A DNA stretch of 64,000 bases, from the NCBI RefSeq assembly GCF_002077175.1, contig NZ_CP014943.1:1798001-1862000 (forward strand), written 5' to 3'. A model generated the notes under the pieces. The model was not told the DNA's origin. It ran no database searches and worked only from the letters and a program-made list of their open reading frames with translations. This stretch comes from Colwellia sp. PAMC 21821 (GTDB lineage: Bacteria; Pseudomonadota; Gammaproteobacteria; Enterobacterales; Alteromonadaceae). Positions 1-64,000 of the stretch are shown here, in pieces; the first letter of the stretch is position 1; the number at the start of each line of letters is the position of its first letter. A program made the translations under genes and the position numbers.

Positions 1-1
1 G

Positions 2-3000
2 GGTAATGGTCAATTGTTGATAGAGCTAGTGCCCGAATTAGCACTAATTATTGGTGCACAACCGACACTCACTGAGTTGCCAGCCGAGGAGGCACGCAAT
101 CGTTTTAACTCAACAATCGGTAATTTTTTACAATCATTTGGTCAGCAAAATAGCATTTTGACTATTTTTATTGATGACTTGCAATGGGCTGACATCGGCA
201 GTATTCAATTATTACAACATTTAGTTGAGGCTAGCTACAGTACGCATTTATTTATGATCACTGCTTTTCGTGATAATGGAATATTGGCTTCGCACCCATT
301 AAATCAACTATTAGCAGAAATTAAGAAAACCAAAGCTTTTAATACCCATATTAAATTACTGCCACTAGATGCCTGCGCAATCGGTCAATTTATGGCATCA
401 ACACTTTCACTATCAGTTGCATCCATTCAGCCCTTAGTTAATATCGTGTTTGAGAAAACTGATGGTAATCCATTTTTCATTAGAGAATTTATTAAGTCTT
501 TAAACGCACAAGAAATATTAACAAAAGATAAAAATAATCAGTGGCAATGGGATGAACAACTAACTCACAAACTCGCAGCAACAGATAATGTAATTGAATT
601 AATGACCTTGCGGCTAACCCATATTTCAAGCGCCGGTCAAAATATATTACATCACGCGGCATGCATCGGTAGTTCAGTGCCTATTGATTTATTAATACAA
701 GTGGTTGGCATCTCTGAGGAAGAAATTGAGCGAGAGTTAAGCCCGTTAATTACTGATGGTTTATTAATTGCCTATTCCCAAAAGCAGCAAATGGAAGCAT
801 TAGAGCAAATAAACTTTTCGCATAATAAAATACAACAAGCCGCTTATTTGCTAGCCAACCCATTACCAAAGTCGCTTATTCATTACAAAATTTCACAGTA
901 TTTTATAGCGGATATAAACTCGACCACACTAGAAAACTCATCAACTGAAGATAATATTTTTGATTACATAGAGCATGTTAACTTAGCTTCTGCTTTGTAT
1001 ATTGAGCAAGGAAATGAAAAATTACTCGCTCACTTTAATAAAATTGCCGGTGAAAAATCTTTAGAGGTAAATGACTACGATAGTGCGCTCTATTACTTTG
1101 AGCAGGCTGAAGCCTATTTAAGCAATCAACATTGGCAAGATGAATATAATTTAAGCTTTAGCATCGCATTAGGCAAAGCAAATGTGCTGTACTTTATACA
1201 AGACTACAACCAAGGTAATTTGCATTTTAAGCAGCAAATATCCTTTATTACCAACCTTATTGACCGGGCTAATTTCACAAAAACTCACGTGTTATCACTT
1301 GTCGCACAAAACGAGATGCAAACAGCCTTAGATCTAGGTATTGCGACATTAAAAGCGATTGCTATTGTTCTCCCTCACACGGACGATAAGCTGAATTATT
1401 TAGCTATAGAACAATATTACCAACTTGACAGCATTGCCGAACTGGCAAATTTACCCATCATGACTGACAAGCGTCAATTATTAGCCTTGGAGATTCTAAA
1501 CGCTATTCAAACGCCAGCATACTTATTAAACACGTCAGATTATATGCGTATTGCTTACACGTCGCTTGAGTTATGCTTGACTGCTGGGCTTTCGGCGCTC
1601 AGTGCAAAAGTGTTTGTCACCCATGGGTTATTACTCTGTGGTGTATTTAGTCGTTTTAACGAGGCTTCAGCCTTTGCCGCTTTAGCCGTAAAGGTGAATC
1701 AAAAATACCCCTCTGAGCCTATCTATATAGAAGTAGAGTTTACCCAAAAGTCCTCAATTTCTCATTGGACATCTCCCCTGAGTCAGACGTTAAAACCTTT
1801 AGAGAAAAACTTCTACCAAGGCATTGAATGTGGCAGCATTGCCTATGCTTTTCACTCCGCATTAATTCATAGTATGCATAGTTTATTCAGTGGTGAGAGC
1901 CTGATTGAATGTCAAAAAATAATGGCTCGATATGCAGTATTAATGAAAAGCAAAAAACAGCCTTATCAGCTAATGATAATGCAAATTTGGCAGCAGTTAA
2001 CAAATAACTTGCAAGTGGAAAACGCCCAAGTCAACAATTTGCAGGGCAAGCACTTTGATGAGACATTACAACTGCCTCAGCTGATGAAAAGTCAAAATGT
2101 CACTACGCTATTCGCTTACCATTTAGCGCGTATGATTCAAGCTTATTTATTTAATAATATTACTCAGGCTCATGTGCAAATGTTACACGCACAGACTTAT
2201 AAAAATTCAGTTGTTTCTTTATATCACTTTGGTGAATTTCATTTTTATGCAGCGCTAATTCGTGCTCAATTTTGCCGTAAGAAAATATCGGATCAACAAA
2301 GTGCCAGTTACCTTGAAAATTTCGCACAAATAAATGCCAACCTTGACTTAATTGTACAATGGGCCGAGAACAGCCCAGCAAACTATCGTCATAAAGAAAA
2401 ACTGATCCGTGCTGAATTACAGTTTTTGGCCGATGACAGCAACGCATGGCAAAGCTATGATCAAGCCATTGAACTGGCAAAACAACATTCTGCGCCCCAT
2501 CACTTTGCACTGGCAAATGAACTTGCTGGTAATTATTGGTTAGCTGCCAATAAAAAATCAATGGCAACAGACTATTACCAACAAGCTTTTGACAGTTATC
2601 AAATGTGGGGTGCCAATAATAAAGCCCAACAATTATTAACTTTACATCAATCACTTTTAACAGTGCAAAGTCATCGTCGAGATAATCTGCCAAATTATCA
2701 ACAACATAAAAACAGCCAGGTCCTTGATCTTACCTCTGTACTTAAAGCCTCTGAAACCTTAAGTGGTGAAATTGATTTAGCGGCCTATTTGCATCGCATG
2801 ATGGTCATTATCATCGAAAACGCAGGTGCTCAAAATGGTGCTTTATTATTACAAAGTGAAGGCATTTTAAAGCTCGAAATCGCCTTGTCGAGTGATGGCA
2901 TTGCCAACACGACACAGCAGATGCTGCCTTACTCTATTATAAATCTTGTTTCTCGCACATTAAAAGCACAAGTATTAACCCATAATAATGTTCAAGAGCA

Positions 3001-5503
3001 TTTTTTATCTGATCCTTATTTTGAAGAGCGTCAGCCAAAATCAATTCTCTGTTTTCCCAGCATCGTCAAAGGCAATTTACAAGGTGTTGTCTATCTCGAA
3101 CATTACGATGTCGAAGGTGTATTTAGCGATGAGCGGGTGAATGTTTTGCAATTTCTTGCCGATCAAACGGCTATCTCGTTTGATAATGCAAAGCTTTACC
3201 AACTCATACTAAATTACAGTCGCAATCTCGAAAATCAAATTTACGATCGTACAAAAGAATTAGCCGAAGAAAAAATTAAAGCGGAGCAGGCAAGCCAAGC
3301 TAAATCTAATTTCTTAGCGAATATGAGCCACGAAATTAGAACGCCAATGAATGCCGTTATAGGCTTAAGTCAATTAGCTCTGCGTACTGAGCTATCAATT
3401 AATCAACAAGATTATTTAGAAAAAATACAAGACTCTTCAAAATCACTATTAGTCTTAATTAATGATATTTTAGATTTTTCAAAAATAGAGGCTGAAAAAC
3501 TAACACTAGAGTGTATCGAGTTTTCTCTTTATGAAATGCTACAACGCGTGGTGAATGTTTGTTCCTTTAAAGTGCATGAAAAGGGTTTAGAATTTGTAAT
3601 TGATATAGCGCCTGACGTACCAAAAAGATTAGTAGGTGACCCGCTGCGTTTACAACAAGTTATTGTCAACTTGGCAAACAACGCTTTAAAATTTACACAT
3701 GCCGGTTCAATTCATATCTGCATTGAAAAATACCGTGAAGACAGGCTAACAAATTACCTAAAATTTTCAGTGCATGATACGGGTATAGGCATGAGTAAAA
3801 AACAGCAACAAGGGTTGTTTCAATCATTTACCCAAGCCGACGATTCAGTGACCCGCAAATACGGTGGTACTGGTTTAGGCTTAGCAATAAGCAAGCAATT
3901 GACCGAGCTGATGAATGGAGAGATATCGCTAAAAAGCGAACTTAACGTAGGCTCAACATTCAGCTTTACTGCGGCATTTGAGCATGCAGAAAACATAGCT
4001 GAAAATATCCCAGCCGTTAATCGTCACATGCTAACCAACTTAAAGGTTTTAGTTGCTGATGATAATGATATTGCCAGAAAAGTATTAATTGAAGCTTTAT
4101 CTTATATTGAAATTTCTGCCGATGGCGTAGAAAATGGTGCACAGGCTTTAGATGCCGTGTTATCGGCGGAAAAAAATGGTGCGCCCTATGATATTGTAAT
4201 GATGGATTGGAAAATGCCTAAAATGGACGGCATTGAAGCAACTAAAAAAATACACGCACAAGCGAAAACAAAGCTTCCTCATATATTAATGGTTTCTGCC
4301 TACGATAAAAACGAAGCAAAAGCTTCAGCCATTAACGTGGGTATTGATGATTTTATTGAAAAACCTATTAATCAATCGGTGTTAGCTGACGCTATTATTG
4401 CATTATTAAATAAAGAAGGTGAGCGTATTACCGTGGAAAACGTCCATTTAGAAATGTTTGCGCCTAATTTAAGCGCTTATACCGTATTGTTGGTTGAAGA
4501 TAATATGATCAACCAACAAGTGGCGAAAGAGTTTTTAGCCGATACAAAAATTACCGTTGAATGCGCAGAAAACGGCCTTATTGCCCTAGAAAAAATAGCT
4601 TCTCAAACATTCGACTTAGTCTTGATGGATATTCAAATGCCTGAAATGGACGGGTTAACGGCGACTCAAGAGATTCGTCAAACTTTACAATTACCAGATT
4701 TGCCCATTATTGCCATGACCGCACATGCGATGAAAGGTGATATAGAAAAAAGTCTAGCTGCAGGTATGAACCTGCATCTAACCAAGCCTATTGACCCTGA
4801 ATTATTATACAAAACCCTGAGTCAGTATTTGATTAAGCCCAAAAGCGCCCTACAAAAGAAGCCAGATAACAGGGTAAAATCGAGCGAAACAAAAGCAATA
4901 TTAACCAAACTTCGCCTAGAAACCATTTTAGCGGTTGATGAAGCTGTTAAAAAAATTCAGGGCAAAGAAGACCTTTATACTGAAATTATTCATGACTTTT
5001 GGTTAAATTATCAAGTGCAGTCACAAGCAATGGTGCAATGTTATAAATCGGCGCAAATGGACATACTTTATCGTAGTGCGCACTCGTTAAAATCAGCAGC
5101 ACAATATATAGGTGCTTTTGAGTTAGCGACCTGTGCGAACGCTCTCGAAAACGAAATTCATCATCAAGGCTTACATATTGAACTTAAACTTAACAAAGTT
5201 ATCAAACATTTAGACTTTATTATTAGCCAATTAAATCCTATTTATAATCACGCTACCCTTGCAAAAACTGATCAAGCATTTGATATCAAAGCAGCTAAAA
5301 AAATTATAGAAAAATTAAAACCTTGTTTAATATCTGCTAATATTGAAGCAGAAGATATTACGAAAGAGTTAATGGCTATTGGCCATGAAACACTTTACCA
5401 CCAGTACATAGATAACATCCTAAAACTGGTCAATAACTTTGACTTTGATGAAGCTTCAGCGGCATTATCAGTCTTGGAGCAAAAAATAAGCGACGTAAAG
5501 TAG
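2..5503 (+). CDS. Hybrid sensor histidine kinase with AAA-type ATPase, GAF, two receiver and HPt domains (5' truncated)
   Basis: The reading frame is open to the left edge, so the start and the Walker A motif lie outside the window. Visible in order: the rest of a STAND/AAA-type ATPase domain with a Walker-B-like FIDDLQWAD (about 170-195), a long helical TPR-like middle (about 900-2650), a GAF domain (about 2720-3190), HisKA with [11 protein letters not shown] (phospho-His codon 3329-3331), HATPase_c with N-box NLANNALKF and G-boxes DTGIG and GGTGLGLA, two receiver domains (phospho-Asp codons 4205-4207 and 4628-4630), and an HPt domain with HSLKSAA (His codon 5081-5083). All phosphorelay residues are present. 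Proteins of this design usually begin with a Ser/Thr-kinase-like domain; that is family knowledge and not visible here. The next gene, 23 bases on, encodes a receiver-GGDEF protein and is a likely output. The ligand is unknown. Confidence 0.93.
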
Positions 5504-5526
5504 CTTGGGTATGGAGGTAGTAAACA

Positions 5527-6504
5527 ATGCCGCAGTTCAACATGGAAGAACGCCGTAGAGCAAATGAACAACGTTACACTATATTGTGTATAGACGATGA
5601 AAGCGTAAACTTAAAAGTGCTAGCATCTATTTTCAAAGACCATTATAACGTTGTGGCATGTAAGAGTGCTAAACAGGGGTTTCAGCACGCTTTACAAGAA
5701 AATCCTGATATTATTTTATTGGATATTCTCATGCCTGATGAAGACGGCTTTGAGCTAATGATAAAACTAAAACTACACCCGAAATTGACCAATATTCCCG
5801 TGATTTTCATTACCGGTTTACAAGACGTGAAAAATGAAGAAAAAGGTTTAAAGCTGGGTGCTTGTGACTATATTCAAAAACCTTTTACTTCTAGCATTGT
5901 TCGGGCACGGGTTAATACTCATCTAGAAATCATTCGCCAACGTAACTTATTGAAAAAATTTGCATTATTCGACAGCTTAACCGAATTGCCTAATCGACGA
6001 AAATGGCTACAAGATAGTACGGAAGGTTGGTTACTCGCTCAACAAGCACAAAGTGCTATGGTGTATGGCATTATCGATGTAGACCACTTTAAGAAATATA
6101 ATGACCATTATGGACATCATCAAGGTGATTTGGTGCTGCGCAAAATTGCCAATACCATTAAACGGCAGCTATATGATTATGATGGCGCTATTTTTCGCTG
6201 CGGCGGAGAGGAATTTTATTTTTACTTCCCAATGACAAAAAACTATACAGCGTCAACCGTATTGTCGGCTTGCCTTAATAGTATAACTGATCTCGCTATT
6301 CCGCATCACGCGATTAATAATACTTGCCAAGTTTCGGTAAGTATTGGCGCAGTGCAATTAATTCCAAATAAAAATATCAGTATTGATCAAGTTCTTAAAC
6401 AAGCTGATGAACGGCTATATGCAGTAAAAAATGACTCACGAAATGCCTTCAACTTATTAGCGCTTGATCAACACAATCAGCAAATTTCTCTCGACACGGC
6501 CTAG
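5527..6504 (+). CDS. Response regulator diguanylate cyclase (REC-GGDEF)
   Basis: Makes cyclic di-GMP from two GTP under control of phosphorylation. Residues about 17-135 are a receiver domain (CIDDE acidic pair, phospho-Asp in LLDILMPDEDG, conserved Lys in IQKPF). Residues about 150-310 are a GGDEF domain with the active signature RCGGEEF and the metal-binding IDVDHFKKYND. No RxxD inhibitory site is seen five residues before GGEEF, so product inhibition through that site is unlikely. The ribosome site GGAGGT lies 10-15 bases upstream of ATG. The short gap to the hybrid kinase suggests one operon and a direct phosphotransfer partnership (inference). PleD-like architecture, 325 residues. Confidence 0.93.
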   Translation: MPQFNMEERRRANEQRYTILCIDDESVNLKVLASIFKDHYNVVACKSAKQGFQHALQENPDIILLDILMPDEDGFELMIKLKLHPKLTNIPVIFITGLQDVKNEEKGLKLGACDYIQKPFTSSIVRARVNTHLEIIRQRNLLKKFALFDSLTELPNRRKWLQDSTEGWLLAQQAQSAMVYGIIDVDHFKKYNDHYGHHQGDLVLRKIANTIKRQLYDYDGAIFRCGGEEFYFYFPMTKNYTASTVLSACLNSITDLAIPHHAINNTCQVSVSIGAVQLIPNKNISIDQVLKQADERLYAVKNDSRNAFNLLALDQHNQQISLDTA

Positions 6505-6900
6505 ATAAATTGAAAACCACTCGGCTTCGCGAAGACAAATTAATGGGAAAAACTACAAATTTTAGGTATAGTGCGCGCCATTAATATTGACTATATCAAT
6601 TGAAAAAATGCTCAGTTAAGTCGTATCTAAGACCAAATTGATTAATTAAGTGATTTACTTTTTCATGAGGAAAAATGAAAACTAGTGAATCAACTTGGTA
6701 TCATAGTGACTCAAAAAAGCTATGTAAAATAAGGCCACATGGATGTTACAGTGGAACGACTCTGGAGATGTCGCCGAGCAGAAGCCTGTTTAACGCAGTG
6801 TCCTGATTCTAAGCCCTTTTTTAAAACGCTAAGCTGACCGATACATTATTTCAATTGGTATTACTATTAGCTGTTATTTACTCAGCAGCAAGGATAAATT
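6505..6900. other. Intergenic region upstream of gmk
   Basis: 396 bases with no convincing protein gene. It holds a perfect 10-base palindrome CTTCGCGAAG near 6526, a repeat-family copy at 6631-6701, and a more GC-rich stretch at about 6735-6815 that includes a CGAC/GTCG stem. I do not recognise that stretch as a known riboswitch. The gmk leader and promoter must lie here, but no clean -35/-10 pair stands out. Confidence 0.5.
6631..6701. repeat. Dispersed intergenic repeat with inverted ends, copy 1
   Basis: The left end reads ACCAAATTGATTAATTA and the right end GAATCAACTTGGTAT; the reverse complement of the right end matches the left end at most positions. The interior 6638-6677 is shared with 40024-40062 with about two differences. 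Short length, inverted ends and no coding capacity make it MITE-like. Confidence 0.7.
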
Positions 6901-7524
6901 GTGACAACTAAAGGTAATCTTTTCATTCTATCTGCCCCAAGTGGTGCAGGTAAGTCGAGTTTAATCTCCGCCTTACTAAAACAAACATCGCCTAGACCCA
7001 TGCAAGTTTCTGTTTCACACACAACTCGTGCACCTCGTCCCGGTGAAGTTGATGGCCAACATTATCACTTTGTCAGCAAAGACCAATTTAAACAATCGAT
7101 TGCTGATAAACACTTTTACGAGTATGCGGAAGTGTTTGGTAATTTTTACGGCACAAGCGAAGTAGCTATAGATCAGCAACTTGCACTAGGTGTCGATGTT
7201 TTTCTTGATATTGACTGGCAAGGGGCACAGCAAGTTAGAATAAAAAAACCCGACGTAACAACTATTTTTATTAGCCCACCATCGAAACAAGAATTAGTAA
7301 ACCGATTACGTGGTAGAGGCCAAGACAGTGAAGACGTTATTCAAGCCCGAATGGCCGAAGCACAAGCGCAATGTTCACATTATCAAGAGTTTGATTATAT
7401 TATTGTCAACGATGATTTTGAGCAGGCATTAACAGATTTAACTACTGTGGTGAACAACCAACGCTTAAAGCGCAGTCAGCAAGCCTGCGAACACCAAAGT
7501 TTATTTGACGAATTATTAACGTAG
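6901..7524 (+). CDS. gmk: Guanylate kinase
   Basis: Phosphorylates GMP/dGMP to GDP/dGDP with ATP in the cytoplasm, feeding GTP, dGTP and (p)ppGpp synthesis. 207 residues, the usual length. The P-loop [10 protein letters not shown] is at residues 10-19, followed by the GMP-binding region [19 protein letters not shown] and the lid segment [16 protein letters not shown]. Starts at GTG with AAGGAT about 6 bases upstream. rpoZ and spoT follow on the same strand, the classical gammaproteobacterial order, which links nucleotide supply with stringent control. Confidence 0.97.
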
Positions 7525-7598
7525 AGTGCTTGCTTACTTGCCTGTGGATCAAGTAAACTACGCGACTATTTTATAAATTTAATTGTTGGAGTGACCAA

Positions 7599-7874
7599 AT
7601 GGCTCGCGTAACTGTTGAAGATGCCGTAGAAAAAGTCGGTAATCGTTTTGACTTGGTGTTAATCGCATCTCGTCGTGCTCGTCAAATTGCTACGGGCGGT
7701 AAAGAACCATTGGTAGACCCTGAAAATGACAAACCAACAGTAATTGCTTTACGTGAAATCGAAGCAGGACTAATTACTACTGAAGTAATGGACCGTTCTG
7801 ATAAGCATGAGCAAGTACAACAAGATTCTGCTGAATTAGCAGCTGTTGCAGCAATTGTTGGTGGAAACCAATAA
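7599..7874 (+). CDS. rpoZ: RNA polymerase omega subunit
   Basis: Small subunit that helps fold the beta' subunit into RNA polymerase and contributes to a ppGpp-binding site. 91 residues, as in E. coli. The start [29 protein letters not shown] is the conserved omega core with the family's RARQ helix, and [10 protein letters not shown] follows. Ribosome site TTGGAG lies before ATG. An inverted repeat TTACTTG/CAAGTAA (7535-7557) lies in the gap after gmk. A strong hairpin follows the gene, so gmk-rpoZ can end here and spoT probably has its own promoter. Confidence 0.97.
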
Positions 7875-7908
7875 TTATTACTAACCTTTAACGTTAGTCG
7901 TAACATTC

Positions 7909-7949
7909 AAAACGCGTAAATTACATCACTGTGATTTACGCGTTTTTTA
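7909..7949 (+). terminator. Rho-independent terminator after rpoZ
   Basis: Perfect 11-bp stem AACGCGTAAAT / ATTTACGCGTT around a 12-base loop, followed by a run of six T. The run of A before the stem would also allow some termination on the other strand. Confidence 0.9.
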
Positions 7950-8065
7950 TTATCTCGCTTATTTTATGGCAAAATATCACGCAAGTGCGCTAAAACATTG
8001 GCATAGCCGTAAAATAAACGTATTCTAATCTATCATAGCGAAAGTCATCATAAAGGAAATGTTGG

Positions 8066-10177
8066 GTGTACCTTTTTGAACCACTAAAAGAACACGTATC
8101 AAGTTATCTGTCAAAAGTACAAATTGACCTGTTGAAACAGGCCTATATTGTTGCGCGTGAGGCTCACGATGGCCAAATGCGTTCTAGTGGTGAGCCATAC
8201 ATTACCCATCCGGTAGCTGTTGCACTAAATCTAGCCAAAATGCATTTAGATCACGAAACGCTAATGGCGGCTTTACTGCACGACGTGATCGAAGATACAC
8301 CGGTAACTAAAGATCAATTAGCTGAACTCTTTGGTCATACGGTAGCCGAGTTGGTTGAAGGTGTTAGCAAACTTGATAAGTTAAAATTCGATAATAAAGA
8401 AGAAATGCAAGCGGAAAACTTTCGCAAAATGATCTTAGCCATGGTGCAAGATATTCGCGTTATTTTGATTAAGCTTGCCGATCGCACTCATAATATGCGG
8501 ACCTTAGGTGCATTACGACCAGATAAGCGTCGACGCATTGCCCGTGAAACATTAGATATTTATGCGCCAATCGCCAATCGCCTCGGTATTCACGATGTTA
8601 AAAACGAGCTAGAAGAATTAGGTTTTGAAGCGCTCTACCCCATGCGTTCTCGCGCCTTAAAATCAGCGATTAAACAAGCGCGTGGCAATCGCAAAGAAAT
8701 TATCAATAATATCCAAGAAGAAATAACCAACCGGTTAGCGGAAAACGGCATTAAAGCACAAGTGCTCGGCCGAGAAAAACACCTTTACTCTATCTATCGG
8801 AAAATGCGCAACAAAGAACTCATGTTCAATGAAGTCATGGACATTTATGCCTTTAGAATTATCGTTGGTGATAAAATAGATGACTGCTATCGCGCTTTAG
8901 GTGCCGCCCATAATTTATATAAACCGATTGAATCACGATTTAAAGATTATATCGCCATTCCAAAAACCAATGGCTATCAATCACTGCATACGTCCTTAAT
9001 TGGCCCTCATGGTATTCCCGTAGAAATTCAAATTCGTACCAACGACATGGACCAAATGGCAGATAAAGGTGTTGCGGCGCACTGGTTATACAAACAAGAT
9101 AACGAAGATACTGGCACGACGGCACAGATGAAAGCACGCCGTTGGATGCAAAGCTTATTAGAATTACAGCAAAGCGCTGGCAGTTCATTTGAATTTATCG
9201 AAAATGTAAAATCGGATCTGTTCCCAGAAGAAATTTATGTTTTTACACCCGACGGGCGTATTGTTGAATTACCGATGGGGGCAACTGCAGTCGATTTTGC
9301 TTATGCCGTGCATACCGATGTGGGTAATTCATGCGTTGGCGTAAAAGTTGAGCGTAAACCTTTTCCATTAAGCCAACCATTAGATTCAGGCCAGACCATT
9401 GAAGTAGTTACTTCTTCCGCTGCAAGACCTAACGCTACTTGGCTTAATTTTGTTGTTACCGCAAAAGCACGCTTGCAAATTCGCACCTACTTACGTTCGC
9501 AAGAAAAAACAGAATCGCTTGCCTTGGGCAAACGCTTACTGAGTCATGCCTTAGGTGCAACAAAACTAGTCGATATTGACCAAGCAAAGCTGGCTCAAGT
9601 GGTTAAAGATACAGGCAATAAATCCACTGAAGAATTACTGATCAATATTGGACTCGGCAATGCGCTTAGCATAGGTATAGCTAAACGTTTAAAAGACGAA
9701 TTTACCGAAGAGTCAGAGCTAAAACCCACCATGATGACTAAAAACAAAATGCCCATTAAAGGCACCGAAGGTATGATGGTGAGTTATGGTAAGTGTTGCC
9801 GACCTATTCCTGGTGACTCTATTCTGGCTTATTTAAGTCCAGGCAAAGGCTTGATGGTGCATCAACAGGGTTGCAGAAATAATAAAGGTCATGAGCAAGG
9901 TAGTTTGTTCCCTGTTAGGTGGGACACCGATATCGATCGCGACTTTATTGCCAAATTACGTATCGACATTCTCAACCATAAAGGAGCGCTTGCTGCATTA
10001 ACGAATGTAGTGGCACGCTGTGGTTCTAATGTACATACGCTCAATTCAGGTGAAAAAGATTCTGGACTATATCTCATTGATATGGAAATTACTTGTCGAA
10101 ATAGGGTTCACCTTGCCGACATCATTCGAAAAATTAAAGTCATGGACTATGTTCAACGCGTTGTGCGTAACAAATAG
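8066..10177 (+). CDS. spoT: Bifunctional (p)ppGpp synthetase/hydrolase
   Basis: Makes and degrades the alarmone (p)ppGpp in response to carbon, fatty-acid and iron stress. 703 residues against 702 in E. coli. The HD hydrolase domain is intact (HDVIEDT at about residues 72-78, and the downstream HNMRTL). It is followed by the synthetase domain ([28 protein letters not shown]), TGS ([16 protein letters not shown]), helical, zinc-finger-like ([11 protein letters not shown]) and ACT domains. Starts at GTG with AAAGGAAA upstream; the N-terminus MYLFEPL matches E. coli MYLFESL, which fixes the start. First gene of a run with ridA, trmH and recG. Confidence 0.98.
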
Positions 10178-10191
10178 CAATAGGAAAAACG

Positions 10192-10581
10192 ATGAAAACA
10201 ATTATTAATACAGATTTAGCGCCTAGCGCAATAGGGACATACAGCCAAGCGGTAAAAGTGAATAATACCGTCTATCTTTCAGGCCAAATTCCTTTAGTAC
10301 CTGAAACCATGGAAATTGTTTCAGACGACTTTGCCGAGCAGACACAGCAGGTATTTAAAAATATTGTTGCAGTATGTGAAGCGGCTGGTGGCAATATAAA
10401 TGACATGGTAAAAGTGAATATATTTTTACAAGATCTGGCCAATTTCGCTACAGTTAACGAAATTATGAGCCAATATTTTCAACAACCTTACCCGGCACGT
10501 GCGGCAGTTCAAGTTGCTAGGTTGCCAAAAGACGTGGCAATCGAAATTGACGGCATTATGGAATTACCAAATTACAGTTAA
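10192..10581 (+). CDS. ridA: 2-iminobutanoate/2-iminopropanoate deaminase (RidA)
   Basis: Hydrolyses reactive enamine/imine intermediates released by PLP enzymes, notably 2-aminoacrylate and 2-iminobutanoate from IlvA-type dehydratases, and so protects IlvE and other enzymes. 129 residues, typical. The signature region [16 protein letters not shown] carries the conserved Arg in [11 protein letters not shown], and SGQIPL lies at residues 30-35. It follows spoT by 14 bases with TAGGAAAA before ATG, probably in the same transcript. Its substrate source, ilvA, is also in this window but far away. Confidence 0.95.
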
Positions 10582-10658
10582 TGCTTAGCACCATATTTTA
10601 CCGGCAAGCTAGATTGATAAAAGCTTGCCAACATTTAACACAACTTTAGAACAAGTAT

Positions 10659-11369
10659 ATGACACCGGATAGACTACAAAGAATCAACAGCATGTTAGAT
10701 CAACGCCAGCCTGACTTAACCGTATGTATGGAAGGCGTGCACAAAACCCATAACTTAGCCGCTGTCGTTCGTACAGCAGACGCCATTGGTATCAGCGATG
10801 TTCATGCCGTATGGAAAAATGAAACCATGCGCCTTTCTGGTGGCAGTGCTGCAGGTAGTCAAAACTGGATAGATGTACATGATTACAGTAAGACCGAAGA
10901 TGCAATCAACGAATTAAAAAAACAAGGCATGCAGGTATTGGTCACTAACTTATCAGATACTGCGGTCGACTTTCGTGAAATTGACTATACCAAACCAACA
11001 GCTATTATTCTTGGACAAGAAAAATTTGGCGCCTCGGCAAAAGCACTTGAAATGGCCGATCAAGATATCGTTATTCCAATGGTGGGTATGGTGCAGTCAT
11101 TAAATGTCTCTGTTGCGTGTTCTGTCGTGTTATACGAAGCCCAACGCCAACGTCAAGCGGCGGGGTTATATCAACAACCAAGAATAAGCCATCAACGTCG
11201 TCAACGGATATTATTTGAAGGTGGCCATCCAATTTTTGCAACGGCCTGTCAGCGCAAAGGCTTACCTTATCCTGAAATCGATGAGGATGGACAAATTGTT
11301 GCATCAGAGCAATGGTGGCAGCAAATGCAAATGACCCAAGATGCTTGGGAAAAAATCGACGACGAATAA
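10659..11369 (+). CDS. trmH: tRNA (guanosine-18-2'-O)-methyltransferase
   Basis: SPOUT-class enzyme that methylates the 2'-OH of G18 in the tRNA D-loop using SAM. 236 residues (E. coli 229). The start region RQPDLTVCMEGVHKTHNLAAVVRTADA holds the motif with the conserved Asn and Arg. The knot region carries LGQEKFGAS, IPMVGMVQSLNVSVA and the C-terminal LFEGGHP. It sits between ridA and recG, matching the enterobacterial spoT-trmH-recG order. Confidence 0.96.
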   Translation: MTPDRLQRINSMLDQRQPDLTVCMEGVHKTHNLAAVVRTADAIGISDVHAVWKNETMRLSGGSAAGSQNWIDVHDYSKTEDAINELKKQGMQVLVTNLSDTAVDFREIDYTKPTAIILGQEKFGASAKALEMADQDIVIPMVGMVQSLNVSVACSVVLYEAQRQRQAAGLYQQPRISHQRRQRILFEGGHPIFATACQRKGLPYPEIDEDGQIVASEQWWQQMQMTQDAWEKIDDE

Positions 11370-11398
11370 TCCATAAATTTACAGCAAGGGAGCCTGCG

Positions 11399-13498
11399 GT
11401 GTCTCGCCAAACGGAAGCGTTATCTAATTTAGCCCAAATTCCAGTCACCACCTTAAAAGGCGTTGGCCCTGGTATGGCAGCTAAGCTAGAAAAAGTAGGT
11501 TTAGTCTCACTACAAGACTTACTATTTCATTTACCGCTTCGCTACGAAGACCGCACACGTGTTACTGCTGTTCGTGATCTCATGCCCGGTATATTCACCA
11601 ATATTATTGGTGAGGTCACGCAAAACGAAATCATACAAGGCAAGCGTAGAATGATGCTAGTGACTATCAATGATGGTACAGGCAGCATCAATCTACGTTT
11701 TTTTCATTTTTCAGCTAGCCAAAAAAACAGCTTAGCTATTGGGCTTAATATTCGCTGTTATGGTGAAGTTAATCGCGGTATGCGTGGTTTCGAAATGGTG
11801 CATCCAGAATATAAAGCGCTAGATCAAGATCAACCTTTAACGCCGACAGAAGAAACGCTGACCCCAGTATATTCAACTACCGACGGTTTACGGCAACTAT
11901 CTTTGCGTAATTTAACCGAGCAAGCATTAATCCGCCTACAACGTGGCCATGTAGAAGAATTATTACCTGCAGAAATTAGCCATCAACAATACTCTTTAGC
12001 TGAAGCATTAGCCTTAATTCATCGGCCTCCGCCAGACACCTCCGTTATTTTAATGGAAGAAGGCAAACATCCGGCGCAGCTTAGACTGATCAAAGAAGAG
12101 CTGTTAGCCCATAACCTCAGTATGTTGAAGTTAAGAGCCGCTAATGATCATCATCCCGCTGTAGTTTTGGCAACAGATACACAGCTAGAGAAAAGCTTTT
12201 TAGCGTCATTACCATTTACACCCACAGGGGCACAAGCAAGAGTTACTGCAGAAATACGTACTGACTTACTAAAACCCGTACCTATGATGCGTTTAGTGCA
12301 AGGTGATGTTGGTTCAGGCAAAACACTGGTTGCAGCATTAGCCGCGTTAACCGCTATTGGTCAAGGCTTTCAAGTTGCCTTAATGGCACCAACAGAGATA
12401 CTGGCTGAACAACATGCGATTAATTTTCAAAAATGGTTTGAGCCACTTAGCATTTCCGTCGGTTGGCTGGTCGGTAAAACCAAAGCGAAAGCAAGACGCA
12501 ATGCCTTAGAGCACATTGAAAATGGCAATATGCAAATGGTTATTGGTACCCATGCCTTGTTCCAAGAGCAAGTAATATTCAACAAACTCGCACTGGTTAT
12601 TATTGATGAGCAACATAAGTTTGGTGTCCATCAGCGTCTATCATTACGTGAAAAAGGTGCATGGCAAGGTAATTATCCACACCAGTTAATTATGACTGCA
12701 ACACCTATTCCTCGCACTTTAGCCATGACAGCTTATGCAGATTTAGACACCTCAGTAATTGATGAATTACCCCCTGGGCGAACACCTATAACCACGATAG
12801 CATTGCCAGATAATCGTCGAGATGATGTTATTGAACGTATTCGTCAAGGTTGTACAAACGACAACCGTCAAGCTTACTGGGTGTGTACCTTAATTGAAGA
12901 GTCTGAGGTTCTGCAATGCCAAGCTGCTGAAGATACTGCTGTGCACTTGCAAGAGCAGTTATCCGAGTTAAAAATAGGTTTAGTACACGGTCGAATGAAA
13001 GCCGATGAAAAACAAGCCGTAATGGAGCGCTTTAAACTTGGCGAACTCGATGTGCTAGTAGCCACAACCGTAATAGAAGTTGGCGTTGATGTGCCCAACG
13101 CCAGCCTAATGGTTATTGAGAATCCAGAACGATTAGGTTTAGCACAACTTCATCAATTGCGTGGCCGCGTAGGTCGTGGTTCAGTGGCGTCTCATTGTGT
13201 CTTAATGTACAAAGCTCCGCTGACTAAAACCGCGACCAAACGCTTGAATGTGCTCAGAGAAAGCAACGATGGCTTTGTTATCGCGCAAAAAGATCTCGAA
13301 ATTCGCGGGCCTGGCGAATTGCTCGGTACCAAGCAAACGGGTTTAGCTGATTTAAGAATTGCAGACCTACAGCGAGACGCTCACTTAATACCTGAAGTGC
13401 AGCAGCAAGCTCACTTGATATGGCGACAGTACCCAGAAAAGGCCAACGCACTGATCAATCGTTGGCTAGCAAATCGTGAAAAATATTCTAACGCTTAA
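11399..13498 (+). CDS. recG: ATP-dependent DNA helicase RecG
   Basis: Reverses stalled replication forks and processes D-loops, R-loops and Holliday junctions. 699 residues from the chosen start (E. coli 693). Wedge/OB domain in the first ~150 residues (LPLRYEDRTR), Walker A GDVGSGKT, DEQH box in IIDEQHKFG, motif III MTATPIPRTLA, motif VI QLRGRVGRG, and an ending KYSNA like E. coli RYSNA. An open frame extends upstream into trmH, but GTG at 11399 is preferred: it has AAGGGA about 8 bases upstream and follows the trmH stop. Confidence 0.96.
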   Translation: MSRQTEALSNLAQIPVTTLKGVGPGMAAKLEKVGLVSLQDLLFHLPLRYEDRTRVTAVRDLMPGIFTNIIGEVTQNEIIQGKRRMMLVTINDGTGSINLRFFHFSASQKNSLAIGLNIRCYGEVNRGMRGFEMVHPEYKALDQDQPLTPTEETLTPVYSTTDGLRQLSLRNLTEQALIRLQRGHVEELLPAEISHQQYSLAEALALIHRPPPDTSVILMEEGKHPAQLRLIKEELLAHNLSMLKLRAANDHHPAVVLATDTQLEKSFLASLPFTPTGAQARVTAEIRTDLLKPVPMMRLVQGDVGSGKTLVAALAALTAIGQGFQVALMAPTEILAEQHAINFQKWFEPLSISVGWLVGKTKAKARRNALEHIENGNMQMVIGTHALFQEQVIFNKLALVIIDEQHKFGVHQRLSLREKGAWQGNYPHQLIMTATPIPRTLAMTAYADLDTSVIDELPPGRTPITTIALPDNRRDDVIERIRQGCTNDNRQAYWVCTLIEESEVLQCQAAEDTAVHLQEQLSELKIGLVHGRMKADEKQAVMERFKLGELDVLVATTVIEVGVDVPNASLMVIENPERLGLAQLHQLRGRVGRGSVASHCVLMYKAPLTKTATKRLNVLRESNDGFVIAQKDLEIRGPGELLGTKQTGLADLRIADLQRDAHLIPEVQQQAHLIWRQYPEKANALINRWLANREKYSNA

Positions 13499-13518
13499 AG
13501 CTGGCAACGTTAGCGATT

Positions 13519-13548
13519 ATACCCAGTTGATTAATTAGCCCATGAGAG
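13519..13548. repeat. Partial copy of the dispersed repeat
   Basis: ATACCCAGTTGATTAATTA differs by one base from the repeat end ATACCAAGTTGATTAATTA seen (as its complement) at 40158-40176, and CATGAGAG follows. It lies between recG and ubiE. Probably a shortened remnant of the family at 6631 and 40019. Confidence 0.5.
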
Positions 13549-13714
13549 AGTAAGTATCAGGCGATAAAAAACAACAAAAACAGCCCTAAATATCACGTGT
13601 TAACAACCTTTATTAAACCTGAGTTACGTTTAATATCTACCACCTTGATCTGAAGTGTTAATTAATCTAAAAAAATGCGGTAAACTAGCAGTAATTTTAG
13701 TTTATAGCGAAACC

Positions 13715-14506
13715 ATGATGTCTGCACACGATCAAAATCATCCAATTAACAACGACAATAGTGAAGAAGCTACTACTCACTTTGGTTTTCAAACCGTCGA
13801 AAAAAATGAAAAAGAGTCGAAAGTTGCCAGCGTATTTCATTCTGTTGCCCAGCAATACGATGTAATGAACGATTTGATGTCATTTGGTATTCATCGCTTA
13901 TGGAAACGTTTTACCATCGACGCCAGTGGCGTACGTCCAGGTAACAAAGTATTAGACTTAGCCGGTGGTACCGGTGATTTAACGGCAAAATTTTCCCAAC
14001 TTGTTGGCCGTGAAGGTAAAGTTATACTTGCTGATATTAATAGCTCAATGCTGAATGTTGGTCGCGATAAATTACGTGATCGCGGCTTAGTACAAAATAT
14101 TGAATACGTGCAAGCAAACGCTCAATATTTACCGTTTGAAGATAATACTTTTGATGTTATCACCATAGCGTTTGGTTTGCGCAATGTTACCGATAAAGAT
14201 ATGGCACTGCGTTCTATGTACCGTGTACTTAAGCCTGGTGGACGTTTATTAGTACTAGAGTTCTCTAAACCTGAACATGAATTAGTGAATAAAGCCTACG
14301 ATTTTTATTCTTTTAATATCTTGCCTAAAATGGGTGAGTTAGTGGCAAAAGACGGTGACAGCTATCAATATTTAGCAGAATCTATCCGCATGCATCCTGA
14401 TCAAGAAACACTGAAAAACATGATGGATGATGCAGGTTTTGAACAAACCAGTTACAAAAATTTAACTGGCGGTGTTGTCGCGCTGCATAAAGGTTATAAA
14501 TTTTAA
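13715..14506 (+). CDS. ubiE: Ubiquinone/menaquinone C-methyltransferase UbiE
   Basis: SAM-dependent methyltransferase that C-methylates demethylmenaquinone and the 2-polyprenyl-6-methoxy-benzoquinol intermediate. SAM motif [14 protein letters not shown], then [12 protein letters not shown] and [17 protein letters not shown]; the C-terminus [10 protein letters not shown] matches E. coli VVALHRGYKF. The open frame starts 60 bases earlier at a weak codon, but ATG at 13715 (or 13718) gives 263 residues, close to the 251 of E. coli, with [14 protein letters not shown] sequence near the start. The ribosome site is weak. ubiJ and ubiB follow closely. Confidence 0.96.
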
Positions 14507-14510
14507 TCGT

Positions 14511-15152
14511 ATGCGTCAGACTATCAGTCAGCAACTTATGTTTGCTCAGGCCTTAAGCGCACTGCTAGAAACCGTTATTAATCAGTTTCTGCGCTATAAC
14601 TTACACGGCACAAAGGCATTAAAACCTTTATCTGGGAAAACACTGACGGTAAAACTTGCAGAATTACCGTTTCCATTAAGCTTTACCATTAGCCATGAAA
14701 AAATACATGTAACGACCAGTGATGAACATAATGACTGCTGCATCATTACCAGTATCAGCACGTTAATTGAACTCAATAAAGAGCAGCAACTTACTGATTT
14801 AATCAAAAACGATAAACTCGATATTCAAGGTGATCTAAAAGTAGCTCAGCGTTTTTCCGAGATTGCACAAACACTTGATATTGATTGGCAAAGTGAGTTA
14901 GCCAAACGCATTGGTGATATTCCTGCCTACAAGTTAGGCGAGCTGGGTCGCCAGTTAGTAAAAAAATTAAACTTTGCGTCTCAACAAATACAAGCCGATG
15001 CCAGCGAATGGCTAGTACACGAAAAACGACTGATGGTAACAGCAGCTGAAATATCTTATTTTAGTGATGATGTTGAACAGTTAGCGCAAAAAGCTCATGT
15101 TTTAAGTCAACGAATTGAGCAATTAATCAATCAACAAAGCAAAAAATCATAA
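14511..15152 (+). CDS. ubiJ: Ubiquinone biosynthesis accessory factor UbiJ (SCP2-like)
   Basis: Non-enzymatic lipid-binding factor of the soluble Ubi metabolon; it binds octaprenyl intermediates through an N-terminal SCP2 domain. 213 residues (E. coli 201). The ATG five bases after the ubiE stop is chosen over an upstream in-frame codon inside ubiE, giving an N-terminus QQLMFAQALSALLETVINQFL. The C-terminal helices (DDVEQLAQKAHVLSQRIEQL) resemble the family coiled-coil that contacts UbiK. The position between ubiE and ubiB is diagnostic; sequence conservation alone is modest. Confidence 0.9.
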   Translation: MRQTISQQLMFAQALSALLETVINQFLRYNLHGTKALKPLSGKTLTVKLAELPFPLSFTISHEKIHVTTSDEHNDCCIITSISTLIELNKEQQLTDLIKNDKLDIQGDLKVAQRFSEIAQTLDIDWQSELAKRIGDIPAYKLGELGRQLVKKLNFASQQIQADASEWLVHEKRLMVTAAEISYFSDDVEQLAQKAHVLSQRIEQLINQQSKKS

Positions 15153-15161
15153 GGTCCTGCG

Positions 15162-16727
15162 GTGAGTAGTAAGCGTTTATACAAAATAGTAAAAACATTT
15201 CTTCAGTATGGGCTAGATGAGCTTGTGCCGAAAAAGTACCTGCCGTGGTACATAAAAGTTGCACGCGGCTCATTGTTTTGGCTTAGAAACAAACACAAAG
15301 ATAAAACCAAGGCTCAGCGTGTTCGACTCGCTATCGAGTCACTAGGTCCCGTATTTGTTAAGTTTGGTCAAATGCTATCAACCCGCCGAGATTTATTACC
15401 CGACGACTTCGCGCGAGAACTGACGCTATTACAAGATAAAGTGCCGGCATTTTCTGGCGAGGCTGCTCAGAAGATAATCATAACGGCGATTGGCGCGGAA
15501 ATATTTGCTGAACAGTTTAAAGATTTCGACTTAACCCCGTTAGCATCGGCTTCTATTGCCCAAGTACACACGGCGACCCTACTACAAAAAGATGGTGAGC
15601 AAGAAGTGGTGCTGAAGGTGCTACGACCTAATATCGAAGAAACTATTTTAGCTGACATCAACGTCATGTCACTGTTTGCCAAAATTGTTGCCCGTTGGTT
15701 TCCCGATGGGAAGCGTTTACGCCCCGTTGAAGTCGTAGCAGAATATAAAAAAACCATTATAGAAGAGTTAGATTTAAATCGCGAAGCGGGAAATGCCATT
15801 CAATTAAAACGCAATTTCAGCCAAGGACGAGCCAGTGACAAAGTGCTTTACGTCCCTGAAATATATAGTGAGTACAGTTCTAAAAACGTCATGGTAATGG
15901 AGCGAATTTACGGTATTGGTGTCGGTGAAGTCGAGACTTTACAAGCAAAAAATATTGACATGAAACTGCTTGCTGAGCGCGGTGTTGAAGTGTTTTTCAC
16001 ACAAGTATTCCGTGACAGCTTTTTTCATGCTGACATGCATCCAGGTAATGTTTTTGTCGATGCTACAAAGCCACAAGATCCTACTTGGATTGCGATTGAT
16101 TACGGCATAGTCGGTACCTTAAATCGCGAAGATAAGCGTTATTTAGCAGAGAATTTTGTCGCATTTTTTAACCGTGACTATCGTAAAGTAGCACAATTAC
16201 ATGTTGATTCAGGCTGGGTACCCAGTGAGACCAGTGTTGACGAATTTGAATTTGCTATTCGCACAGTTTGCGAGCCAATATTTAATAAACCCTTATCTGA
16301 AATATCGTTTGGTCAGGTTTTAGTTAATCTTTTTAATACCGCTCGCCGCTTTAATATGGAAGTACAACCTCAGCTTGTGTTACTTCAAAAAACACTGCTC
16401 TATATTGAAGGTTTGGGCCGTCAGCTCTACCCTGCTTTAGATCTTTGGCAAACAGCCAAACCATTTTTAGAAAACTGGGTAAAAGAACAAATGGGTATTA
16501 AAGCCGTTTATAAAAAGGTCAAAGAGAACTTACCTTTTTGGAATGAAAAACTGCCAGAAATTCCTGATTTGGTCTACGATTACTTAAAAACTAATCGCGA
16601 AGCTCAGCGTCAGCAATTAATGTCACTGAAGCAAATTCAGCTACAGCAGCAACAACACAGCAAGCAAATGACAAAACTGGTCGTTATAGCCACACTCGCC
16701 ATTTGTTTGACCATTAGCTTTACTTAA
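15162..16727 (+). CDS. ubiB: Ubiquinone biosynthesis kinase-like protein UbiB
   Basis: ABC1/ADCK atypical kinase-like ATPase needed for ubiquinone biosynthesis, thought to extract lipid intermediates from the membrane. 521 residues. KxGQ motif in [13 protein letters not shown], Ala-rich loop [12 protein letters not shown], catalytic [13 protein letters not shown], and IDYGIVG in place of the usual DFG. E. coli UbiB (546) has two C-terminal membrane segments; here only one ([16 protein letters not shown]) is seen and the protein stops just after it. GTG start with AAGG upstream. tatABC, a frequent downstream neighbour, is not present. Confidence 0.96.
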
Positions 16728-16817
16728 ATAGTTAGCAACTTGCTATCTATAGCGCCAATACTTAATACTTAGCGATAAGCCTAAGTGCTAAAATAGATTA
16801 ATTAAACAGGAAAAAAC

Positions 16818-17297
16818 ATGACTAACAACGAAGTTTTACATCATATTCGTTATATATTTACCCTAAGCAACGAAAAAATATCAGCTATTTTTCAACATGC
16901 TGAGTGTCCGAAAACCGAAGCAGAAATTAGCAATTTTTTCCGTAAAAACGGTGAGCCATCTTTTACGCGTATCGCTGATAACCATTTAGCGAGCTTTCTT
17001 GATGGTCTAATAATAGAGTATCGTGGAGCAAAAGAGGGTGCGCAAGCGCAGTTGGATCAGTCAGTAAATAACAATATTGTTTTTAATAAAGTAAAAATTG
17101 CTTTAGCGTTAAAAGCTGAAGATATTATCGCTTTACTCGACTCTGCTGAGTTAACCTTGAGTAAGCATGAGCTGAGTGCTTTTTTCCGCAAACCTGAGCA
17201 TAAGCACTTCCGCACATGTAACGATGACACATTACTGAAATTTTTTAATGGTTTACATTTACAAAACCGACAAGCTATTTTAGCAATCAAAGAATAA
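16818..17297 (+). CDS. DUF1456 (YehS-like) protein
   Basis: 159 residues made of two similar halves, each with a pattern of helix, then FFRK, then FL/FNGL: residues ~1-75 (SNFFRKNGEPSF, ASFLDGLIIEYRG) and ~85-159 (SAFFRKPEHKHF, LKFFNGLHLQNR). This duplicated layout is that of the DUF1456/YehS family, whose function is not established. ATG preceded by AGGAAAAA. Stand-alone gene, with a hairpin after the stop. Confidence 0.8.
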   Translation: MTNNEVLHHIRYIFTLSNEKISAIFQHAECPKTEAEISNFFRKNGEPSFTRIADNHLASFLDGLIIEYRGAKEGAQAQLDQSVNNNIVFNKVKIALALKAEDIIALLDSAELTLSKHELSAFFRKPEHKHFRTCNDDTLLKFFNGLHLQNRQAILAIKE

Positions 17298-17312
17298 AAT
17301 AATTACCGTAGG

Positions 17313-17334
17313 GCTAGGTTTTCACAGACCTAGC
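17313..17334. terminator. Hairpin between convergent genes
   Basis: GCTAGGT / ACCTAGC with an 8-base loop, overlapping the last codons of the minus-strand cyclase. There is no good T run on either side, so termination is only likely from position between converging genes. Confidence 0.4.
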
Positions 17335-18346
17335 TTCCATGCTCTTCAACTGACTTAGCTGCAATCGCTTCCTTGGTCACTTCGGTCTCTGCAACCACAC
17401 GATTTCGGCCACTATCTTTTGCGACATATAGCGCAGCGTCTGCTCGGCTAATCCAAGCTTCTGCCGTCTCGCCAGCGCGATATTGAGCAACGCCGATAGA
17501 AGCAGTTGCAGAGATATTTTCAGCAAAAGTAGATTTTTCGATAATAATCCGTAATTTTTCAGCTATCTGTTTAGCTTCAGACAAGTCGACTTTCAACGGT
17601 AGAATAATAAATTCTTCACCACCATAACGATAGATATCATCTAGAGATCTCGTATGTTGTTTAATTAAGTCGACTAACTCCACCAGCACAATATCGCCAT
17701 TAGCATGACCATAGTTATCATTAATTTTCTTAAAATGATCTAAATCTAATAACAGTAACGATACTTTCGAGGGTTCTCTTTTTTGATCCGCTAGAATTTT
17801 TTCAAGTTGTCTATCTAAAGCTCGACGGTTACCTGACGAGGTTAACGGGTCAATGCTGGCTAGCAGTGCTAATTTTTCATTTGTTTTATTATAATTATTA
17901 AAAATAACATAAGAAAATAGAGCCGTTAAAAACAGTGTAAACGTAATAGTTAAGAATTCTAAAACCCTAGAAACGGGAAATAATATGATGGCAATGAGCA
18001 AAATAGCAATGAAGCATATTATGCCGGCCGGCCGAGCAGGTAAGATATAGTAAAAAGCGATCATACAAGGGTACAACCAAAATAAATGTGACTCGCCGCG
18101 AATAGCAACAATAGTCACAATAGCGACAGCAAAGAAACTAGAAAGCCAAGCTTTGGCGGTATCAACTCTCCTAGTACGATAAACAAAAAGAAAAAAAGCA
18201 GTCGTCACAATCACAAGTGAGGCATCAATAGCCGCCATGACCATGTCACCATCAATCCAACGTAAATACACAAATGGTGAAATGGTAATAACCGCAAACG
18301 CACTGAGTATCAGTAACATTTTTTCTGTTGTTGATCGTTTTGTCAT
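17330..18346 (-). CDS. Membrane-bound diguanylate cyclase
   Basis: 338 residues. About six hydrophobic segments fill residues 8-155 (for example VITISPFVYLRW, AGIICFIAILLIAIILF, FLTITFTLFLTALFSYVIF). A GGDEF domain follows at ~165-320 with DLDHFKKINDNYGH and active signature YRYGGEEF. RSLD five residues before GGEEF fits an inhibitory I-site, so product feedback is expected. No known sensory domain is recognised; the membrane region probably is the sensor. Divergent from nothing close; rep lies upstream on the same strand. Confidence 0.92.
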   Translation of the reverse strand: MTKRSTTEKMLLILSAFAVITISPFVYLRWIDGDMVMAAIDASLVIVTTAFFLFVYRTRRVDTAKAWLSSFFAVAIVTIVAIRGESHLFWLYPCMIAFYYILPARPAGIICFIAILLIAIILFPVSRVLEFLTITFTLFLTALFSYVIFNNYNKTNEKLALLASIDPLTSSGNRRALDRQLEKILADQKREPSKVSLLLLDLDHFKKINDNYGHANGDIVLVELVDLIKQHTRSLDDIYRYGGEEFIILPLKVDLSEAKQIAEKLRIIIEKSTFAENISATASIGVAQYRAGETAEAWISRADAALYVAKDSGRNRVVAETEVTKEAIAAKSVEEHGS

Positions 18347-18473
18347 CGAATCTTCCTAATAAGCGGACCTTTCCTAAGATTGATTAATACCTATTGATAT
18401 AACTCACAAGGTAAATATAGAAAAATCTAGCTTGAAATTCAAATAGATAATATGACGCTAATGGCAGTTTATA

Positions 18474-20492
18474 TTATTTCTTATGCTTTAGCATCTCACG
18501 TAAATTTGCGACTCCCATCTTGGCTGTTTCTTGCTTTTTCTCTATGCTCTGTTTGGTTTGTGTCAGTTCCCAGCTTAAATCATCTTGTGGTAGCTCATGT
18601 AAAAATCGACTCGCTTCAGTGCGAGACACTTCACCAAACTGTCTGCGCTCTCTTGCATAAGTAAAGATTAACTCTCGTTGTGCACGGGTAATACCTACAT
18701 AAGCTAAACGGCGCTCTTCCTCTACATTCCCCTCATCCATACTGGTTTGATGCGGCAATAAACCTTCTTCCATGCCAATTAAAAATACATAAGGAAACTC
18801 GAGACCTTTAGAGGCATGCAGTGTCATTAATTGTACTTGATCAGTATCTTCTTCATCTTCATTTCGCTCCATCATGTCGCGTAAGGTAAGTCGTGTAACC
18901 ACTTGCGCCAAAGTCATTGGCTCTTCATCGTCTTCACCTTCGAGCATCTGTGTGACCCAACTAAACAATTGTGTGACGTTCTTCATACGCATTTCTGCCG
19001 CCTTTGCGCTCGGTGAAGTGTCGTACAGCCAATCTTCGTAGTTTATTTCGCGCACCATTGAGCGTAATACAGCTGATGTTTCACCGCGCTCGGCATGATC
19101 AGCTGTCTCTACCAACCAACGTGTAAACCGTTGCACACTGATCAATCCGCGACCCGTTAAGTGTTGCTCTAGCCCTAACTCGAAACTGGCTGCAAACATA
19201 CTAATTTGTCGCATATTGGCATAACTGCCCAATTTTTCTAGCGTTGTTGGACCAATTTCTCGTCGTGGTACGTTCACAATACGCAAAAAAGCGTTGTCAT
19301 CATCAGGGTTCACCAACACGCGTAAAAACGCCATCATATCTTTTATTTCAGCGCGCGAGAAAAACGAGGTACCGCCATTAATTTTATAAGGTATTCTGTT
19401 GGTCATTAACGCTTTTTCAAGCAAACGTGATTGATGATTACCACGATACAAAATTGCGTAATCTTTGAATTTACTTTTGTTTAAAAAGCGATGTCCAATT
19501 AATTCACCGACCACTCGCTCTACCTCATGATCTTCATTCTTAGTTTGCAATACACGTAATTCAACACCGTAATTAAGCTCGCTGAACAACGCTTTATCAT
19601 AAACATGCGGGTTATTGGCAATTAAGGTATTGGCACACTTTAGAATACGCCCGCTAGAGCGATAGTTTTGCTCAAGTTTAATCAACTTAAGATTAGGGTA
19701 GTCTTCACCTAATAACACTAAATTTTGCGGTTTAGCACCACGCCATGAGTATATTGATTGGTCATCGTCACCCACAACCGTTAATAAACCTTGCTCGCCG
19801 GTTATTTGCTTCACTAATTCATATTGGCTAGCATTTGTGTCTTGGTATTCATCAACCAGCATATACTTGATTTTTTGCTGCCAGCGCGTACGCACTTCTG
19901 GATAATTGCGCATTAATAGCGTTGGAATTAAAATTAAGTCATCGAAATCTAGCGCGTTGTAGGCCTTCATATGCTTTTGATACATGGCATAAAACTCAGC
20001 ATATTGCAGGGCATCTGCATCACTGGCTTGTTTAATGGCGGCATCGGGCAGTAACAATTCATTCTTCCAATTTGAAATCATCATTTGCAGCTTGCTGATT
20101 AAGTCTTTATCACCATCAAGCTGCTCTTGGGTGAGCTCTTTCAATAACGCTAAGCTGTCTTGGTCATCAAATAGGGTAAAGCCGGGTTTATAGCCTAAAG
20201 TTTTTAATTCTCGGCGAATAATGTCTAAACCCAAAGAGTGAAACGTACATACCGTTAACCCCCTTGTTTGCGACTTATCCATCATTTTAACTACACGCTC
20301 TTTCATTTCACGTGCCGCTTTATTGGTAAAGGTTACCGCAGCGATATTCTTCGCTTTATACCCACAATTTTGAATTAAGTACGCAATTTTCTGACAAATA
20401 ACCCCAGTTTTTCCACTGCCCGCTCCCGCTAATACTAAGCATGGACCTTCAACATATTTTTTTGCTTCATTCTGACCTGGGTTTAATTTCAT
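18474..20492 (-). CDS. rep: ATP-dependent DNA helicase Rep
   Basis: 3'-5' superfamily 1 helicase that clears proteins ahead of replication forks and helps restart. 672 residues from ATG at 20492 (E. coli 673); the open frame begins 18 bases earlier at TTG, but [10 protein letters not shown] aligns with E. coli MRLNPGQQQA. Walker [48 protein letters not shown], and [13 protein letters not shown]; motif VI region [12 protein letters not shown]. In E. coli rep lies beside ilvC; here it lies on the other side of the ilv cluster. Confidence 0.97.
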
Positions 20493-20677
20493 TGCGGTGT
20501 TGTAACTCAATTGATGGATAAAATAATCGGGGGGAGATTTTACCTGTTTTTATAGCAAGACAACATCAACTTTCACCTAGGGGAGGTAATTTTTACAAGC
20601 TTTACTAGAGATATTATTATCAATATTACTGATATTGGTTACAATAACGCTATAGTTTACCAATTAAGAAGCGGCAG

Positions 20678-20929
20678 ATGATAAACGCAAAAAAAATAGA
20701 AGAAATAGCCAAACAAGTCACTGATTCAATTCCTGCGGGATTAAAAGATTTTGCTAACGAGATGGAAGATAAAACTAAAGTGGTTTTGCAGCGTAAACTA
20801 TCTCAACTTGACGTTGTTACGCGTGAAGAGTTTGATGTACAAACGCAGGTGCTAATCAAAACACGCGCTAAGTTAACTGATCTTGAAGCGAAAGTTGCCG
20901 CATTAGAAGCCAAGCTAACCGCACCATAA
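20678..20929 (+). CDS. ubiK: Ubiquinone biosynthesis accessory factor UbiK
   Basis: 83-residue BMFP-domain protein that partners UbiJ in the soluble ubiquinone-making complex and binds membranes. The start INAKKIEEIAKQVTDSIP matches E. coli IDPKKIEQIARQVHESMP, and VVTREEFDVQTQVLIKTRAKL is the family core, leading into a C-terminal coiled coil (LEAKVAALEAKL). It is separated from ubiE-ubiJ-ubiB by about 4 kb, and divergent from rep. Confidence 0.92.
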   Translation: MINAKKIEEIAKQVTDSIPAGLKDFANEMEDKTKVVLQRKLSQLDVVTREEFDVQTQVLIKTRAKLTDLEAKVAALEAKLTAP

Positions 20930-20938
20930 CTCCATTGC

Positions 20939-20964
20939 TTAAGGCCTTAAATAAAAGGCCTTAA
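20939..20964. terminator. Perfect inverted repeat between convergent ubiK and the DUF418 gene
   Basis: TTAAGGCCTT / AAGGCCTTAA, 10 bp, six-base loop. Lies between two convergent stops, so it may serve both directions, but the T tracts are poor. Confidence 0.5.
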
Positions 20965-20976
20965 ACTTTAGTTATC

Positions 20977-22566
20977 TCATCTAATACGCATAGTTTGTAG
21001 TTTTTTATAAGACAAGCAACGCCATAGCCATTCCAATGGACCAAAAGCATAGTTATTTAACCACCAACGTGAAAATAACAACTGGAAGATAATAATAGCG
21101 AACACTATCAACATTTGTGGCGCGCGAGAGATCTCACCAAAATAGCCACCTGCATAGCCATAAAATAGGGTCGTTAAAATGACTGAATGCATAATGTAAT
21201 TGCTTAATGCCATTCTCCCCAATGGGGTAAATATCGCTAAACGTCTTTGCCACTTTTCGTGAGTGAGCAAACGCATGATCAAGCCAAAATAGCCCACGGT
21301 CATCACAAACTGGCCAATAAAGAATAACATTTGGCCAACCCCTTGTAATAACATTACTTGATTCGCAACCGGATGTTGCGCCACTAAAAGCCCTCCGGTT
21401 TCCAGTACTGCACCTAGCCCAACGCCAACATAGGCCATAACTTTAAAAGACGCAGCGTGCTGCTGATAATTTTTCATAATACCACTGGAGACTAACCAAT
21501 AGCCTAAAATAAATATCGGCAGCAACATAGTAAAAGAAAAAGGCAGCGTAAACATCAGCATAAATAAAGCAAAGTCCAAGCGAAACTCAGTAGCCTGCCA
21601 ATAACTACTTGCTGTCAAAGCCGTAATTTCTTTATCTACTTCATGTTGCATTTCAGCTTGCTGATCGACAATCGCTTGCGCCTGCTGTTCGATTAATCCT
21701 TCAGCAGTCAGCTCGCCTGATTCTATCACTAAGCCATCATTATCCATTTCCATTGACTCAGCGTTTTCTTCTGCCATCACTGCACTGACATCATCCGCTT
21801 GTACAACTTTTATTGCAGACATTACTGATTCTTCAACCAGTAATTCAGTTGCTGTTGCCTCAGCTAAGGCTTCACTCTTTTGTTGTGATAATGTTTCATT
21901 TGCTAACTTTATTGCCTCAACACGTTCTGCTACTAGAATTTCATCTTGCCACTGAGTCGTTAAATCGTCCGTATCGTTAATGAGTCCAAACCCTATACCG
22001 GCCAATACCGATATCACAAGAGGGAGAGATAACCAAACTACGGAAAGTTTGAAAAATGATTTAGGATTATCATATTTTTTGAAGCGCGGCTTTTGAAGCA
22101 GTGTTAACCAGCCTAAAAGTAACAGGCCTGCAATACCATAATCATGCAGAATATCGCCACTCCATAAAAACACCATGTGCAATAAACCCAAGGCGGTTAA
22201 AGCCAACATGCGGCGTGTAAACCAAACACCAAAAGGCCGTTCGGCCTCTTTCGCCCTGATCAGCATCACCGCAAAGCCCATGCCAAACAACAAAGCGAAT
22301 AGCTTATAAAATTTACCTTCGACAAAACATCGAATCAGCCAACCAACGGCATGATCTAAACCGGTTAAACTGACATCTTGACTACCTAAGCTTGTCATAG
22401 CGCGATTAAACCACTCAATATTCATCAAAAGAATACCAATAAGTGCTAAGCCGCGAAGTATATCCATTGCATCAATACGCTCGGCGATTGTAATCGGTGC
22501 AAAGTTTTCTAAGCTAGGTTTCGGTACCGAGTTTGGTTCTGCTGTATCAGCATAAGCATCTGACAT
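20977..22566 (-). CDS. DUF418 (YeiB-type) membrane protein with acidic insert
   Basis: 529 residues. The N-terminal part RIDAMDILRGLALIGILLMNI and the C-terminal GRMALSNYIMHSVI with FGPLEWLWRCLSY are DUF418 family hallmarks; the family is multi-pass, related in fold to acyltransferase-3 proteins, and of unknown substrate. About nine hydrophobic segments are seen. Residues ~200-318 form a long Glu/Ala/Gln-rich hydrophilic stretch (QQKSEALAEATATELLVEES, EQQAQAIVDQQAEM) with no membrane segments, which looks like a coiled-coil or disordered insert within a loop. Typical members lack this insert as far as I know. Confidence 0.82.
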   Translation of the reverse strand: MSDAYADTAEPNSVPKPSLENFAPITIAERIDAMDILRGLALIGILLMNIEWFNRAMTSLGSQDVSLTGLDHAVGWLIRCFVEGKFYKLFALLFGMGFAVMLIRAKEAERPFGVWFTRRMLALTALGLLHMVFLWSGDILHDYGIAGLLLLGWLTLLQKPRFKKYDNPKSFFKLSVVWLSLPLVISVLAGIGFGLINDTDDLTTQWQDEILVAERVEAIKLANETLSQQKSEALAEATATELLVEESVMSAIKVVQADDVSAVMAEENAESMEMDNDGLVIESGELTAEGLIEQQAQAIVDQQAEMQHEVDKEITALTASSYWQATEFRLDFALFMLMFTLPFSFTMLLPIFILGYWLVSSGIMKNYQQHAASFKVMAYVGVGLGAVLETGGLLVAQHPVANQVMLLQGVGQMLFFIGQFVMTVGYFGLIMRLLTHEKWQRRLAIFTPLGRMALSNYIMHSVILTTLFYGYAGGYFGEISRAPQMLIVFAIIIFQLLFSRWWLNNYAFGPLEWLWRCLSYKKLQTMRIR

Positions 22567-22619
22567 TTAACGTCCCTTTTTTTATTATTTTTTATCTTTA
22601 GCAATATAGATTATTTCAT

Positions 22620-22658
22620 ATAAAAAAAGCAGGTTTAATCCGAGATTAAAGCTGCTTT
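22620..22658 (-). terminator. Terminator of the ilvGMEDA operon
   Basis: Read on the minus strand: AAAGCAG / CTGCTTT outer stem and TTTAATC / GATTAAA inner stem separated by one G-G (C-C) mismatch, a three-base loop, and a run of seven T. It lies just after the ilvA stop. Confidence 0.88.
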
Positions 22659-22688
22659 ATGTAACAAAAAATTATAAATTACAGATAA

Positions 22689-24269
22689 TTAAGTAAGAAA
22701 GGTTTGATAAGCCTTGTTATCTGTTTCTTCCTGCCACTCATAATCTAGTGCTTTTAAGTGGGAAAAGAAGTTAATTTCCAGCGCTTTTTTCACTTCAAAG
22801 CCGGCTAACACTTGGCCAAATGCGGCACCATGGTTTCGATAATGAAACAAGGTAATATTATAATGCTCACCAAGCGTATCTAAAAACTTCTCTAGTGCGC
22901 CTGGGTATTCAGGAAATTGAAAACGAAAAATCCGTTCTTTTGCCGACAATTCATTTTTACCGCCAATCATGTATCTAACATGTAATTTGGCTAATTCATT
23001 TTCTGTAAAATCAGCTAAATCATAACCTTGTTGCTGCAAGCTTTCGGTTAATTTCTCTCTGTCATTAACTTCACCTCCCAGACGCACGCCAACAAAAATA
23101 TTGGCATTTTGTGCTTGGTTTGAAGCATCAGGCTTGTCAGCATAGCGATAATTGAATTCAGTGATCACTCGTCCTGAAAGCGCCTTACAAAAATTTCTAA
23201 AGCTGCCTTTTTCTTCCGGTATTTTAACCGCAAATATCGCTTCTTTCTGCTCGCCTAATTCACAGCGCTCAGAAATGTAGCGCAAAGTATGAAAGTTCAT
23301 ATTAGCGCCAGAAAGTATCGCCACTAGCGACTCATCACCTTGACTGGTTTGGCAATATTTTTGCAACCCCGCTAAAGATAACGCGCCCGCCGGTTCAGAA
23401 ATAACCCGCGTTTGCTCAAAAATATCTTTTATTGAGGCACAAATTTCATCGGTAGAGACTGTGATCACGTCATCACAGTAATGCTTAATCAAATTAAACG
23501 TATGCTCACCGATACGCTTAACCGCAACGCCGTCGGCAAATAAGCCAACTTGCGATAAATCGACGGGTTCACCAGCCGCTAAAGCCGCTTTTAAACAAGC
23601 TGAATCTTCTGCTTCGACACCAATCACTTTAATATTAGGTTGTAATTGTTTTAGGTAAACCGCCATACCTGCCAACAAACCGCCACCGCCCACGGGAATA
23701 AACACTACATCGGTGTTTGGGTGTTGCTGTAACAGCTCTTTAGCTACGGTACCTTGGCCTGCAATAACATCGCTATCATCAAACGGATGGATCACGGTTT
23801 TATTTTCTGCTTGTGCATATTCCATTGAGGCTTGTTGCGCCTCGTTAAAGCTCTTGCCAACTAAACGCACTTCTGCGCCATAACGTCTAACGTTATCCAC
23901 CTTAATATCAGGTGTCGTAATGGGCATAACAATAGTCGCTTTAATGCCCAACTTGTGCGCTGCTAAGGCTAAGCCTTGCGCGTGATTACCCGCAGAAGCG
24001 GCAATAACGCCATGCAAGCATTGCTGCTCAGACAAGTTGATTAATTTGTTGTAAGCGCCACGCAATTTAAACGAATGTACTGGCTGTTGATCTTCACGCT
24101 TCAGAAATATTTGATTCCCTAAACGTGATGACAACTTAGTTAATGGTGTTAATGCCGTTTCAACCGCAACATCATAAACTGGCGCCAGTAGAATTCTACG
24201 CAAATAGTCTAAACCTTGCGTTTGAATAGCCTGCGCTTGCATTAATGCTGTTTGTTCAGCATCAGTCAT
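22689..24269 (-). CDS. ilvA: Threonine ammonia-lyase (biosynthetic threonine deaminase)
   Basis: PLP enzyme converting threonine to 2-oxobutanoate and ammonia, the first committed step to isoleucine; normally inhibited by isoleucine. PLP lysine in [10 protein letters not shown], glycine loop [10 protein letters not shown], and two ACT-like regulatory domains after residue ~330 ([16 protein letters not shown] and [17 protein letters not shown]). 526 residues from ATG at 24269, which overlaps the ilvD stop by 8 bases and has GGTGA upstream; an ATG 12 bases earlier is the alternative. Last gene of the operon. Confidence 0.97.
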
Positions 24270-26136
24270 TGCTATCACCATTGTAATTGCCGTCTAGTAA
24301 TTCACGATTACGTACAGCACCTTTATCGGCACTGGTGGCTAACATGGCGTAGTTTTTCAAGGCGTAGCTGATTGGACGAACACGACCAACGGGTTTCCAA
24401 GCGTCTTTACCTTTAGCGTTCATGGCATCGCGACGTTGGGTTAGCTCTTCTTCACTTACCTGTAACTCTATAGAGCGGTTAGGAATATCAATATGAATAA
24501 TGTCGCCCTGCTCTACTAATGCAATAGTGCCGCCACTACCTGCTTCCGGAGAAACATGGCCGATAGATAAACCTGAAGTACCACCCGAGAAACGACCATC
24601 GGTTAACAACGCACAAGCTTTACCTAAGCCCATTGATTTTAAATAAGTGGTTGGATACAACATTTCTTGCATGCCTGGGCCACCTTTAGGGCCTTCATAA
24701 CGAATAACAACCACTTCGCCTGCCACTACTTTTTTATCTAAAATACCCGCTACAGCAGCGTCTTGGCTTTCAAATACGTGTGCAGGACCAGTAAAGACTA
24801 GGTTATCGTCACTAACCCCTGCAGTTTTAACCACACAACCGTCAACCGCAATATTACCGGCAAGAACCGCTAAACCACCTTCTAACGAAAAAGCGTTTTC
24901 AATGCTACGAATACAACCATTCTCGCGGTCGTCATCTAAGGTGTCCCAACGGCAATCTTGACTAAACGCTTTAGTGGTACGAATACCTGCAGGTCCTGCA
25001 CGGTAAAACTTTTTAACGGCTTCGTCGTCAGTGACTTTAATATCATATTTAGCGATAACATCAGCGAGTGTTGTACCTAAAACATTCGGCACATCAGTTT
25101 TTAATAAATTAGCGCGTGATAGTTCACCTAAAATGGCAATTACACCGCCAGCGCGATGCACATCTTCCATGTGATATTCTGGCGTTGAAGGAGCAACTTT
25201 ACATAATTGCGGCACAATGCGTGATAACTTATCCATGTCTTCCATGGTGTAATCAATTTCCGCTTCTTGTGCTGTTGCTAGTAAATGTAAGATGGTATTT
25301 GTTGAACCGCCCATGGCAATATCTAAACACATGGCATTGTGTAGCGCATCTTTACTGGCAATATTACGCGGTAAGGCTGACTCGTCATTGTCTTGATAAT
25401 AACGCTTGGTTAGCTTAACAATTTCTTTACCAGCACTTAAGAATAACTGTTCACGATCGGCATGTGTCGCTAGCATAGAACCGTTACCCGGTAATGCTAA
25501 ACCTAACGCTTCGGCTAAACAGTTCATTGAGTTCGCGGTAAACATACCAGAACATGAACCACACGTTGGACAGGCTGAACGCTCAACTTGGTCACTTTGT
25601 TCGTCAGACACTTTAGGGTCAGCGCCTTGGATCATGGCGTCAACTAAATCAAGTTTAATAATTTGGTCTGACAGCTTAGTTTTACCGGCTTCCATCGGGC
25701 CACCAGAAACAAAAATTACCGGTATGTTTAAGCGCATAGCCGCCATTAACATGCCTGGGGTAATTTTGTCACAGTTTGAAATACACACCATGGCATCTGC
25801 ACAATGGGCATTCACCATGTATTCAACCGAGTCAGCAATTAAATCACGTGACGGTAAGCTATAAAGCATGCCGCTATGACCCATAGCGATACCATCATCT
25901 ACCGCAATAGTATTAAATTCTTTCGCGACACCACCAGCTTCTTCAATAGCGCCAGCGACCAATTGTCCCATATCTTTTAAATGCACATGACCCGGTACAA
26001 ATTGGGTAAATGAGTTAACGACAGCAATAATAGGTTTGCCGAAATCACCATCTGTCATACCCGTTGCACGCCACAGTGCTCGAGCGCCAGCCATATTACG
26101 GCCTTGAGTAGAAGTTGCTGATCTTAATTTTGGCAT
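24262..26136 (-). CDS. ilvD: Dihydroxy-acid dehydratase
   Basis: Iron-sulfur enzyme that dehydrates 2,3-dihydroxy acids to the 2-oxo acids of valine and isoleucine. 624 residues, typical. Cluster cysteines are visible in [13 protein letters not shown] and [11 protein letters not shown]; also [19 protein letters not shown]. Overlaps ilvA. About 246 bases separate it from ilvE, more than elsewhere in the operon, and that gap holds a strong hairpin. Confidence 0.98.
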
Positions 26137-26198
26137 GACCTTAGTCCCTATATATTTATGTATTTCGCTTTCAGTTAGCGTGAGAAGTATTAAAATTT

Positions 26199-26234
26199 AT
26201 TTTATAAGTTCACTGACCAGTGAACTTATAAAAT
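26199..26234. repeat. Perfect 16-bp inverted repeat between ilvE and ilvD
   Basis: ATTTTATAAGTTCACT and its exact complement around GACC. On the minus strand it is followed by A/T sequence without a clean T run. It could be an intra-operon stem that stops or stabilises part of the ilvGME transcript, or an operator. Confidence 0.6.
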
Positions 26235-26382
26235 AACATTTAAGTCGTGGTAATTACTGCTTGCTAATTGGCAAGAGCTACAGCTAGTTCGGCTCAATTT
26301 CAAGGCTGAAAGTGTGCAACTTATCGATAAAGGTGCGTTACCTAGCAAAGAAATTGAGTGAACTAGCCATAAAGCCGTACGA

Positions 26383-27306
26383 TTAAACTTCGTCTAACCA
26401 GCCTTCAGGTACTTCAGTAGTGCCATCAAACATACCAAAGAAGGCGTCTTGAAGTGCTTTAGTAATAGGTCCACGAGAGCCATCACCAACAGCAATGCCG
26501 TCAACTGATTTCACCGGTACCACTTCAGTTGCGGTGCCACACATGAAAAATTCATCTGCAAGGTATAACGATTCACGAGAAATAGATTCTTCACGCACTT
26601 CGTAGCCTAATTGCTTAGCAAGGAAAAACACCGTATCACGTGTTAAGCCTTGTAAGATTGAAGCCGTACCCGGTGGTGTATAAAGCACACCTTTTTTGAT
26701 TAAAAATAAGTTTTGGCCTGCGCCTTCACTTACCATGTTATTAATGTCTAACGCAACACCTTCTGCATAGCCATGACGAGCAGCTTCTGTCGAAATTAAC
26801 TGTGAAGACAAGTAGTTACCACCAGCCTTCGCTGCCGTTGGCATAGTGTTAGGAGCAAGGCGATTCCAACTTGAAACTCCCACTTCTACACCATTTTCAA
26901 TAGCATCAGCACCTAAATAGGCTTCCCAGCTAAACGCCGCAATCATAACGTCTGCAACTGCGTCGATTGGTGGACGAAGGCCCATGCCAATATCACCTAA
27001 AAATACTAACGGACGTAAATAGGCTGATTTTAAATTATTCTTTGCTACCGCATCTTTACACGCCTGAACAATTTGCTCTTCGGTAAAAGGAATGTTCATA
27101 CGGTATATTTTTGCTGAATCGAATAAGCGCTTAATGTGCTCTTCTAAACGGAAAATACACGTACCTTTATGGGTATTATAAGCACGAATACCTTCAAATA
27201 CTGACGAGCCGTAATGTAGAGCATGACTCATTACGTGAACCGTAGCATTTTGCCACGGCATGAGTTCACCATTAAACCAAATTAGTTCTGCGTTAACTTT
27301 TGCCAT
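26383..27306 (-). CDS. ilvE: Branched-chain amino acid aminotransferase
   Basis: Class IV PLP transaminase, last step to isoleucine, valine and leucine using glutamate. 307 residues (E. coli 309). HALHYGSSVFEGIRAY near the start, PLP lysine in TAAKAGGNYLSSQL, then YAEGVALD and GTATEVVPV. In the ilvGME run; a TTAATCAGT/ACTGATTAA inverted repeat (27333-27369) lies in the 99-base gap after ilvM. Confidence 0.97.
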   Translation of the reverse strand: MAKVNAELIWFNGELMPWQNATVHVMSHALHYGSSVFEGIRAYNTHKGTCIFRLEEHIKRLFDSAKIYRMNIPFTEEQIVQACKDAVAKNNLKSAYLRPLVFLGDIGMGLRPPIDAVADVMIAAFSWEAYLGADAIENGVEVGVSSWNRLAPNTMPTAAKAGGNYLSSQLISTEAARHGYAEGVALDINNMVSEGAGQNLFLIKKGVLYTPPGTASILQGLTRDTVFFLAKQLGYEVREESISRESLYLADEFFMCGTATEVVPVKSVDGIAVGDGSRGPITKALQDAFFGMFDGTTEVPEGWLDEV

Positions 27307-27405
27307 TTTCTTTTCCTAAATTTTATTTCGTATTAATCAGTCAGCTTTAAAAACAACTTAACTGATTAAGTATTATTAATTTTCGTCGTTGGTTTCAATC
27401 CAGCA

Positions 27406-27663
27406 TTACGCAATGCGCTGCTGCGATACGCTATTGTCTACCTTGACCTCTTTGATGTCGATCAGTTTATTAATTTGATCGACCAAAAGTTCAATCGGAC
27501 GTTCACTTCTAACCATTAATTCAATAATGCCTAGATTCGTACCGGTATTTACTTTGGCATTCATGCCACTGATTAAAAAGCCACGATAGCGAGTCACTTG
27601 TAAAATTCTTTCAAGCACCACCTGCTTATCATCCGCTGTTATCGTTAGTTGATAATTATTCAT
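27406..27663 (-). CDS. ilvM: Acetolactate synthase II small subunit
   Basis: 85-residue ACT-domain regulatory subunit that activates IlvG. Core FLISGMNAKVNTGTNLGIIELMV. The ATG directly abuts the ilvG stop (TAAATG), so translation is probably coupled. Its length matches E. coli IlvM (87) rather than the longer IlvN/IlvH. Confidence 0.94.
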   Translation of the reverse strand: MNNYQLTITADDKQVVLERILQVTRYRGFLISGMNAKVNTGTNLGIIELMVRSERPIELLVDQINKLIDIKEVKVDNSVSQQRIA

Positions 27664-29328
27664 TTAGGTACTCTCCATCATTTTATCGTTAGCGGTATTC
27701 GGTGGCACAAGTGGCCATACGTTGTCTTGTGCGTCAATTTTAACTTGTAACAAATAAGGTCCGTCATGCTCGAGCATTTCTTCAATGGCAGCGCTCACTT
27801 CTGACTTTTTAGTGATCATTTTCGCTTTAATATCAAATGCATTGGCTAACATAATAAAATCAGGATTATCCGCTAAATCTGTTTCACTTAATCGGCCATT
27901 GAAAAATAGGTCTTGCCATTGACGTACCATACCTAGTTTGGCGTTATCAATTAGCACTATTTTAACCGGTAATTGAAAGCGCTTAATGGTTGATAGCTCT
28001 TGTACGTTCATCATAAAAGAGCCATCACCTGAAACAGCAATAATACAATCTGTTGGCCGACTCACTTGAGCACCAACGGCTGCCGGTATACCAAAGCCCA
28101 TTGTGCCCATACCAGCACTGGTCAAAAAGTTACTTGGATCATCAAAAACCATGTGTTGTGCAGCCCACATTTGATGTTGACCAACATCAGTAGTTACACA
28201 ACTATTTTTTGGCATTTTGTCGCTAATTTCTTTTAACACTGCTGGAGCAAAAATGGTCTCACCTGGGTGGTTATAGTCCCAAGCAAAATCTTCATTCATC
28301 TGCAGACAAACCTTTCTCCAAGGTTCGATAGATAGCGGAATGGCTAACGCAGGTAAGTTGACCTTTAAGTCCCCTAATATTGATGCATCGGCGATTCTGC
28401 GTTTGTTAATTTCTGCGGTATCAATATCAAAATGAATTACTTTAGCATTGGGGGCAAATTCATTTAACTTACCGGTAACACGGTCATCAAAACGCGCACC
28501 TACGGCGATTAATAAATCACATTCTTGCACGGCTATATTGGATGCTTTGGTACCATGCATGCCCAACATACCCATATAGTATTTGTCTTCTGGGTCAATG
28601 GCGCCTAGCCCTTTTAAGGTTGAAACGCATGGTAAGCCTGTTACCTTGGCAAAATCGCGTAATTCATCAATAGCATTGGCCATACCAACACCACCACCAA
28701 CATATAAAACGGGCTTCTTAGCTTGGTTTAATAGCGCAATCGCACTACCCACATTCGCTGGCGGTAGCTTAACTTTATTTTGTAAATTCACTAAATCATC
28801 AACACAACCATTAACGGCTGCAATTTGAATATCTTTTGGAATATCAACCAGTACAGGTCCTTGTCTACCTTCTAATGCAATGGCAAAGGCTTGGTGTAAT
28901 ACGTCGGCTAAATCATTAATATCGGTTACTTGAAAAGAGTGCTTAGTACACGCTAATGATAAACCAAAAATATCAATTTCTTGGAATGCATCTGAACCCA
29001 TAGCCGCCGTAGCGACTTGACCAGTAATAGCAACAACTGGAATTGAATCAGCCAAGGCATCAGCAAGGCCAGTGATCAAATTCGTAGCGCCCGGTCCTGA
29101 TGTAGCTAAACAAACACCAACCTTACCTGAAGCTCTTGCATAACCAACGGCAGAAAATGCAGCGCCTTGTTCATGACGACACAAAAAGTGTTCTACATCA
29201 CTGTCGTAAAGTGCATCGTAGATAGGCATGATGGCACCACCTGGATAGCCAAACACATGTTCAACTCCATGCTGTTCTAGCACGTTAAATAATAAGCTCG
29301 CGCCGGTTAATTTCTTTTCAGTCGCCAT
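27664..29328 (-). CDS. ilvG: Acetolactate synthase II large subunit
   Basis: ThDP-dependent enzyme that condenses pyruvate with pyruvate or 2-oxobutanoate, first shared step of the branched-chain pathway. 554 residues. Catalytic Glu region in [13 protein letters not shown] and [16 protein letters not shown]; ThDP/Mg site [18 protein letters not shown]. The frame is intact, unlike the frameshifted ilvG of E. coli K-12. First structural gene after the leader/attenuator. Confidence 0.97.
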
Positions 29329-29465
29329 GTGTTTGTTTAACTTTTTAATAACATTTTATTCATAAACCATTCACTTACATGAAACGCATAAATTTATTGT
29401 AATTAACAAGTATTCTCCAAGGTTAATAATGTTAGTGCGAAACGCGCTGTTTAATATTTTAATAA

Positions 29466-29503
29466 CGACAAACCCCCCGGTCCTTGCGAAGCGGGGGGCT
29501 TGT
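29466..29503 (-). terminator. Attenuator terminator of the ilv operon
   Basis: On the minus strand CCCCCCG and CGGGGGG form a very stable stem around a 12-base loop, followed by TTTGTCGTT. Its left arm, with the preceding AACAAG (29492-29504), can instead pair with GGGGGTCTTGTT at 29533-29550 in the end of the leader peptide gene, 12 of 13 positions. That gives the mutually exclusive antiterminator of classical attenuation. Confidence 0.88.
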
Positions 29504-29533
29504 TATTTTAAGATTTTTTTACTTTTCTTTAGC

Positions 29534-29608
29534 TCAACAAGACCCCCGCGACGATTTATGAATCACCACGATGAGGACGTTAATAATGACTAAGATATAA
29601 TTTTGCAT
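29534..29608 (-). CDS. ilvL: ilv operon leader peptide
   Basis: 24-codon reading frame starting MQNYILVIINVLIVVIHK and ending in TGA. Residues 5-16 are eleven Ile, Leu or Val codons with one Asn, the hallmark of a leader peptide that senses charged branched-chain tRNAs. The stop lies inside the segment that pairs with the terminator's left arm. A ribosome stalled at residues 5-16 leaves that segment free (antitermination); one reaching the stop covers it (termination). The ribosome site is weak. Too short for standard gene callers. Confidence 0.88.
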   Translation of the reverse strand: MQNYILVIINVLIVVIHKSSRGSC

Positions 29609-29718
29609 ATTTATTTATATTATCTGTAATGTTATTAATTTGAGTACTAAGAATTTTCAGCCTATTTAAATTAGTACCATAGCTCTAATGTTAAGCGCAA
29701 GTGGTTTATTAGTGTTTT

Positions 29719-29747
29719 TTTAGTAAAAATAAATTCTCAGTTATAAT
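29719..29747 (+). promoter_or_regulatory. Candidate promoter for comM
   Basis: TATAAT at 29742-29747 with TTTAGT 17 bases upstream as a weak -35. About 100 bases before the comM start. Sequence resemblance only. Confidence 0.4.
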
Positions 29748-29848
29748 GACAACTTGCTCTATCAGATATTAGTCACTTTATTTTTCGCACAATACTGTTT
29801 ATTTAACTACACTTGCGTAAATAAATATGAAAATAAAAATGGATTTTT

Positions 29849-31372
29849 ATGACATTAGCCTGTGTTTTTAGTCGCGCTCGGGTCGGACTCGAATCGCCCT
29901 TAGTTACGGTAGAAGTGCATTTAGCCAACGGATTGCCTGCATTTAATATTGTCGGCCTGCCTGAAACCTCGGTTCGGGAAGCAAAAGATCGCGTACGCAG
30001 TGCTATTCTCAATTGCGGATATGAATTTCCAGCCAAACGCATCACGGTTAATTTAGCACCTGCTGATTTGCCAAAAGAAGGAGGCCGTTTCGACCTACCA
30101 ATTGCCTTAGGCATTCTAGCCGCAGCTGCACAGCTGCCTAACGCGGATTTGAATCAATATGAATTTGCCGGAGAATTAGCCTTGTCTGGTGAGCTGCGCG
30201 CTATTATTGGTGAAATCCCCATGGCAATGGCATGCAAACAAAGTGGCCGAACACTGGTAATACCGAGTGAAAATGCCGAACAGGCTAGCTGGGTACCGCA
30301 CGTGAAAATATTAAGCCTGTCACATTTAAACCAGCTCTTTCCTCATTTTTTAAAACAACAAAGCTTGCCATTAGTTCAAGCAAGAGCCCTACAAGAATAT
30401 AAAACTGAGAGTGTGAATGATATTGCCGATGTTGTCGGCCAACCTCTAGCCAAGCGGGCACTAGAACTTGCTGCAAGTGGCGGCCACAATTTACTGTTTA
30501 TTGGGCCTCCAGGTACAGGTAAAACCATGCTTGCCAGTAGATTACCCGGCATTTTACCTCCAATGACCGAACAAGAAGCCCTTTCAAGTGCCGCTATTCA
30601 ATCTATCTGTCACAAAAATATCAATCCTGAGTCATGGCTAACTCGACCATTTCGCGCCCCACATCACACAGCATCGTCTGCCGCACTTGTTGGCGGCGGC
30701 AGTCATCCACAGCCAGGTGAAATTTCTTTAGCCCATAACGGTGTGCTTTTTCTCGACGAGTTACCCGAATTTGAGCGTAAAGTGCTCGACGTATTACGTG
30801 AACCAATGGAGTCTGGTGAAGTCACCATTTCACGCGCCCTAATCAAACAAACCTTTCCTGCACAGTTTCAATTGGTCGCGGCGATGAACCCAAGTCCCAC
30901 AGGATTTTACAATGACAAGCGCAGTACACCTGAGCAGGTTTTACGTTATCTCAATCGCCTTTCAGGACCATTTTTAGATCGAATTGATATTCAAATAGAG
31001 GTTACAAGATTACCGCGTGGGATGTGGGCTAACGATGAAGGTAAAGGCGAGTCAAGCAGTACGATCCAAAAACGGGTCAGTATATGTCACCAAAAACAAA
31101 TTTTACGCCAAGGCAAGCCTAACGCACAGCTTGGCAGCGCTGAAGTAAGAACGTTCTGCCAACTCTCAGCTGATGATAACGAATTTTTAGAACTCGCCAT
31201 TGAAAAACTAAACTTATCAACCAGAGCACATCATAAAATACTTAAAATTTCCAGAACACTCGCTGACATGGAAGCCTTAGAGCATATTGAACACAAGCAC
31301 TTAATTGAAGCGTTATCGTATCGCGCTATGGATAGAATATTACGCCATTTGACCGACGCTATTTCGCTGTAA
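29849..31372 (+). CDS. comM: ComM/YifB family Mg-chelatase-like AAA+ ATPase
   Basis: 507 residues. The N-terminal S5-like domain reads SPLVTVEVHLANGLPAFNIVGLPE. The AAA+ core has Walker A FIGPPGTGKTML and Walker B GVLFLDELPEF, and the C-terminal Mg-chelatase region follows. In Haemophilus and Vibrio ComM is a hexameric helicase that promotes branch migration during natural transformation. Divergent from the ilv leader, as yifB is in E. coli, so the neighbourhood is conserved. Confidence 0.94.
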   Translation: MTLACVFSRARVGLESPLVTVEVHLANGLPAFNIVGLPETSVREAKDRVRSAILNCGYEFPAKRITVNLAPADLPKEGGRFDLPIALGILAAAAQLPNADLNQYEFAGELALSGELRAIIGEIPMAMACKQSGRTLVIPSENAEQASWVPHVKILSLSHLNQLFPHFLKQQSLPLVQARALQEYKTESVNDIADVVGQPLAKRALELAASGGHNLLFIGPPGTGKTMLASRLPGILPPMTEQEALSSAAIQSICHKNINPESWLTRPFRAPHHTASSAALVGGGSHPQPGEISLAHNGVLFLDELPEFERKVLDVLREPMESGEVTISRALIKQTFPAQFQLVAAMNPSPTGFYNDKRSTPEQVLRYLNRLSGPFLDRIDIQIEVTRLPRGMWANDEGKGESSSTIQKRVSICHQKQILRQGKPNAQLGSAEVRTFCQLSADDNEFLELAIEKLNLSTRAHHKILKISRTLADMEALEHIEHKHLIEALSYRAMDRILRHLTDAISL

Positions 31373-31390
31373 TTTAGGGTGTCACCGGAT

Positions 31391-32284
31391 TTATTGATCC
31401 GATTGATATGACTTGATTGCCTCAAAAAACGCCTGAATCAAAGGTTTATCCCTGCTCTGGTTCAAACAGCAAACCCCGAGGTCAATAGGTTCAATTTCTC
31501 CAAAATTATCTAAATACTGCACGCGGTCTTTCACTGGACTATTTTCAACCACGACTTGCGGCACAATGCCAACTCCACATCCCAAAGCCACCATACTGAC
31601 TAGTGCTTCATGACCTGACACTGTTGCGTAAATTTGGGCTTTACCTTGTTGTTTCTTTCGAAACCAATATTCAAACCTTTTACGCGCGGGGCCGTGCTCT
31701 GGCAAAATAATGGGTATGTCAGACCAAATAAAGTCTTGCTGTATTTGCTGCTGTACACGGCATACCATCGTTGGCGCAATAATTGACACCGGTATGGTAG
31801 CCAGATGATGGAAGGTAAAAATACGTGAAAGTTGTTCCGGCTTAGCGGCAATAGCAAAGTCTACCGCTTGCTTTTCCACTTGCTCAAGTGCATCGGCAGC
31901 ATCGCCAGTTGTTAACATAATTTCAACCAACGGATGTTGTTGTCTAAAACGCTCAAGCAACGGTGGCAAATGACTATAAGCTGCGGTAACCGAACAATAA
32001 ATATGTAATTTACCTTGTAGCTCAGCTTGTTTTTGATTCAGCGAAAGTTGCAACAGTTGCCACTGTTCAAGTTGTTGCTCTGCAAAATTATAAAACTGTT
32101 TTCCTGCCTCACTCAACACCACTGTACGGTTATCTCGATGCAATAATGGATTGCCTAATTCAAGTTCTAGCCTTTGGATCACTCGACTTAAGGTTGAGGG
32201 GCTAACATGGTGAAGCTCAGCAGTTTTGCCAAAATGTAATGATTTAGCTAAATCAACAAACATCCGCAATGACTTTAATTCCAT
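31391..32284 (-). CDS. ilvY: LysR-family activator of ilvC
   Basis: 297 residues. Winged helix-turn-helix at residues 1-60 (LRMFVDLAKSLHFGKTAELHHVSPSTLSRVIQRLE) and a periplasmic-binding-like effector domain after. Divergent from ilvC with a palindromic intergenic region, as in E. coli, where IlvY activates ilvC when acetolactate or acetohydroxybutyrate binds. Identity rests on N-terminal resemblance to E. coli IlvY and on position. Confidence 0.94.
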   Translation of the reverse strand: MELKSLRMFVDLAKSLHFGKTAELHHVSPSTLSRVIQRLELELGNPLLHRDNRTVVLSEAGKQFYNFAEQQLEQWQLLQLSLNQKQAELQGKLHIYCSVTAAYSHLPPLLERFRQQHPLVEIMLTTGDAADALEQVEKQAVDFAIAAKPEQLSRIFTFHHLATIPVSIIAPTMVCRVQQQIQQDFIWSDIPIILPEHGPARKRFEYWFRKKQQGKAQIYATVSGHEALVSMVALGCGVGIVPQVVVENSPVKDRVQYLDNFGEIEPIDLGVCCLNQSRDKPLIQAFFEAIKSYQSDQ

Positions 32285-32320
32285 AGTAATCGCTTAAAAG
32301 TAAACAGTGACTAGAAACTG

Positions 32321-32347
32321 TATTGCATATTTTGCAACACTGCAATG
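32321..32347. promoter_or_regulatory. Probable IlvY operator
   Basis: TTGCATATTTTGCAA (32323-32337) followed by an overlapping TTGCAACACTGCAA (32332-32345): two TTGCA-N(4-5)-TGCAA dyads of LysR type with T-N11-A spacing. They lie just upstream of the ilvC promoter and between the divergent genes. Confidence 0.7.
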
Positions 32348-32360
32348 CAAATATATCATT

Positions 32361-32388
32361 TTAAGCAATGACATATTTTCGCTATGAT
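32361..32388 (+). promoter_or_regulatory. Candidate ilvC promoter
   Basis: TATGAT (32383-32388) as -10, with a poor -35 (TTAAGC, 16-base spacer) next to the IlvY dyads. A weak -35 fits an activator-dependent promoter. Confidence 0.5.
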
Positions 32389-32457
32389 AGCTTCAAGGTC
32401 AACAAACTGACCAAACAACTAATTTCCTTGGTCAATAGCCAAGTTCAGGAGAGCAAA

Positions 32458-33942
32458 ATGTCTAACTATTTCAATACATTAAGTTTACGCGAAAAATTAG
32501 CGCAATTGGGTAAATGTCGCTTCATGCAACGCGAAGAGTTTAGTGATGGTTGTAATTTCATTAAAGATTGGAATATTGTTATTGTTGGTTGTGGCGCACA
32601 AGGCCTGAACCAAGGCTTAAACATGCGTGACTCTGGTTTAAATATCTCTTATGCACTTCGTGATGCTGCTATTGCTGAAAAACGTCAATCTTATCAGTGG
32701 GCGACAGAAAATGGTTTTACGGTAGGTAATTACCAAGAATTAATTCCACAAGCTGATTTGGTATTAAACTTAACACCTGATAAGCAACATACTTCTGCGG
32801 TTAATGCCGTTATGCCACTAATGAAGGAAGGCTCTACTTTAGCTTATTCTCATGGTTTCAACATTGTTGAAGAAGGCATGCAAATTCGTTCAGACATCAC
32901 CGTTGTTATGGTTGCGCCTAAATGTCCAGGCACTGAAGTTCGAGAAGAATACAAACGTGGTTTTGGTGTACCAACACTTATCGCTGTTCACCCAGAGAAC
33001 GATCCACAAGGTAACGGTTGGGCCATCGCAAAAGCATACGCGTCAGCAACTGGTGGTGATCGCGCTGGTGTTTTAGCTTCATCATTCATCGCAGAAGTTA
33101 AGTCAGACTTAATGGGCGAGCAAACTATCCTTTGTGGTATGTTGCAAACTGCCGCTATCTTAGGTCACAAGCAATTGTTGGCTCAAGGTGTTGAAGCTGG
33201 CTATGCACGTAAATTATTACAGTACGGTATCGAAGGTGTTACTGAAGGCTTAAAGTATGGCGGCATCACTAACATGATGGACCGTTTATCAAACCCTGCA
33301 AAAATCAAAGCATTTGATATGTCACTGGAGTTAAAAGAAATTTTACGTCCTTTATTTCAAAAGCACATGGATGACATCATCGAAGGTCGCTTCTCTGCAG
33401 GCATGATGGCAGATTGGGACAATGGCGATGCTAACCTATTAAAATGGCGTGAAGAAACTGCTGAAACATCTTTCGAAAAAGCACCAACATGTGACACGGA
33501 AATTTCTGAGCAAGAGTATTACGATAAAGGTATTTTCGTTGTAGCTATGGTTAAAGCCGGTGTTGAATTAGCCTTTGATGCCATGGTAGATTCAGGCATC
33601 ATTAATGCTTCAGCTTATTACGAGTCGTTACATGAAACGCCGTTAATTGCTAATACTATTGCACGTAACATGTTGTACGAAATGAACGTTGTTATTTCTG
33701 ATACGGCTGAATACGGTAACTACTTATTCTCGCACGCTGCGGTTCCTTTATTAGAAGAATTTACCAGCAAACTAACCTTAGAAGAATTAGGCGAAGGCTT
33801 AAAATCTACATCTAACGGTGTTGATAATGCGCGTTTAATCGAAGTTAACGAAGCTATACGTAGCCATGGTGTTGAATCTATTGGTAAAGAATTACGCGGT
33901 TACATGACTGATATGAAACGTATTGTGGAAGCTAACGCTTAA
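32458..33942 (+). CDS. ilvC: Ketol-acid reductoisomerase (class II, NADP)
   Basis: Isomerises and reduces acetolactate or acetohydroxybutyrate to dihydroxy acids with Mg and NADPH. 494 residues (E. coli 491), the long class II form with a duplicated C-terminal domain. Rossmann motif [31 protein letters not shown] and [11 protein letters not shown]. The open frame begins 90 bases earlier, but ATG at 32458 has AGGAG just upstream and [14 protein letters not shown] matches E. coli MANYFNTLNLRQQL. Confidence 0.98.
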
Positions 33943-33966
33943 TAGCTAAAACTGAACAATTTATTA

Positions 33967-34006
33967 CAAGCGGTGTTGGCACATTTAGCTGGTACCGCTT
34001 TTTTTA
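33967..34006 (+). terminator. Terminator after ilvC
   Basis: AAGCGGT / ACCGCTT closing stem with further imperfect pairing inside, followed by a run of seven T. Confidence 0.82.
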
Positions 34007-34055
34007 TGTCGCACGTTTTATCGCGCACAAATTGATTAAGTAAAAAGGAAAACTC

Positions 34056-34373
34056 ATGACAGAATTTAATAACGTCACTATCTCAACCGTAGCAAGTATT
34101 TATTTTGATGGTCAAGTGACTAGCAGAAAAGTGACTTTTGCCGATGGTTCGTTTAAAACCTTAGGTATTATGATGCCGGGTGAATATACCTTTGCAACGG
34201 CTGAAAAAGAATTGATGGAATTTCAACAAGGGATTGTTAGCGTATTATTGCCTGGCAGTGATACTTGGCAAACCATTACCGCTAATCAATCTTTTAATGT
34301 TCCAGCTAATGCATCATTTGATATTAAAGTCATTGAATTGGCCGATTATTGCTGTACTTATATTGCCGAGTAA
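34056..34373 (+). CDS. ppnP: Pyrimidine/purine nucleoside phosphorylase PpnP
   Basis: Small cupin-fold phosphorylase that splits many nucleosides to base and ribose-1-phosphate (formerly YaiE, DUF1255). 105 residues (E. coli 94). Family motifs YFDGQVTSRKVTFADGSFKTLG, MPGEYTF and LPGSDTWQ. AAAAGGAAAA before ATG. Single gene with a hairpin after it. Confidence 0.92.
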   Translation: MTEFNNVTISTVASIYFDGQVTSRKVTFADGSFKTLGIMMPGEYTFATAEKELMEFQQGIVSVLLPGSDTWQTITANQSFNVPANASFDIKVIELADYCCTYIAE

Positions 34374-34428
34374 TCCCCTTACTTGCAGGTACAGATAATA
34401 TCAACCGTATAAATGAACACTAAATTAT

Positions 34429-34464
34429 TGCGCTAATCGGCTCTTTTTAAGATCGGTTAGCGCA
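34429..34464 (+). terminator. Hairpin after ppnP
   Basis: TGCGCTAA / TTAGCGCA stem with CGG..CGG-flanked loop of 20 bases. Followed by GTTTATATATCC, with only a weak T tract. Confidence 0.5.
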
Positions 34465-34666
34465 GTTTATATATCCTTTTCCCTTTTTGTCCGTGCACTG
34501 CGAATACTTTCCCAAGTAAAAGTAAAAATCAATTCAACTCATCTGATATAGATTATAAAACTGAAGCGCTGACATTGTTTTCCTGCAGTTTTTAGCCTAT
34601 CAATAGTACTACAGGGCATATTTACCAAGAGTATTAAATAAAAGTTATAGTTAATATGTATTTTTT

Positions 34667-34694
34667 GTGACTTTTTAAGCTTACCTGTCGTCTA
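34667..34694 (+). promoter_or_regulatory. Candidate ECF-sigma promoter of the OmpA-like lipoprotein gene
   Basis: GTGACTT (34667-34673), 15 bases, then CGTCTA (34689-34694). ECF sigma factors often use an AAC/GAC-type -35 and a CGTC-type -10 with this spacing. An ECF sigma gene lies three genes downstream, so it is a reasonable target. The rest of the 388-base gap from 34374 holds the hairpin above and no gene. Confidence 0.35.
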
Positions 34695-34761
34695 TATCTA
34701 CAAACGTCATAATTGCCTTTCTTGAAAGGAAATCGTAATCATTTATTTAAAGGACACTAAA

Positions 34762-36195
34762 ATGAAAAAAACACTAATTGCCAGTGCACTGACTCTAGTA
34801 TTAATTACAGGTTGTGCCTCTAATGCTACATTATCTGAAAGTGAAATGATGAAGCAATTTCCAACATTAAATCAAGCCAGCCAACTTTTAGTAAAAGCTG
34901 AGCAAGACGATTTAGCCTTTTATGCACCAGAACAAATAAAAGCAGCACAACGCGCCTATGATGATGCGTTGAAACAAGCTAAAACAGGCAAAAACTCAAC
35001 GGATATTACCGCAAAAGAAACCGTTGATAGAGTGAACGCCGCGATAGCACAAACCAACAAAGCGAAATACGTCTTTGAAGAAGCATTTAATGCCCGCAAA
35101 AAAGCACTTAGCGTTAATGCTGACAAGTTGGTACCTGAACGTTTTAATGATGCAGAAAAACAGTTTAAGAAAATGCTTGCTTGGTTTGAGTTAGGCGAAG
35201 ATGAGCGTGCTAAGCGTGATATCAATGAATTAAAAAATCAATATTTAGCCATTGAACTTACTGCGCTAAAAACTAACATGTTAAGTGTGGCTAAAAACAC
35301 GATCAGTTCAGCAGCTAAGCAAGACTTAGATGATGTTGCTCCTATATTATTTGCTCAAGCGCAAGATGAGTACCAACTTGCTTTGAACACTTTAGAAGCC
35401 GATAGATCTAACACGCAAAAAGCCAATGTGCATTCTAATCGAGCCATTTGGCTAGTTCAGCGAGCTCAAGGTATTGCTGAAATGAACAAGTACTTCAAAG
35501 ACGCTAAGTTTACTGAAGAGCAAAAACTAATTTGGTATCAAGAACAACTTGAATATGCATTGTCTCCAATTGCGACAAGCTTACCTTTTAATCTGTCTAA
35601 TAAAGAAGTTGTTGCTTACGCACATAAAACATTAACACAAACTAGCCAGCGTACTGATAATCTCAACAGTGAGTTAGTTACCTTGGAAGCTCGCGAAGCC
35701 CGCTTGGCTCGAGATAAAGACCAAGCCATTTTGTCTGCACAAATGGAGCTTGAGCAAGAACAAAAAGCAAAACGTGAAGACAATGCAAGATTTGCAGGCG
35801 TACAGTCATTGTTTAATGAGGAGGAAGCAACGGTATACAGACAGTTAGATAATGTATTAATTCGTGCACAAGGTTTTGCGTTCAAGCCAGGTGGCAGTGA
35901 AATTGAATCATCTAACTTTCCTTTATTAAATAAAATTAATGATGCTATTAGCCGATTCCCTAATTCTAAAATAGTAGTTTCTGGACACACAGATTCAACC
36001 GGTAGCGCAGAGCTCAATCTTGCACTCTCTAAAAATAGAGCGCAAACCGTCGCAAACTTTATGAGTCAAGTCGGCAATATCGATGTTAACCGCATTGAGT
36101 CAACAGGCTTTGGTAAAGGAAAACCTGTTGCCAGTAATGAAACGGTTGAAGGTCGTGCGCAAAATAGACGCGTAGAAATTTTAATCATTAACTAG
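34762..36195 (+). CDS. OmpA-family outer-membrane lipoprotein
   Basis: 477 residues. Lipoprotein signal with lipobox LITGC (Cys at ~19). Residues ~25-330 are long Ala/Gln/Lys-rich helices, including a DUF4398-like start (LVKAEQDDLAFYAPEQIKAA). The C-terminal ~110 residues form an OmpA peptidoglycan-binding domain with VVSGHTDSTGSAELNLALSKNRAQTV and GRAQNRRVEI. It probably anchors the outer membrane to peptidoglycan. It precedes a small membrane protein, a CmpX-like channel and an ECF sigma factor; in Pseudomonas the OmpA-family oprF gene lies next to the cognate genes. Confidence 0.9.
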   Translation: MKKTLIASALTLVLITGCASNATLSESEMMKQFPTLNQASQLLVKAEQDDLAFYAPEQIKAAQRAYDDALKQAKTGKNSTDITAKETVDRVNAAIAQTNKAKYVFEEAFNARKKALSVNADKLVPERFNDAEKQFKKMLAWFELGEDERAKRDINELKNQYLAIELTALKTNMLSVAKNTISSAAKQDLDDVAPILFAQAQDEYQLALNTLEADRSNTQKANVHSNRAIWLVQRAQGIAEMNKYFKDAKFTEEQKLIWYQEQLEYALSPIATSLPFNLSNKEVVAYAHKTLTQTSQRTDNLNSELVTLEAREARLARDKDQAILSAQMELEQEQKAKREDNARFAGVQSLFNEEEATVYRQLDNVLIRAQGFAFKPGGSEIESSNFPLLNKINDAISRFPNSKIVVSGHTDSTGSAELNLALSKNRAQTVANFMSQVGNIDVNRIESTGFGKGKPVASNETVEGRAQNRRVEILIIN

Positions 36196-36201
36196 TTGGC
36201 G

Positions 36202-36245
36202 AACGGGATGTTGTTTTCATTAACAGCATCCCGTTTACTTTTTGG
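36202..36245 (+). terminator. Terminator after the OmpA-like lipoprotein gene
   Basis: AACGGGATG / CATCCCGTT stem extended by TGTT/AACA inside, followed by TTTACTTTTT. The ribosome site of the next gene follows at once, so partial read-through into the channel/sigma operon is plausible. Confidence 0.78.
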
Positions 36246-36254
36246 AGAACATAA

Positions 36255-36533
36255 ATGAGTTTTGACGAAGACAAATTGAGAGCAATGTGGCAAGAAGACA
36301 CACCTCAATCTGACGAAGATGAAGCATTAAAAAAAGTATTGTCGACGTCGTCAAACATAACGGCAGTGAAAGATGTAACAGGTCTTTTTGTTGGCTGGAT
36401 TTGGGTAGTATTTCTAGGGTTTGGTGCCTCAATGTACTCGGCAAAACGCAAACTTGAACTTCACAACCAGCAAAAACAAAAATTATTAAATAGAAAGTCA
36501 CCCGAAAACAATAATAATACCGGAGAAATATAA
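36255..36533 (+). CDS. Small single-span membrane protein (CrfX-like position)
   Basis: 92 residues: acidic N-terminus (SFDEDKLRAMWQEDTPQSDEDEA), one membrane segment around residues 43-60 (LFVGWIWVVFLGFGASMY), basic C-terminal tail. GGAG before ATG. The stop overlaps the next start by one base (TAATG), which suggests translational coupling with the channel gene. In Pseudomonas a small gene, crfX, sits next to cmpX and sigX; by position this is its likely counterpart, but homology was not shown. It could be a regulator of the sigma factor (inference). Confidence 0.75.
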   Translation: MSFDEDKLRAMWQEDTPQSDEDEALKKVLSTSSNITAVKDVTGLFVGWIWVVFLGFGASMYSAKRKLELHNQQKQKLLNRKSPENNNNTGEI

Positions 36534-37438
36534 TGAACTTAGATGCTTGGAGCCAATCATTCAGTAATGCACTGTCTGGCTTTTGGACTGAAATAGCGGG
36601 TTTTTTACCTAATCTTATCGCGACTATAATTGTTATATTTATAGGCTTGTTCATTTCTAAGGTGATTACAAAGTGGGTGGCTAAAATTTTAGAAAAACTT
36701 GGTTTTAATACCCTTTGCCAACAACTAAGTATCGACAAAGCCCTTAAAACACTCGGGCTAAAATTAACTCCTTCAGAAATGATTGGCAGATTACTGCATG
36801 TCTTTTTTGTATTAATCATACTTGTAGCCGGTGCAGATACCCTAGGACTAGATAGATTTTCAGCCATCCTCGATGAATTTGTTCTGTACTTGCCAAAACT
36901 TTTGGGTGCGGTTGTTATTACACTTATCGGACTGTTTATCGCCAACTTAGTGAAAACACAAGTTGAAAGTTCGCTTGATAGTTTAGGTGTTGAATATGGT
37001 GCTGCAGCAGGTCGTGTACTTCAACTACTGGTGTTATTTATTACTTTTTCACTGGTGACAGGCCAACTAGAACTAGAAATGGCCTTACTTAATACTATCT
37101 TTACTGTACTCATTGCCAGTTTAGGTGTCGCATTGGCCTTGGCTTTAGGCTTAGGCACTAAAACCATAGCGAACAGTATTGTTTCGGGCATTTATGCTAG
37201 AGAGCAATTATCGCCAGGTGACGAAGTAGAGTTTGATGGTTTTATCGGCAACGTGGTAGCTGTTTCAACGGTAAATACCTTGATTGAAAATAAAGCCGGC
37301 AAACGTTTGAGTATTCCGAATCAGGATTTACTGACACAAAAATATCTCACGACACAAATGAGTGAGCCAGTTATTGCAACTAAAGCGGCTAAACCAAGTA
37401 AAACAGCTAAGCTAAGTAAAACAACTAACGAAAAGTGA
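36533..37438 (+). CDS. MscS-type mechanosensitive channel, CmpX-like
   Basis: 301 residues. Two N-terminal conserved membrane-helix repeats (ATIIVIFIGLFISKVI and GAVVITLIGLFIANLV), each followed by an amphipathic helix. Then a short MscS pore-like segment (ASLGVALALALGLGTKTIANSIVSGIYAREQLSPGDEVEF) and beta domain. The Lys-rich tail has a repeated KPSKTAKLSKT motif. The layout is that of Pseudomonas CmpX, linked to envelope homeostasis and SigX activity. Coupled to the small gene before and 7 bases from the sigma gene after. Confidence 0.88.
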   Translation: MNLDAWSQSFSNALSGFWTEIAGFLPNLIATIIVIFIGLFISKVITKWVAKILEKLGFNTLCQQLSIDKALKTLGLKLTPSEMIGRLLHVFFVLIILVAGADTLGLDRFSAILDEFVLYLPKLLGAVVITLIGLFIANLVKTQVESSLDSLGVEYGAAAGRVLQLLVLFITFSLVTGQLELEMALLNTIFTVLIASLGVALALALGLGTKTIANSIVSGIYAREQLSPGDEVEFDGFIGNVVAVSTVNTLIENKAGKRLSIPNQDLLTQKYLTTQMSEPVIATKAAKPSKTAKLSKTTNEK

Positions 37439-37445
37439 GTTATTA

Positions 37446-38036
37446 ATGACCAAATCAGAGGGCGACAATATTCGTGTCTCTGATCGTTTGTCTCAAAAAG
37501 ATGATGTTGAGCTTGTTCGTATTGCACGCTTGCAACTTCCTTATGTGACAACGGCCTATGAAGTGCTTTTTCATCGTTATCATCACAAGCTTATAAAAGT
37601 CTGTTATCGGTATTTGGGCTCGACACAAGAAGCGGAAGAGGCTGTTAATGACACTATGCTTAATGTGTTTAACAATCTTGCTAAATTTGAAGACAGAGCC
37701 AGCTTTAAAACTTGGGTTTATCGGATTGCACATAACCAAGCTTTAACAAGGCTTAGGAAGAAGCAGCTCGATTTAGTCGGGCTCGATGAAGCTGAACATG
37801 TCGTCATGGATGACACACCAGGTAGCTTAACAGAAGGCAATGAAAGCATTGAACATCTGTTAGCTCAATTGAGCATAGAAGAACGCTCAATTGTGGTGTT
37901 TCGAATTGCTGGCGATCTTGATTTTAGTGATATAGCTTTGGTGGTTGAGGAAAAACTAAGCACGGTAAAAATGCGCTATAAACGTGCGTTAGAGAAAATG
38001 GCTGTCAGTGCTCGCTCTGAGGATCAAGAGATATAA
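37446..38036 (+). CDS. ECF sigma factor, SigX-like
   Basis: 196 residues with sigma-70 region 2 (YHHKLIKVCYRYLGSTQEAEEAVNDTMLNVF and FKTWVYRIAHNQALTRLRKK) and region 4 (LSIEERSIVVFRIAGDLDFSDIALVVEEKLSTVKMRYKRALEKM). No anti-sigma gene with a zinc-binding or transmembrane anti-sigma layout lies next to it. The neighbours (OmpA-type protein, small protein, CmpX-like channel) match the Pseudomonas crfX-cmpX-sigX-oprF locus, where SigX responds to envelope stress. Confidence 0.9.
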   Translation: MTKSEGDNIRVSDRLSQKDDVELVRIARLQLPYVTTAYEVLFHRYHHKLIKVCYRYLGSTQEAEEAVNDTMLNVFNNLAKFEDRASFKTWVYRIAHNQALTRLRKKQLDLVGLDEAEHVVMDDTPGSLTEGNESIEHLLAQLSIEERSIVVFRIAGDLDFSDIALVVEEKLSTVKMRYKRALEKMAVSARSEDQEI

Positions 38037-38042
38037 AATGCT

Positions 38043-38058
38043 TTAATCAACTTGGTAT
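38043..38058. repeat. Solo end of the dispersed repeat
   Basis: TTAATCAACTTGGTAT, identical to the right end of the copy at 40019-40176. No left half is seen nearby. Confidence 0.5.
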
Positions 38059-38101
38059 TAAAGCGCCAAATTATGTGATTTTCTATACCGGTAAAATTGA
38101 G

Positions 38102-38146
38102 CGTCGTATTTAAAAAAAAGGGAAATTACGACGACGATGGTATAAT
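38102..38146 (+). promoter_or_regulatory. Candidate bax promoter with inverted repeat
   Basis: Extended -10 TGGTATAAT at 38138-38146, about 30 bases before the start codon. CGTCGTA (38102-38108) and TACGACG (38127-38133) form an inverted repeat around the -35 zone and could be a protein site or a hairpin. Confidence 0.5.
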
Positions 38147-38177
38147 AAAAAATTTCAAATAAACCTTAGGTTAGAGC

Positions 38178-39008
38178 ATGAAAAATAAGTTCAAATTGAA
38201 AACATCCGCTATATTTTTTAGTACACTTTTTACGCTTGTGCTCATAGATAGTGTTATCACGGGTGATACTTCAGGGGTATTGATACCAAAGGTTGAAGCA
38301 AAAGTGAATGCAAGCATGAAAAGCTTGCCTGATTTTTCCAAAATTGTAGACGTGAGAGAAAAAAAAGAAGCTTTCTTTGCAACATTGTATCCAATTATTC
38401 AAGCAGAAAATAATCACGTATTACAGTTAAGAAAACTCATCAACATGTTAAGAAGTATTCCTATAGCCAAACTAAGTGCTAAACAGCAAGTTTGGTTACT
38501 TAGTATTTCTAAAAACTATAAATTAGCAAGTGAGTACATTGATAACGACACGTTTGATGAGCTACTCAAAAGAGTCGACTATGTACCGCCATCTTTGGCC
38601 CTAACTCAAGCAGCCATAGAATCTGGTTGGGGAACATCAAGATTTGCTAAACAAGGTAATAATTTATTTGGTCAATGGTGTTTTTCAGAAGGCTGTGGCA
38701 TGGTGCCATCGTCAAGAGAATCAGGCAAAGGTCACGAGGTTGCCAAGTTCGCCTCTATTAACCTGTCTGTTCGTAGCTATATCCTCAACTTAAACACCCA
38801 TGACTCATATAGTGAGCTCAGACAAAACCGGGCATTTTTACGTCAACAAGAGGCGTCATTTACTGGTGTTACGTTAGCAAAAACACTGACAGAATATTCC
38901 GAAGAGGGTAAGCAATATGTGGCGAAAGTAACGGAATTTATCAAGCAAAATAAACTTCAACGCTTTACTGCAGCATTTGAAAGCTCGCTTGAAATAACGA
39001 TGGACTAA
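38178..39008 (+). CDS. bax: Bax-family N-acetylglucosaminidase
   Basis: 276 residues (E. coli Bax 274). N-terminal signal/anchor (SAIFFSTLFTLVLIDSVITG), then a glucosaminidase-like domain with the catalytic Glu expected in TQAAIESGWGTSRFAKQGNNLFGQWCF. Family members cleave peptidoglycan glycan strands. Directly after the ECF sigma gene with its own promoter; envelope function fits the locus. Confidence 0.88.
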   Translation: MKNKFKLKTSAIFFSTLFTLVLIDSVITGDTSGVLIPKVEAKVNASMKSLPDFSKIVDVREKKEAFFATLYPIIQAENNHVLQLRKLINMLRSIPIAKLSAKQQVWLLSISKNYKLASEYIDNDTFDELLKRVDYVPPSLALTQAAIESGWGTSRFAKQGNNLFGQWCFSEGCGMVPSSRESGKGHEVAKFASINLSVRSYILNLNTHDSYSELRQNRAFLRQQEASFTGVTLAKTLTEYSEEGKQYVAKVTEFIKQNKLQRFTAAFESSLEITMD

Positions 39009-39191
39009 TAGCTACGAAATAAAAGTGAAATTAACTGCATTCAAACGGTGACTTTTATCGATATTATCGCATCTATATGATTAAGAGTTAGTACCCTCAC
39101 CCCATTGACTTATCTCCTTGGTATAAATGCATTAGAGGTTGCTATAAATCGGTATGAGTTAAATTTTAAGCCCTGATATTAGGAGAGAAAC

Positions 39192-39383
39192 ATGAGTAAA
39201 CTAAATAGATACTTGATTTTAGTATTATCGATTTTATGTCTGGTTATTGTGCTTCAGAATATGGAAACTGTCAGCATTTCATTTCTATTCTGGGAGTTTT
39301 CAATGCCTCGAGCTATTCTCATTGGTATGATGTTAGTGATAGGACTGCTTATTGGTCTAATTTTAAAAAGTAATCGTAAGTAA
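39192..39383 (+). CDS. LapA-domain (DUF1049) small membrane protein
   Basis: 63 residues with two membrane segments (YLILVLSILCLVIVLQN and AILIGMMLVIGLLIGLIL) separated by VSISFLFWEFSMP, the layout of the LapA/YciS family tied to lipopolysaccharide assembly control. AGGAG before ATG. The next gene follows by 21 bases. Confidence 0.85.
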   Translation: MSKLNRYLILVLSILCLVIVLQNMETVSISFLFWEFSMPRAILIGMMLVIGLLIGLILKSNRK

Positions 39384-39404
39384 TATTCAAATAGGTAGAA
39401 AGTA

Positions 39405-39914
39405 ATGATAAAGAAAATATCTGTATTGGTTTTCATCTGTGTTGTATTTAGCCAGCAAGTACTCGCTTTAGGCTTAACCATGTCAGAGCGTCAGCTCAAT
39501 AGTATTTTAGATTTAAGGTTTCCCATAACGCAAACTTACATGGAGTATTATTTAGAGGCCACTGAACCTTATTTAGCACTATACGCTACAACTCAATCTG
39601 TTGCGATTACGGCCAAAATAAATGTCATAAATAATGGCAACCGTCTTATTGCCAACACGACATTTAAAGGTCAAATTTTCTTTGATAAAGCTTCGAATTC
39701 GTTGAAAGTGAGTAACCCTTTAATTACTAAATTTGAAATTATTGAAAATACCTTTCCAAAATCTGAAGCATCGATTAACGCTATCAAAAATACTATTGGA
39801 CAACACTTGCCTATATCAGTGTTAATTGACTTTGATCACATTAGTAATGAACTATTTCAATTTTCACCCAGCAGTTTACGCATAGTAGCAGAGGGTTTAA
39901 GAGTAGAGTTTTAG
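39405..39914 (+). CDS. DUF1439-like exported protein
   Basis: 169 residues. Signal peptide ISVLVFICVVFSQQVLA with likely cleavage after ALA; no lipobox Cys, unlike YceB of E. coli. SERQLNSILDLRFPITQ and the later beta-rich pattern resemble DUF1439. Function not established; such proteins share a lipid-binding-like fold. Probably cotranscribed with the LapA-domain gene. Confidence 0.65.
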   Translation: MIKKISVLVFICVVFSQQVLALGLTMSERQLNSILDLRFPITQTYMEYYLEATEPYLALYATTQSVAITAKINVINNGNRLIANTTFKGQIFFDKASNSLKVSNPLITKFEIIENTFPKSEASINAIKNTIGQHLPISVLIDFDHISNELFQFSPSSLRIVAEGLRVEF

Positions 39915-40216
39915 TGCTGAGTTTTACCGCGTGATACTTTTTACTCAACGTGCGTTATGACTTTATTTCGCGTTACGGTGACACATATTTAGTATGAAAA
40001 TCAGTAGTGTTATTACTATTAGTTTGATTAATTAAGTGATCTACTTTTCATGAGGAAAAATGGATAATGACAAGGCTTAAAATATAGTTAGTCGTTACGG
40101 TACTTATAAATTTTATAACGCCTTAGTTATTCATTTTAATCATTAAAAATAAGCGGCTAATTAATCAACTTGGTATAACTTTATACTTAGTTAATACTGC
40201 GCCATTATTCTAGTTA
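39915..40216. other. Intergenic region between DUF1439 gene and proB
   Basis: 302 bases between convergent genes. About half is the dispersed repeat at 40019-40176. The remainder shows no gene and no good terminator. Confidence 0.6.
40019..40176. repeat. Dispersed intergenic repeat with inverted ends, copy 2
   Basis: Left end AGTTTGATTAATTA, right end TAATTAATCAACTTGGTAT (40158-40176), inverted relative to each other. 40024-40062 matches 6638-6677. About 158 bases, with an AT-rich interior unrelated to copy 1 and no gene. Confidence 0.7.
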
Positions 40217-41314
40217 CTACAACATCACCATATCGTCACGATGAATAACCACTTTACTTGGACAACAACCAAGCAGAGCCGATATCTCGTCACTTTTACT
40301 GCCTTTAATTCGCTTAAGATCTCGAGCATTATATTGGCTGATACCTTTTGCTATATATTGACCGCTTTTAGCATCGTAAATATCGATACAATCGCCAACA
40401 TCAAAGTCTCCAGTGATATCTGTCACTCCTGATGGTAACAATGACGCACCTTTATTTTTTAACGCACTCACAGCGCCAGCATCTAATAACACGGTGCCAT
40501 TGCTTTTTAAGGTGTGTTTTAGCCAATGTTTGCGTGCCCGTGTTGCACTTTCTTTCGCAACAAAGTGGGTACCAGGGTTTTCACCACGTAATATTTGTTC
40601 AAATACCTCACCACGACTGCCATTTAAGATATAGGTTTCAATACCATTTTCTACCGCTTTGTCTGCCGCTTGAATTTTGGTTTTCATCCCTCCGGTTGCA
40701 ATATGATTATTGGTAGCGCCAGCCATGGCATAAATAGATTCGTCTATTTTAGCGATAATTGGAATTAACTTAGCTTGTGGATTTATACGAGGGTCTTCTT
40801 CAAAAACACCATCAACATCACTAAGAATAAATAAACTATCGGCTTCACTAACCACGGCCACCAATGCCGCTAAATTATCATTATCGCCGACTTTTAGTTC
40901 TTCCGTTGCTACCGTATCGTTTTCGTTAACAATAGGAATAACGCCATTTTCTAATAATATTCTTAAGGTGTTTCTAATACTAATATATCGTTGACGATCT
41001 TTTAAATCACCATGAGTTATCAATAACTGACTACAAGGTACATCAAAAAAACGCTGCCAATTCGCCATCATCTTCATTTGCCCTACCGCAGCCATTGCCT
41101 GCTTTGTGGGAATTGATGGGTTAGGAGAGCCATGCGCAATTAAACCTCTACCAGCAGCAACACTGCCAGACGAGACCAAAATAACTTCTTTGCCTGCTTG
41201 TTGGCATTGCGTAATAAAGCGCGCAATGGCAAGTATGTACTTACCACTACAACCTTTGGCATCAGGTGAAACCAATGCACTGCCAACTTTTATTACCACA
41301 CGATTAAATTGCAT
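40217..41314 (-). CDS. proB: Glutamate 5-kinase
   Basis: First step of proline synthesis: phosphorylates glutamate; inhibited by proline. 365 residues (E. coli 367). Kinase domain VVIKVGSALVSP, LVSSGSVAAGRG, NENDTVATEELKVGDNDNLAA and GGMKTKIQAA, then a C-terminal PUA domain (~280-365). ATG at 41314 is chosen; an in-frame GTG lies one codon before it, and AGAGGG is upstream. proA is not adjacent, unlike the usual proBA operon. Confidence 0.97.
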   Translation of the reverse strand: MQFNRVVIKVGSALVSPDAKGCSGKYILAIARFITQCQQAGKEVILVSSGSVAAGRGLIAHGSPNPSIPTKQAMAAVGQMKMMANWQRFFDVPCSQLLITHGDLKDRQRYISIRNTLRILLENGVIPIVNENDTVATEELKVGDNDNLAALVAVVSEADSLFILSDVDGVFEEDPRINPQAKLIPIIAKIDESIYAMAGATNNHIATGGMKTKIQAADKAVENGIETYILNGSRGEVFEQILRGENPGTHFVAKESATRARKHWLKHTLKSNGTVLLDAGAVSALKNKGASLLPSGVTDITGDFDVGDCIDIYDAKSGQYIAKGISQYNARDLKRIKGSKSDEISALLGCCPSKVVIHRDDMVML

Positions 41315-41317
41315 CAC

Positions 41318-41739
41318 GAACCCTCTATTTTATATCTGTTTAGCTTGCCTCGAAATGCAGTAGTTTTGCAATCAACTTTTACAATTTTCTCATGTTTTAT
41401 AGAATTAGTGTGCTTAAACCACTATTTTACTAAGTTAAAATTACAATTTATGCATTAAAAACACCTAGTAATAAATTTATGATGCGTTTTTATCCAACTT
41501 ACTATCCCCCTGCAAAGACACAAGGGTTTTGAACTTGCACTGTTTATTATTAGGAAAAACAGAATTTAAATTAGGCTTTCATAGCTTTCGTGACAATTGA
41601 ACCCTGCACTATAAAAAAATCTCAGCTAAATTTCTTATCAACTGTCAGCCAAATTTTTATCGATTTTTGCTGAAAATAAGCTAAAAACCCATTAATATTA
41701 TAGCCAGTAATTATCGTCTTGATATTTTTGGTTGTTTAT
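41318..41739. other. Divergent intergenic region between proB and yihG
   Basis: About 420 AT-rich bases holding the promoters of both genes. TATAAA occurs at 41610, but the nearest TTGACA-like hexamer (GTGACA, 41590) is only 14 bases away, so no promoter is called. No gene seen. Confidence 0.5.
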
Positions 41740-42654
41740 ATGCTACATTTTTTACCTGGTCCCATTATTGCCTTCTTCTCTGTTATTTTATATTTCGCCA
41801 ACACCATTTTATGGTTGGTACCCATATTGGTTTTTTCGCTGTTAAAAGCCTTAGGTCCAATCGCTTTGTGGCAAAAGTTCTTTAGCTATTTGCTTGATCA
41901 AATGGCCAGTAACTGGGTGTTATTAAATACGTTCATTCAAAAGTTATTCACTAAAACCAAAATTAATGCCTCGGGTTTAGAAAAGTTAAAAATGAAAGAC
42001 TGGTATTTAGTGATCAGTAATCATCAAAGCTGGACCGACATTTTAATACTTCAACGAGTTTTTCACGGTAAAATTCCATTTTTAAAGTTTTTTCTTAAAA
42101 GAGAGCTAATTTATGTACCGCTACTGGGTTTAGCATGGTGGGCACTCGACTTTCCGTTTATGAAACGATATAGCCAGCATTTTTTAAAGAGAAATCCACA
42201 TTTAAAAGGCAAAGATATCGAAACGACAAAAAAGGCTTGTGAAAAGTTTAAATACAAGCCTGTCAGCGTAATGAACTTTATTGAAGGCACTCGCTTTACA
42301 CCACAAAAGCATAAAAAACAGAACTCTCCTTTTCAAAAATTATTAAAACCCAAAGCTGGCGGTATTGGCTTTGTACTGGAAGCAATGAAAGGCAATCTTA
42401 GTAAAGTCGTAAACGTAACTATTTACTATCCTGATGGTAAACCGAATTTTCTCGACTTTCTTTCTGGAAAGATAAAACAAGTATATATTGCCATTGAAAC
42501 TCAAGAGATTGGCGAATCCCTCAAAGGCGATTATGTTAATGACCGTGCTTATAAAATACAGTTTCAGAAGTGGGTTAATCAGCTTTGGCTCGATAAAGAT
42601 AAAAAAATGCTAGAGCTTGAAGAGCAGTCAAACAAGGATATTTCATGCAGGTAA
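41740..42654 (+). CDS. yihG: 1-acylglycerol-3-phosphate-type acyltransferase, YihG-like
   Basis: PlsC-family membrane acyltransferase; E. coli YihG adds acyl chains to lysophospholipids. 304 residues from ATG at 41740 (an upstream TTG would add seven). Motif I NHQSWTD, motif III NFIEGTRFT, plus LGLAWWALDFPFMKRYSQHFLKR closely like E. coli YihG. Two N-terminal hydrophobic segments. The stop overlaps the next gene by 10 bases, so it is coupled to a mechanosensitive channel gene. Confidence 0.9.
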   Translation: MLHFLPGPIIAFFSVILYFANTILWLVPILVFSLLKALGPIALWQKFFSYLLDQMASNWVLLNTFIQKLFTKTKINASGLEKLKMKDWYLVISNHQSWTDILILQRVFHGKIPFLKFFLKRELIYVPLLGLAWWALDFPFMKRYSQHFLKRNPHLKGKDIETTKKACEKFKYKPVSVMNFIEGTRFTPQKHKKQNSPFQKLLKPKAGGIGFVLEAMKGNLSKVVNVTIYYPDGKPNFLDFLSGKIKQVYIAIETQEIGESLKGDYVNDRAYKIQFQKWVNQLWLDKDKKMLELEEQSNKDISCR

Positions 42655-43910
42655 TAATCACCTCATGGTTAACTGAGCAAGGCGTTCATGCATCATATAT
42701 CGCATTAAGTGAAACCATTATTGCCTGTCTATTAATTTTTCTCTTATGCAGCATTAGTTTCTATATTGCGAAAAACTATGTGCTTGTACTCATTCATAAA
42801 CTGACCACTGCCTCAAAAAACACATGGGATGATGTTTTATTTGACCAGCAAGTTTTTTCGCGCATGTCGCTGTTAGTTCCTTTTATATTATTGTTATTAC
42901 TTACCCCACATTTACTAGCAACAGATACCTTACTCGCCACCGTACTAATAACTTTTGCTAAAATAGGCCTATGCTTTCAGATAGCACGCAGTATTAGCTC
43001 AGTACTTAATGTTATTAATAATCTGTATAGGCAAACAGCTACTGATCGTCATCTGCCACTAAATTCAACCTTACAAGTCATTAAACTTGTTGTGTATTTA
43101 GTGGCAACGATATTGGCAATATCGCAAATATTAGACCGTTCACCACTCTACTTACTTAGTGGCTTAGGTGCTTTAACTGCAGTATTGATTTTAGTTTTTC
43201 AAGATACCATTAAAGGCTTAGTTGCTAGTATTCAAATATCTGCTAATAAAATGGTTGCCCCTGGAGATTGGATTGAATTACCTAAATATGGCGCTGATGG
43301 CGATGTTATCGAGATTGGGCTAAATACCGTAAAAGTTAAAAACTTTGATAATACTATCACCACAGTACCCACTTATGCCTTAACCAGTGGCTCATTTAAA
43401 AACTGGCGGGGCATGCTAAGTTCAGGTGGTAGAAGGGTCAAACGCGCGATTGTTATTGATGTCGGTAGTATTCGTTTCTACAATCAAGCGCAACTAGAAG
43501 CACTGACATCAGTGCAATTGATTAGCGATTACCTAGCTGTAAAAAAAGCTGAAATTCTAAAGCAAAGCAGTGAAGTGATCGTCAATAGTGCGATAACAGC
43601 CTCAACCATTAACACCCGGCAATTGACCAATATTGGTACCTTTAGAGCTTATATAAGTGCTTATTTAAAACAACATCCCAAAGTTCATCATGAGATGACC
43701 TGCATGGTAAGACAACTACCTGCAACAGAGGTAGGTTTGCCGCTAGAATTATATTTTTTCAGTAACGACCAAAACTGGGTTAATTATGAAGCAATACAAG
43801 CAGATATTTTTGACCATTTATATGCAGCAGCGCCACTTTTTGGCTTAAGAGTATTTCAACACCCCAGTGGCTACGACTGGCAAGGTGCAAAAGCTAACGC
43901 TGACGCATAA
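42645..43910 (+). CDS. Mechanosensitive channel, YbdG/MscM type
   Basis: 421 residues. About five membrane segments; pore-lining helix LLSGLGALTAVLILVFQDTIKGLVASIQI and beta domain MVAPGDWIELPKYGADGDVIEIGLNTVKVKNFDNT, both typical of YbdG-like MscS relatives that open under osmotic downshock. C-terminal NDQNWVNYEAIQADIFDHLYA as in the family. Overlaps yihG at its start and tesB by 17 bases tail to tail. Confidence 0.9.
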   Translation: MQVIITSWLTEQGVHASYIALSETIIACLLIFLLCSISFYIAKNYVLVLIHKLTTASKNTWDDVLFDQQVFSRMSLLVPFILLLLLTPHLLATDTLLATVLITFAKIGLCFQIARSISSVLNVINNLYRQTATDRHLPLNSTLQVIKLVVYLVATILAISQILDRSPLYLLSGLGALTAVLILVFQDTIKGLVASIQISANKMVAPGDWIELPKYGADGDVIEIGLNTVKVKNFDNTITTVPTYALTSGSFKNWRGMLSSGGRRVKRAIVIDVGSIRFYNQAQLEALTSVQLISDYLAVKKAEILKQSSEVIVNSAITASTINTRQLTNIGTFRAYISAYLKQHPKVHHEMTCMVRQLPATEVGLPLELYFFSNDQNWVNYEAIQADIFDHLYAAAPLFGLRVFQHPSGYDWQGAKANADA

Positions 43911-44751
43911 CCCCTTCTTGCATGGTAGAGGCAACTAACAAACCTGCTCGGTTATATATTTGGCCTTTTACGAGGCCTCGACCGCTGCTCGCTGACGGGC
44001 TATCAATACAGTAAAGTAGCCATTCATCTATACGAAATGGTCGATGAAACCACATAGAATGATCAATGGTTGCTAACTGAAAATTTGGCTGCCAAAAGCT
44101 AACGCCATGAGGAAACAAAGCGGTTGGCAAAAAAGAAAAATCTGAAATGTAAGCTAATAAATAGGTATGAATACGAAGATCATTAGGCAAACTGCCATTA
44201 GACTTTATCCACATTTGACACTTAGCTTCCGTTTTTTCTGGTTTTAGCCAGTTATACTGCTCTACTGGTCTCATATCTATCGGTTTTTCAGATAAAAATT
44301 TGCCACGAATCTCTTCAGGAATAAATGCTTGGTTATCAAAAATGAAATCTGTATATGACTTTAACCCTTCCGGTCCAGGTACTGATGGCATAATATCTTG
44401 ATGATCAAAACCCTTCTCCAGTTGCTGAAATGAGGCCGTCATATAAAAAATTGCCTGGCCATTTTGAATGGCATTTACCCGTCGAGTATTAAAACTGCGA
44501 CCATCACGAATGTTTTCAACCTGATAAACAACGGGCTTAGTAGCATCACCTGGTCTTAAAAAATAGGAGTGTAATGAGTGTACGTTATGGGTTACTGCCA
44601 CAGTTTCTTGTGCTGCCGACAGTGCCTGCCCCATGACTTGACCACCAAATAGGGCTCTAAAGCCTAAATCTTGACTTTCACCACGGTAAATACCTTCTTC
44701 TATGACTTCTAGTTTTAACAACGCGGAAAGATCTTTTAATACCTGACTCAT
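43894..44751 (-). CDS. tesB: Acyl-CoA thioesterase II
   Basis: Hydrolyses medium- and long-chain acyl-CoA. 285 residues (E. coli 286), double hot-dog fold. SLHSYFLRPGD, DIMPSVPGPEGL, ATIDHSMWFHRPFRIDEWLLY with the active-site Asp, and the final TMQEGVMR with the conserved Gln. Stand-alone gene converging on the YbdG-type channel gene. Confidence 0.96.
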   Translation of the reverse strand: MSQVLKDLSALLKLEVIEEGIYRGESQDLGFRALFGGQVMGQALSAAQETVAVTHNVHSLHSYFLRPGDATKPVVYQVENIRDGRSFNTRRVNAIQNGQAIFYMTASFQQLEKGFDHQDIMPSVPGPEGLKSYTDFIFDNQAFIPEEIRGKFLSEKPIDMRPVEQYNWLKPEKTEAKCQMWIKSNGSLPNDLRIHTYLLAYISDFSFLPTALFPHGVSFWQPNFQLATIDHSMWFHRPFRIDEWLLYCIDSPSASSGRGLVKGQIYNRAGLLVASTMQEGVMRQR

Positions 44752-45008
44752 ACCAAACTTTACTCTACTTAATCGTAACGAATTAACATTATTATAGCCT
44801 GCTATGATATCAAAAATAACGCTATAAATCTTTTTAAGCCGTTATTTCAGAAGGATTCTCACTATTAAACTGGCCGACCAGAAAATTAAAATATGACATA
44901 ATACTCTTTTAATTGTTGATATTAGCAAAGATCTAAGCTATGTTGCTGCCATCAGACGTATAATATGGACATGAAATACGCACTATTAACGTTGAAAAAG
45001 AGGCCATT

Positions 45009-45263
45009 GTGCACGCAGTTCTTGAACGAGAAATATTACTAGAAAGACGCCAATATACCGCAGAGCAATCTAATCTGTGGGATAAACTGTCACTTGCGCA
45101 GAAATTTGCAACTAGCAGTTTGACACAGTTCGGTTATGATCTTTCTTTTATCCGTAGCAGCAAATCTGGCAATATTGCGGTTTTGTTATGTGATAGTAAT
45201 GCAGCAACAATTTCTGATGATGGTGAAATTAATACCTCGCCAAATATTATCGTCAGACTTTAA
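45009..45263 (+). CDS. Hypothetical protein, 84 residues
   Basis: Not recognised. Starts at GTG with AGAGG upstream, and a strong terminator lies 23 bases after the stop, so it is a self-contained transcription unit and probably real. N-terminal half is helical and charged (EREILLERRQYTAEQSNLWDKLSLAQKF); the second half (FGYDLSFIRSSKSGNIAVLLCDSNAATISDDGEI) looks like a small beta/alpha unit. No signal peptide or membrane segment. Confidence 0.7.
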   Translation: MHAVLEREILLERRQYTAEQSNLWDKLSLAQKFATSSLTQFGYDLSFIRSSKSGNIAVLLCDSNAATISDDGEINTSPNIIVRL

Positions 45264-45286
45264 TTCAAGCCGTTATCCAGATATCG

Positions 45287-45314
45287 AAAGCCGCTAATCA
45301 TAGCGGCTTTTTTC
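45287..45314 (+). terminator. Terminator of the 84-residue gene
   Basis: Perfect 10-bp stem AAAGCCGCTA / TAGCGGCTTT with loop ATCA and a run of T. Confidence 0.92.
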
Positions 45315-45666
45315 ATTGCCATTGAAAATGGTCTTCTATTCTACCAATTGAACAATTGAAATTTACCAACTACGTTAATTAAGCAACTTTATACGCAAGA
45401 CAGCGCTCAAATATCAGCTGCATATTTTATAATTATTCAATAACCCTTAGTAGATTGCTTTGTGTAAAAACCATGATAAGAAAATGAGTGATACTATGAC
45501 TGATTCGATACGCAATGATATATAGCATCGATGTACCCTATTCCAAGCAGTTAATATTTAATTGCACTGATTAATTATACCGAACAATTGGACTGAATAA
45601 TTGAACTGGATAGACATTTTATTGAATAACTTACCTAGTACCTAGCGATTATTATACCTTCTGTTG
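45315..45666. other. Gene-free intergenic stretch
   Basis: About 350 very AT-rich bases between the terminator and the convergent TPR gene. Several AATTGAAC/AATTGGAC-like words recur (near 45345, 45585, 45600), but no ordered repeat, gene or RNA is recognised. Confidence 0.5.
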
Positions 45667-47502
45667 CTATTCCTTATCAGCATTACATTGACTTAACCGA
45701 GAGAGAAAAACATAAGGATCAATATCTTGAATATTGGGCGAATCAATCGCAAAAATCACTTTAACCGAATAATTCCCTAAATTAGCAAAAAAACGGGTTT
45801 TTATTGCCTGCTGTATCCTAGTAAATTTCACATGAATTTGCTCAGGGGTTTGATGTGGGCACAAGAATAGGTACTCACCTTCAATGATAACACCGGCATA
45901 ATCTTCCTCATCAATATTTTCATTGATAATAACGGCAAGCACTTGACTGACATCGGTTAAAATTTTACGGTTAAAGTGAAAGCTAAGCTCCTGCCAGTTT
46001 TCAACCTTCAAATAGGCCACAGAAATATTATATTGATACTTTCTTGCCATTTTATATTGCTGTTGATACCAGCGCTTCGTTTGAACCGGTTGTGCTAAAT
46101 GATTTTGAGGTAATTCTATTTCATCATAGCTACGATTCAGTTTCTGACGGCGCACTTGAAAACGGCAGAAACCTATGAAAATAACACTACAACTTAGTAA
46201 TGAAGCGAGTAAAATAATCAGCATCTTTTGTTGATCATATTTTTCACTGAACTCCAAACTCAGCTCACTTTGTTCCGCTAAATTTAACGCTAATATTTTT
46301 GCTTTATTACTGGCAGATTTAGCGGCATTGGCAAATGAGTTATTATCACTCACGTTCGGATATAGCGTTTGATATAAAGTTAAATAATGCTTTTGTGCTT
46401 CGATTGCTTGCTCAAATTTTTTCTGTCTGCTGTAGTAATCTGTCAGCAATAAATACAGTTCTATTTGTTGTGGGGCAAGCACTAAACTTTTAGCCAAAGA
46501 CTGAGCTGAAAGCAGCATGGCATCGGCGGCTTCAGATTGCTCCAAGGCATACATAACTTTGACTAAACTAATTTGAGTTGATAACTTCACGCGCACCAAA
46601 TTGTACTCAGTAAAAACCGCTTGGGCTTTAAGCAAGCGCACTTTTGCCAGCGTAAACTGCTGTTGTTGATAAAGAACTTGCCCTAACCCCAGCTCTGCGT
46701 AGGCTTCACGTATATTCAATTTGTGTTGCTGTGCAAATTGCAATGACTGCCAAAAAGCATTATAAGCGTCATCATATTGTTGTAACTGATAATAGGCCTT
46801 TGCCACTAAATGGTAGCTTTGGGCAATACCTTCTGTTCTCGACATATCTGTACGCAATTTTATTGCGCGGCCAAGTAGCTCGACAACATTGTCATATTCA
46901 GATAAATAAAAATGCGCTTCGGCAATAATTTCTAATAAGGTGATCTGATCTACATTTTGCATGTTTTGACTAAGTAAGCTTTCAACCTTACTCAATTCTT
47001 TGACCGCCAAGGCATAATCAGCACTTAGCGCATAAGCTACAACCGAATAAGCCAGTGCCTGCAAATGATAATTCATATTATTTGCTTGCACAGCTAATCG
47101 AGCGGCCTTTTGTGAGGTCTCTTTTAACTGAATATAATTACCTTGAGCATAATAACCACGCGCAATTTTCAACCGTAAATCTAGTTGAATATCGACATCA
47201 ATATTTTCGATTTCGCAACCATATTGTGCAAATTGAAAGGCCACAAAAAAGTTCCCGCGATTAAATGCAACATCCGACAATATAGAAAAAGCTTTCGCCA
47301 CCTTATTATCACCATACTGATTTCGATTGCTTACTATAGCTTGTGCAACGTCAACAACATCTTGAGCAATCAATAACTCTTTATCTTGGATATAATAAGC
47401 ATCAAGCAACTGACGATAGTTTTTATCGCTATTGAGCGATTCGGCTTGTCCGTTTAGCATTATGCAAAAACTGATTAAAATACCTAGCAGCAAGTGCTTC
47501 AT
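45667..47502 (-). CDS. Exported TPR protein with membrane anchor and degenerate GGDEF-like domain
   Basis: 611 residues. Signal peptide (LLLGILISFCIMLNGQAES), then a periplasmic run of tetratricopeptide-like helix pairs (~30-380), one membrane segment (MLIILLASLLSCSVIFIGF, ~425-443), and a cytoplasmic C-terminal domain (~480-605) with a GGDEF-like pattern: AYLKVENWQELSFHFNRKIL where the metal site should be, and IEGEYLFLCP in place of GGDEF. Catalytic and metal residues are lost, so it probably does not make c-di-GMP but may bind a partner or nucleotide. GGAAG about 13 bases before ATG. Confidence 0.82.
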   Translation of the reverse strand: MKHLLLGILISFCIMLNGQAESLNSDKNYRQLLDAYYIQDKELLIAQDVVDVAQAIVSNRNQYGDNKVAKAFSILSDVAFNRGNFFVAFQFAQYGCEIENIDVDIQLDLRLKIARGYYAQGNYIQLKETSQKAARLAVQANNMNYHLQALAYSVVAYALSADYALAVKELSKVESLLSQNMQNVDQITLLEIIAEAHFYLSEYDNVVELLGRAIKLRTDMSRTEGIAQSYHLVAKAYYQLQQYDDAYNAFWQSLQFAQQHKLNIREAYAELGLGQVLYQQQQFTLAKVRLLKAQAVFTEYNLVRVKLSTQISLVKVMYALEQSEAADAMLLSAQSLAKSLVLAPQQIELYLLLTDYYSRQKKFEQAIEAQKHYLTLYQTLYPNVSDNNSFANAAKSASNKAKILALNLAEQSELSLEFSEKYDQQKMLIILLASLLSCSVIFIGFCRFQVRRQKLNRSYDEIELPQNHLAQPVQTKRWYQQQYKMARKYQYNISVAYLKVENWQELSFHFNRKILTDVSQVLAVIINENIDEEDYAGVIIEGEYLFLCPHQTPEQIHVKFTRIQQAIKTRFFANLGNYSVKVIFAIDSPNIQDIDPYVFLSRLSQCNADKE

Positions 47503-47774
47503 TGAATATTAGCTTCCATCTTATGTATTAAGGATTGTTGATATTTCATAGAGATACTAAGTAAATTAAATTGCAAAAAGCTTTGCCATTCTAGCTCGTT
47601 TTACTCTTTCTCGGCTTACTGGCAACTATGCTGTCGAATTTTAAAACACCTAGTTGCGTGGCTAAACACTAAGTAAACTACTGTAAAAGTGATTTAAGAA
47701 CAACATCTGCAATAAATAAATTTCTTAATATTTAGTATGTTAACGTAAATAACTCTTAGGGATATTAAAAATGG

Positions 47775-47802
47775 TTTACAAATAGAATACTTTGCCTATA
47801 AT
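47775..47802 (+). promoter_or_regulatory. Promoter of the c-di-GMP riboswitch RNA
   Basis: TTTACA (47775-47780), 16 bases, TATAAT (47797-47802): 5/6 and 6/6 matches to the sigma-70 consensus. The expected start near 47809 lies just at the first hairpin of the riboswitch leader. Confidence 0.75.
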
Positions 47803-47809
47803 CGGAGTT

Positions 47810-47906
47810 GAGCTGCTAAAGCTCGACAAGGGCAAATCCAATGAAAATTGGAGACGCAAAGTTACCGATCTAAGGGGAAACCTATGATAGCGGAACTGCC
47901 AAATTT
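47810..47906 (+). ncRNA. c-di-GMP-I (GEMM-I) riboswitch aptamer
   Basis: Conserved GEMM elements in order: leader hairpin GAGC/GCTC (47810-47824); AAGGGCAAATCC; stem CCAAT-GAAA-ATTGG with the GNRA tetraloop; GACGCAAAGTTACC; then TCTAAGG, a short loop, and CTATGATAGCGGAACTGCC. This matches the Vibrio Vc2 layout (GGGCAAACC, GAAA loop, GGACGCAAAGCC, CCTAA, GTAGCGGGGTTACC). No sense-strand gene begins downstream; the minus-strand peptidase gene ends at 47989. The region 47503-47988 holds no protein gene. Confidence 0.9.
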
Positions 47907-47956
47907 AGATATAGTGGGGGCTTATCTTAATTTATCGGTTAGTCATCATAATCTCT

Positions 47957-47969
47957 GGTAGCTTTGCGT
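47957..47969 (+). promoter_or_regulatory. Anti-aptamer segment downstream of the riboswitch
   Basis: GGTAGCTTTGCGT can pair with aptamer core 47854-47866 (ACGCAAAGTTACC) over 13 contiguous positions with one G-U wobble. Pairing would exclude the ligand-binding fold. A mild T-rich tract (CCTTTGTTTCTG) follows. Confidence 0.55.
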
Positions 47970-47988
47970 GCCATCCTTTGTTTCTGCA

Positions 47989-49770
47989 CTAATTTACTTC
48001 TGATAACACTTTCTGTTTAGCCTTTTGTTCTGCAACATAATTATTAATCACGGTTTCTAACATTGATAACGGCATTGAACCGTTTTTCAACACTTGGTCA
48101 TGAAAATCTCTCAAATCAAAGCTTTCACCTAACGTTTGCTCCGCCATTTTACGGAGCTTTTTAATCGTTAATTCACCCATTTTATAAGACAAAGCTTGGC
48201 CGGGCCAAGAAATATAGCGGTCAATTTCAGTTTTAACATTGTGCAGTGACAATGCCGTGTTATCGGCTAAATAGTGCATTGCCTGCTCACGACTCCAGCC
48301 TTTTGCGTGCATACCTGTATCAACCACAAGTCGACAAGCGCGCCACATTTCATAAGTTAGTCGCCCAAAGTCACTATAAGGATTTTGATAAAATCCGGCT
48401 TCTAAGCCCAAATACTCTGAATATAGCCCCCAACCTTCGCCAAATGCCGAAATATAAGTATTATTCCTAAACTTAGGTACGTTCTCCATTTCTCGTGCAA
48501 TGGAACTTTGTAAATGATGACCCGGTACGGCTTCATGCAAAGTTAACGCTTCTAACACATATAACGGTCGGCGATCTAAACGATAGGTATTAACCCAATA
48601 GTTGCCGGCTTGGTCGTCTCGTGCAGGGCCAGAATAACGTCCTGTGGTGTATTTAGGCGCTATATTGGCTGGTACTTCAATCACGCCATATGGCGTTCGT
48701 GGCAGAGTTTTAAATAACTTAGGTAATTGCGCATCCATTTTTTTAGCAATAAATGAGGCTTCTTTGAGTAATCCTTCAGGAGTGGTTGCGTAAAATTGTT
48801 TATCGGTACGCAAAAAATGCACAAAATCAGCAAAAGTTCCGGTAAAACCTGATTGCTTAATAATGGCCTCCATCTCAAGCTTTATTCGCTTCACTTCTTC
48901 TAAACCAGTGTTGTGTACTTCCTCTACTGAAATCGGCAAAGTCGTATAATGCTGCAACCGGTTTATATAATAATCTTGGCCATTAGGTAAAGAACTCGCA
49001 GCAATATTTGTTCGCGCGTTAGGTTGATAACGATGCACCATATAATCAAAGTATTTTTGATAGCTTGGGATTACAACATTCACTATGGTTTCAGAAGCTT
49101 GTGCCTGTAGTGTCGACTTAAGTTCTTGACTGAAATATTCAGGCATTGTTAAAAATGGCTGATAATAAGTGCTTGAGCTAGCCTCTGTTTTTATAAAAGC
49201 TTTAATCGATTCTTCAAAACCTTTTAAGACAATTTTCGGTTGAGTTATGCCTTCTTCGATTCCTTTATCCATCCAGTAAATTTGTTGAGTGAAATATTCA
49301 GGTAAAGCGTTTAATCGAGCCAGATAATCGCGATAATCTTGTTCAGTTTTAAAGCTGGCTTGGCTTTTAATGCGACTGATCCAAACGTGGAAACCTGATT
49401 CAGCAGTAAGTGGCATGTAATGCTCTTTGTTACTATAGCTATCCAGTTGATTTTTCATTGTATACGACAACACCGCATGATTAATTGCATCTGCTTGATC
49501 AAGACTTTTGATGTTAACCTGCTCTAAGCGATGATATATAGCGCGCAAAGCTTGATGTTGTTGCTTGAGCTTATTCGGGGATAAATCAGGTAATTGGCTG
49601 TTAGTTTCACCTACAATATCCTGGTTTAATGGACTTTGATGATCTTTGTAGTGTTGATAATCTATAATAACCTGCTCAAGGTTCTCGCTCTCTGACACTG
49701 AAGGAAATTTAGCCGACTGACAAGCCATAACAAAAAATAGAACAAATACCGTGATTGAAAATACCTTCAT
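47989..49770 (-). CDS. DUF885 family lipoprotein, predicted zinc peptidase
   Basis: 593 residues. Lipobox FVMAC gives a lipid-anchored N-terminus. Zinc-site motif HEAVPGHHLQ (~418-427), with AFGEGWGLYSEYLGLE downstream supplying a further Glu, and SYKMGELTIKKLR near the end, as in the DUF885 family. Such proteins are thought to be metallopeptidases; the substrate is unknown. Long promoter region of 226 bases shared with the divergent cyclase. The riboswitch RNA would run antisense into its 3' end. Confidence 0.87.
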   Translation of the reverse strand: MKVFSITVFVLFFVMACQSAKFPSVSESENLEQVIIDYQHYKDHQSPLNQDIVGETNSQLPDLSPNKLKQQHQALRAIYHRLEQVNIKSLDQADAINHAVLSYTMKNQLDSYSNKEHYMPLTAESGFHVWISRIKSQASFKTEQDYRDYLARLNALPEYFTQQIYWMDKGIEEGITQPKIVLKGFEESIKAFIKTEASSSTYYQPFLTMPEYFSQELKSTLQAQASETIVNVVIPSYQKYFDYMVHRYQPNARTNIAASSLPNGQDYYINRLQHYTTLPISVEEVHNTGLEEVKRIKLEMEAIIKQSGFTGTFADFVHFLRTDKQFYATTPEGLLKEASFIAKKMDAQLPKLFKTLPRTPYGVIEVPANIAPKYTTGRYSGPARDDQAGNYWVNTYRLDRRPLYVLEALTLHEAVPGHHLQSSIAREMENVPKFRNNTYISAFGEGWGLYSEYLGLEAGFYQNPYSDFGRLTYEMWRACRLVVDTGMHAKGWSREQAMHYLADNTALSLHNVKTEIDRYISWPGQALSYKMGELTIKKLRKMAEQTLGESFDLRDFHDQVLKNGSMPLSMLETVINNYVAEQKAKQKVLSEVN

Positions 49771-49996
49771 GACAAAATCTCAAATATTAATTTAAATAGC
49801 TAACTTTTAAATACCATAACAAAACTTAAATTTTTATAAAGAAAATTTTGCTTTATCTTGGCTATTTTCGGATTGCGCTCAAATGGTTAACTTGAGCTTT
49901 ATGATTAATACATTTTATGATGGCACTATGACTCGAATTACTAGAGAATAGCTTACCCGCTATTTTAGTTAATCCCCTAGGTTAAAGGTTGGAATA

Positions 49997-51010
49997 TTGA
50001 AGTATCATGATTCCATAGCACAAGCTGAACAAAAAATGCACGCCGCCATAAAACAATTGCAGTTATGGCATATAGCCGCGACGCCAATTAATTACGCGGT
50101 AAGTTACGAATATCTCAATAAACAATCAAAAACACTGAATGCCGCGATTGAAAAACAATTAGCTAGCGGGAAAAAGCTTGATAACTTTTTTTTAGAAGAA
50201 ATATATCGTCAGTATGTTTTAGGACAAAGCGCCTTTCGGGGTGAGCTGATAGACGATCTTGATGAGGTTTTAGTCGATCTACAAAGTAACAGTAAACAAT
50301 CGTCACTGAGTACAAACCTCCTAGTAACTCAATTGGATGAAAATATTGCCAGCTTAAAATCTACTGATAAGCGTGAAATAATTAACGCTATTAAACAAAT
50401 ACGACAAACGACTCAGAAATTTAAGCTCGAACAAGAAAAACTGGCTGAGCAACTGCTCGTATCTCAAAAATCCACTCAAGCATTACGCTCAGAATTGGAT
50501 GATGTAAAAAAAGAAATTTATTTTGACGCTTTAACAGGGCTTTATAACCGTAAAGCCATGACAAAACATTTAGATCTTTGGTTATCTACTGATCCAAATC
50601 AACATGTCGCGGCAATTGTTATTAATATTGATCAGTTTTCTCAAATGAATGAAAATTTAGGCCCTATGCTCAGTGATGTATTGTTAACAAAAATTGCTAA
50701 AAAAGTAAGCGGTTATGTTGGTGAAAGTGGCTTACCGGTAAGGTCTGCAGGCGATGAATTCTTAATTTTACTGCCTGATGTTAAAAGAATGATAGCTGGT
50801 GAGGTTGCTGAAAAAATTAGGCAGAGTGTAGAAAAGTTACGCTTTATCAGCAGTAAATCAGGTACTCGATTACCACAAATGACGCTCAGTATTGGCGTTA
50901 GCGATTACAACGTCGCGACAAGTGCGAATGACATCATAAACCAAACTCGTGCACTGATTAACGATAATACTCATATCCATACAAATCACGTTAATATTGC
51001 TAAAAATTAG
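49997..51010 (+). CDS. Diguanylate cyclase with AGDEF signature
   Basis: 337 residues. N-terminal ~170 residues are helical, with a predicted coiled coil (LEQEKLAEQLLVSQKSTQALRSELDDVKKEI) and no recognised sensor. GGDEF domain ~175-335 with DALTGLYNRKAM, INIDQFSQMNENLG, and RSAGDEFLILLP: the first Gly of GGDEF is Ala. AGDEF is active in some known cyclases. No RxxD inhibitory site. Start is TTG with GGTTGGA upstream; no nearer ATG is in frame. Tail-to-tail with DUF523 with no gap. Confidence 0.87.
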   Translation: MKYHDSIAQAEQKMHAAIKQLQLWHIAATPINYAVSYEYLNKQSKTLNAAIEKQLASGKKLDNFFLEEIYRQYVLGQSAFRGELIDDLDEVLVDLQSNSKQSSLSTNLLVTQLDENIASLKSTDKREIINAIKQIRQTTQKFKLEQEKLAEQLLVSQKSTQALRSELDDVKKEIYFDALTGLYNRKAMTKHLDLWLSTDPNQHVAAIVINIDQFSQMNENLGPMLSDVLLTKIAKKVSGYVGESGLPVRSAGDEFLILLPDVKRMIAGEVAEKIRQSVEKLRFISSKSGTRLPQMTLSIGVSDYNVATSANDIINQTRALINDNTHIHTNHVNIAKN

Positions 51011-51478
51011 TTAACTAACGGTCAGCTCATCAATTAAAGCCTGTAAGTTATTTTCTGAAAATACTTTTATGCCGTTTGCTCTCAATATTGCCGTAGTAAC
51101 GCCTTGCCCTGCTATTTTCTGTTGACTAAACTCACCATTATATATACTTGTACTGCCGCATGAGGGACTTGATTCTTTCAACAATGCATAGCGTATATTA
51201 TGTTTTTGACAGAGTATTAACGCCTGATTAGCGCCGTGTTCAAAAGCATATGTAACATCTTGACCCGTAATGGTTTTAACAATAATTGTTTCGCCGGTAA
51301 CTTGAATCTCTGCAGGTGCTCTTGGCGTATTTAACCCTCCCGCTAATTCCGGACAAATAACCACTAAGCGATTATCTTCTTTCCAACGCTTAAGCGTGGT
51401 ATTTGTTAATAAATTGTCACCACCGTCATACCTGACTTTATTACCTAAAAAACAGCTACTAATGAGTATTTTTTCCAA
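51011..51478 (-). CDS. DUF523 family protein (YbbK-like)
   Basis: 155 residues. Conserved Cys motifs ISSCFLGNKVRYDG, VICPELAGGLNTPR and KESSPSCGSTSIY define the family and suggest a metal or Fe-S site; function unknown. TTG start with AGGA 7 bases upstream. Confidence 0.86.
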   Translation of the reverse strand: MEKILISSCFLGNKVRYDGGDNLLTNTTLKRWKEDNRLVVICPELAGGLNTPRAPAEIQVTGETIIVKTITGQDVTYAFEHGANQALILCQKHNIRYALLKESSPSCGSTSIYNGEFSQQKIAGQGVTTAILRANGIKVFSENNLQALIDELTVS

Positions 51479-51508
51479 GAGGTTGTCCTAATTTATTCAT
51501 CGCAAGCC

Positions 51509-51568
51509 AATGTATCACTAACTAATGTATCGCTAACTAATGTATCGCTAACTAATTTTTCGCTAAAC
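51509..51568. repeat. 15-bp tandem repeat
   Basis: AATGTATCGCTAACT three times (first copy with A for G) and a degenerate fourth (AATTTTTCGCTAAAC). Upstream of the DUF523 gene; probably simple slippage. Confidence 0.85.
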
Positions 51569-51668
51569 CAAACAAGTCTTTTATAGAGAAAGCCATATAA
51601 GACGGCGTTAATGATGACTTAAATAATCCAATTGTTATCATTTATTTATCGCTGCGGTAACTTCAGAC

Positions 51669-51977
51669 TCATTTAGATAGAAGCAGCTTAATTTCCTGCA
51701 ATCCGTCAATGTCTTGATCGGTAATACACTCGAGCCAGCAGGCATGACTGTATTCTTCAAAGTTTAATAAAAATTCACCGGCACCATATTTTATTCTTAA
51801 ACAATACAGATCAGCTCCTTCTGCAACTTCTAGCGTTTTTGCCGATGTTACGCTTAAGACATGATCAATAATTGCCGTTTTATCATCCATTGTCCACTCC
51901 ACATTAAATCGCAATTGTAGTGTGGTTGAGTTTATTTCCTCGAGATTAATAATTTCTATATTATCTTTTATCTGCAT
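51669..51977 (-). CDS. Small acidic protein, possibly DUF3630
   Basis: 102 residues, mostly beta strands with a C-terminal helix (QEIKLLLSK). Motifs TTLQLRFNVEWT, YGAGEFLLNFEEYSHACWLECI. It resembles the DUF3630 family of Alteromonadales as I remember it, but this is not certain. No signal peptide. Upstream of and divergent from the cytochrome c gene. Confidence 0.6.
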   Translation of the reverse strand: MQIKDNIEIINLEEINSTTLQLRFNVEWTMDDKTAIIDHVLSVTSAKTLEVAEGADLYCLRIKYGAGEFLLNFEEYSHACWLECITDQDIDGLQEIKLLLSK

Positions 51978-52158
51978 ACCGTTTCTTCTTAGTTTGAATA
52001 AATGAAATTAATTGTTTAAAACTTAGGCTAGCTCAGAAAAATATTAGATAAAATATCATCGGAGTAAGATCCTAAAAAAAGCAACGACAACAGTTTACTT
52101 TTTACATATAATCAATTGAGGATACTTTAAAATTATTTACCAAAGAGAGATTATATCT

Positions 52159-52458
52159 ATGAAAAAACTTACTTTAGCCGTTGCTGCTACTCTTATGATG
52201 GCTTCACCTGCATTCGCTGGCGACGCAGCTGCCGGTAAATCTAAAACTGCCATGTGTTCAGCCTGTCACGGTGCTGCTGGTATTTCCGCTGTTCCTATGT
52301 ACCCTAATCTTGCTGGTCAAAAAGAAGCTTACCTTGCCAAGCAATTAAAAGATTTTAAATCGGGCAACCGTAAAGATCCAGTAATGGCACCAATGGCTAT
52401 GGCATTATCTGACGAAGATGTTGCTAACATTGCAGCATACTACGCTAGCCTTAAGTAA
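52159..52458 (+). CDS. Periplasmic class I cytochrome c (c553-like)
   Basis: 99 residues. Signal peptide with cleavage after AFA; haem-binding CSACH at ~34-38; distal Met in [27 protein letters not shown] small single-haem electron carrier, likely feeding a terminal oxidase or other periplasmic reductase. AGAGA before ATG. Own terminator. Confidence 0.93.
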
Positions 52459-52470
52459 CATTAAGTTATG

Positions 52471-52504
52471 ATAAAAAAAAGCGCTGTTAGGCGCTTTTTT
52501 TGTC
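52471..52504. terminator. Bidirectional terminator between cytochrome c gene and recQ
   Basis: AAAAAAGCGC / GCGCTTTTTT with loop TGTTAG; A and T runs on both sides serve both convergent genes. Confidence 0.9.
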
Positions 52505-52530
52505 TGTAAAATTTGTTATTTCATTTCAGT

Positions 52531-54330
52531 TCAGCTTTGATGCTGCTTAATTAACGATAAAAATGGTTCGCCATAACGGGCAAGTTTGGTATCGCCAATA
52601 CCACTGACATTAAGCATTTGTCTTGAGGTTAATGGTTTTACTCGTGCTAATTCAGCTAAGGTAGCATCGTTAAAAACAATAAACGGCGCTATATCTTCAA
52701 GGCTGGCGATTTCTTTTCGTAATGATCTTAATTTCGAAAACAGTATCCTGTCATAAACTTTTTCACGTTTATTACGTTGCCAATAACTCGCTTTTTGTAA
52801 GCGAGGAGCGGCCAGCATTAATGGCTCTTGTCCTTTCAAAACAGCACCTGCCGCCTGTGTTAAACATAAGTTTGACTGGGCTGCGATATCTTGTTGTAAA
52901 TAGCCTAAGTGAATTAATTGCCGCACTATTGAAAACCAATAGCCAGGCGTTTTATCTCTACCAATACCAAAAGTCGATACTTTATCATGAGCCAGTTGGA
53001 TAATTTTATCATTGAGTTCGGCTCGTAAAACCGCCACAACATGCTCAACATCACCATTTCCTTCGATACGATATACACAAGACAGCACTTTTTGCGCCGC
53101 CTCTGTGGCATCGAATTGACTCGGGGGATCTAAGCAAATATCACAATTACCACAGCTTTTTTCGGTAAACTCCGCAAAGTAATTTAAGACCACTCTACGC
53201 CGGCAAGTTTGAGCATCAATAAAGCCACGCATCGCCTGAAAACGCTGTAATTCTACATTGACTCGCTGCTCGTTTTCACCTTCACCAATACGCTTACTTA
53301 TGCGCTCAGCGTCTTTCTCATCATAAAGAAAAAGTGCTTCTGCCGGTAAGCCATCTCGGCCTGCTCGACCTATTTCTTGATAGTAAGACTCTAATGTTCG
53401 TGGTGGCTCATAATGTATAACAAATCGCACATTAGACTTATTAATACCCAAACCAAAAGCCACCGTAGCCACTACAATTTGCACATCATCTTTGGCAAAT
53501 TTATCTTGGATAATATTGCGAATTTCAGACTCTAGCCCAGCATGATAAGCCGAACAATTAATGCCTGTTTCTGCTAATCGTTTTGCTAGTTTTTCAACTT
53601 GCCAGCGACTATTACAATAAATAATCCCGCACTCATCTTTTCGCTTTTTGATATAACCAATAACTTGTTGCTCACCCTGATATTTCTCTGCCAAAGTAAA
53701 ACGAATATTGGGCCGATCAAAGCTATCAAGGTGTATATAGGGGTCATGTAAAGCTAATTGTTGCAGAATATCTCGACGAGTGGTGACATCAGCCGTTGCG
53801 GTTAATGCCATTACAGGTACATGGGGAAATTTTTGTTTTAGCTGATGTAATTGCGTGTATGCAGGGCGAAAATCATGGCCCCATTGCGATATACAATGCG
53901 CTTCATCAATAGCAAAAAGACTGATTGTTAATTGAGATAACCCTTGGATAAAATAATAATTCTTTAATCGCTCTGGTGCGACATAAAGTAGCTTTATTTC
54001 GCCTTGACCTAAACGCCTAAAAATATCGTTGATGGTCTCGGTATCTAGAGACGAATTAACATAAGCAGCTGAAATACCTTGCCGAACTAAACCATCAACT
54101 TGATCTTTCATTAATGCTATTAATGGTGAAACAACAATGGTAACACCAGGCATCAAGGTTGCTGGCAATTGAAAGCACATTGACTTTCCGCCGCCTGTTG
54201 GCATTAACACTAAGCTGTCGCGGCCTTGAAGTGCATGATTGATAATTTCTTCTTGGCCAGGGCGAAACGCCTGATAACCAAAATGATGTTTCAGGGATTC
54301 AGTTAATGTTGTAGGGGAAATGGCTTGCAA
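52531..54330 (-). CDS. recQ: ATP-dependent DNA helicase RecQ
   Basis: 3'-5' helicase of the RecF pathway and fork repair. Walker [30 protein letters not shown], motif IV-VI region [16 protein letters not shown], zinc-binding Cys set [10 protein letters not shown]...[11 protein letters not shown], winged helix, and one HRDC domain at the end ([31 protein letters not shown]). The open frame runs 171 bases further upstream across the yigI leader, but RecQ normally starts ~20-25 residues before FGYQ. TTG at 54330 (599 residues) is the best guess and TTG at 54357 the alternative; the start is uncertain. Confidence 0.93.
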
Positions 54331-54453
54331 CAGACAATCTTTATTAAATGAAATCAACCGACATTTTAACGTAGTAAAGGCTTTGTGCGGAGATTTATTT
54401 TCAATATAATAGTAATTATTATGAGTTTCGCTTACATCGCTAAAAGGACATTT

Positions 54454-54909
54454 ATGATACACGAAGAATATTTTAAACAGCTTGCTCAATATTGGAGCCA
54501 AGAAATGCCGTTTAATAAGTTATTAGGGCTAGAGGTCACGCAGTTTAATAGCCAAGAGTCAACGGTCAGTATTAAGTGGCACGACAAGCTTATCGGTAAT
54601 CCAGAACAAAGAATTCTTCATGGTGGCGTAACCGCCTCAGCGCTCGATCTTGCCGGTGGCGTTGTCGCTGCAGCAAATATACTTTCTCAACTACCCGAAT
54701 TATCGCCCAAAATAATCTCACAAAGTTTAAGTCGCTTAAGCACCATTGATTTACGTACCGACTTTATAAGGCCCGGGAGAGGTGAGATATTTATTGCCAC
54801 AGCAAAAATTATTCGAAGTGGCAGTAAAGTAGCGGTAGCTCGCATGGAGATGCACAACGAAAACGGCGTTCATATTGCCTTTGGTACTGGCACATACATG
54901 GTCGGATAG
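54454..54909 (+). CDS. yigI: Acyl-CoA thioesterase YigI
   Basis: Hot-dog thioesterase acting on medium/long-chain acyl-CoA in E. coli. 151 residues from ATG at 54454 with AAAGGA upstream; an earlier in-frame ATG would add 23 residues that overlap recQ leader sequence. Family core [33 protein letters not shown], and [15 protein letters not shown], ending GTYMVG as in E. coli. Beside rarD, as in E. coli. Confidence 0.9.
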
Positions 54910-54995
54910 TATAGATATTCACGATATTAATATGCCATTAGGTGATTAATGTTATTATCTCGCTTTAAAACCAAACAAAACTGTAAATTTATTCC

Positions 54996-55913
54996 ATGCC
55001 AACATCTGAAAAATCCGCCTTTCGTGGTGGTATTATCTTCGCTATTAGTGCCTATACTATGTGGGGTATTGCTCCGTTATATTTTAGACTGATAGATCAT
55101 ATTAACGCGGAAGAAATTCTTATCCATCGCGTGGTTTGGTCGACGGTTTTATTAATGCTAATTGTTTTACTGACCAAAAGGTGGGGCAATTTTATTGAGA
55201 CCATTTCTCAGCCAAAAATAGTGCTGCAACTGACCATATCAGCGACTTTTTTAGCGGTAAATTGGTTTCTTTTCATTTGGGCAGTGAATAATGATCATTT
55301 GCTTGATGCCAGCTTAGGCTATTATATTAATCCACTTTTCAGTGTTGCATTAGGCGTTATATTTTTAGGTGAACGTTTACGCCCCTGGCAGCTATTCGCC
55401 GTTGGTCTGGCATTTATTGGCGTAATGATTCAGCTCATTATGGTTGGGTCGTTACCGATAATTTCATTAACCTTAGCCGCCACTTTTGGCACTTATGGCT
55501 TATTACGTAAAAAAATGCCTTTAGATTCATTTGTCGGCTTACTGATAGAGTCACTTATGATGCTACCAATAGCGTTAATTTATTGGTTAATGTTTTTAAA
55601 AACCAGCACGACCAACATGTTTGATAATGCCATGTCATTAAATATGCTCTTGATTTGCACTGGTATTGTCACCACTGCTCCATTGCTCTGTTTTTCCGCA
55701 GCGACAAAACGTATGACGTTAACTGCTTTAGGATTTTTTCAATACATTGGCCCAAGCATCATGTTTATTTTGGCGACATACTATTATCAAGAACCACTAT
55801 ATTTTGCTAAATTAATCACCTTTGCTTGTATTTGGACCGCACTAGCAATATTTAGTTTTGATTCAGTAAAAGCCAGAAGACATGCAGGAAAGGCAGCAAT
55901 TACGCCGCGTTAG
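54996..55913 (+). CDS. rarD: EamA-family transporter RarD
   Basis: 305 residues with ten hydrophobic helices in two EamA-like halves. AISAYTMWGIAPLYFRLI, EEILIHRVVWS, FIWAVNNDHLLDASLGYYINPL and LGFFQYIGPSIMF are near-identical to E. coli RarD. Drug/metabolite transporter superfamily; the substrate is unknown. Followed by a strong terminator. Confidence 0.94.
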   Translation: MPTSEKSAFRGGIIFAISAYTMWGIAPLYFRLIDHINAEEILIHRVVWSTVLLMLIVLLTKRWGNFIETISQPKIVLQLTISATFLAVNWFLFIWAVNNDHLLDASLGYYINPLFSVALGVIFLGERLRPWQLFAVGLAFIGVMIQLIMVGSLPIISLTLAATFGTYGLLRKKMPLDSFVGLLIESLMMLPIALIYWLMFLKTSTTNMFDNAMSLNMLLICTGIVTTAPLLCFSAATKRMTLTALGFFQYIGPSIMFILATYYYQEPLYFAKLITFACIWTALAIFSFDSVKARRHAGKAAITPR

Positions 55914-55922
55914 TGGAGTGTT

Positions 55923-55956
55923 CAAAGCGTGTCATACACGACACGCTTTGTTTTTG
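55923..55956 (+). terminator. Terminator after rarD
   Basis: CAAAGCGTGTC / GACACGCTTTG, 11 bp, six-base loop, then TTTTTG. Confidence 0.92.
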
Positions 55957-56066
55957 TACTTTATTGTTTTGCCATCTTCGCCATTACTTCCTGTATGACC
56001 TGCATAACTTACGTCCATGTAAGAGAATTTATCACGACATTAATATCCATTAGCCTTGGAAACTAT

Positions 56067-58241
56067 TTACAGTGTTTCCAAGTTAGCATAAGAAACCACT
56101 AACCATTTACAACCGACATCAGCAAAGTTAACTTGAATGCGACTTTGTGGGCCACTGCCTTCGTAGTTTAAAACCACACCATCACCAAACTTTTTGTGGC
56201 GAACATTTTGGCCCAATTTAAACCCCGAATTACCAAAGGTTTCTAAGGTTAGAGCTGATGAGAACTTCCCTGTTGTTATTGGCTTTTTCACCTGACTTTG
56301 TAAGCGAATTTCTTCTGTACAGGCTTCTGGTAACTCTCTCAAAAAGCGACTCGCTTTATGATTTTTTTCCTGGCCATACAGTCGACGGCTTTCGGCGTGG
56401 CATAAATATAATTTTTGCATTGCCCGAGTCATACCGACATAACATAATCGGCGCTCCTCTTCTAAGCGGCTAATATCTTCAACCGACTGCTGCGAGGGGA
56501 ACATACCTTCTTCTAAGCCCGCAATAAACACTAATGGAAATTCTAAACCTTTAGCCGAGTGCATAGTCATTAATTGCACCGCTGGTTCATGATCGTCGGC
56601 TTGTGACTCACCCGACTCAAGCGCAGCATGGGTTAAAAATGAGGTTAATGGGCTTTGTTCTTCTTCAAGCTCAGGATCTACTTCAAATGTTTGACAAGCC
56701 GTGACTAGCTCATTTAAGTTTTCTATACGGGCTTCAGCACGTTCACCTTTTTCCGCTTGATACATAGCTTTCAAACCTGAATGCTGAATAACATGGTTTG
56801 CTTGTTGGTCAAGATTCAAATGACTTGAATCGTCTTCTAATTGATCAATAACATTAATAAATTGCTGTATAACCTTGGCACTGCGACCTTTAAGTTCCTT
56901 ATTCTGAACCATATGCTGACATGCTTGCCACAAAGTACATTCCAAACTTCTAGCACCATCGCGTACTAAACTCAGCGTTTGATTGCCAATACCACGTGTT
57001 GGGGTATTAATTACTCGCTCAAATGCCGCGTCGTCATCACGGTTATTCAGTAAACGTAAGTAAGCAAGCGCATCTTTGATTTCTTGACGTTCAAAAAATC
57101 GTAAACCGCCATAAATTCGGTAAGGCAATTTCGCTTGAATCAACGCTTCTTCCATTAAGCGTGATTGTGCATTGCTGCGATATAAAATAGCGACATCATC
57201 AAGTGAGCCATTTTTATTTTTCCAGTCGGTGATCCGACCCGCAATAAAACGTGCTTCATCTATTTCATTGAATGCAGTATAGATAGATATTTTTTCGCCC
57301 GCATCATCTTCGGTCCATAAGTCTTTACCGAGGCGATTACTATTGTTAGCAATCAGTTGATTAGCCGCATTTAGAATGTTGGCAGTTGAGCGATAGTTTT
57401 GCTCAAGTTTGATCGTTTTTGCACCGTCAAAATCTTGTAAGAAACGCTGAATATTTTCAATTTTTGCGCCACGCCAGCCATAAATAGATTGGTCATCGTC
57501 ACCAACAATCATGATATTACCGCTTTTTTTACCTAACAAGTTTAACCAAGCATATTGAATAGCGTTAGTATCTTGAAACTCATCTACTAACACATGCGCA
57601 AAGCGTTGTTGATAATGCGCTAATAACTCAGGATTATTTAACCAAAGCTCATGAGCTCGAAGTAATAACTCAGCGAAGTCGACTAAACCTGCGCGATCAC
57701 AAGTATCTTGATAGACGCGATAAACTTTAACAAAAGTTTCTTCGGTAACATCATGTTGGCTATCAATATGATGTGGCCGTAAACCTTCATCTTTTTTACC
57801 ATTGATATACCAAAGAAATTGCTTGGGTGGCCAACGTTTTTCATCCAACTCTAACGAGCGAACAATGCGTTTAACCATGCGAAGTTGATCATCAGAATCG
57901 AGTACTTGAAAGCTTTGCGGCAATTTAGCTTCTTGGAAATGCATGCGTAATAACCGATGCGCTAAACCATGGAAAGTACCTACCCACATACCATGCACAT
58001 TGCCATCAACGGTTTGTTCAACGCGTGCACGCATTTCGGCCGCGGCTTTATTGGTAAAAGTAACCGCTAAAATACTATGAGGTGATGCCTGTTCAACCTT
58101 CATTAGCCAAGCAATACGCTGTACTAAAACTCGCGTTTTACCGCTTCCAGCGCCTGCAAGCACCAACATATTTTGTAGTGGCGCAGCAACAACATCTCGT
58201 TGTTTATCGTTCAACGATTCAAGTAATTCAGAAACATCCAT
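56067..58241 (-). CDS. uvrD: DNA helicase II
   Basis: 3'-5' SF1 helicase of nucleotide excision and mismatch repair. 724 residues (E. coli 720). Walker [87 protein letters not shown], and the C-terminal Tudor-like GQNVRHKKFGDGVVLNYEG that contacts RNA polymerase in E. coli. E. coli uvrD has a LexA box; none of the form CTGT-N8-ACAG is seen here. Confidence 0.97.
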   Translation of the reverse strand: MDVSELLESLNDKQRDVVAAPLQNMLVLAGAGSGKTRVLVQRIAWLMKVEQASPHSILAVTFTNKAAAEMRARVEQTVDGNVHGMWVGTFHGLAHRLLRMHFQEAKLPQSFQVLDSDDQLRMVKRIVRSLELDEKRWPPKQFLWYINGKKDEGLRPHHIDSQHDVTEETFVKVYRVYQDTCDRAGLVDFAELLLRAHELWLNNPELLAHYQQRFAHVLVDEFQDTNAIQYAWLNLLGKKSGNIMIVGDDDQSIYGWRGAKIENIQRFLQDFDGAKTIKLEQNYRSTANILNAANQLIANNSNRLGKDLWTEDDAGEKISIYTAFNEIDEARFIAGRITDWKNKNGSLDDVAILYRSNAQSRLMEEALIQAKLPYRIYGGLRFFERQEIKDALAYLRLLNNRDDDAAFERVINTPTRGIGNQTLSLVRDGARSLECTLWQACQHMVQNKELKGRSAKVIQQFINVIDQLEDDSSHLNLDQQANHVIQHSGLKAMYQAEKGERAEARIENLNELVTACQTFEVDPELEEEQSPLTSFLTHAALESGESQADDHEPAVQLMTMHSAKGLEFPLVFIAGLEEGMFPSQQSVEDISRLEEERRLCYVGMTRAMQKLYLCHAESRRLYGQEKNHKASRFLRELPEACTEEIRLQSQVKKPITTGKFSSALTLETFGNSGFKLGQNVRHKKFGDGVVLNYEGSGPQSRIQVNFADVGCKWLVVSYANLETL

Positions 58242-58334
58242 AGCAAGGTAAAATCAAAAGCAAAAATATGTCGCTATCATAGCAAGTTAAGCACTATTTT
58301 GATAACGCTATCCTTATTACAAGTAAGCAATTAA

Positions 58335-58368
58335 ATTATATCAAGGCTATATGTGTCAAATTTTGACA
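58335..58368 (-). promoter_or_regulatory. Candidate uvrD promoter with palindrome
   Basis: Extended -10 TGATATAAT (TATAAT at 58335-58340) and, over the -35 zone, a perfect odd palindrome TGTCAAAATTTGACA (58354-58368). Consistent with a regulator site, but the factor is unknown. Confidence 0.5.
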
Positions 58369-58403
58369 GCTAATTTTGAGTTTAAATAAACAAAGACAAA
58401 AAT

Positions 58404-59129
58404 TTATGGCAATATTTTTGTCAGCTGTTCAATATGTTCAAGGGCAAGGGTAGGCAATATTTTCAAGGGTTTACCGACTTGGTATGGGTTTAACCAAGCA
58501 GTTTGGCAGCCAGCATTAATAGCACCAAATACATCATTTTTACCACAGTCGCCAACATGGAGTAATTGCGCATGAGGAATCTTCAGCGCGGCACAAGCTT
58601 TATCAAACATATCGCTGTCAGGTTTTAATTTATTATCAGTAGAAGCATTAAAATGTTCACTAAAGTACTTAGCGATACCAATTTTATTGGTATCAACATT
58701 GCCGTTAGTAATCGCCACCAAAGGTACTCTGCGCTTTAAGTAGCTTAAAAAATCGTGCGTTTGTTGCGGCAAAGTAAAATTACTGCGCTGCTCAACAAAA
58801 TAATCTAACGCCATTCCTGCAACTGACCGTGCCTCAGCATCAGTTAAACCTAATGAAAGTGCGCCGAGGTAATAGCTTTTTTCTCGCAACAAGCCAATAT
58901 CGTGCACAAGCGCAGGAGATTGTTCAAGAACTTGATGACGAAAAGACCACCAAAAACGAAAATCAAAGCTATGTAAGTTACTATCAAGACCATAATCGCC
59001 GAATATACGCTTAAAATAGGCGATCATCTTGGTATCGGTCGCCAACATGACCGGTTGGTTACTATACAAGGTGTCATCCAAGTCAAAGCTGATCGCATGA
59101 AAAGGTTGTAAACGGCGATAAAATCTCAA
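58404..59129 (-). CDS. yigB: HAD phosphatase YigB
   Basis: HAD-superfamily phosphatase; in E. coli it acts on a riboflavin precursor (5-amino-6-(5-phospho-D-ribitylamino)uracil). 241 residues. Nucleophile motif FDLDDTLY, motif II VAITNGN, motif III Lys in KLKPDSDMF, and motif IV LHVGDCGKNDVFGA. Start is TTG; MRFYRRL matches E. coli MRFYRPL, which supports it. It follows DUF484 by 11 bases; xerC, normally between them, is absent. Confidence 0.92.
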   Translation of the reverse strand: MRFYRRLQPFHAISFDLDDTLYSNQPVMLATDTKMIAYFKRIFGDYGLDSNLHSFDFRFWWSFRHQVLEQSPALVHDIGLLREKSYYLGALSLGLTDAEARSVAGMALDYFVEQRSNFTLPQQTHDFLSYLKRRVPLVAITNGNVDTNKIGIAKYFSEHFNASTDNKLKPDSDMFDKACAALKIPHAQLLHVGDCGKNDVFGAINAGCQTAWLNPYQVGKPLKILPTLALEHIEQLTKILP

Positions 59130-59140
59130 AATATATTTAC

Positions 59141-59851
59141 CTAATAAAGATGCTGATGTAAAAGTTTTGCGACCAGTTTTTTAAATTGGCTCAACAACAA
59201 AGTATCCATACGGGGATCAAAATGCTCAGCATCTTGGCTGCTAATAGCTAAAAAGCCAATATCTTCTTGATTATGCGTAAGTCGCACTAACACGACAGAT
59301 CCTGCGCTTGGCTCAGAGAAAATCAATTCTTGTTCACTTTGTTGCAAGCGACCAAAATAATATTCGTCTTTACTTAATCGGCTTTCAATAATTTCAGCAC
59401 AATCATTGTTAACTAATGAACTGTGATTAATTGCTGTTGGCTTTACTAGCCATAACTTTAATGCATCTAACGACAACAATTGAGTGGTCGCCTGGTGCAA
59501 ACAATCAAGTAACTCTGCTGCTGTTGTACAATCGAGTAGACGTAAATATAGGTCGCTATACAAGGTAAACAATTGCTCATTTTGGTTTGCTATCACCATT
59601 AACTGGGTGATTTCTTCTTCCAAATTATGAATTTTTAAGCGCTGTTGAGATAATTGACGTTCGACTAAAGAAATAGTGCCACGTTGGTGATCGGGTAGCC
59701 TTAAGCTGGTAACAAACTCCCCCTGACGATTAAAAAACTCAGGGTGCTCTTGCAGGTAACTAACGATTAACTCATCGGTTAGCTTTATTTCGTCATCTGA
59801 CATTAGGTTTTGATCACTTGATTGCATAGATTTATTATTGTCTTGATTCAT
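59141..59851 (-). CDS. DUF484 family protein (YigA-like)
   Basis: 236 residues from ATG at 59851, which overlaps the dapF stop (ATGA), so translation is likely coupled; the open frame extends 72 bases upstream inside dap[23 protein letters not shown], a coiled coil ([20 protein letters not shown]), then a GAF-like domain ending [14 protein letters not shown]. Role unknown. Conserved companion of dapF and xerC. Confidence 0.9.
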
Positions 59852-60678
59852 AAGTTTATTTGCCCATCGAACACATGCACGGCGGGACCTGTCATTTTTA
59901 CTGAATTCCCGGGGCCTTTCCAAAAAATCTTCAATTGCCCTCCGGGTAAATCCACTAATACTTGTCTATTTAGTTTCTTTTGCATTTGCCCAACGACTAC
60001 GGCAGCACATGCGCCACTGCCACAAGCTAATGTTTCAGCTGCACCACGTTCATAAACACGTAGTTTGATATATTCGGGTGACACGACCTCCATAAAACTA
60101 ATATTGGCTTGTTGAGGAAAACGCTCATGTAGCGACAGCGCTTCACCCAATATAGCTACCGGCGCTTCTTTAACATTATCTACGGTTAAAACGCAGTGCG
60201 GATTACCCATTGAAACAACACCACAAAGTACGGTTTCATCTTCACTGCGAAGAATATAAGTACCTTCTGCTTTTTGCGCAGTAAATGGAATTTTTGCCGG
60301 TTCAAATTGGGGCACTGGCATATTGACCGAAACGTTGCCGTCACGCTCAATAAACAAAGTCATTTTTCCTGATTGCGTTGAAACCTTAATTTTATGTTTA
60401 TTAGTTAAACCTTTTAAACGCACAAACTTTGCGAAGCATCTTGCACCATTGCCACATTGCCCTACTTCACTGCCATCGGCATTAAATATGCGGTAGTGAA
60501 AATCTAAATCAGGATCATACGGCGGTTCAACAACTAGCACTTGATCAAAGCCAACACCAAAATTTCTATCGGCGAGTTGCTTAATTTGCTCACTGGACAA
60601 AAAAACATTTTGTGTCACATTATCGAGCACGAGGAAATCGTTACCTAAACCGTGCATTTTAGAAAAATTTACTAACAT
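59848..60678 (-). CDS. dapF: Diaminopimelate epimerase
   Basis: Converts LL- to meso-diaminopimelate for lysine and peptidoglycan. 276 residues from ATG at 60678 (an in-frame GTG lies two codons earlier). Both catalytic Cys are visible in [13 protein letters not shown] and [25 protein letters not shown] is the family start. Follows lysA by 17 bases, so the two lysine genes are cotranscribed. Confidence 0.97.
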
Positions 60679-60695
60679 CGACACTTAATCTCACA

Positions 60696-61946
60696 CTATA
60701 AAGGTAACAAGCTTTCACCTTGCCACAACTGGCTTAAGGTTTCGCGTTTTCTGACTAAATAGCTTTCGCTGCCGTCAACCATAACTTCAGCCGCACGTGG
60801 CCGACTATTGTAATTTGAACTCATGGTAAAACCATAAGCACCGGCACTGCGTATGGCAAGTAAATCGCCTGCTTTAATTGCCAACGCTCGGTCTTTACCT
60901 AAAAAATCACCGGTTTCACATATAGGACCAACCACATCGTATTGTGCACTCGCTACATCATCACGTCGTTCAACTGGAATAATGGCTTGCCAAGCTTGAT
61001 ATAAAGCTGGTCTTATTAAATCATTCATTGCCGCATCAACAATGGCAAAATTGCGGTCTTCACTTACTTTGATATATTCAACTTCAGTCACCAAAATACC
61101 TGCATTGGCCATTACAGCCCTGCCTGGTTCATAAATAAGTGTTAAATCACGACCGGTTAACTTTTGCGCAATAGCTTCAGCGTATTCTTTAGGGTGAGGC
61201 GGTTGTTCGTCATCGTAACAAACACCTAAACCACCACCGACATCAATATGCGATAGCGCAATACCTTGCTCGGCTAGTTCATCAACTAACTTTAATACCC
61301 GATCAAGTGCATCTAAAAACGGTAAAATTTCGGTTAGCTGTGAACCTATATGGCAGTCAACGCCTTGAATATTAATATGCGATAATGTCGAAGCGTATTG
61401 ATATAGCTGAGGAGCTTGCTCAATACTAATACCAAATTTATTTTCTTTTAAACCGGTTGAAATATAAGGATGAGTGCCTGCATCCACATCGGGGTTTACC
61501 CGTAATGAAATAGGTGCAACTTTATTCAGGCCTTGCGCAACAGATTGTATGCGATCTAATTCAGCAGCTGACTCAACATTAAAACAGTAAATACCAAGGT
61601 TTAGCGCGAATGTAATTTCATCTGAGGTTTTCCCTACACCTGAAAACACCACTTTTTTCGGATCGCCACCCGCTTCAATCACTCGCATCAACTCGCCTTT
61701 AGAGACAATGTCAAAGCCAGATCCTAAGCGTGCCATTACATTTAATACCGCTATATTGCTGTTTGCCTTAACAGCATAACAAACAAGGTGCGGTCGCTCT
61801 CCAGCCGCTTGATCAAAAGCATGCCAATGGCGTTCAATGGTAGCGCGTGAATATATATAAAGCGGCGTGCCGTATTGCTTTGCTAGCTCAGCGACCGGAC
61901 ATTGCTCAGCGAATAATGCATGTTGTTTACGATTAAAAAAGTCCAA
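60696..61946 (-). CDS. lysA: Diaminopimelate decarboxylase
   Basis: PLP enzyme that makes lysine from meso-diaminopimelate. 416 residues. Alanine-racemase-like barrel with PLP Lys in CYAVKANSNIAVL, HIGSQLTEILPF, DVGGGLGVCY, EPGRAVMANAG, and GPICETGDFLG with the active-site Cys. AGGA before ATG. Between lptM and dapF, as in Vibrio and Pseudomonas. Confidence 0.97.
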   Translation of the reverse strand: MDFFNRKQHALFAEQCPVAELAKQYGTPLYIYSRATIERHWHAFDQAAGERPHLVCYAVKANSNIAVLNVMARLGSGFDIVSKGELMRVIEAGGDPKKVVFSGVGKTSDEITFALNLGIYCFNVESAAELDRIQSVAQGLNKVAPISLRVNPDVDAGTHPYISTGLKENKFGISIEQAPQLYQYASTLSHINIQGVDCHIGSQLTEILPFLDALDRVLKLVDELAEQGIALSHIDVGGGLGVCYDDEQPPHPKEYAEAIAQKLTGRDLTLIYEPGRAVMANAGILVTEVEYIKVSEDRNFAIVDAAMNDLIRPALYQAWQAIIPVERRDDVASAQYDVVGPICETGDFLGKDRALAIKAGDLLAIRSAGAYGFTMSSNYNSRPRAAEVMVDGSESYLVRKRETLSQLWQGESLLPL

Positions 61947-61957
61947 TGTCGTTATTC

Positions 61958-62128
61958 CTAATGCTCTAAATTGGTTATATCACTGTTTTTATCAATTTCT
62001 TGGCTTGTTTTTGGTAAGTTCTCTTGCTGTTGCTCAGGAGTTTGGTATAAAGGGCCTTTAATGCCGCAGCCTGTTATGGTTACTAAACTAAGCAAACTGA
62101 AGAAAATAATTGCAATTTGTTTACGCAT
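61958..62128 (-). CDS. lptM: LPS-assembly lipoprotein LptM
   Basis: 56 residues from ATG at 62128 (upstream in-frame ATG at 62155 possible). Lipobox TITGC followed by GIKGPLYQTP, the LptM/YifL hallmark. In E. coli LptM helps LptD mature in the beta-barrel assembly machine. Precedes lysA by 11 bases. Confidence 0.9.
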   Translation of the reverse strand: MRKQIAIIFFSLLSLVTITGCGIKGPLYQTPEQQQENLPKTSQEIDKNSDITNLEH

Positions 62129-62238
62129 AATTGATTTATTCGATTTTTTTCCCATGATAGACGTTTTATAATCCCTTGACCAATAATTACCAAGCAAAGA
62201 TTAAACAATCTTAAAGCGTAGGTAAAAAGGAACAGTTA

Positions 62239-62559
62239 ATGAATGATAGTCAATACAATTTAGCCGCAGAAAATATCTTACTTGCGGTAGAAGAAGCCAT
62301 CGAAAATTGCGGTTACGATATCGATTATGAAGGGGTTGGCGGGATGTTAACCCTGACATTTAAAAATGCCAGTAAAATCATTATAAACAAGCAAGCACCT
62401 TTACATGAAATTTGGGTAGCAACGAAATTTAACGGCCACCACTTTCATTTCGAAAATGACCAGTGGTTCGATAAACGCGGTAGCGATGAACTATGGCAGT
62501 TTTTATCTAGTGCGGTCAGTAAACAAGCAGAAGAAAACATCGTACTTTCTGCGCAATAA
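62239..62559 (+). CDS. cyaY: Frataxin-like iron-sulfur protein CyaY
   Basis: 106 residues (E. coli 106). Acidic first helix (EEAIENCGYDIDYEGVGGMLTLTF), then NKQAPLHEIWVATKFNGHHFHF and W-containing sheet. Iron-binding modulator of Fe-S cluster assembly. AAAAGGAA before ATG; divergent from lptM, as in E. coli. Confidence 0.95.
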   Translation: MNDSQYNLAAENILLAVEEAIENCGYDIDYEGVGGMLTLTFKNASKIIINKQAPLHEIWVATKFNGHHFHFENDQWFDKRGSDELWQFLSSAVSKQAEENIVLSAQ

Positions 62560-62580
62560 ATATTAATTAAGGTAAATTAC

Positions 62581-63513
62581 ATGACGCAACAAACCGTACG
62601 AATTGCAACACGAAAAAGCGCACTCGCACTGTGGCAGGCAGAATATGTTAAGGCGAAACTTGAGCATTTTCATCCAGGTATACAAGTTGAATTAGTACCG
62701 ATGACCACCAAAGGTGACATTATTCTCGATACACCACTCGCAAAAGTCGGTGGCAAAGGCTTGTTTGTAAAAGAGCTTGAAGTGGCCATGTTAGAAAATC
62801 GTGCTGATATTGCCGTGCATTCAATGAAAGATGTCCCTGTAGAATTTCCAGAAGGCTTAGGTTTAGAAATTATTTGCCCACGTGAAGACCCGCGTGACGC
62901 ATTTGTGTCGAATAACATTGCTAGTTTAGCTGAGTTGCCACAAGGCGCCGTGGTTGGAACTTCAAGTTTACGTCGTCAATGTCAAATAAAAGCATTACGT
63001 CCAGATTTAGATATTCGCGATCTCCGTGGTAACGTAAACACGCGTCTTAAGAAACTTGATAATGGTGAATATGACGCCATTATTTTAGCAGCAGCGGGGT
63101 TAATTCGCTTAGAAATGCCAGAGCGTATTCGTGAATATATTGCCCCAGAAGTTATGTTACCGGCAAATGGCCAAGGCGCTGTTGGCATAGAGTGTCGGGT
63201 TGATGATGCAGTCATTAAAACTTTGTTAGCACCACTTGGCTGTGAAGAAACACGCATTCGTGTTCTGGCTGAGCGGGCAATGAATCGTGCGCTTGAAGGC
63301 GGTTGTCAGGTACCCATTGGTAGTTATGCCGTGCTAGAAAATGAACAGATTTACCTACGCGGATTAGTAGGTGCGGTCGACGGCAGTGTAATATTAACCA
63401 GCGAAGTGCGAGGCAATATGAGTGAAGCCGAGCAATTAGGGGATCAGTTAGCTGAGAACTTATTGGCTAAAGGTGCCGACAAAATACTACGTCAGGTGTA
63501 TGACCAAGCATAA
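62581..63513 (+). CDS. hemC: Porphobilinogen deaminase
   Basis: Assembles four porphobilinogens into hydroxymethylbilane for haem. 310 residues (E. coli 313). [70 protein letters not shown], and cofactor Cys in [16 protein letters not shown] before ATG. hemD, which usually follows at once, does not start in the remaining 487 bases. Confidence 0.97.
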
Positions 63514-64000
63514 GCTTCTTTGATGAATATCGCGCCCAGAATATGCTGGGCGAAACGGTACAAAAATGTTTGAAGCAAGGTGGTTATCAAAGCTACTTTC
63601 ATTCATGTTTTGATGTTAAAACAATGCCACCTTGAGCAAACTCATACTCCAAGAAATAAACCAACTCACCCTATTTATAGCGCTTATAAGTGTCAAAGCA
63701 GTAAATTTTCCATAAGCTAATATCTCATGTTCTAAACATTAAATTTATCTGAGTATTAACTGAGTATTAACTGACTAAAAATGCGGCTGAGTAAGAAAAG
63801 AGTGATAGCGTCTTAGTACATAGTTTCACTCTTTTGAAAGTTATTCGCGTGGTTAGAAAAATTATTCATATAATACCAACCTCAGTTATTATCTGAATAT
63901 TTATACGGGTTAAAACGACCCACTACTGCGTTATTGATTTAATCATTATCGCTGCATGGATACAGTTTATTAGATAATGCAGGAGCATATTGTCCTGAAC
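63514..64000. other. Gene-free 487-base stretch after hemC
   Basis: Holds a hairpin CGCCCAG / CTGGGCG (63533-63552) without a T run, an 11-base tandem duplication TGAGTATTAAC (about 63750-63771), and a less AT-rich final 120 bases beginning ATAATACCAACC that looks like part of another intergenic repeat. No frame longer than ~20 codons is convincing. Confidence 0.5.

Follow-up and report, generated by a model that had tools for sequence, protein, structure and literature searches.

Sensor RNAs for c-di-GMP normally lie at the front of the gene that they control and are known mainly as cis elements. The closest precedent for a stand-alone RNA of this kind is merRNA of Bdellovibrio bacteriovorus. 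According to its published description, merRNA is a non-coding RNA of 445 nt that carries a c-di-GMP riboswitch and has no conserved downstream ORF, a reservoir role was proposed for it, and its authors found none outside the Bdellovibrio lineage (PMC3627812). The same paper states that free-standing ligand-gated riboswitches have rarely been described (PMC3627812). In Sinorhizobium, the SAM-II riboswitch RNAs RZ, RA1, and RA2 accumulate as small RNAs from the metZ and metA leaders (PMC9373788). Antisense-acting riboswitches, as in the pocR cobalamin case and in a 2023 survey, point at the 3' end of a convergent gene (PMC9943018). Among its examples, that survey gives a gene of Colwellia sp. 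PAMC 21821, the riboswitch class not being stated in the passage, and this may or may not be the locus studied here (PMC9943018).

In this study, we analysed a 64,000-nucleotide stretch of the Colwellia sp. PAMC 21821 genome (the window), which contains a c-di-GMP aptamer within a conserved RNA. The RNA may resemble merRNA in that the aptamer lies inside an RNA in which no conserved ORF was seen, but a diguanylate cyclase gene lies downstream in 57 of 69 loci. Compared with the published description of merRNA, it differs in its length of about 172 nt, its occurrence in 18 genera, its anti-aptamer arm, its invariant loop, and the frequent downstream cyclase. Like the antisense riboswitches, it converges with the 3' end of a gene, but that gene, DUF885, is dispensable to the conservation of the RNA. 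It shares with the Sinorhizobium RNAs the character of a riboswitch RNA that accumulates as a small RNA, here predicted; unlike them, it has no constant gene downstream whose leader it could be. Among the matches listed in a literature search on c-di-GMP riboswitches, this RNA was not described, and it may have been listed before as an antisense case in supplementary tables. Free-standing ligand-gated riboswitch regulators rest on few cases, and this one would be a compact RNA whose conservation extends over 18 genera, some of which include named strains. If the reading proposed below is true, a second messenger acts here not by way of a cis leader but through a small RNA that is dedicated to this role and gated by the ligand. 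Natural experiments are at hand in lineages that lack each of the neighbour genes and in those where the RNA has decayed, which makes the question directly testable.

The aptamer, its promoter, and the extent of the RNA

The features of the RNA in the window were as follows.

47775..47802, + strand: predicted promoter of the RNA, TTTACA-16-TATAAT
47809..47980, + strand: conserved, putatively stand-alone RNA (172-position model R1), start taken from the promoter and end from the point where conservation stops
47809..47825, + strand: 5' hairpin P0
47821..47903, + strand: c-di-GMP-I (GEMM-I) aptamer
47855..47861, + strand: aptamer core strand CGCAAAG, used by the aptamer or else paired with the 3' arm
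47907..47927, + strand: hairpin outside the aptamer, with the loop core GNGGGGGCUU at 47914-47923
47956..47973, + strand: anti-aptamer arm UGGUAGCUUUGCGUGCCA
47970..47985, + strand: pyrimidine-rich tail, the proposed transcription end (base profile of 70 loci), with a U-run that is weak in this genome

A preliminary description of the locus had placed a well-formed GEMM-I aptamer at 47826-47906. A covariance search bore this out, with a match to RF01051 (c-di-GMP-I / GEMM-I) at 47821-47903 on the + strand that scored 81.6 bits (gathering score, 35; E = 1.6e-14) and covered the full model, 1-87. Apart from one overlapping match of the same clan, this was the only match above a curated threshold within the 64-kb window. 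For comparison across the family, we used an alignment (A3) of 69 rows from 18 genera, with 67 distinct sequences; it leaves out L131 (40.9 bits, without the loop) and L130 (47.9 bits, loop present), the latter being counted among the 70 promoter loci. The ligand contacts G20, A47, and C92 of the Vc2 aptamer presumably correspond to positions 24, 51, and 91 of the RNA. Column counts gave G at position 24 and A at position 51 in 69/69 rows, and C at position 91 in 68/69 with one alignment gap. These results indicate that the aptamer is a genuine member of the c-di-GMP-I family, with ligand binding predicted. The RNA agrees with RF01051 in aptamer sequence and structure, in contact positions that are invariant bar that gap, and in a downstream strand that competes with the aptamer. 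It differs in that no constant gene follows, the conserved unit is 172 nt long, and an invariant hairpin lies outside the family model.

The near-consensus promoter noted in the preliminary description was also recovered, with 11 of the 12 consensus positions. A scan of 47400-50100 found 10 promoter-like sites where 9.2 were expected, which is about the chance level. The site at 47775-47802 is considered more than a chance match because the exact form TTTACA-N15..19-TATAAT is kept upstream of the RNA in 57 of 70 family loci. The RNA thus has a promoter of its own, as a trans-acting small RNA is expected to have, and the activity of this promoter is predicted.

The genus alignment showed a single conserved block from the promoter to approximately 47980, and conservation stopped beyond it. 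As judged from this block, the aptamer makes up the 5' half of a longer conserved RNA (about 172 nt, from 47809 to ~47980), whose start and end of transcription are putative. At its 3' end, the RNA has a long stem followed by the pyrimidine tail, which reads CCUUUGUUUCUGC after the arm in Colwellia sp. PAMC 21821. The tail is weakly U-rich and was not flagged by a simple terminator scan. The long stem and the pyrimidine stretch would nevertheless make a terminator, with a U-run weaker than in textbook cases. The aptamer, the conserved promoter, and the unity of the whole RNA are directly supported at the level of sequence.

Competing folds and the invariant loop

The 3' arm contains UUUGC in 69/69 rows and is complementary to GCAAAG of the aptamer. 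Two alternative structures, the aptamer and a long anti-aptamer hairpin, would therefore be open to the RNA. The pairing of the arm with GCAAAG held in 67/67 distinct sequences, once through a G-U pair, and at least six of the seven core pairs were present in the predicted fold of all 67. The longest uninterrupted pairing between the core strand and the arm was 7.55, compared with 4.75 in shuffles; it exceeded the shuffled mean in 67/67 sequences and was significant in 51/67. Pairing between the 5' flank and the tail was significant in only 4/67. Because the aptamer strand is fixed, the arm cannot covary at GCAAAG, and double changes were seen farther in, at the anti-aptamer pairs 80-137 and 86-132. 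The inner helices 5 to 7 of the long hairpin were kept in 62.5-72.5% of cells, and the outer stem pairs were in places kept in about half of the sequences (33/69 at pair 58-149).

The full-length RNA was predicted in the anti-aptamer fold in 67/67 distinct sequences. Against shuffled 3' parts, this fold had a mean z of -3.9, with values below -2 in 63/67, and it lay below the aptamer-locked fold by a median of 10.1 kcal/mol. When the first 119 positions were folded alone, the aptamer was favoured in 55/67. In these predictions, the fold preferences of the partial and the full-length RNA are the pattern of a co-transcriptional switch.

For the RNA of the window, both predicted folds include the hairpin that follows the aptamer. 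Its loop core was invariant in 69/69 aligned members, a count made after the prior exclusion of L131, which is without the loop. The stem was paired in 99.4% of cells, and three of its eight pairs had changed on both sides (A-U to G-C, U-A to C-G, and G-C to A-U). P0 had both-side changes in 5/6 pairs and was paired in 91.1% of cells. Taken together over the 69 rows, the aptamer, P0, and the loop hairpin were paired in 97.6% of cells, with 16 pairs showing double changes, while control alignments slid by 1 to 3 columns were paired in 30.6-44.5%. None of 500 shuffles reached the paired-cell, double-change, or covariation score and 6/500 reached the count of further pair types; the shuffles ignore relatedness, related sequences inflate the number of double changes, and the helices had themselves been derived from these sequences. 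We also considered whether the G-rich loop pairs with the tail of the RNA and rejected this, as the pairing did not rise above shuffles (6.85 vs 7.00 pairs; significant in 0/67). The competing pairing and the invariance of the loop can thus be read directly from the aligned family.

The arm and the loop bear on the reading that this RNA, like merRNA, is a sponge or reservoir that acts by binding the messenger. An aptamer RNA with its own near-consensus promoter fits such a role, for which Bdellovibrio offers the precedent (PMC3627812). We regard it as improbable here. It leaves unexplained both the invariant loop outside the aptamer and the anti-aptamer arm, by which the core strand is predicted to be closed in all 67 distinct sequences when the RNA is folded at full length.

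Neighbouring genes and distribution

The genes that flank the RNA in the window were as follows.

45667..47502, - strand: TPR protein gene, divergent neighbour (Pfam TPR matches only; found in 62/69 loci)
47989..49770, - strand: DUF885 gene, convergent neighbour (PF05960, 570 bits; found in 43/69 loci)
49997..51010, + strand: GGDEF (AGDEF) diguanylate cyclase gene (PF00990, 94.2 bits; on the + strand in 57/69 loci)

The cyclase gene is the next recognisable long reading frame on the strand of the RNA, in agreement with the distance of about 2 kb given earlier, and its motif AGDEF matches the earlier assignment. The name "degenerate GGDEF" for the gene at 45667-47502 was not borne out: Pfam recognised TPR only, the C-terminal part had no match of note, and a profile comparison with the cyclase gave an insignificant probability of 0.4%, though EGEYL was aligned with AGDEF. 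The label is thus unproven. This Pfam-unrecognised C-terminal part is itself conserved (EGEYL, PHQ, ANLG, DIDP) and might be a very diverged GGDEF-like domain.

Neighbours were scored as not found when the window's proteins had no tblastn match at E 0.001 in stretches of ~7 kb (4.4 kb in one case). By this measure, DUF885 was not found in 26 of the 69 members, the same-strand cyclase in 12, and the upstream TPR gene in 7. The RNA was followed by DUF885 and then the cyclase in 33 loci, directly by the cyclase in 24, by DUF885 without a same-strand cyclase in 10, and by neither in 2. The TPR gene was also not found in 7 of those 10. In a quick tree of the TPR gene with long branches (66 rows, namely 62 carriers and four genus genomes without the RNA), the presence of DUF885 changed at least 8 times, 5 of these changes being forced by well-supported branches. 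The cyclase count of this tree ignores strand, and the neighbour table of the 69 loci is preferred. The constant element of the locus is thus the RNA, and the neighbours are variable. It looks as if it has been kept nearly unchanged in Colwellia-like bacteria while the surrounding genes come and go, and its persistence without each neighbour in turn is seen directly in the loci.

It had been proposed that the transcript runs into the 3' end of DUF885. The RNA does point there in the window, but its conserved part ends about 10 bases before the DUF885 frame at 47989, so that any overlap with the coding region requires transcriptional read-through. An antisense RNA under c-di-GMP control, acting to repress or destabilise the mRNA of the convergent DUF885 peptidase, would suit this geometry, and in the 2023 survey no other riboswitch class was as prone to antisense placement as the c-di-GMP riboswitches (PMC9943018). 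Even so, we hold this to be very unlikely and reject it as the main role. DUF885 was not found in 26/69 carriers, so there is no constant convergent target; it is kept beside decayed copies of the RNA in G004, G010, G011, and G012; and the conserved part of the RNA ends before the coding region. Of the two possibilities raised in the preliminary description, a ligand-controlled antisense or a trans-acting RNA, what stands is an independent ligand-sensing RNA, which is the best reading, and what falls is the antisense to DUF885.

The cyclase gives rise to another reading, in which the RNA is a leader riboswitch of that gene, either directly or across DUF885. The ligand would prevent termination and let the transcript reach the cyclase, running antisense to DUF885 where that gene is present. 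The cyclase lies downstream on the same strand in most loci and directly in 24, about 123-336 nt past the RNA. The second GEMM-I of this genome (L002, described below) also has a core-pairing strand and a U-run, so control by read-through fits local design. We nevertheless consider this reading unlikely. A cis riboswitch is expected to have a constant downstream gene, and here the RNA is kept in the 12 of 69 carriers in which no same-strand cyclase was found, including all 7 of one genus. For this reason, a lost gene alone does not explain the RNA, although relatives with an intact gene right after the aptamer do exist, as the 24 direct loci show. A motif around TAGAGAATA upstream of the cyclase, a pattern seen by eye, was present in 28 of 45 non-genus cyclase loci (16/24 with the cyclase direct and 12/21 with DUF885 between). 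Its occurrence in both arrangements suggests that the cyclase keeps its own promoter. Moreover, the leader reading leaves the invariant loop without a role. The roles of a stand-alone small RNA and a cyclase leader could coexist.

In the window, an element GGCACT...TTACTAGAGAATA lies at 49922-49950 upstream of the cyclase gene, and many relatives have similar motifs. It is possibly a cyclase promoter of unrecognised type.

A GEMM-I aptamer of some kind was found in 17/17 genomes of the genus, and in 13/17 one occupied this position, with the TPR gene and DUF885 on either side. Over 12 comparisons within the genus, the RNA was 86-100% identical to the window copy, compared with 47-86% for the third codon positions of DUF885. 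The remaining genomes, G004, G010, G011, and G012, have the same flanking genes and no RNA match, and decayed traces were seen by eye in the gap. The covariance model gave 22 bits (E = 0.00017) at the locus in G004, 6.9 bits (E = 1.3) in G011, and no match at the locus in G010 and G012, which leaves G004 as the sole decayed copy supported by the model. The aptamer core GCAAAG was gone from the gap in all four, and by eye the loop was not intact at the expected hairpin site in any of them; a single GGGGG does occur in the gap of G012, at another position close to the TPR gene. Since the aptamer and the loop are lost together, these results suggest that they share one function.

The preliminary description had also allowed for a remnant, left behind after the riboswitch lost its gene and now in decay. 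In this genome it has no adjacent sense gene, and genus relatives do contain decayed copies. However, the RNA is conserved over 18 genera and within the genus better than the third codon positions beside it, its promoter is conserved, its stems have double changes, and true decay is found elsewhere, in G004. A remnant is refuted by this conservation, and we give it next to no weight.

The covariance model of the 172-position unit was also run against 196 sampled genomes of the family at E 0.001. It matched 72/196, and leaving out 8 genomes with weak matches only (<=40.9 bits) gave 64/196, including G037 at 47.9 bits; as this was a sample under strict filters, weak members may escape the count. 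The matches followed up were those above 37.1 bits, which left aside 14. Of the 71 loci scanned with the model, 70 gave full-length hits, at 47.9-203.5 bits. The remaining one was L131 (40.9 bits), an ordinary GEMM without the loop motif, beside which none of the window's neighbour genes was found. In an order-level scan of 394 genomes, 10 matches reached at least 86 bits, all within the window's family. The loop motif was present in 0/10 of the weaker matches (<=43 bits; 9 outside the family and G020 inside), which were rejected as evidence for the RNA outside the family.

An exact search with the 21-base hairpin in a collection of named genomes, which possibly omits the window's own genome and its nearest ones, returned 46 stretches titled Colwellia, Cognaticolwellia, Thalassotalea, Litorilituus, or Alteromonadaceae, plus one Endozoicomonas. 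CUUUGC lay downstream in 46/46 of the stretches and GACGCAAAG upstream in 44/46, one of the two exceptions beginning inside the RNA. The same search among viral contigs found none. The title of the Endozoicomonas sp. G2_1 record (L184) does not fit, its counterpart G017:C41 being placed in the window's family.

Proposed mode of action and further searches

On balance, it is fairly probable that the locus is a small RNA gene in its own right, which has a promoter of its own and yields a c-di-GMP-switched product of about 172 nt, rather than just a leader belonging to a neighbour. More tentatively, with somewhat less than even confidence, we propose that it is a family-wide small RNA in which c-di-GMP sets the fold, and probably the end, and which regulates RNAs or a protein in trans through its invariant G-rich loop. 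The effect of c-di-GMP, the action in trans, and the targets are what we infer. As the RNA is made, the aptamer would fold first. With c-di-GMP present, the aptamer form would be held and the arm left free. Without c-di-GMP, CUUUGCGUGCC and the pyrimidine tail, together 20-odd bases at the 3' end, would pair with the aptamer core strand and the 5' flank to give one long hairpin, which most likely would also terminate transcription. The messenger would thus determine whether the RNA is short and closed or, instead, open or read through, and the loop hairpin would be the likely effector, acting in trans on RNA or protein.

An encoded small peptide was considered as well. From the GTG in the loop, present in 68/69 sequences, the frame is 6 codons long in 30 of them, and in the remaining 38 its length ranges from 7 to 66 codons. 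Frames from the other common starts comprise 10 codons in 50/53 sequences or are truncated where the aligned stretch ends. The peptide was rejected, as no conserved frame was seen within the RNA across the aligned sequences.

We also looked for sites complementary to the loop, AGCCCCCAC, in G000, G002, G101, and G036. There were 7, 15, 5, and 6 sites, respectively, compared with 0, 2, 1, and 1 for a reversed-pattern control. Among the 30 of 33 sites that were fetched, 4 were the RNA's own locus and 20 lay inside frames of more than 100 codons, which for 14 sites were on the opposite strand alone. In blastn comparisons, one further site recurred in the two nearest genomes, and three of the G002 sites were copies of one repeat. 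A 9-mer loop-complement search of the four genomes found no site recurring across genera except the RNA's own locus. The excess over the reversed control is partly due to the G002 repeat.

Colwellia sp. PAMC 21821 has two GEMM-I aptamers in its genome. The second, L002 (G000:C1:3674182-3674275), precedes a gene for a secreted-looking DUF3718 protein and looks like an ordinary leader. A downstream strand, GUGGUUUU, can pair with its aptamer core, AAAACCAC, and a clear U-run comes next, which makes a ligand-gated terminator plausible. The predicted fold was of unremarkable stability (z = -1.2). In G012, in which the stand-alone RNA has been lost, two GEMM-I aptamers lie on opposite strands about 600 bases apart, at C35:414126-414201 (-) and 414816-414891 (+).
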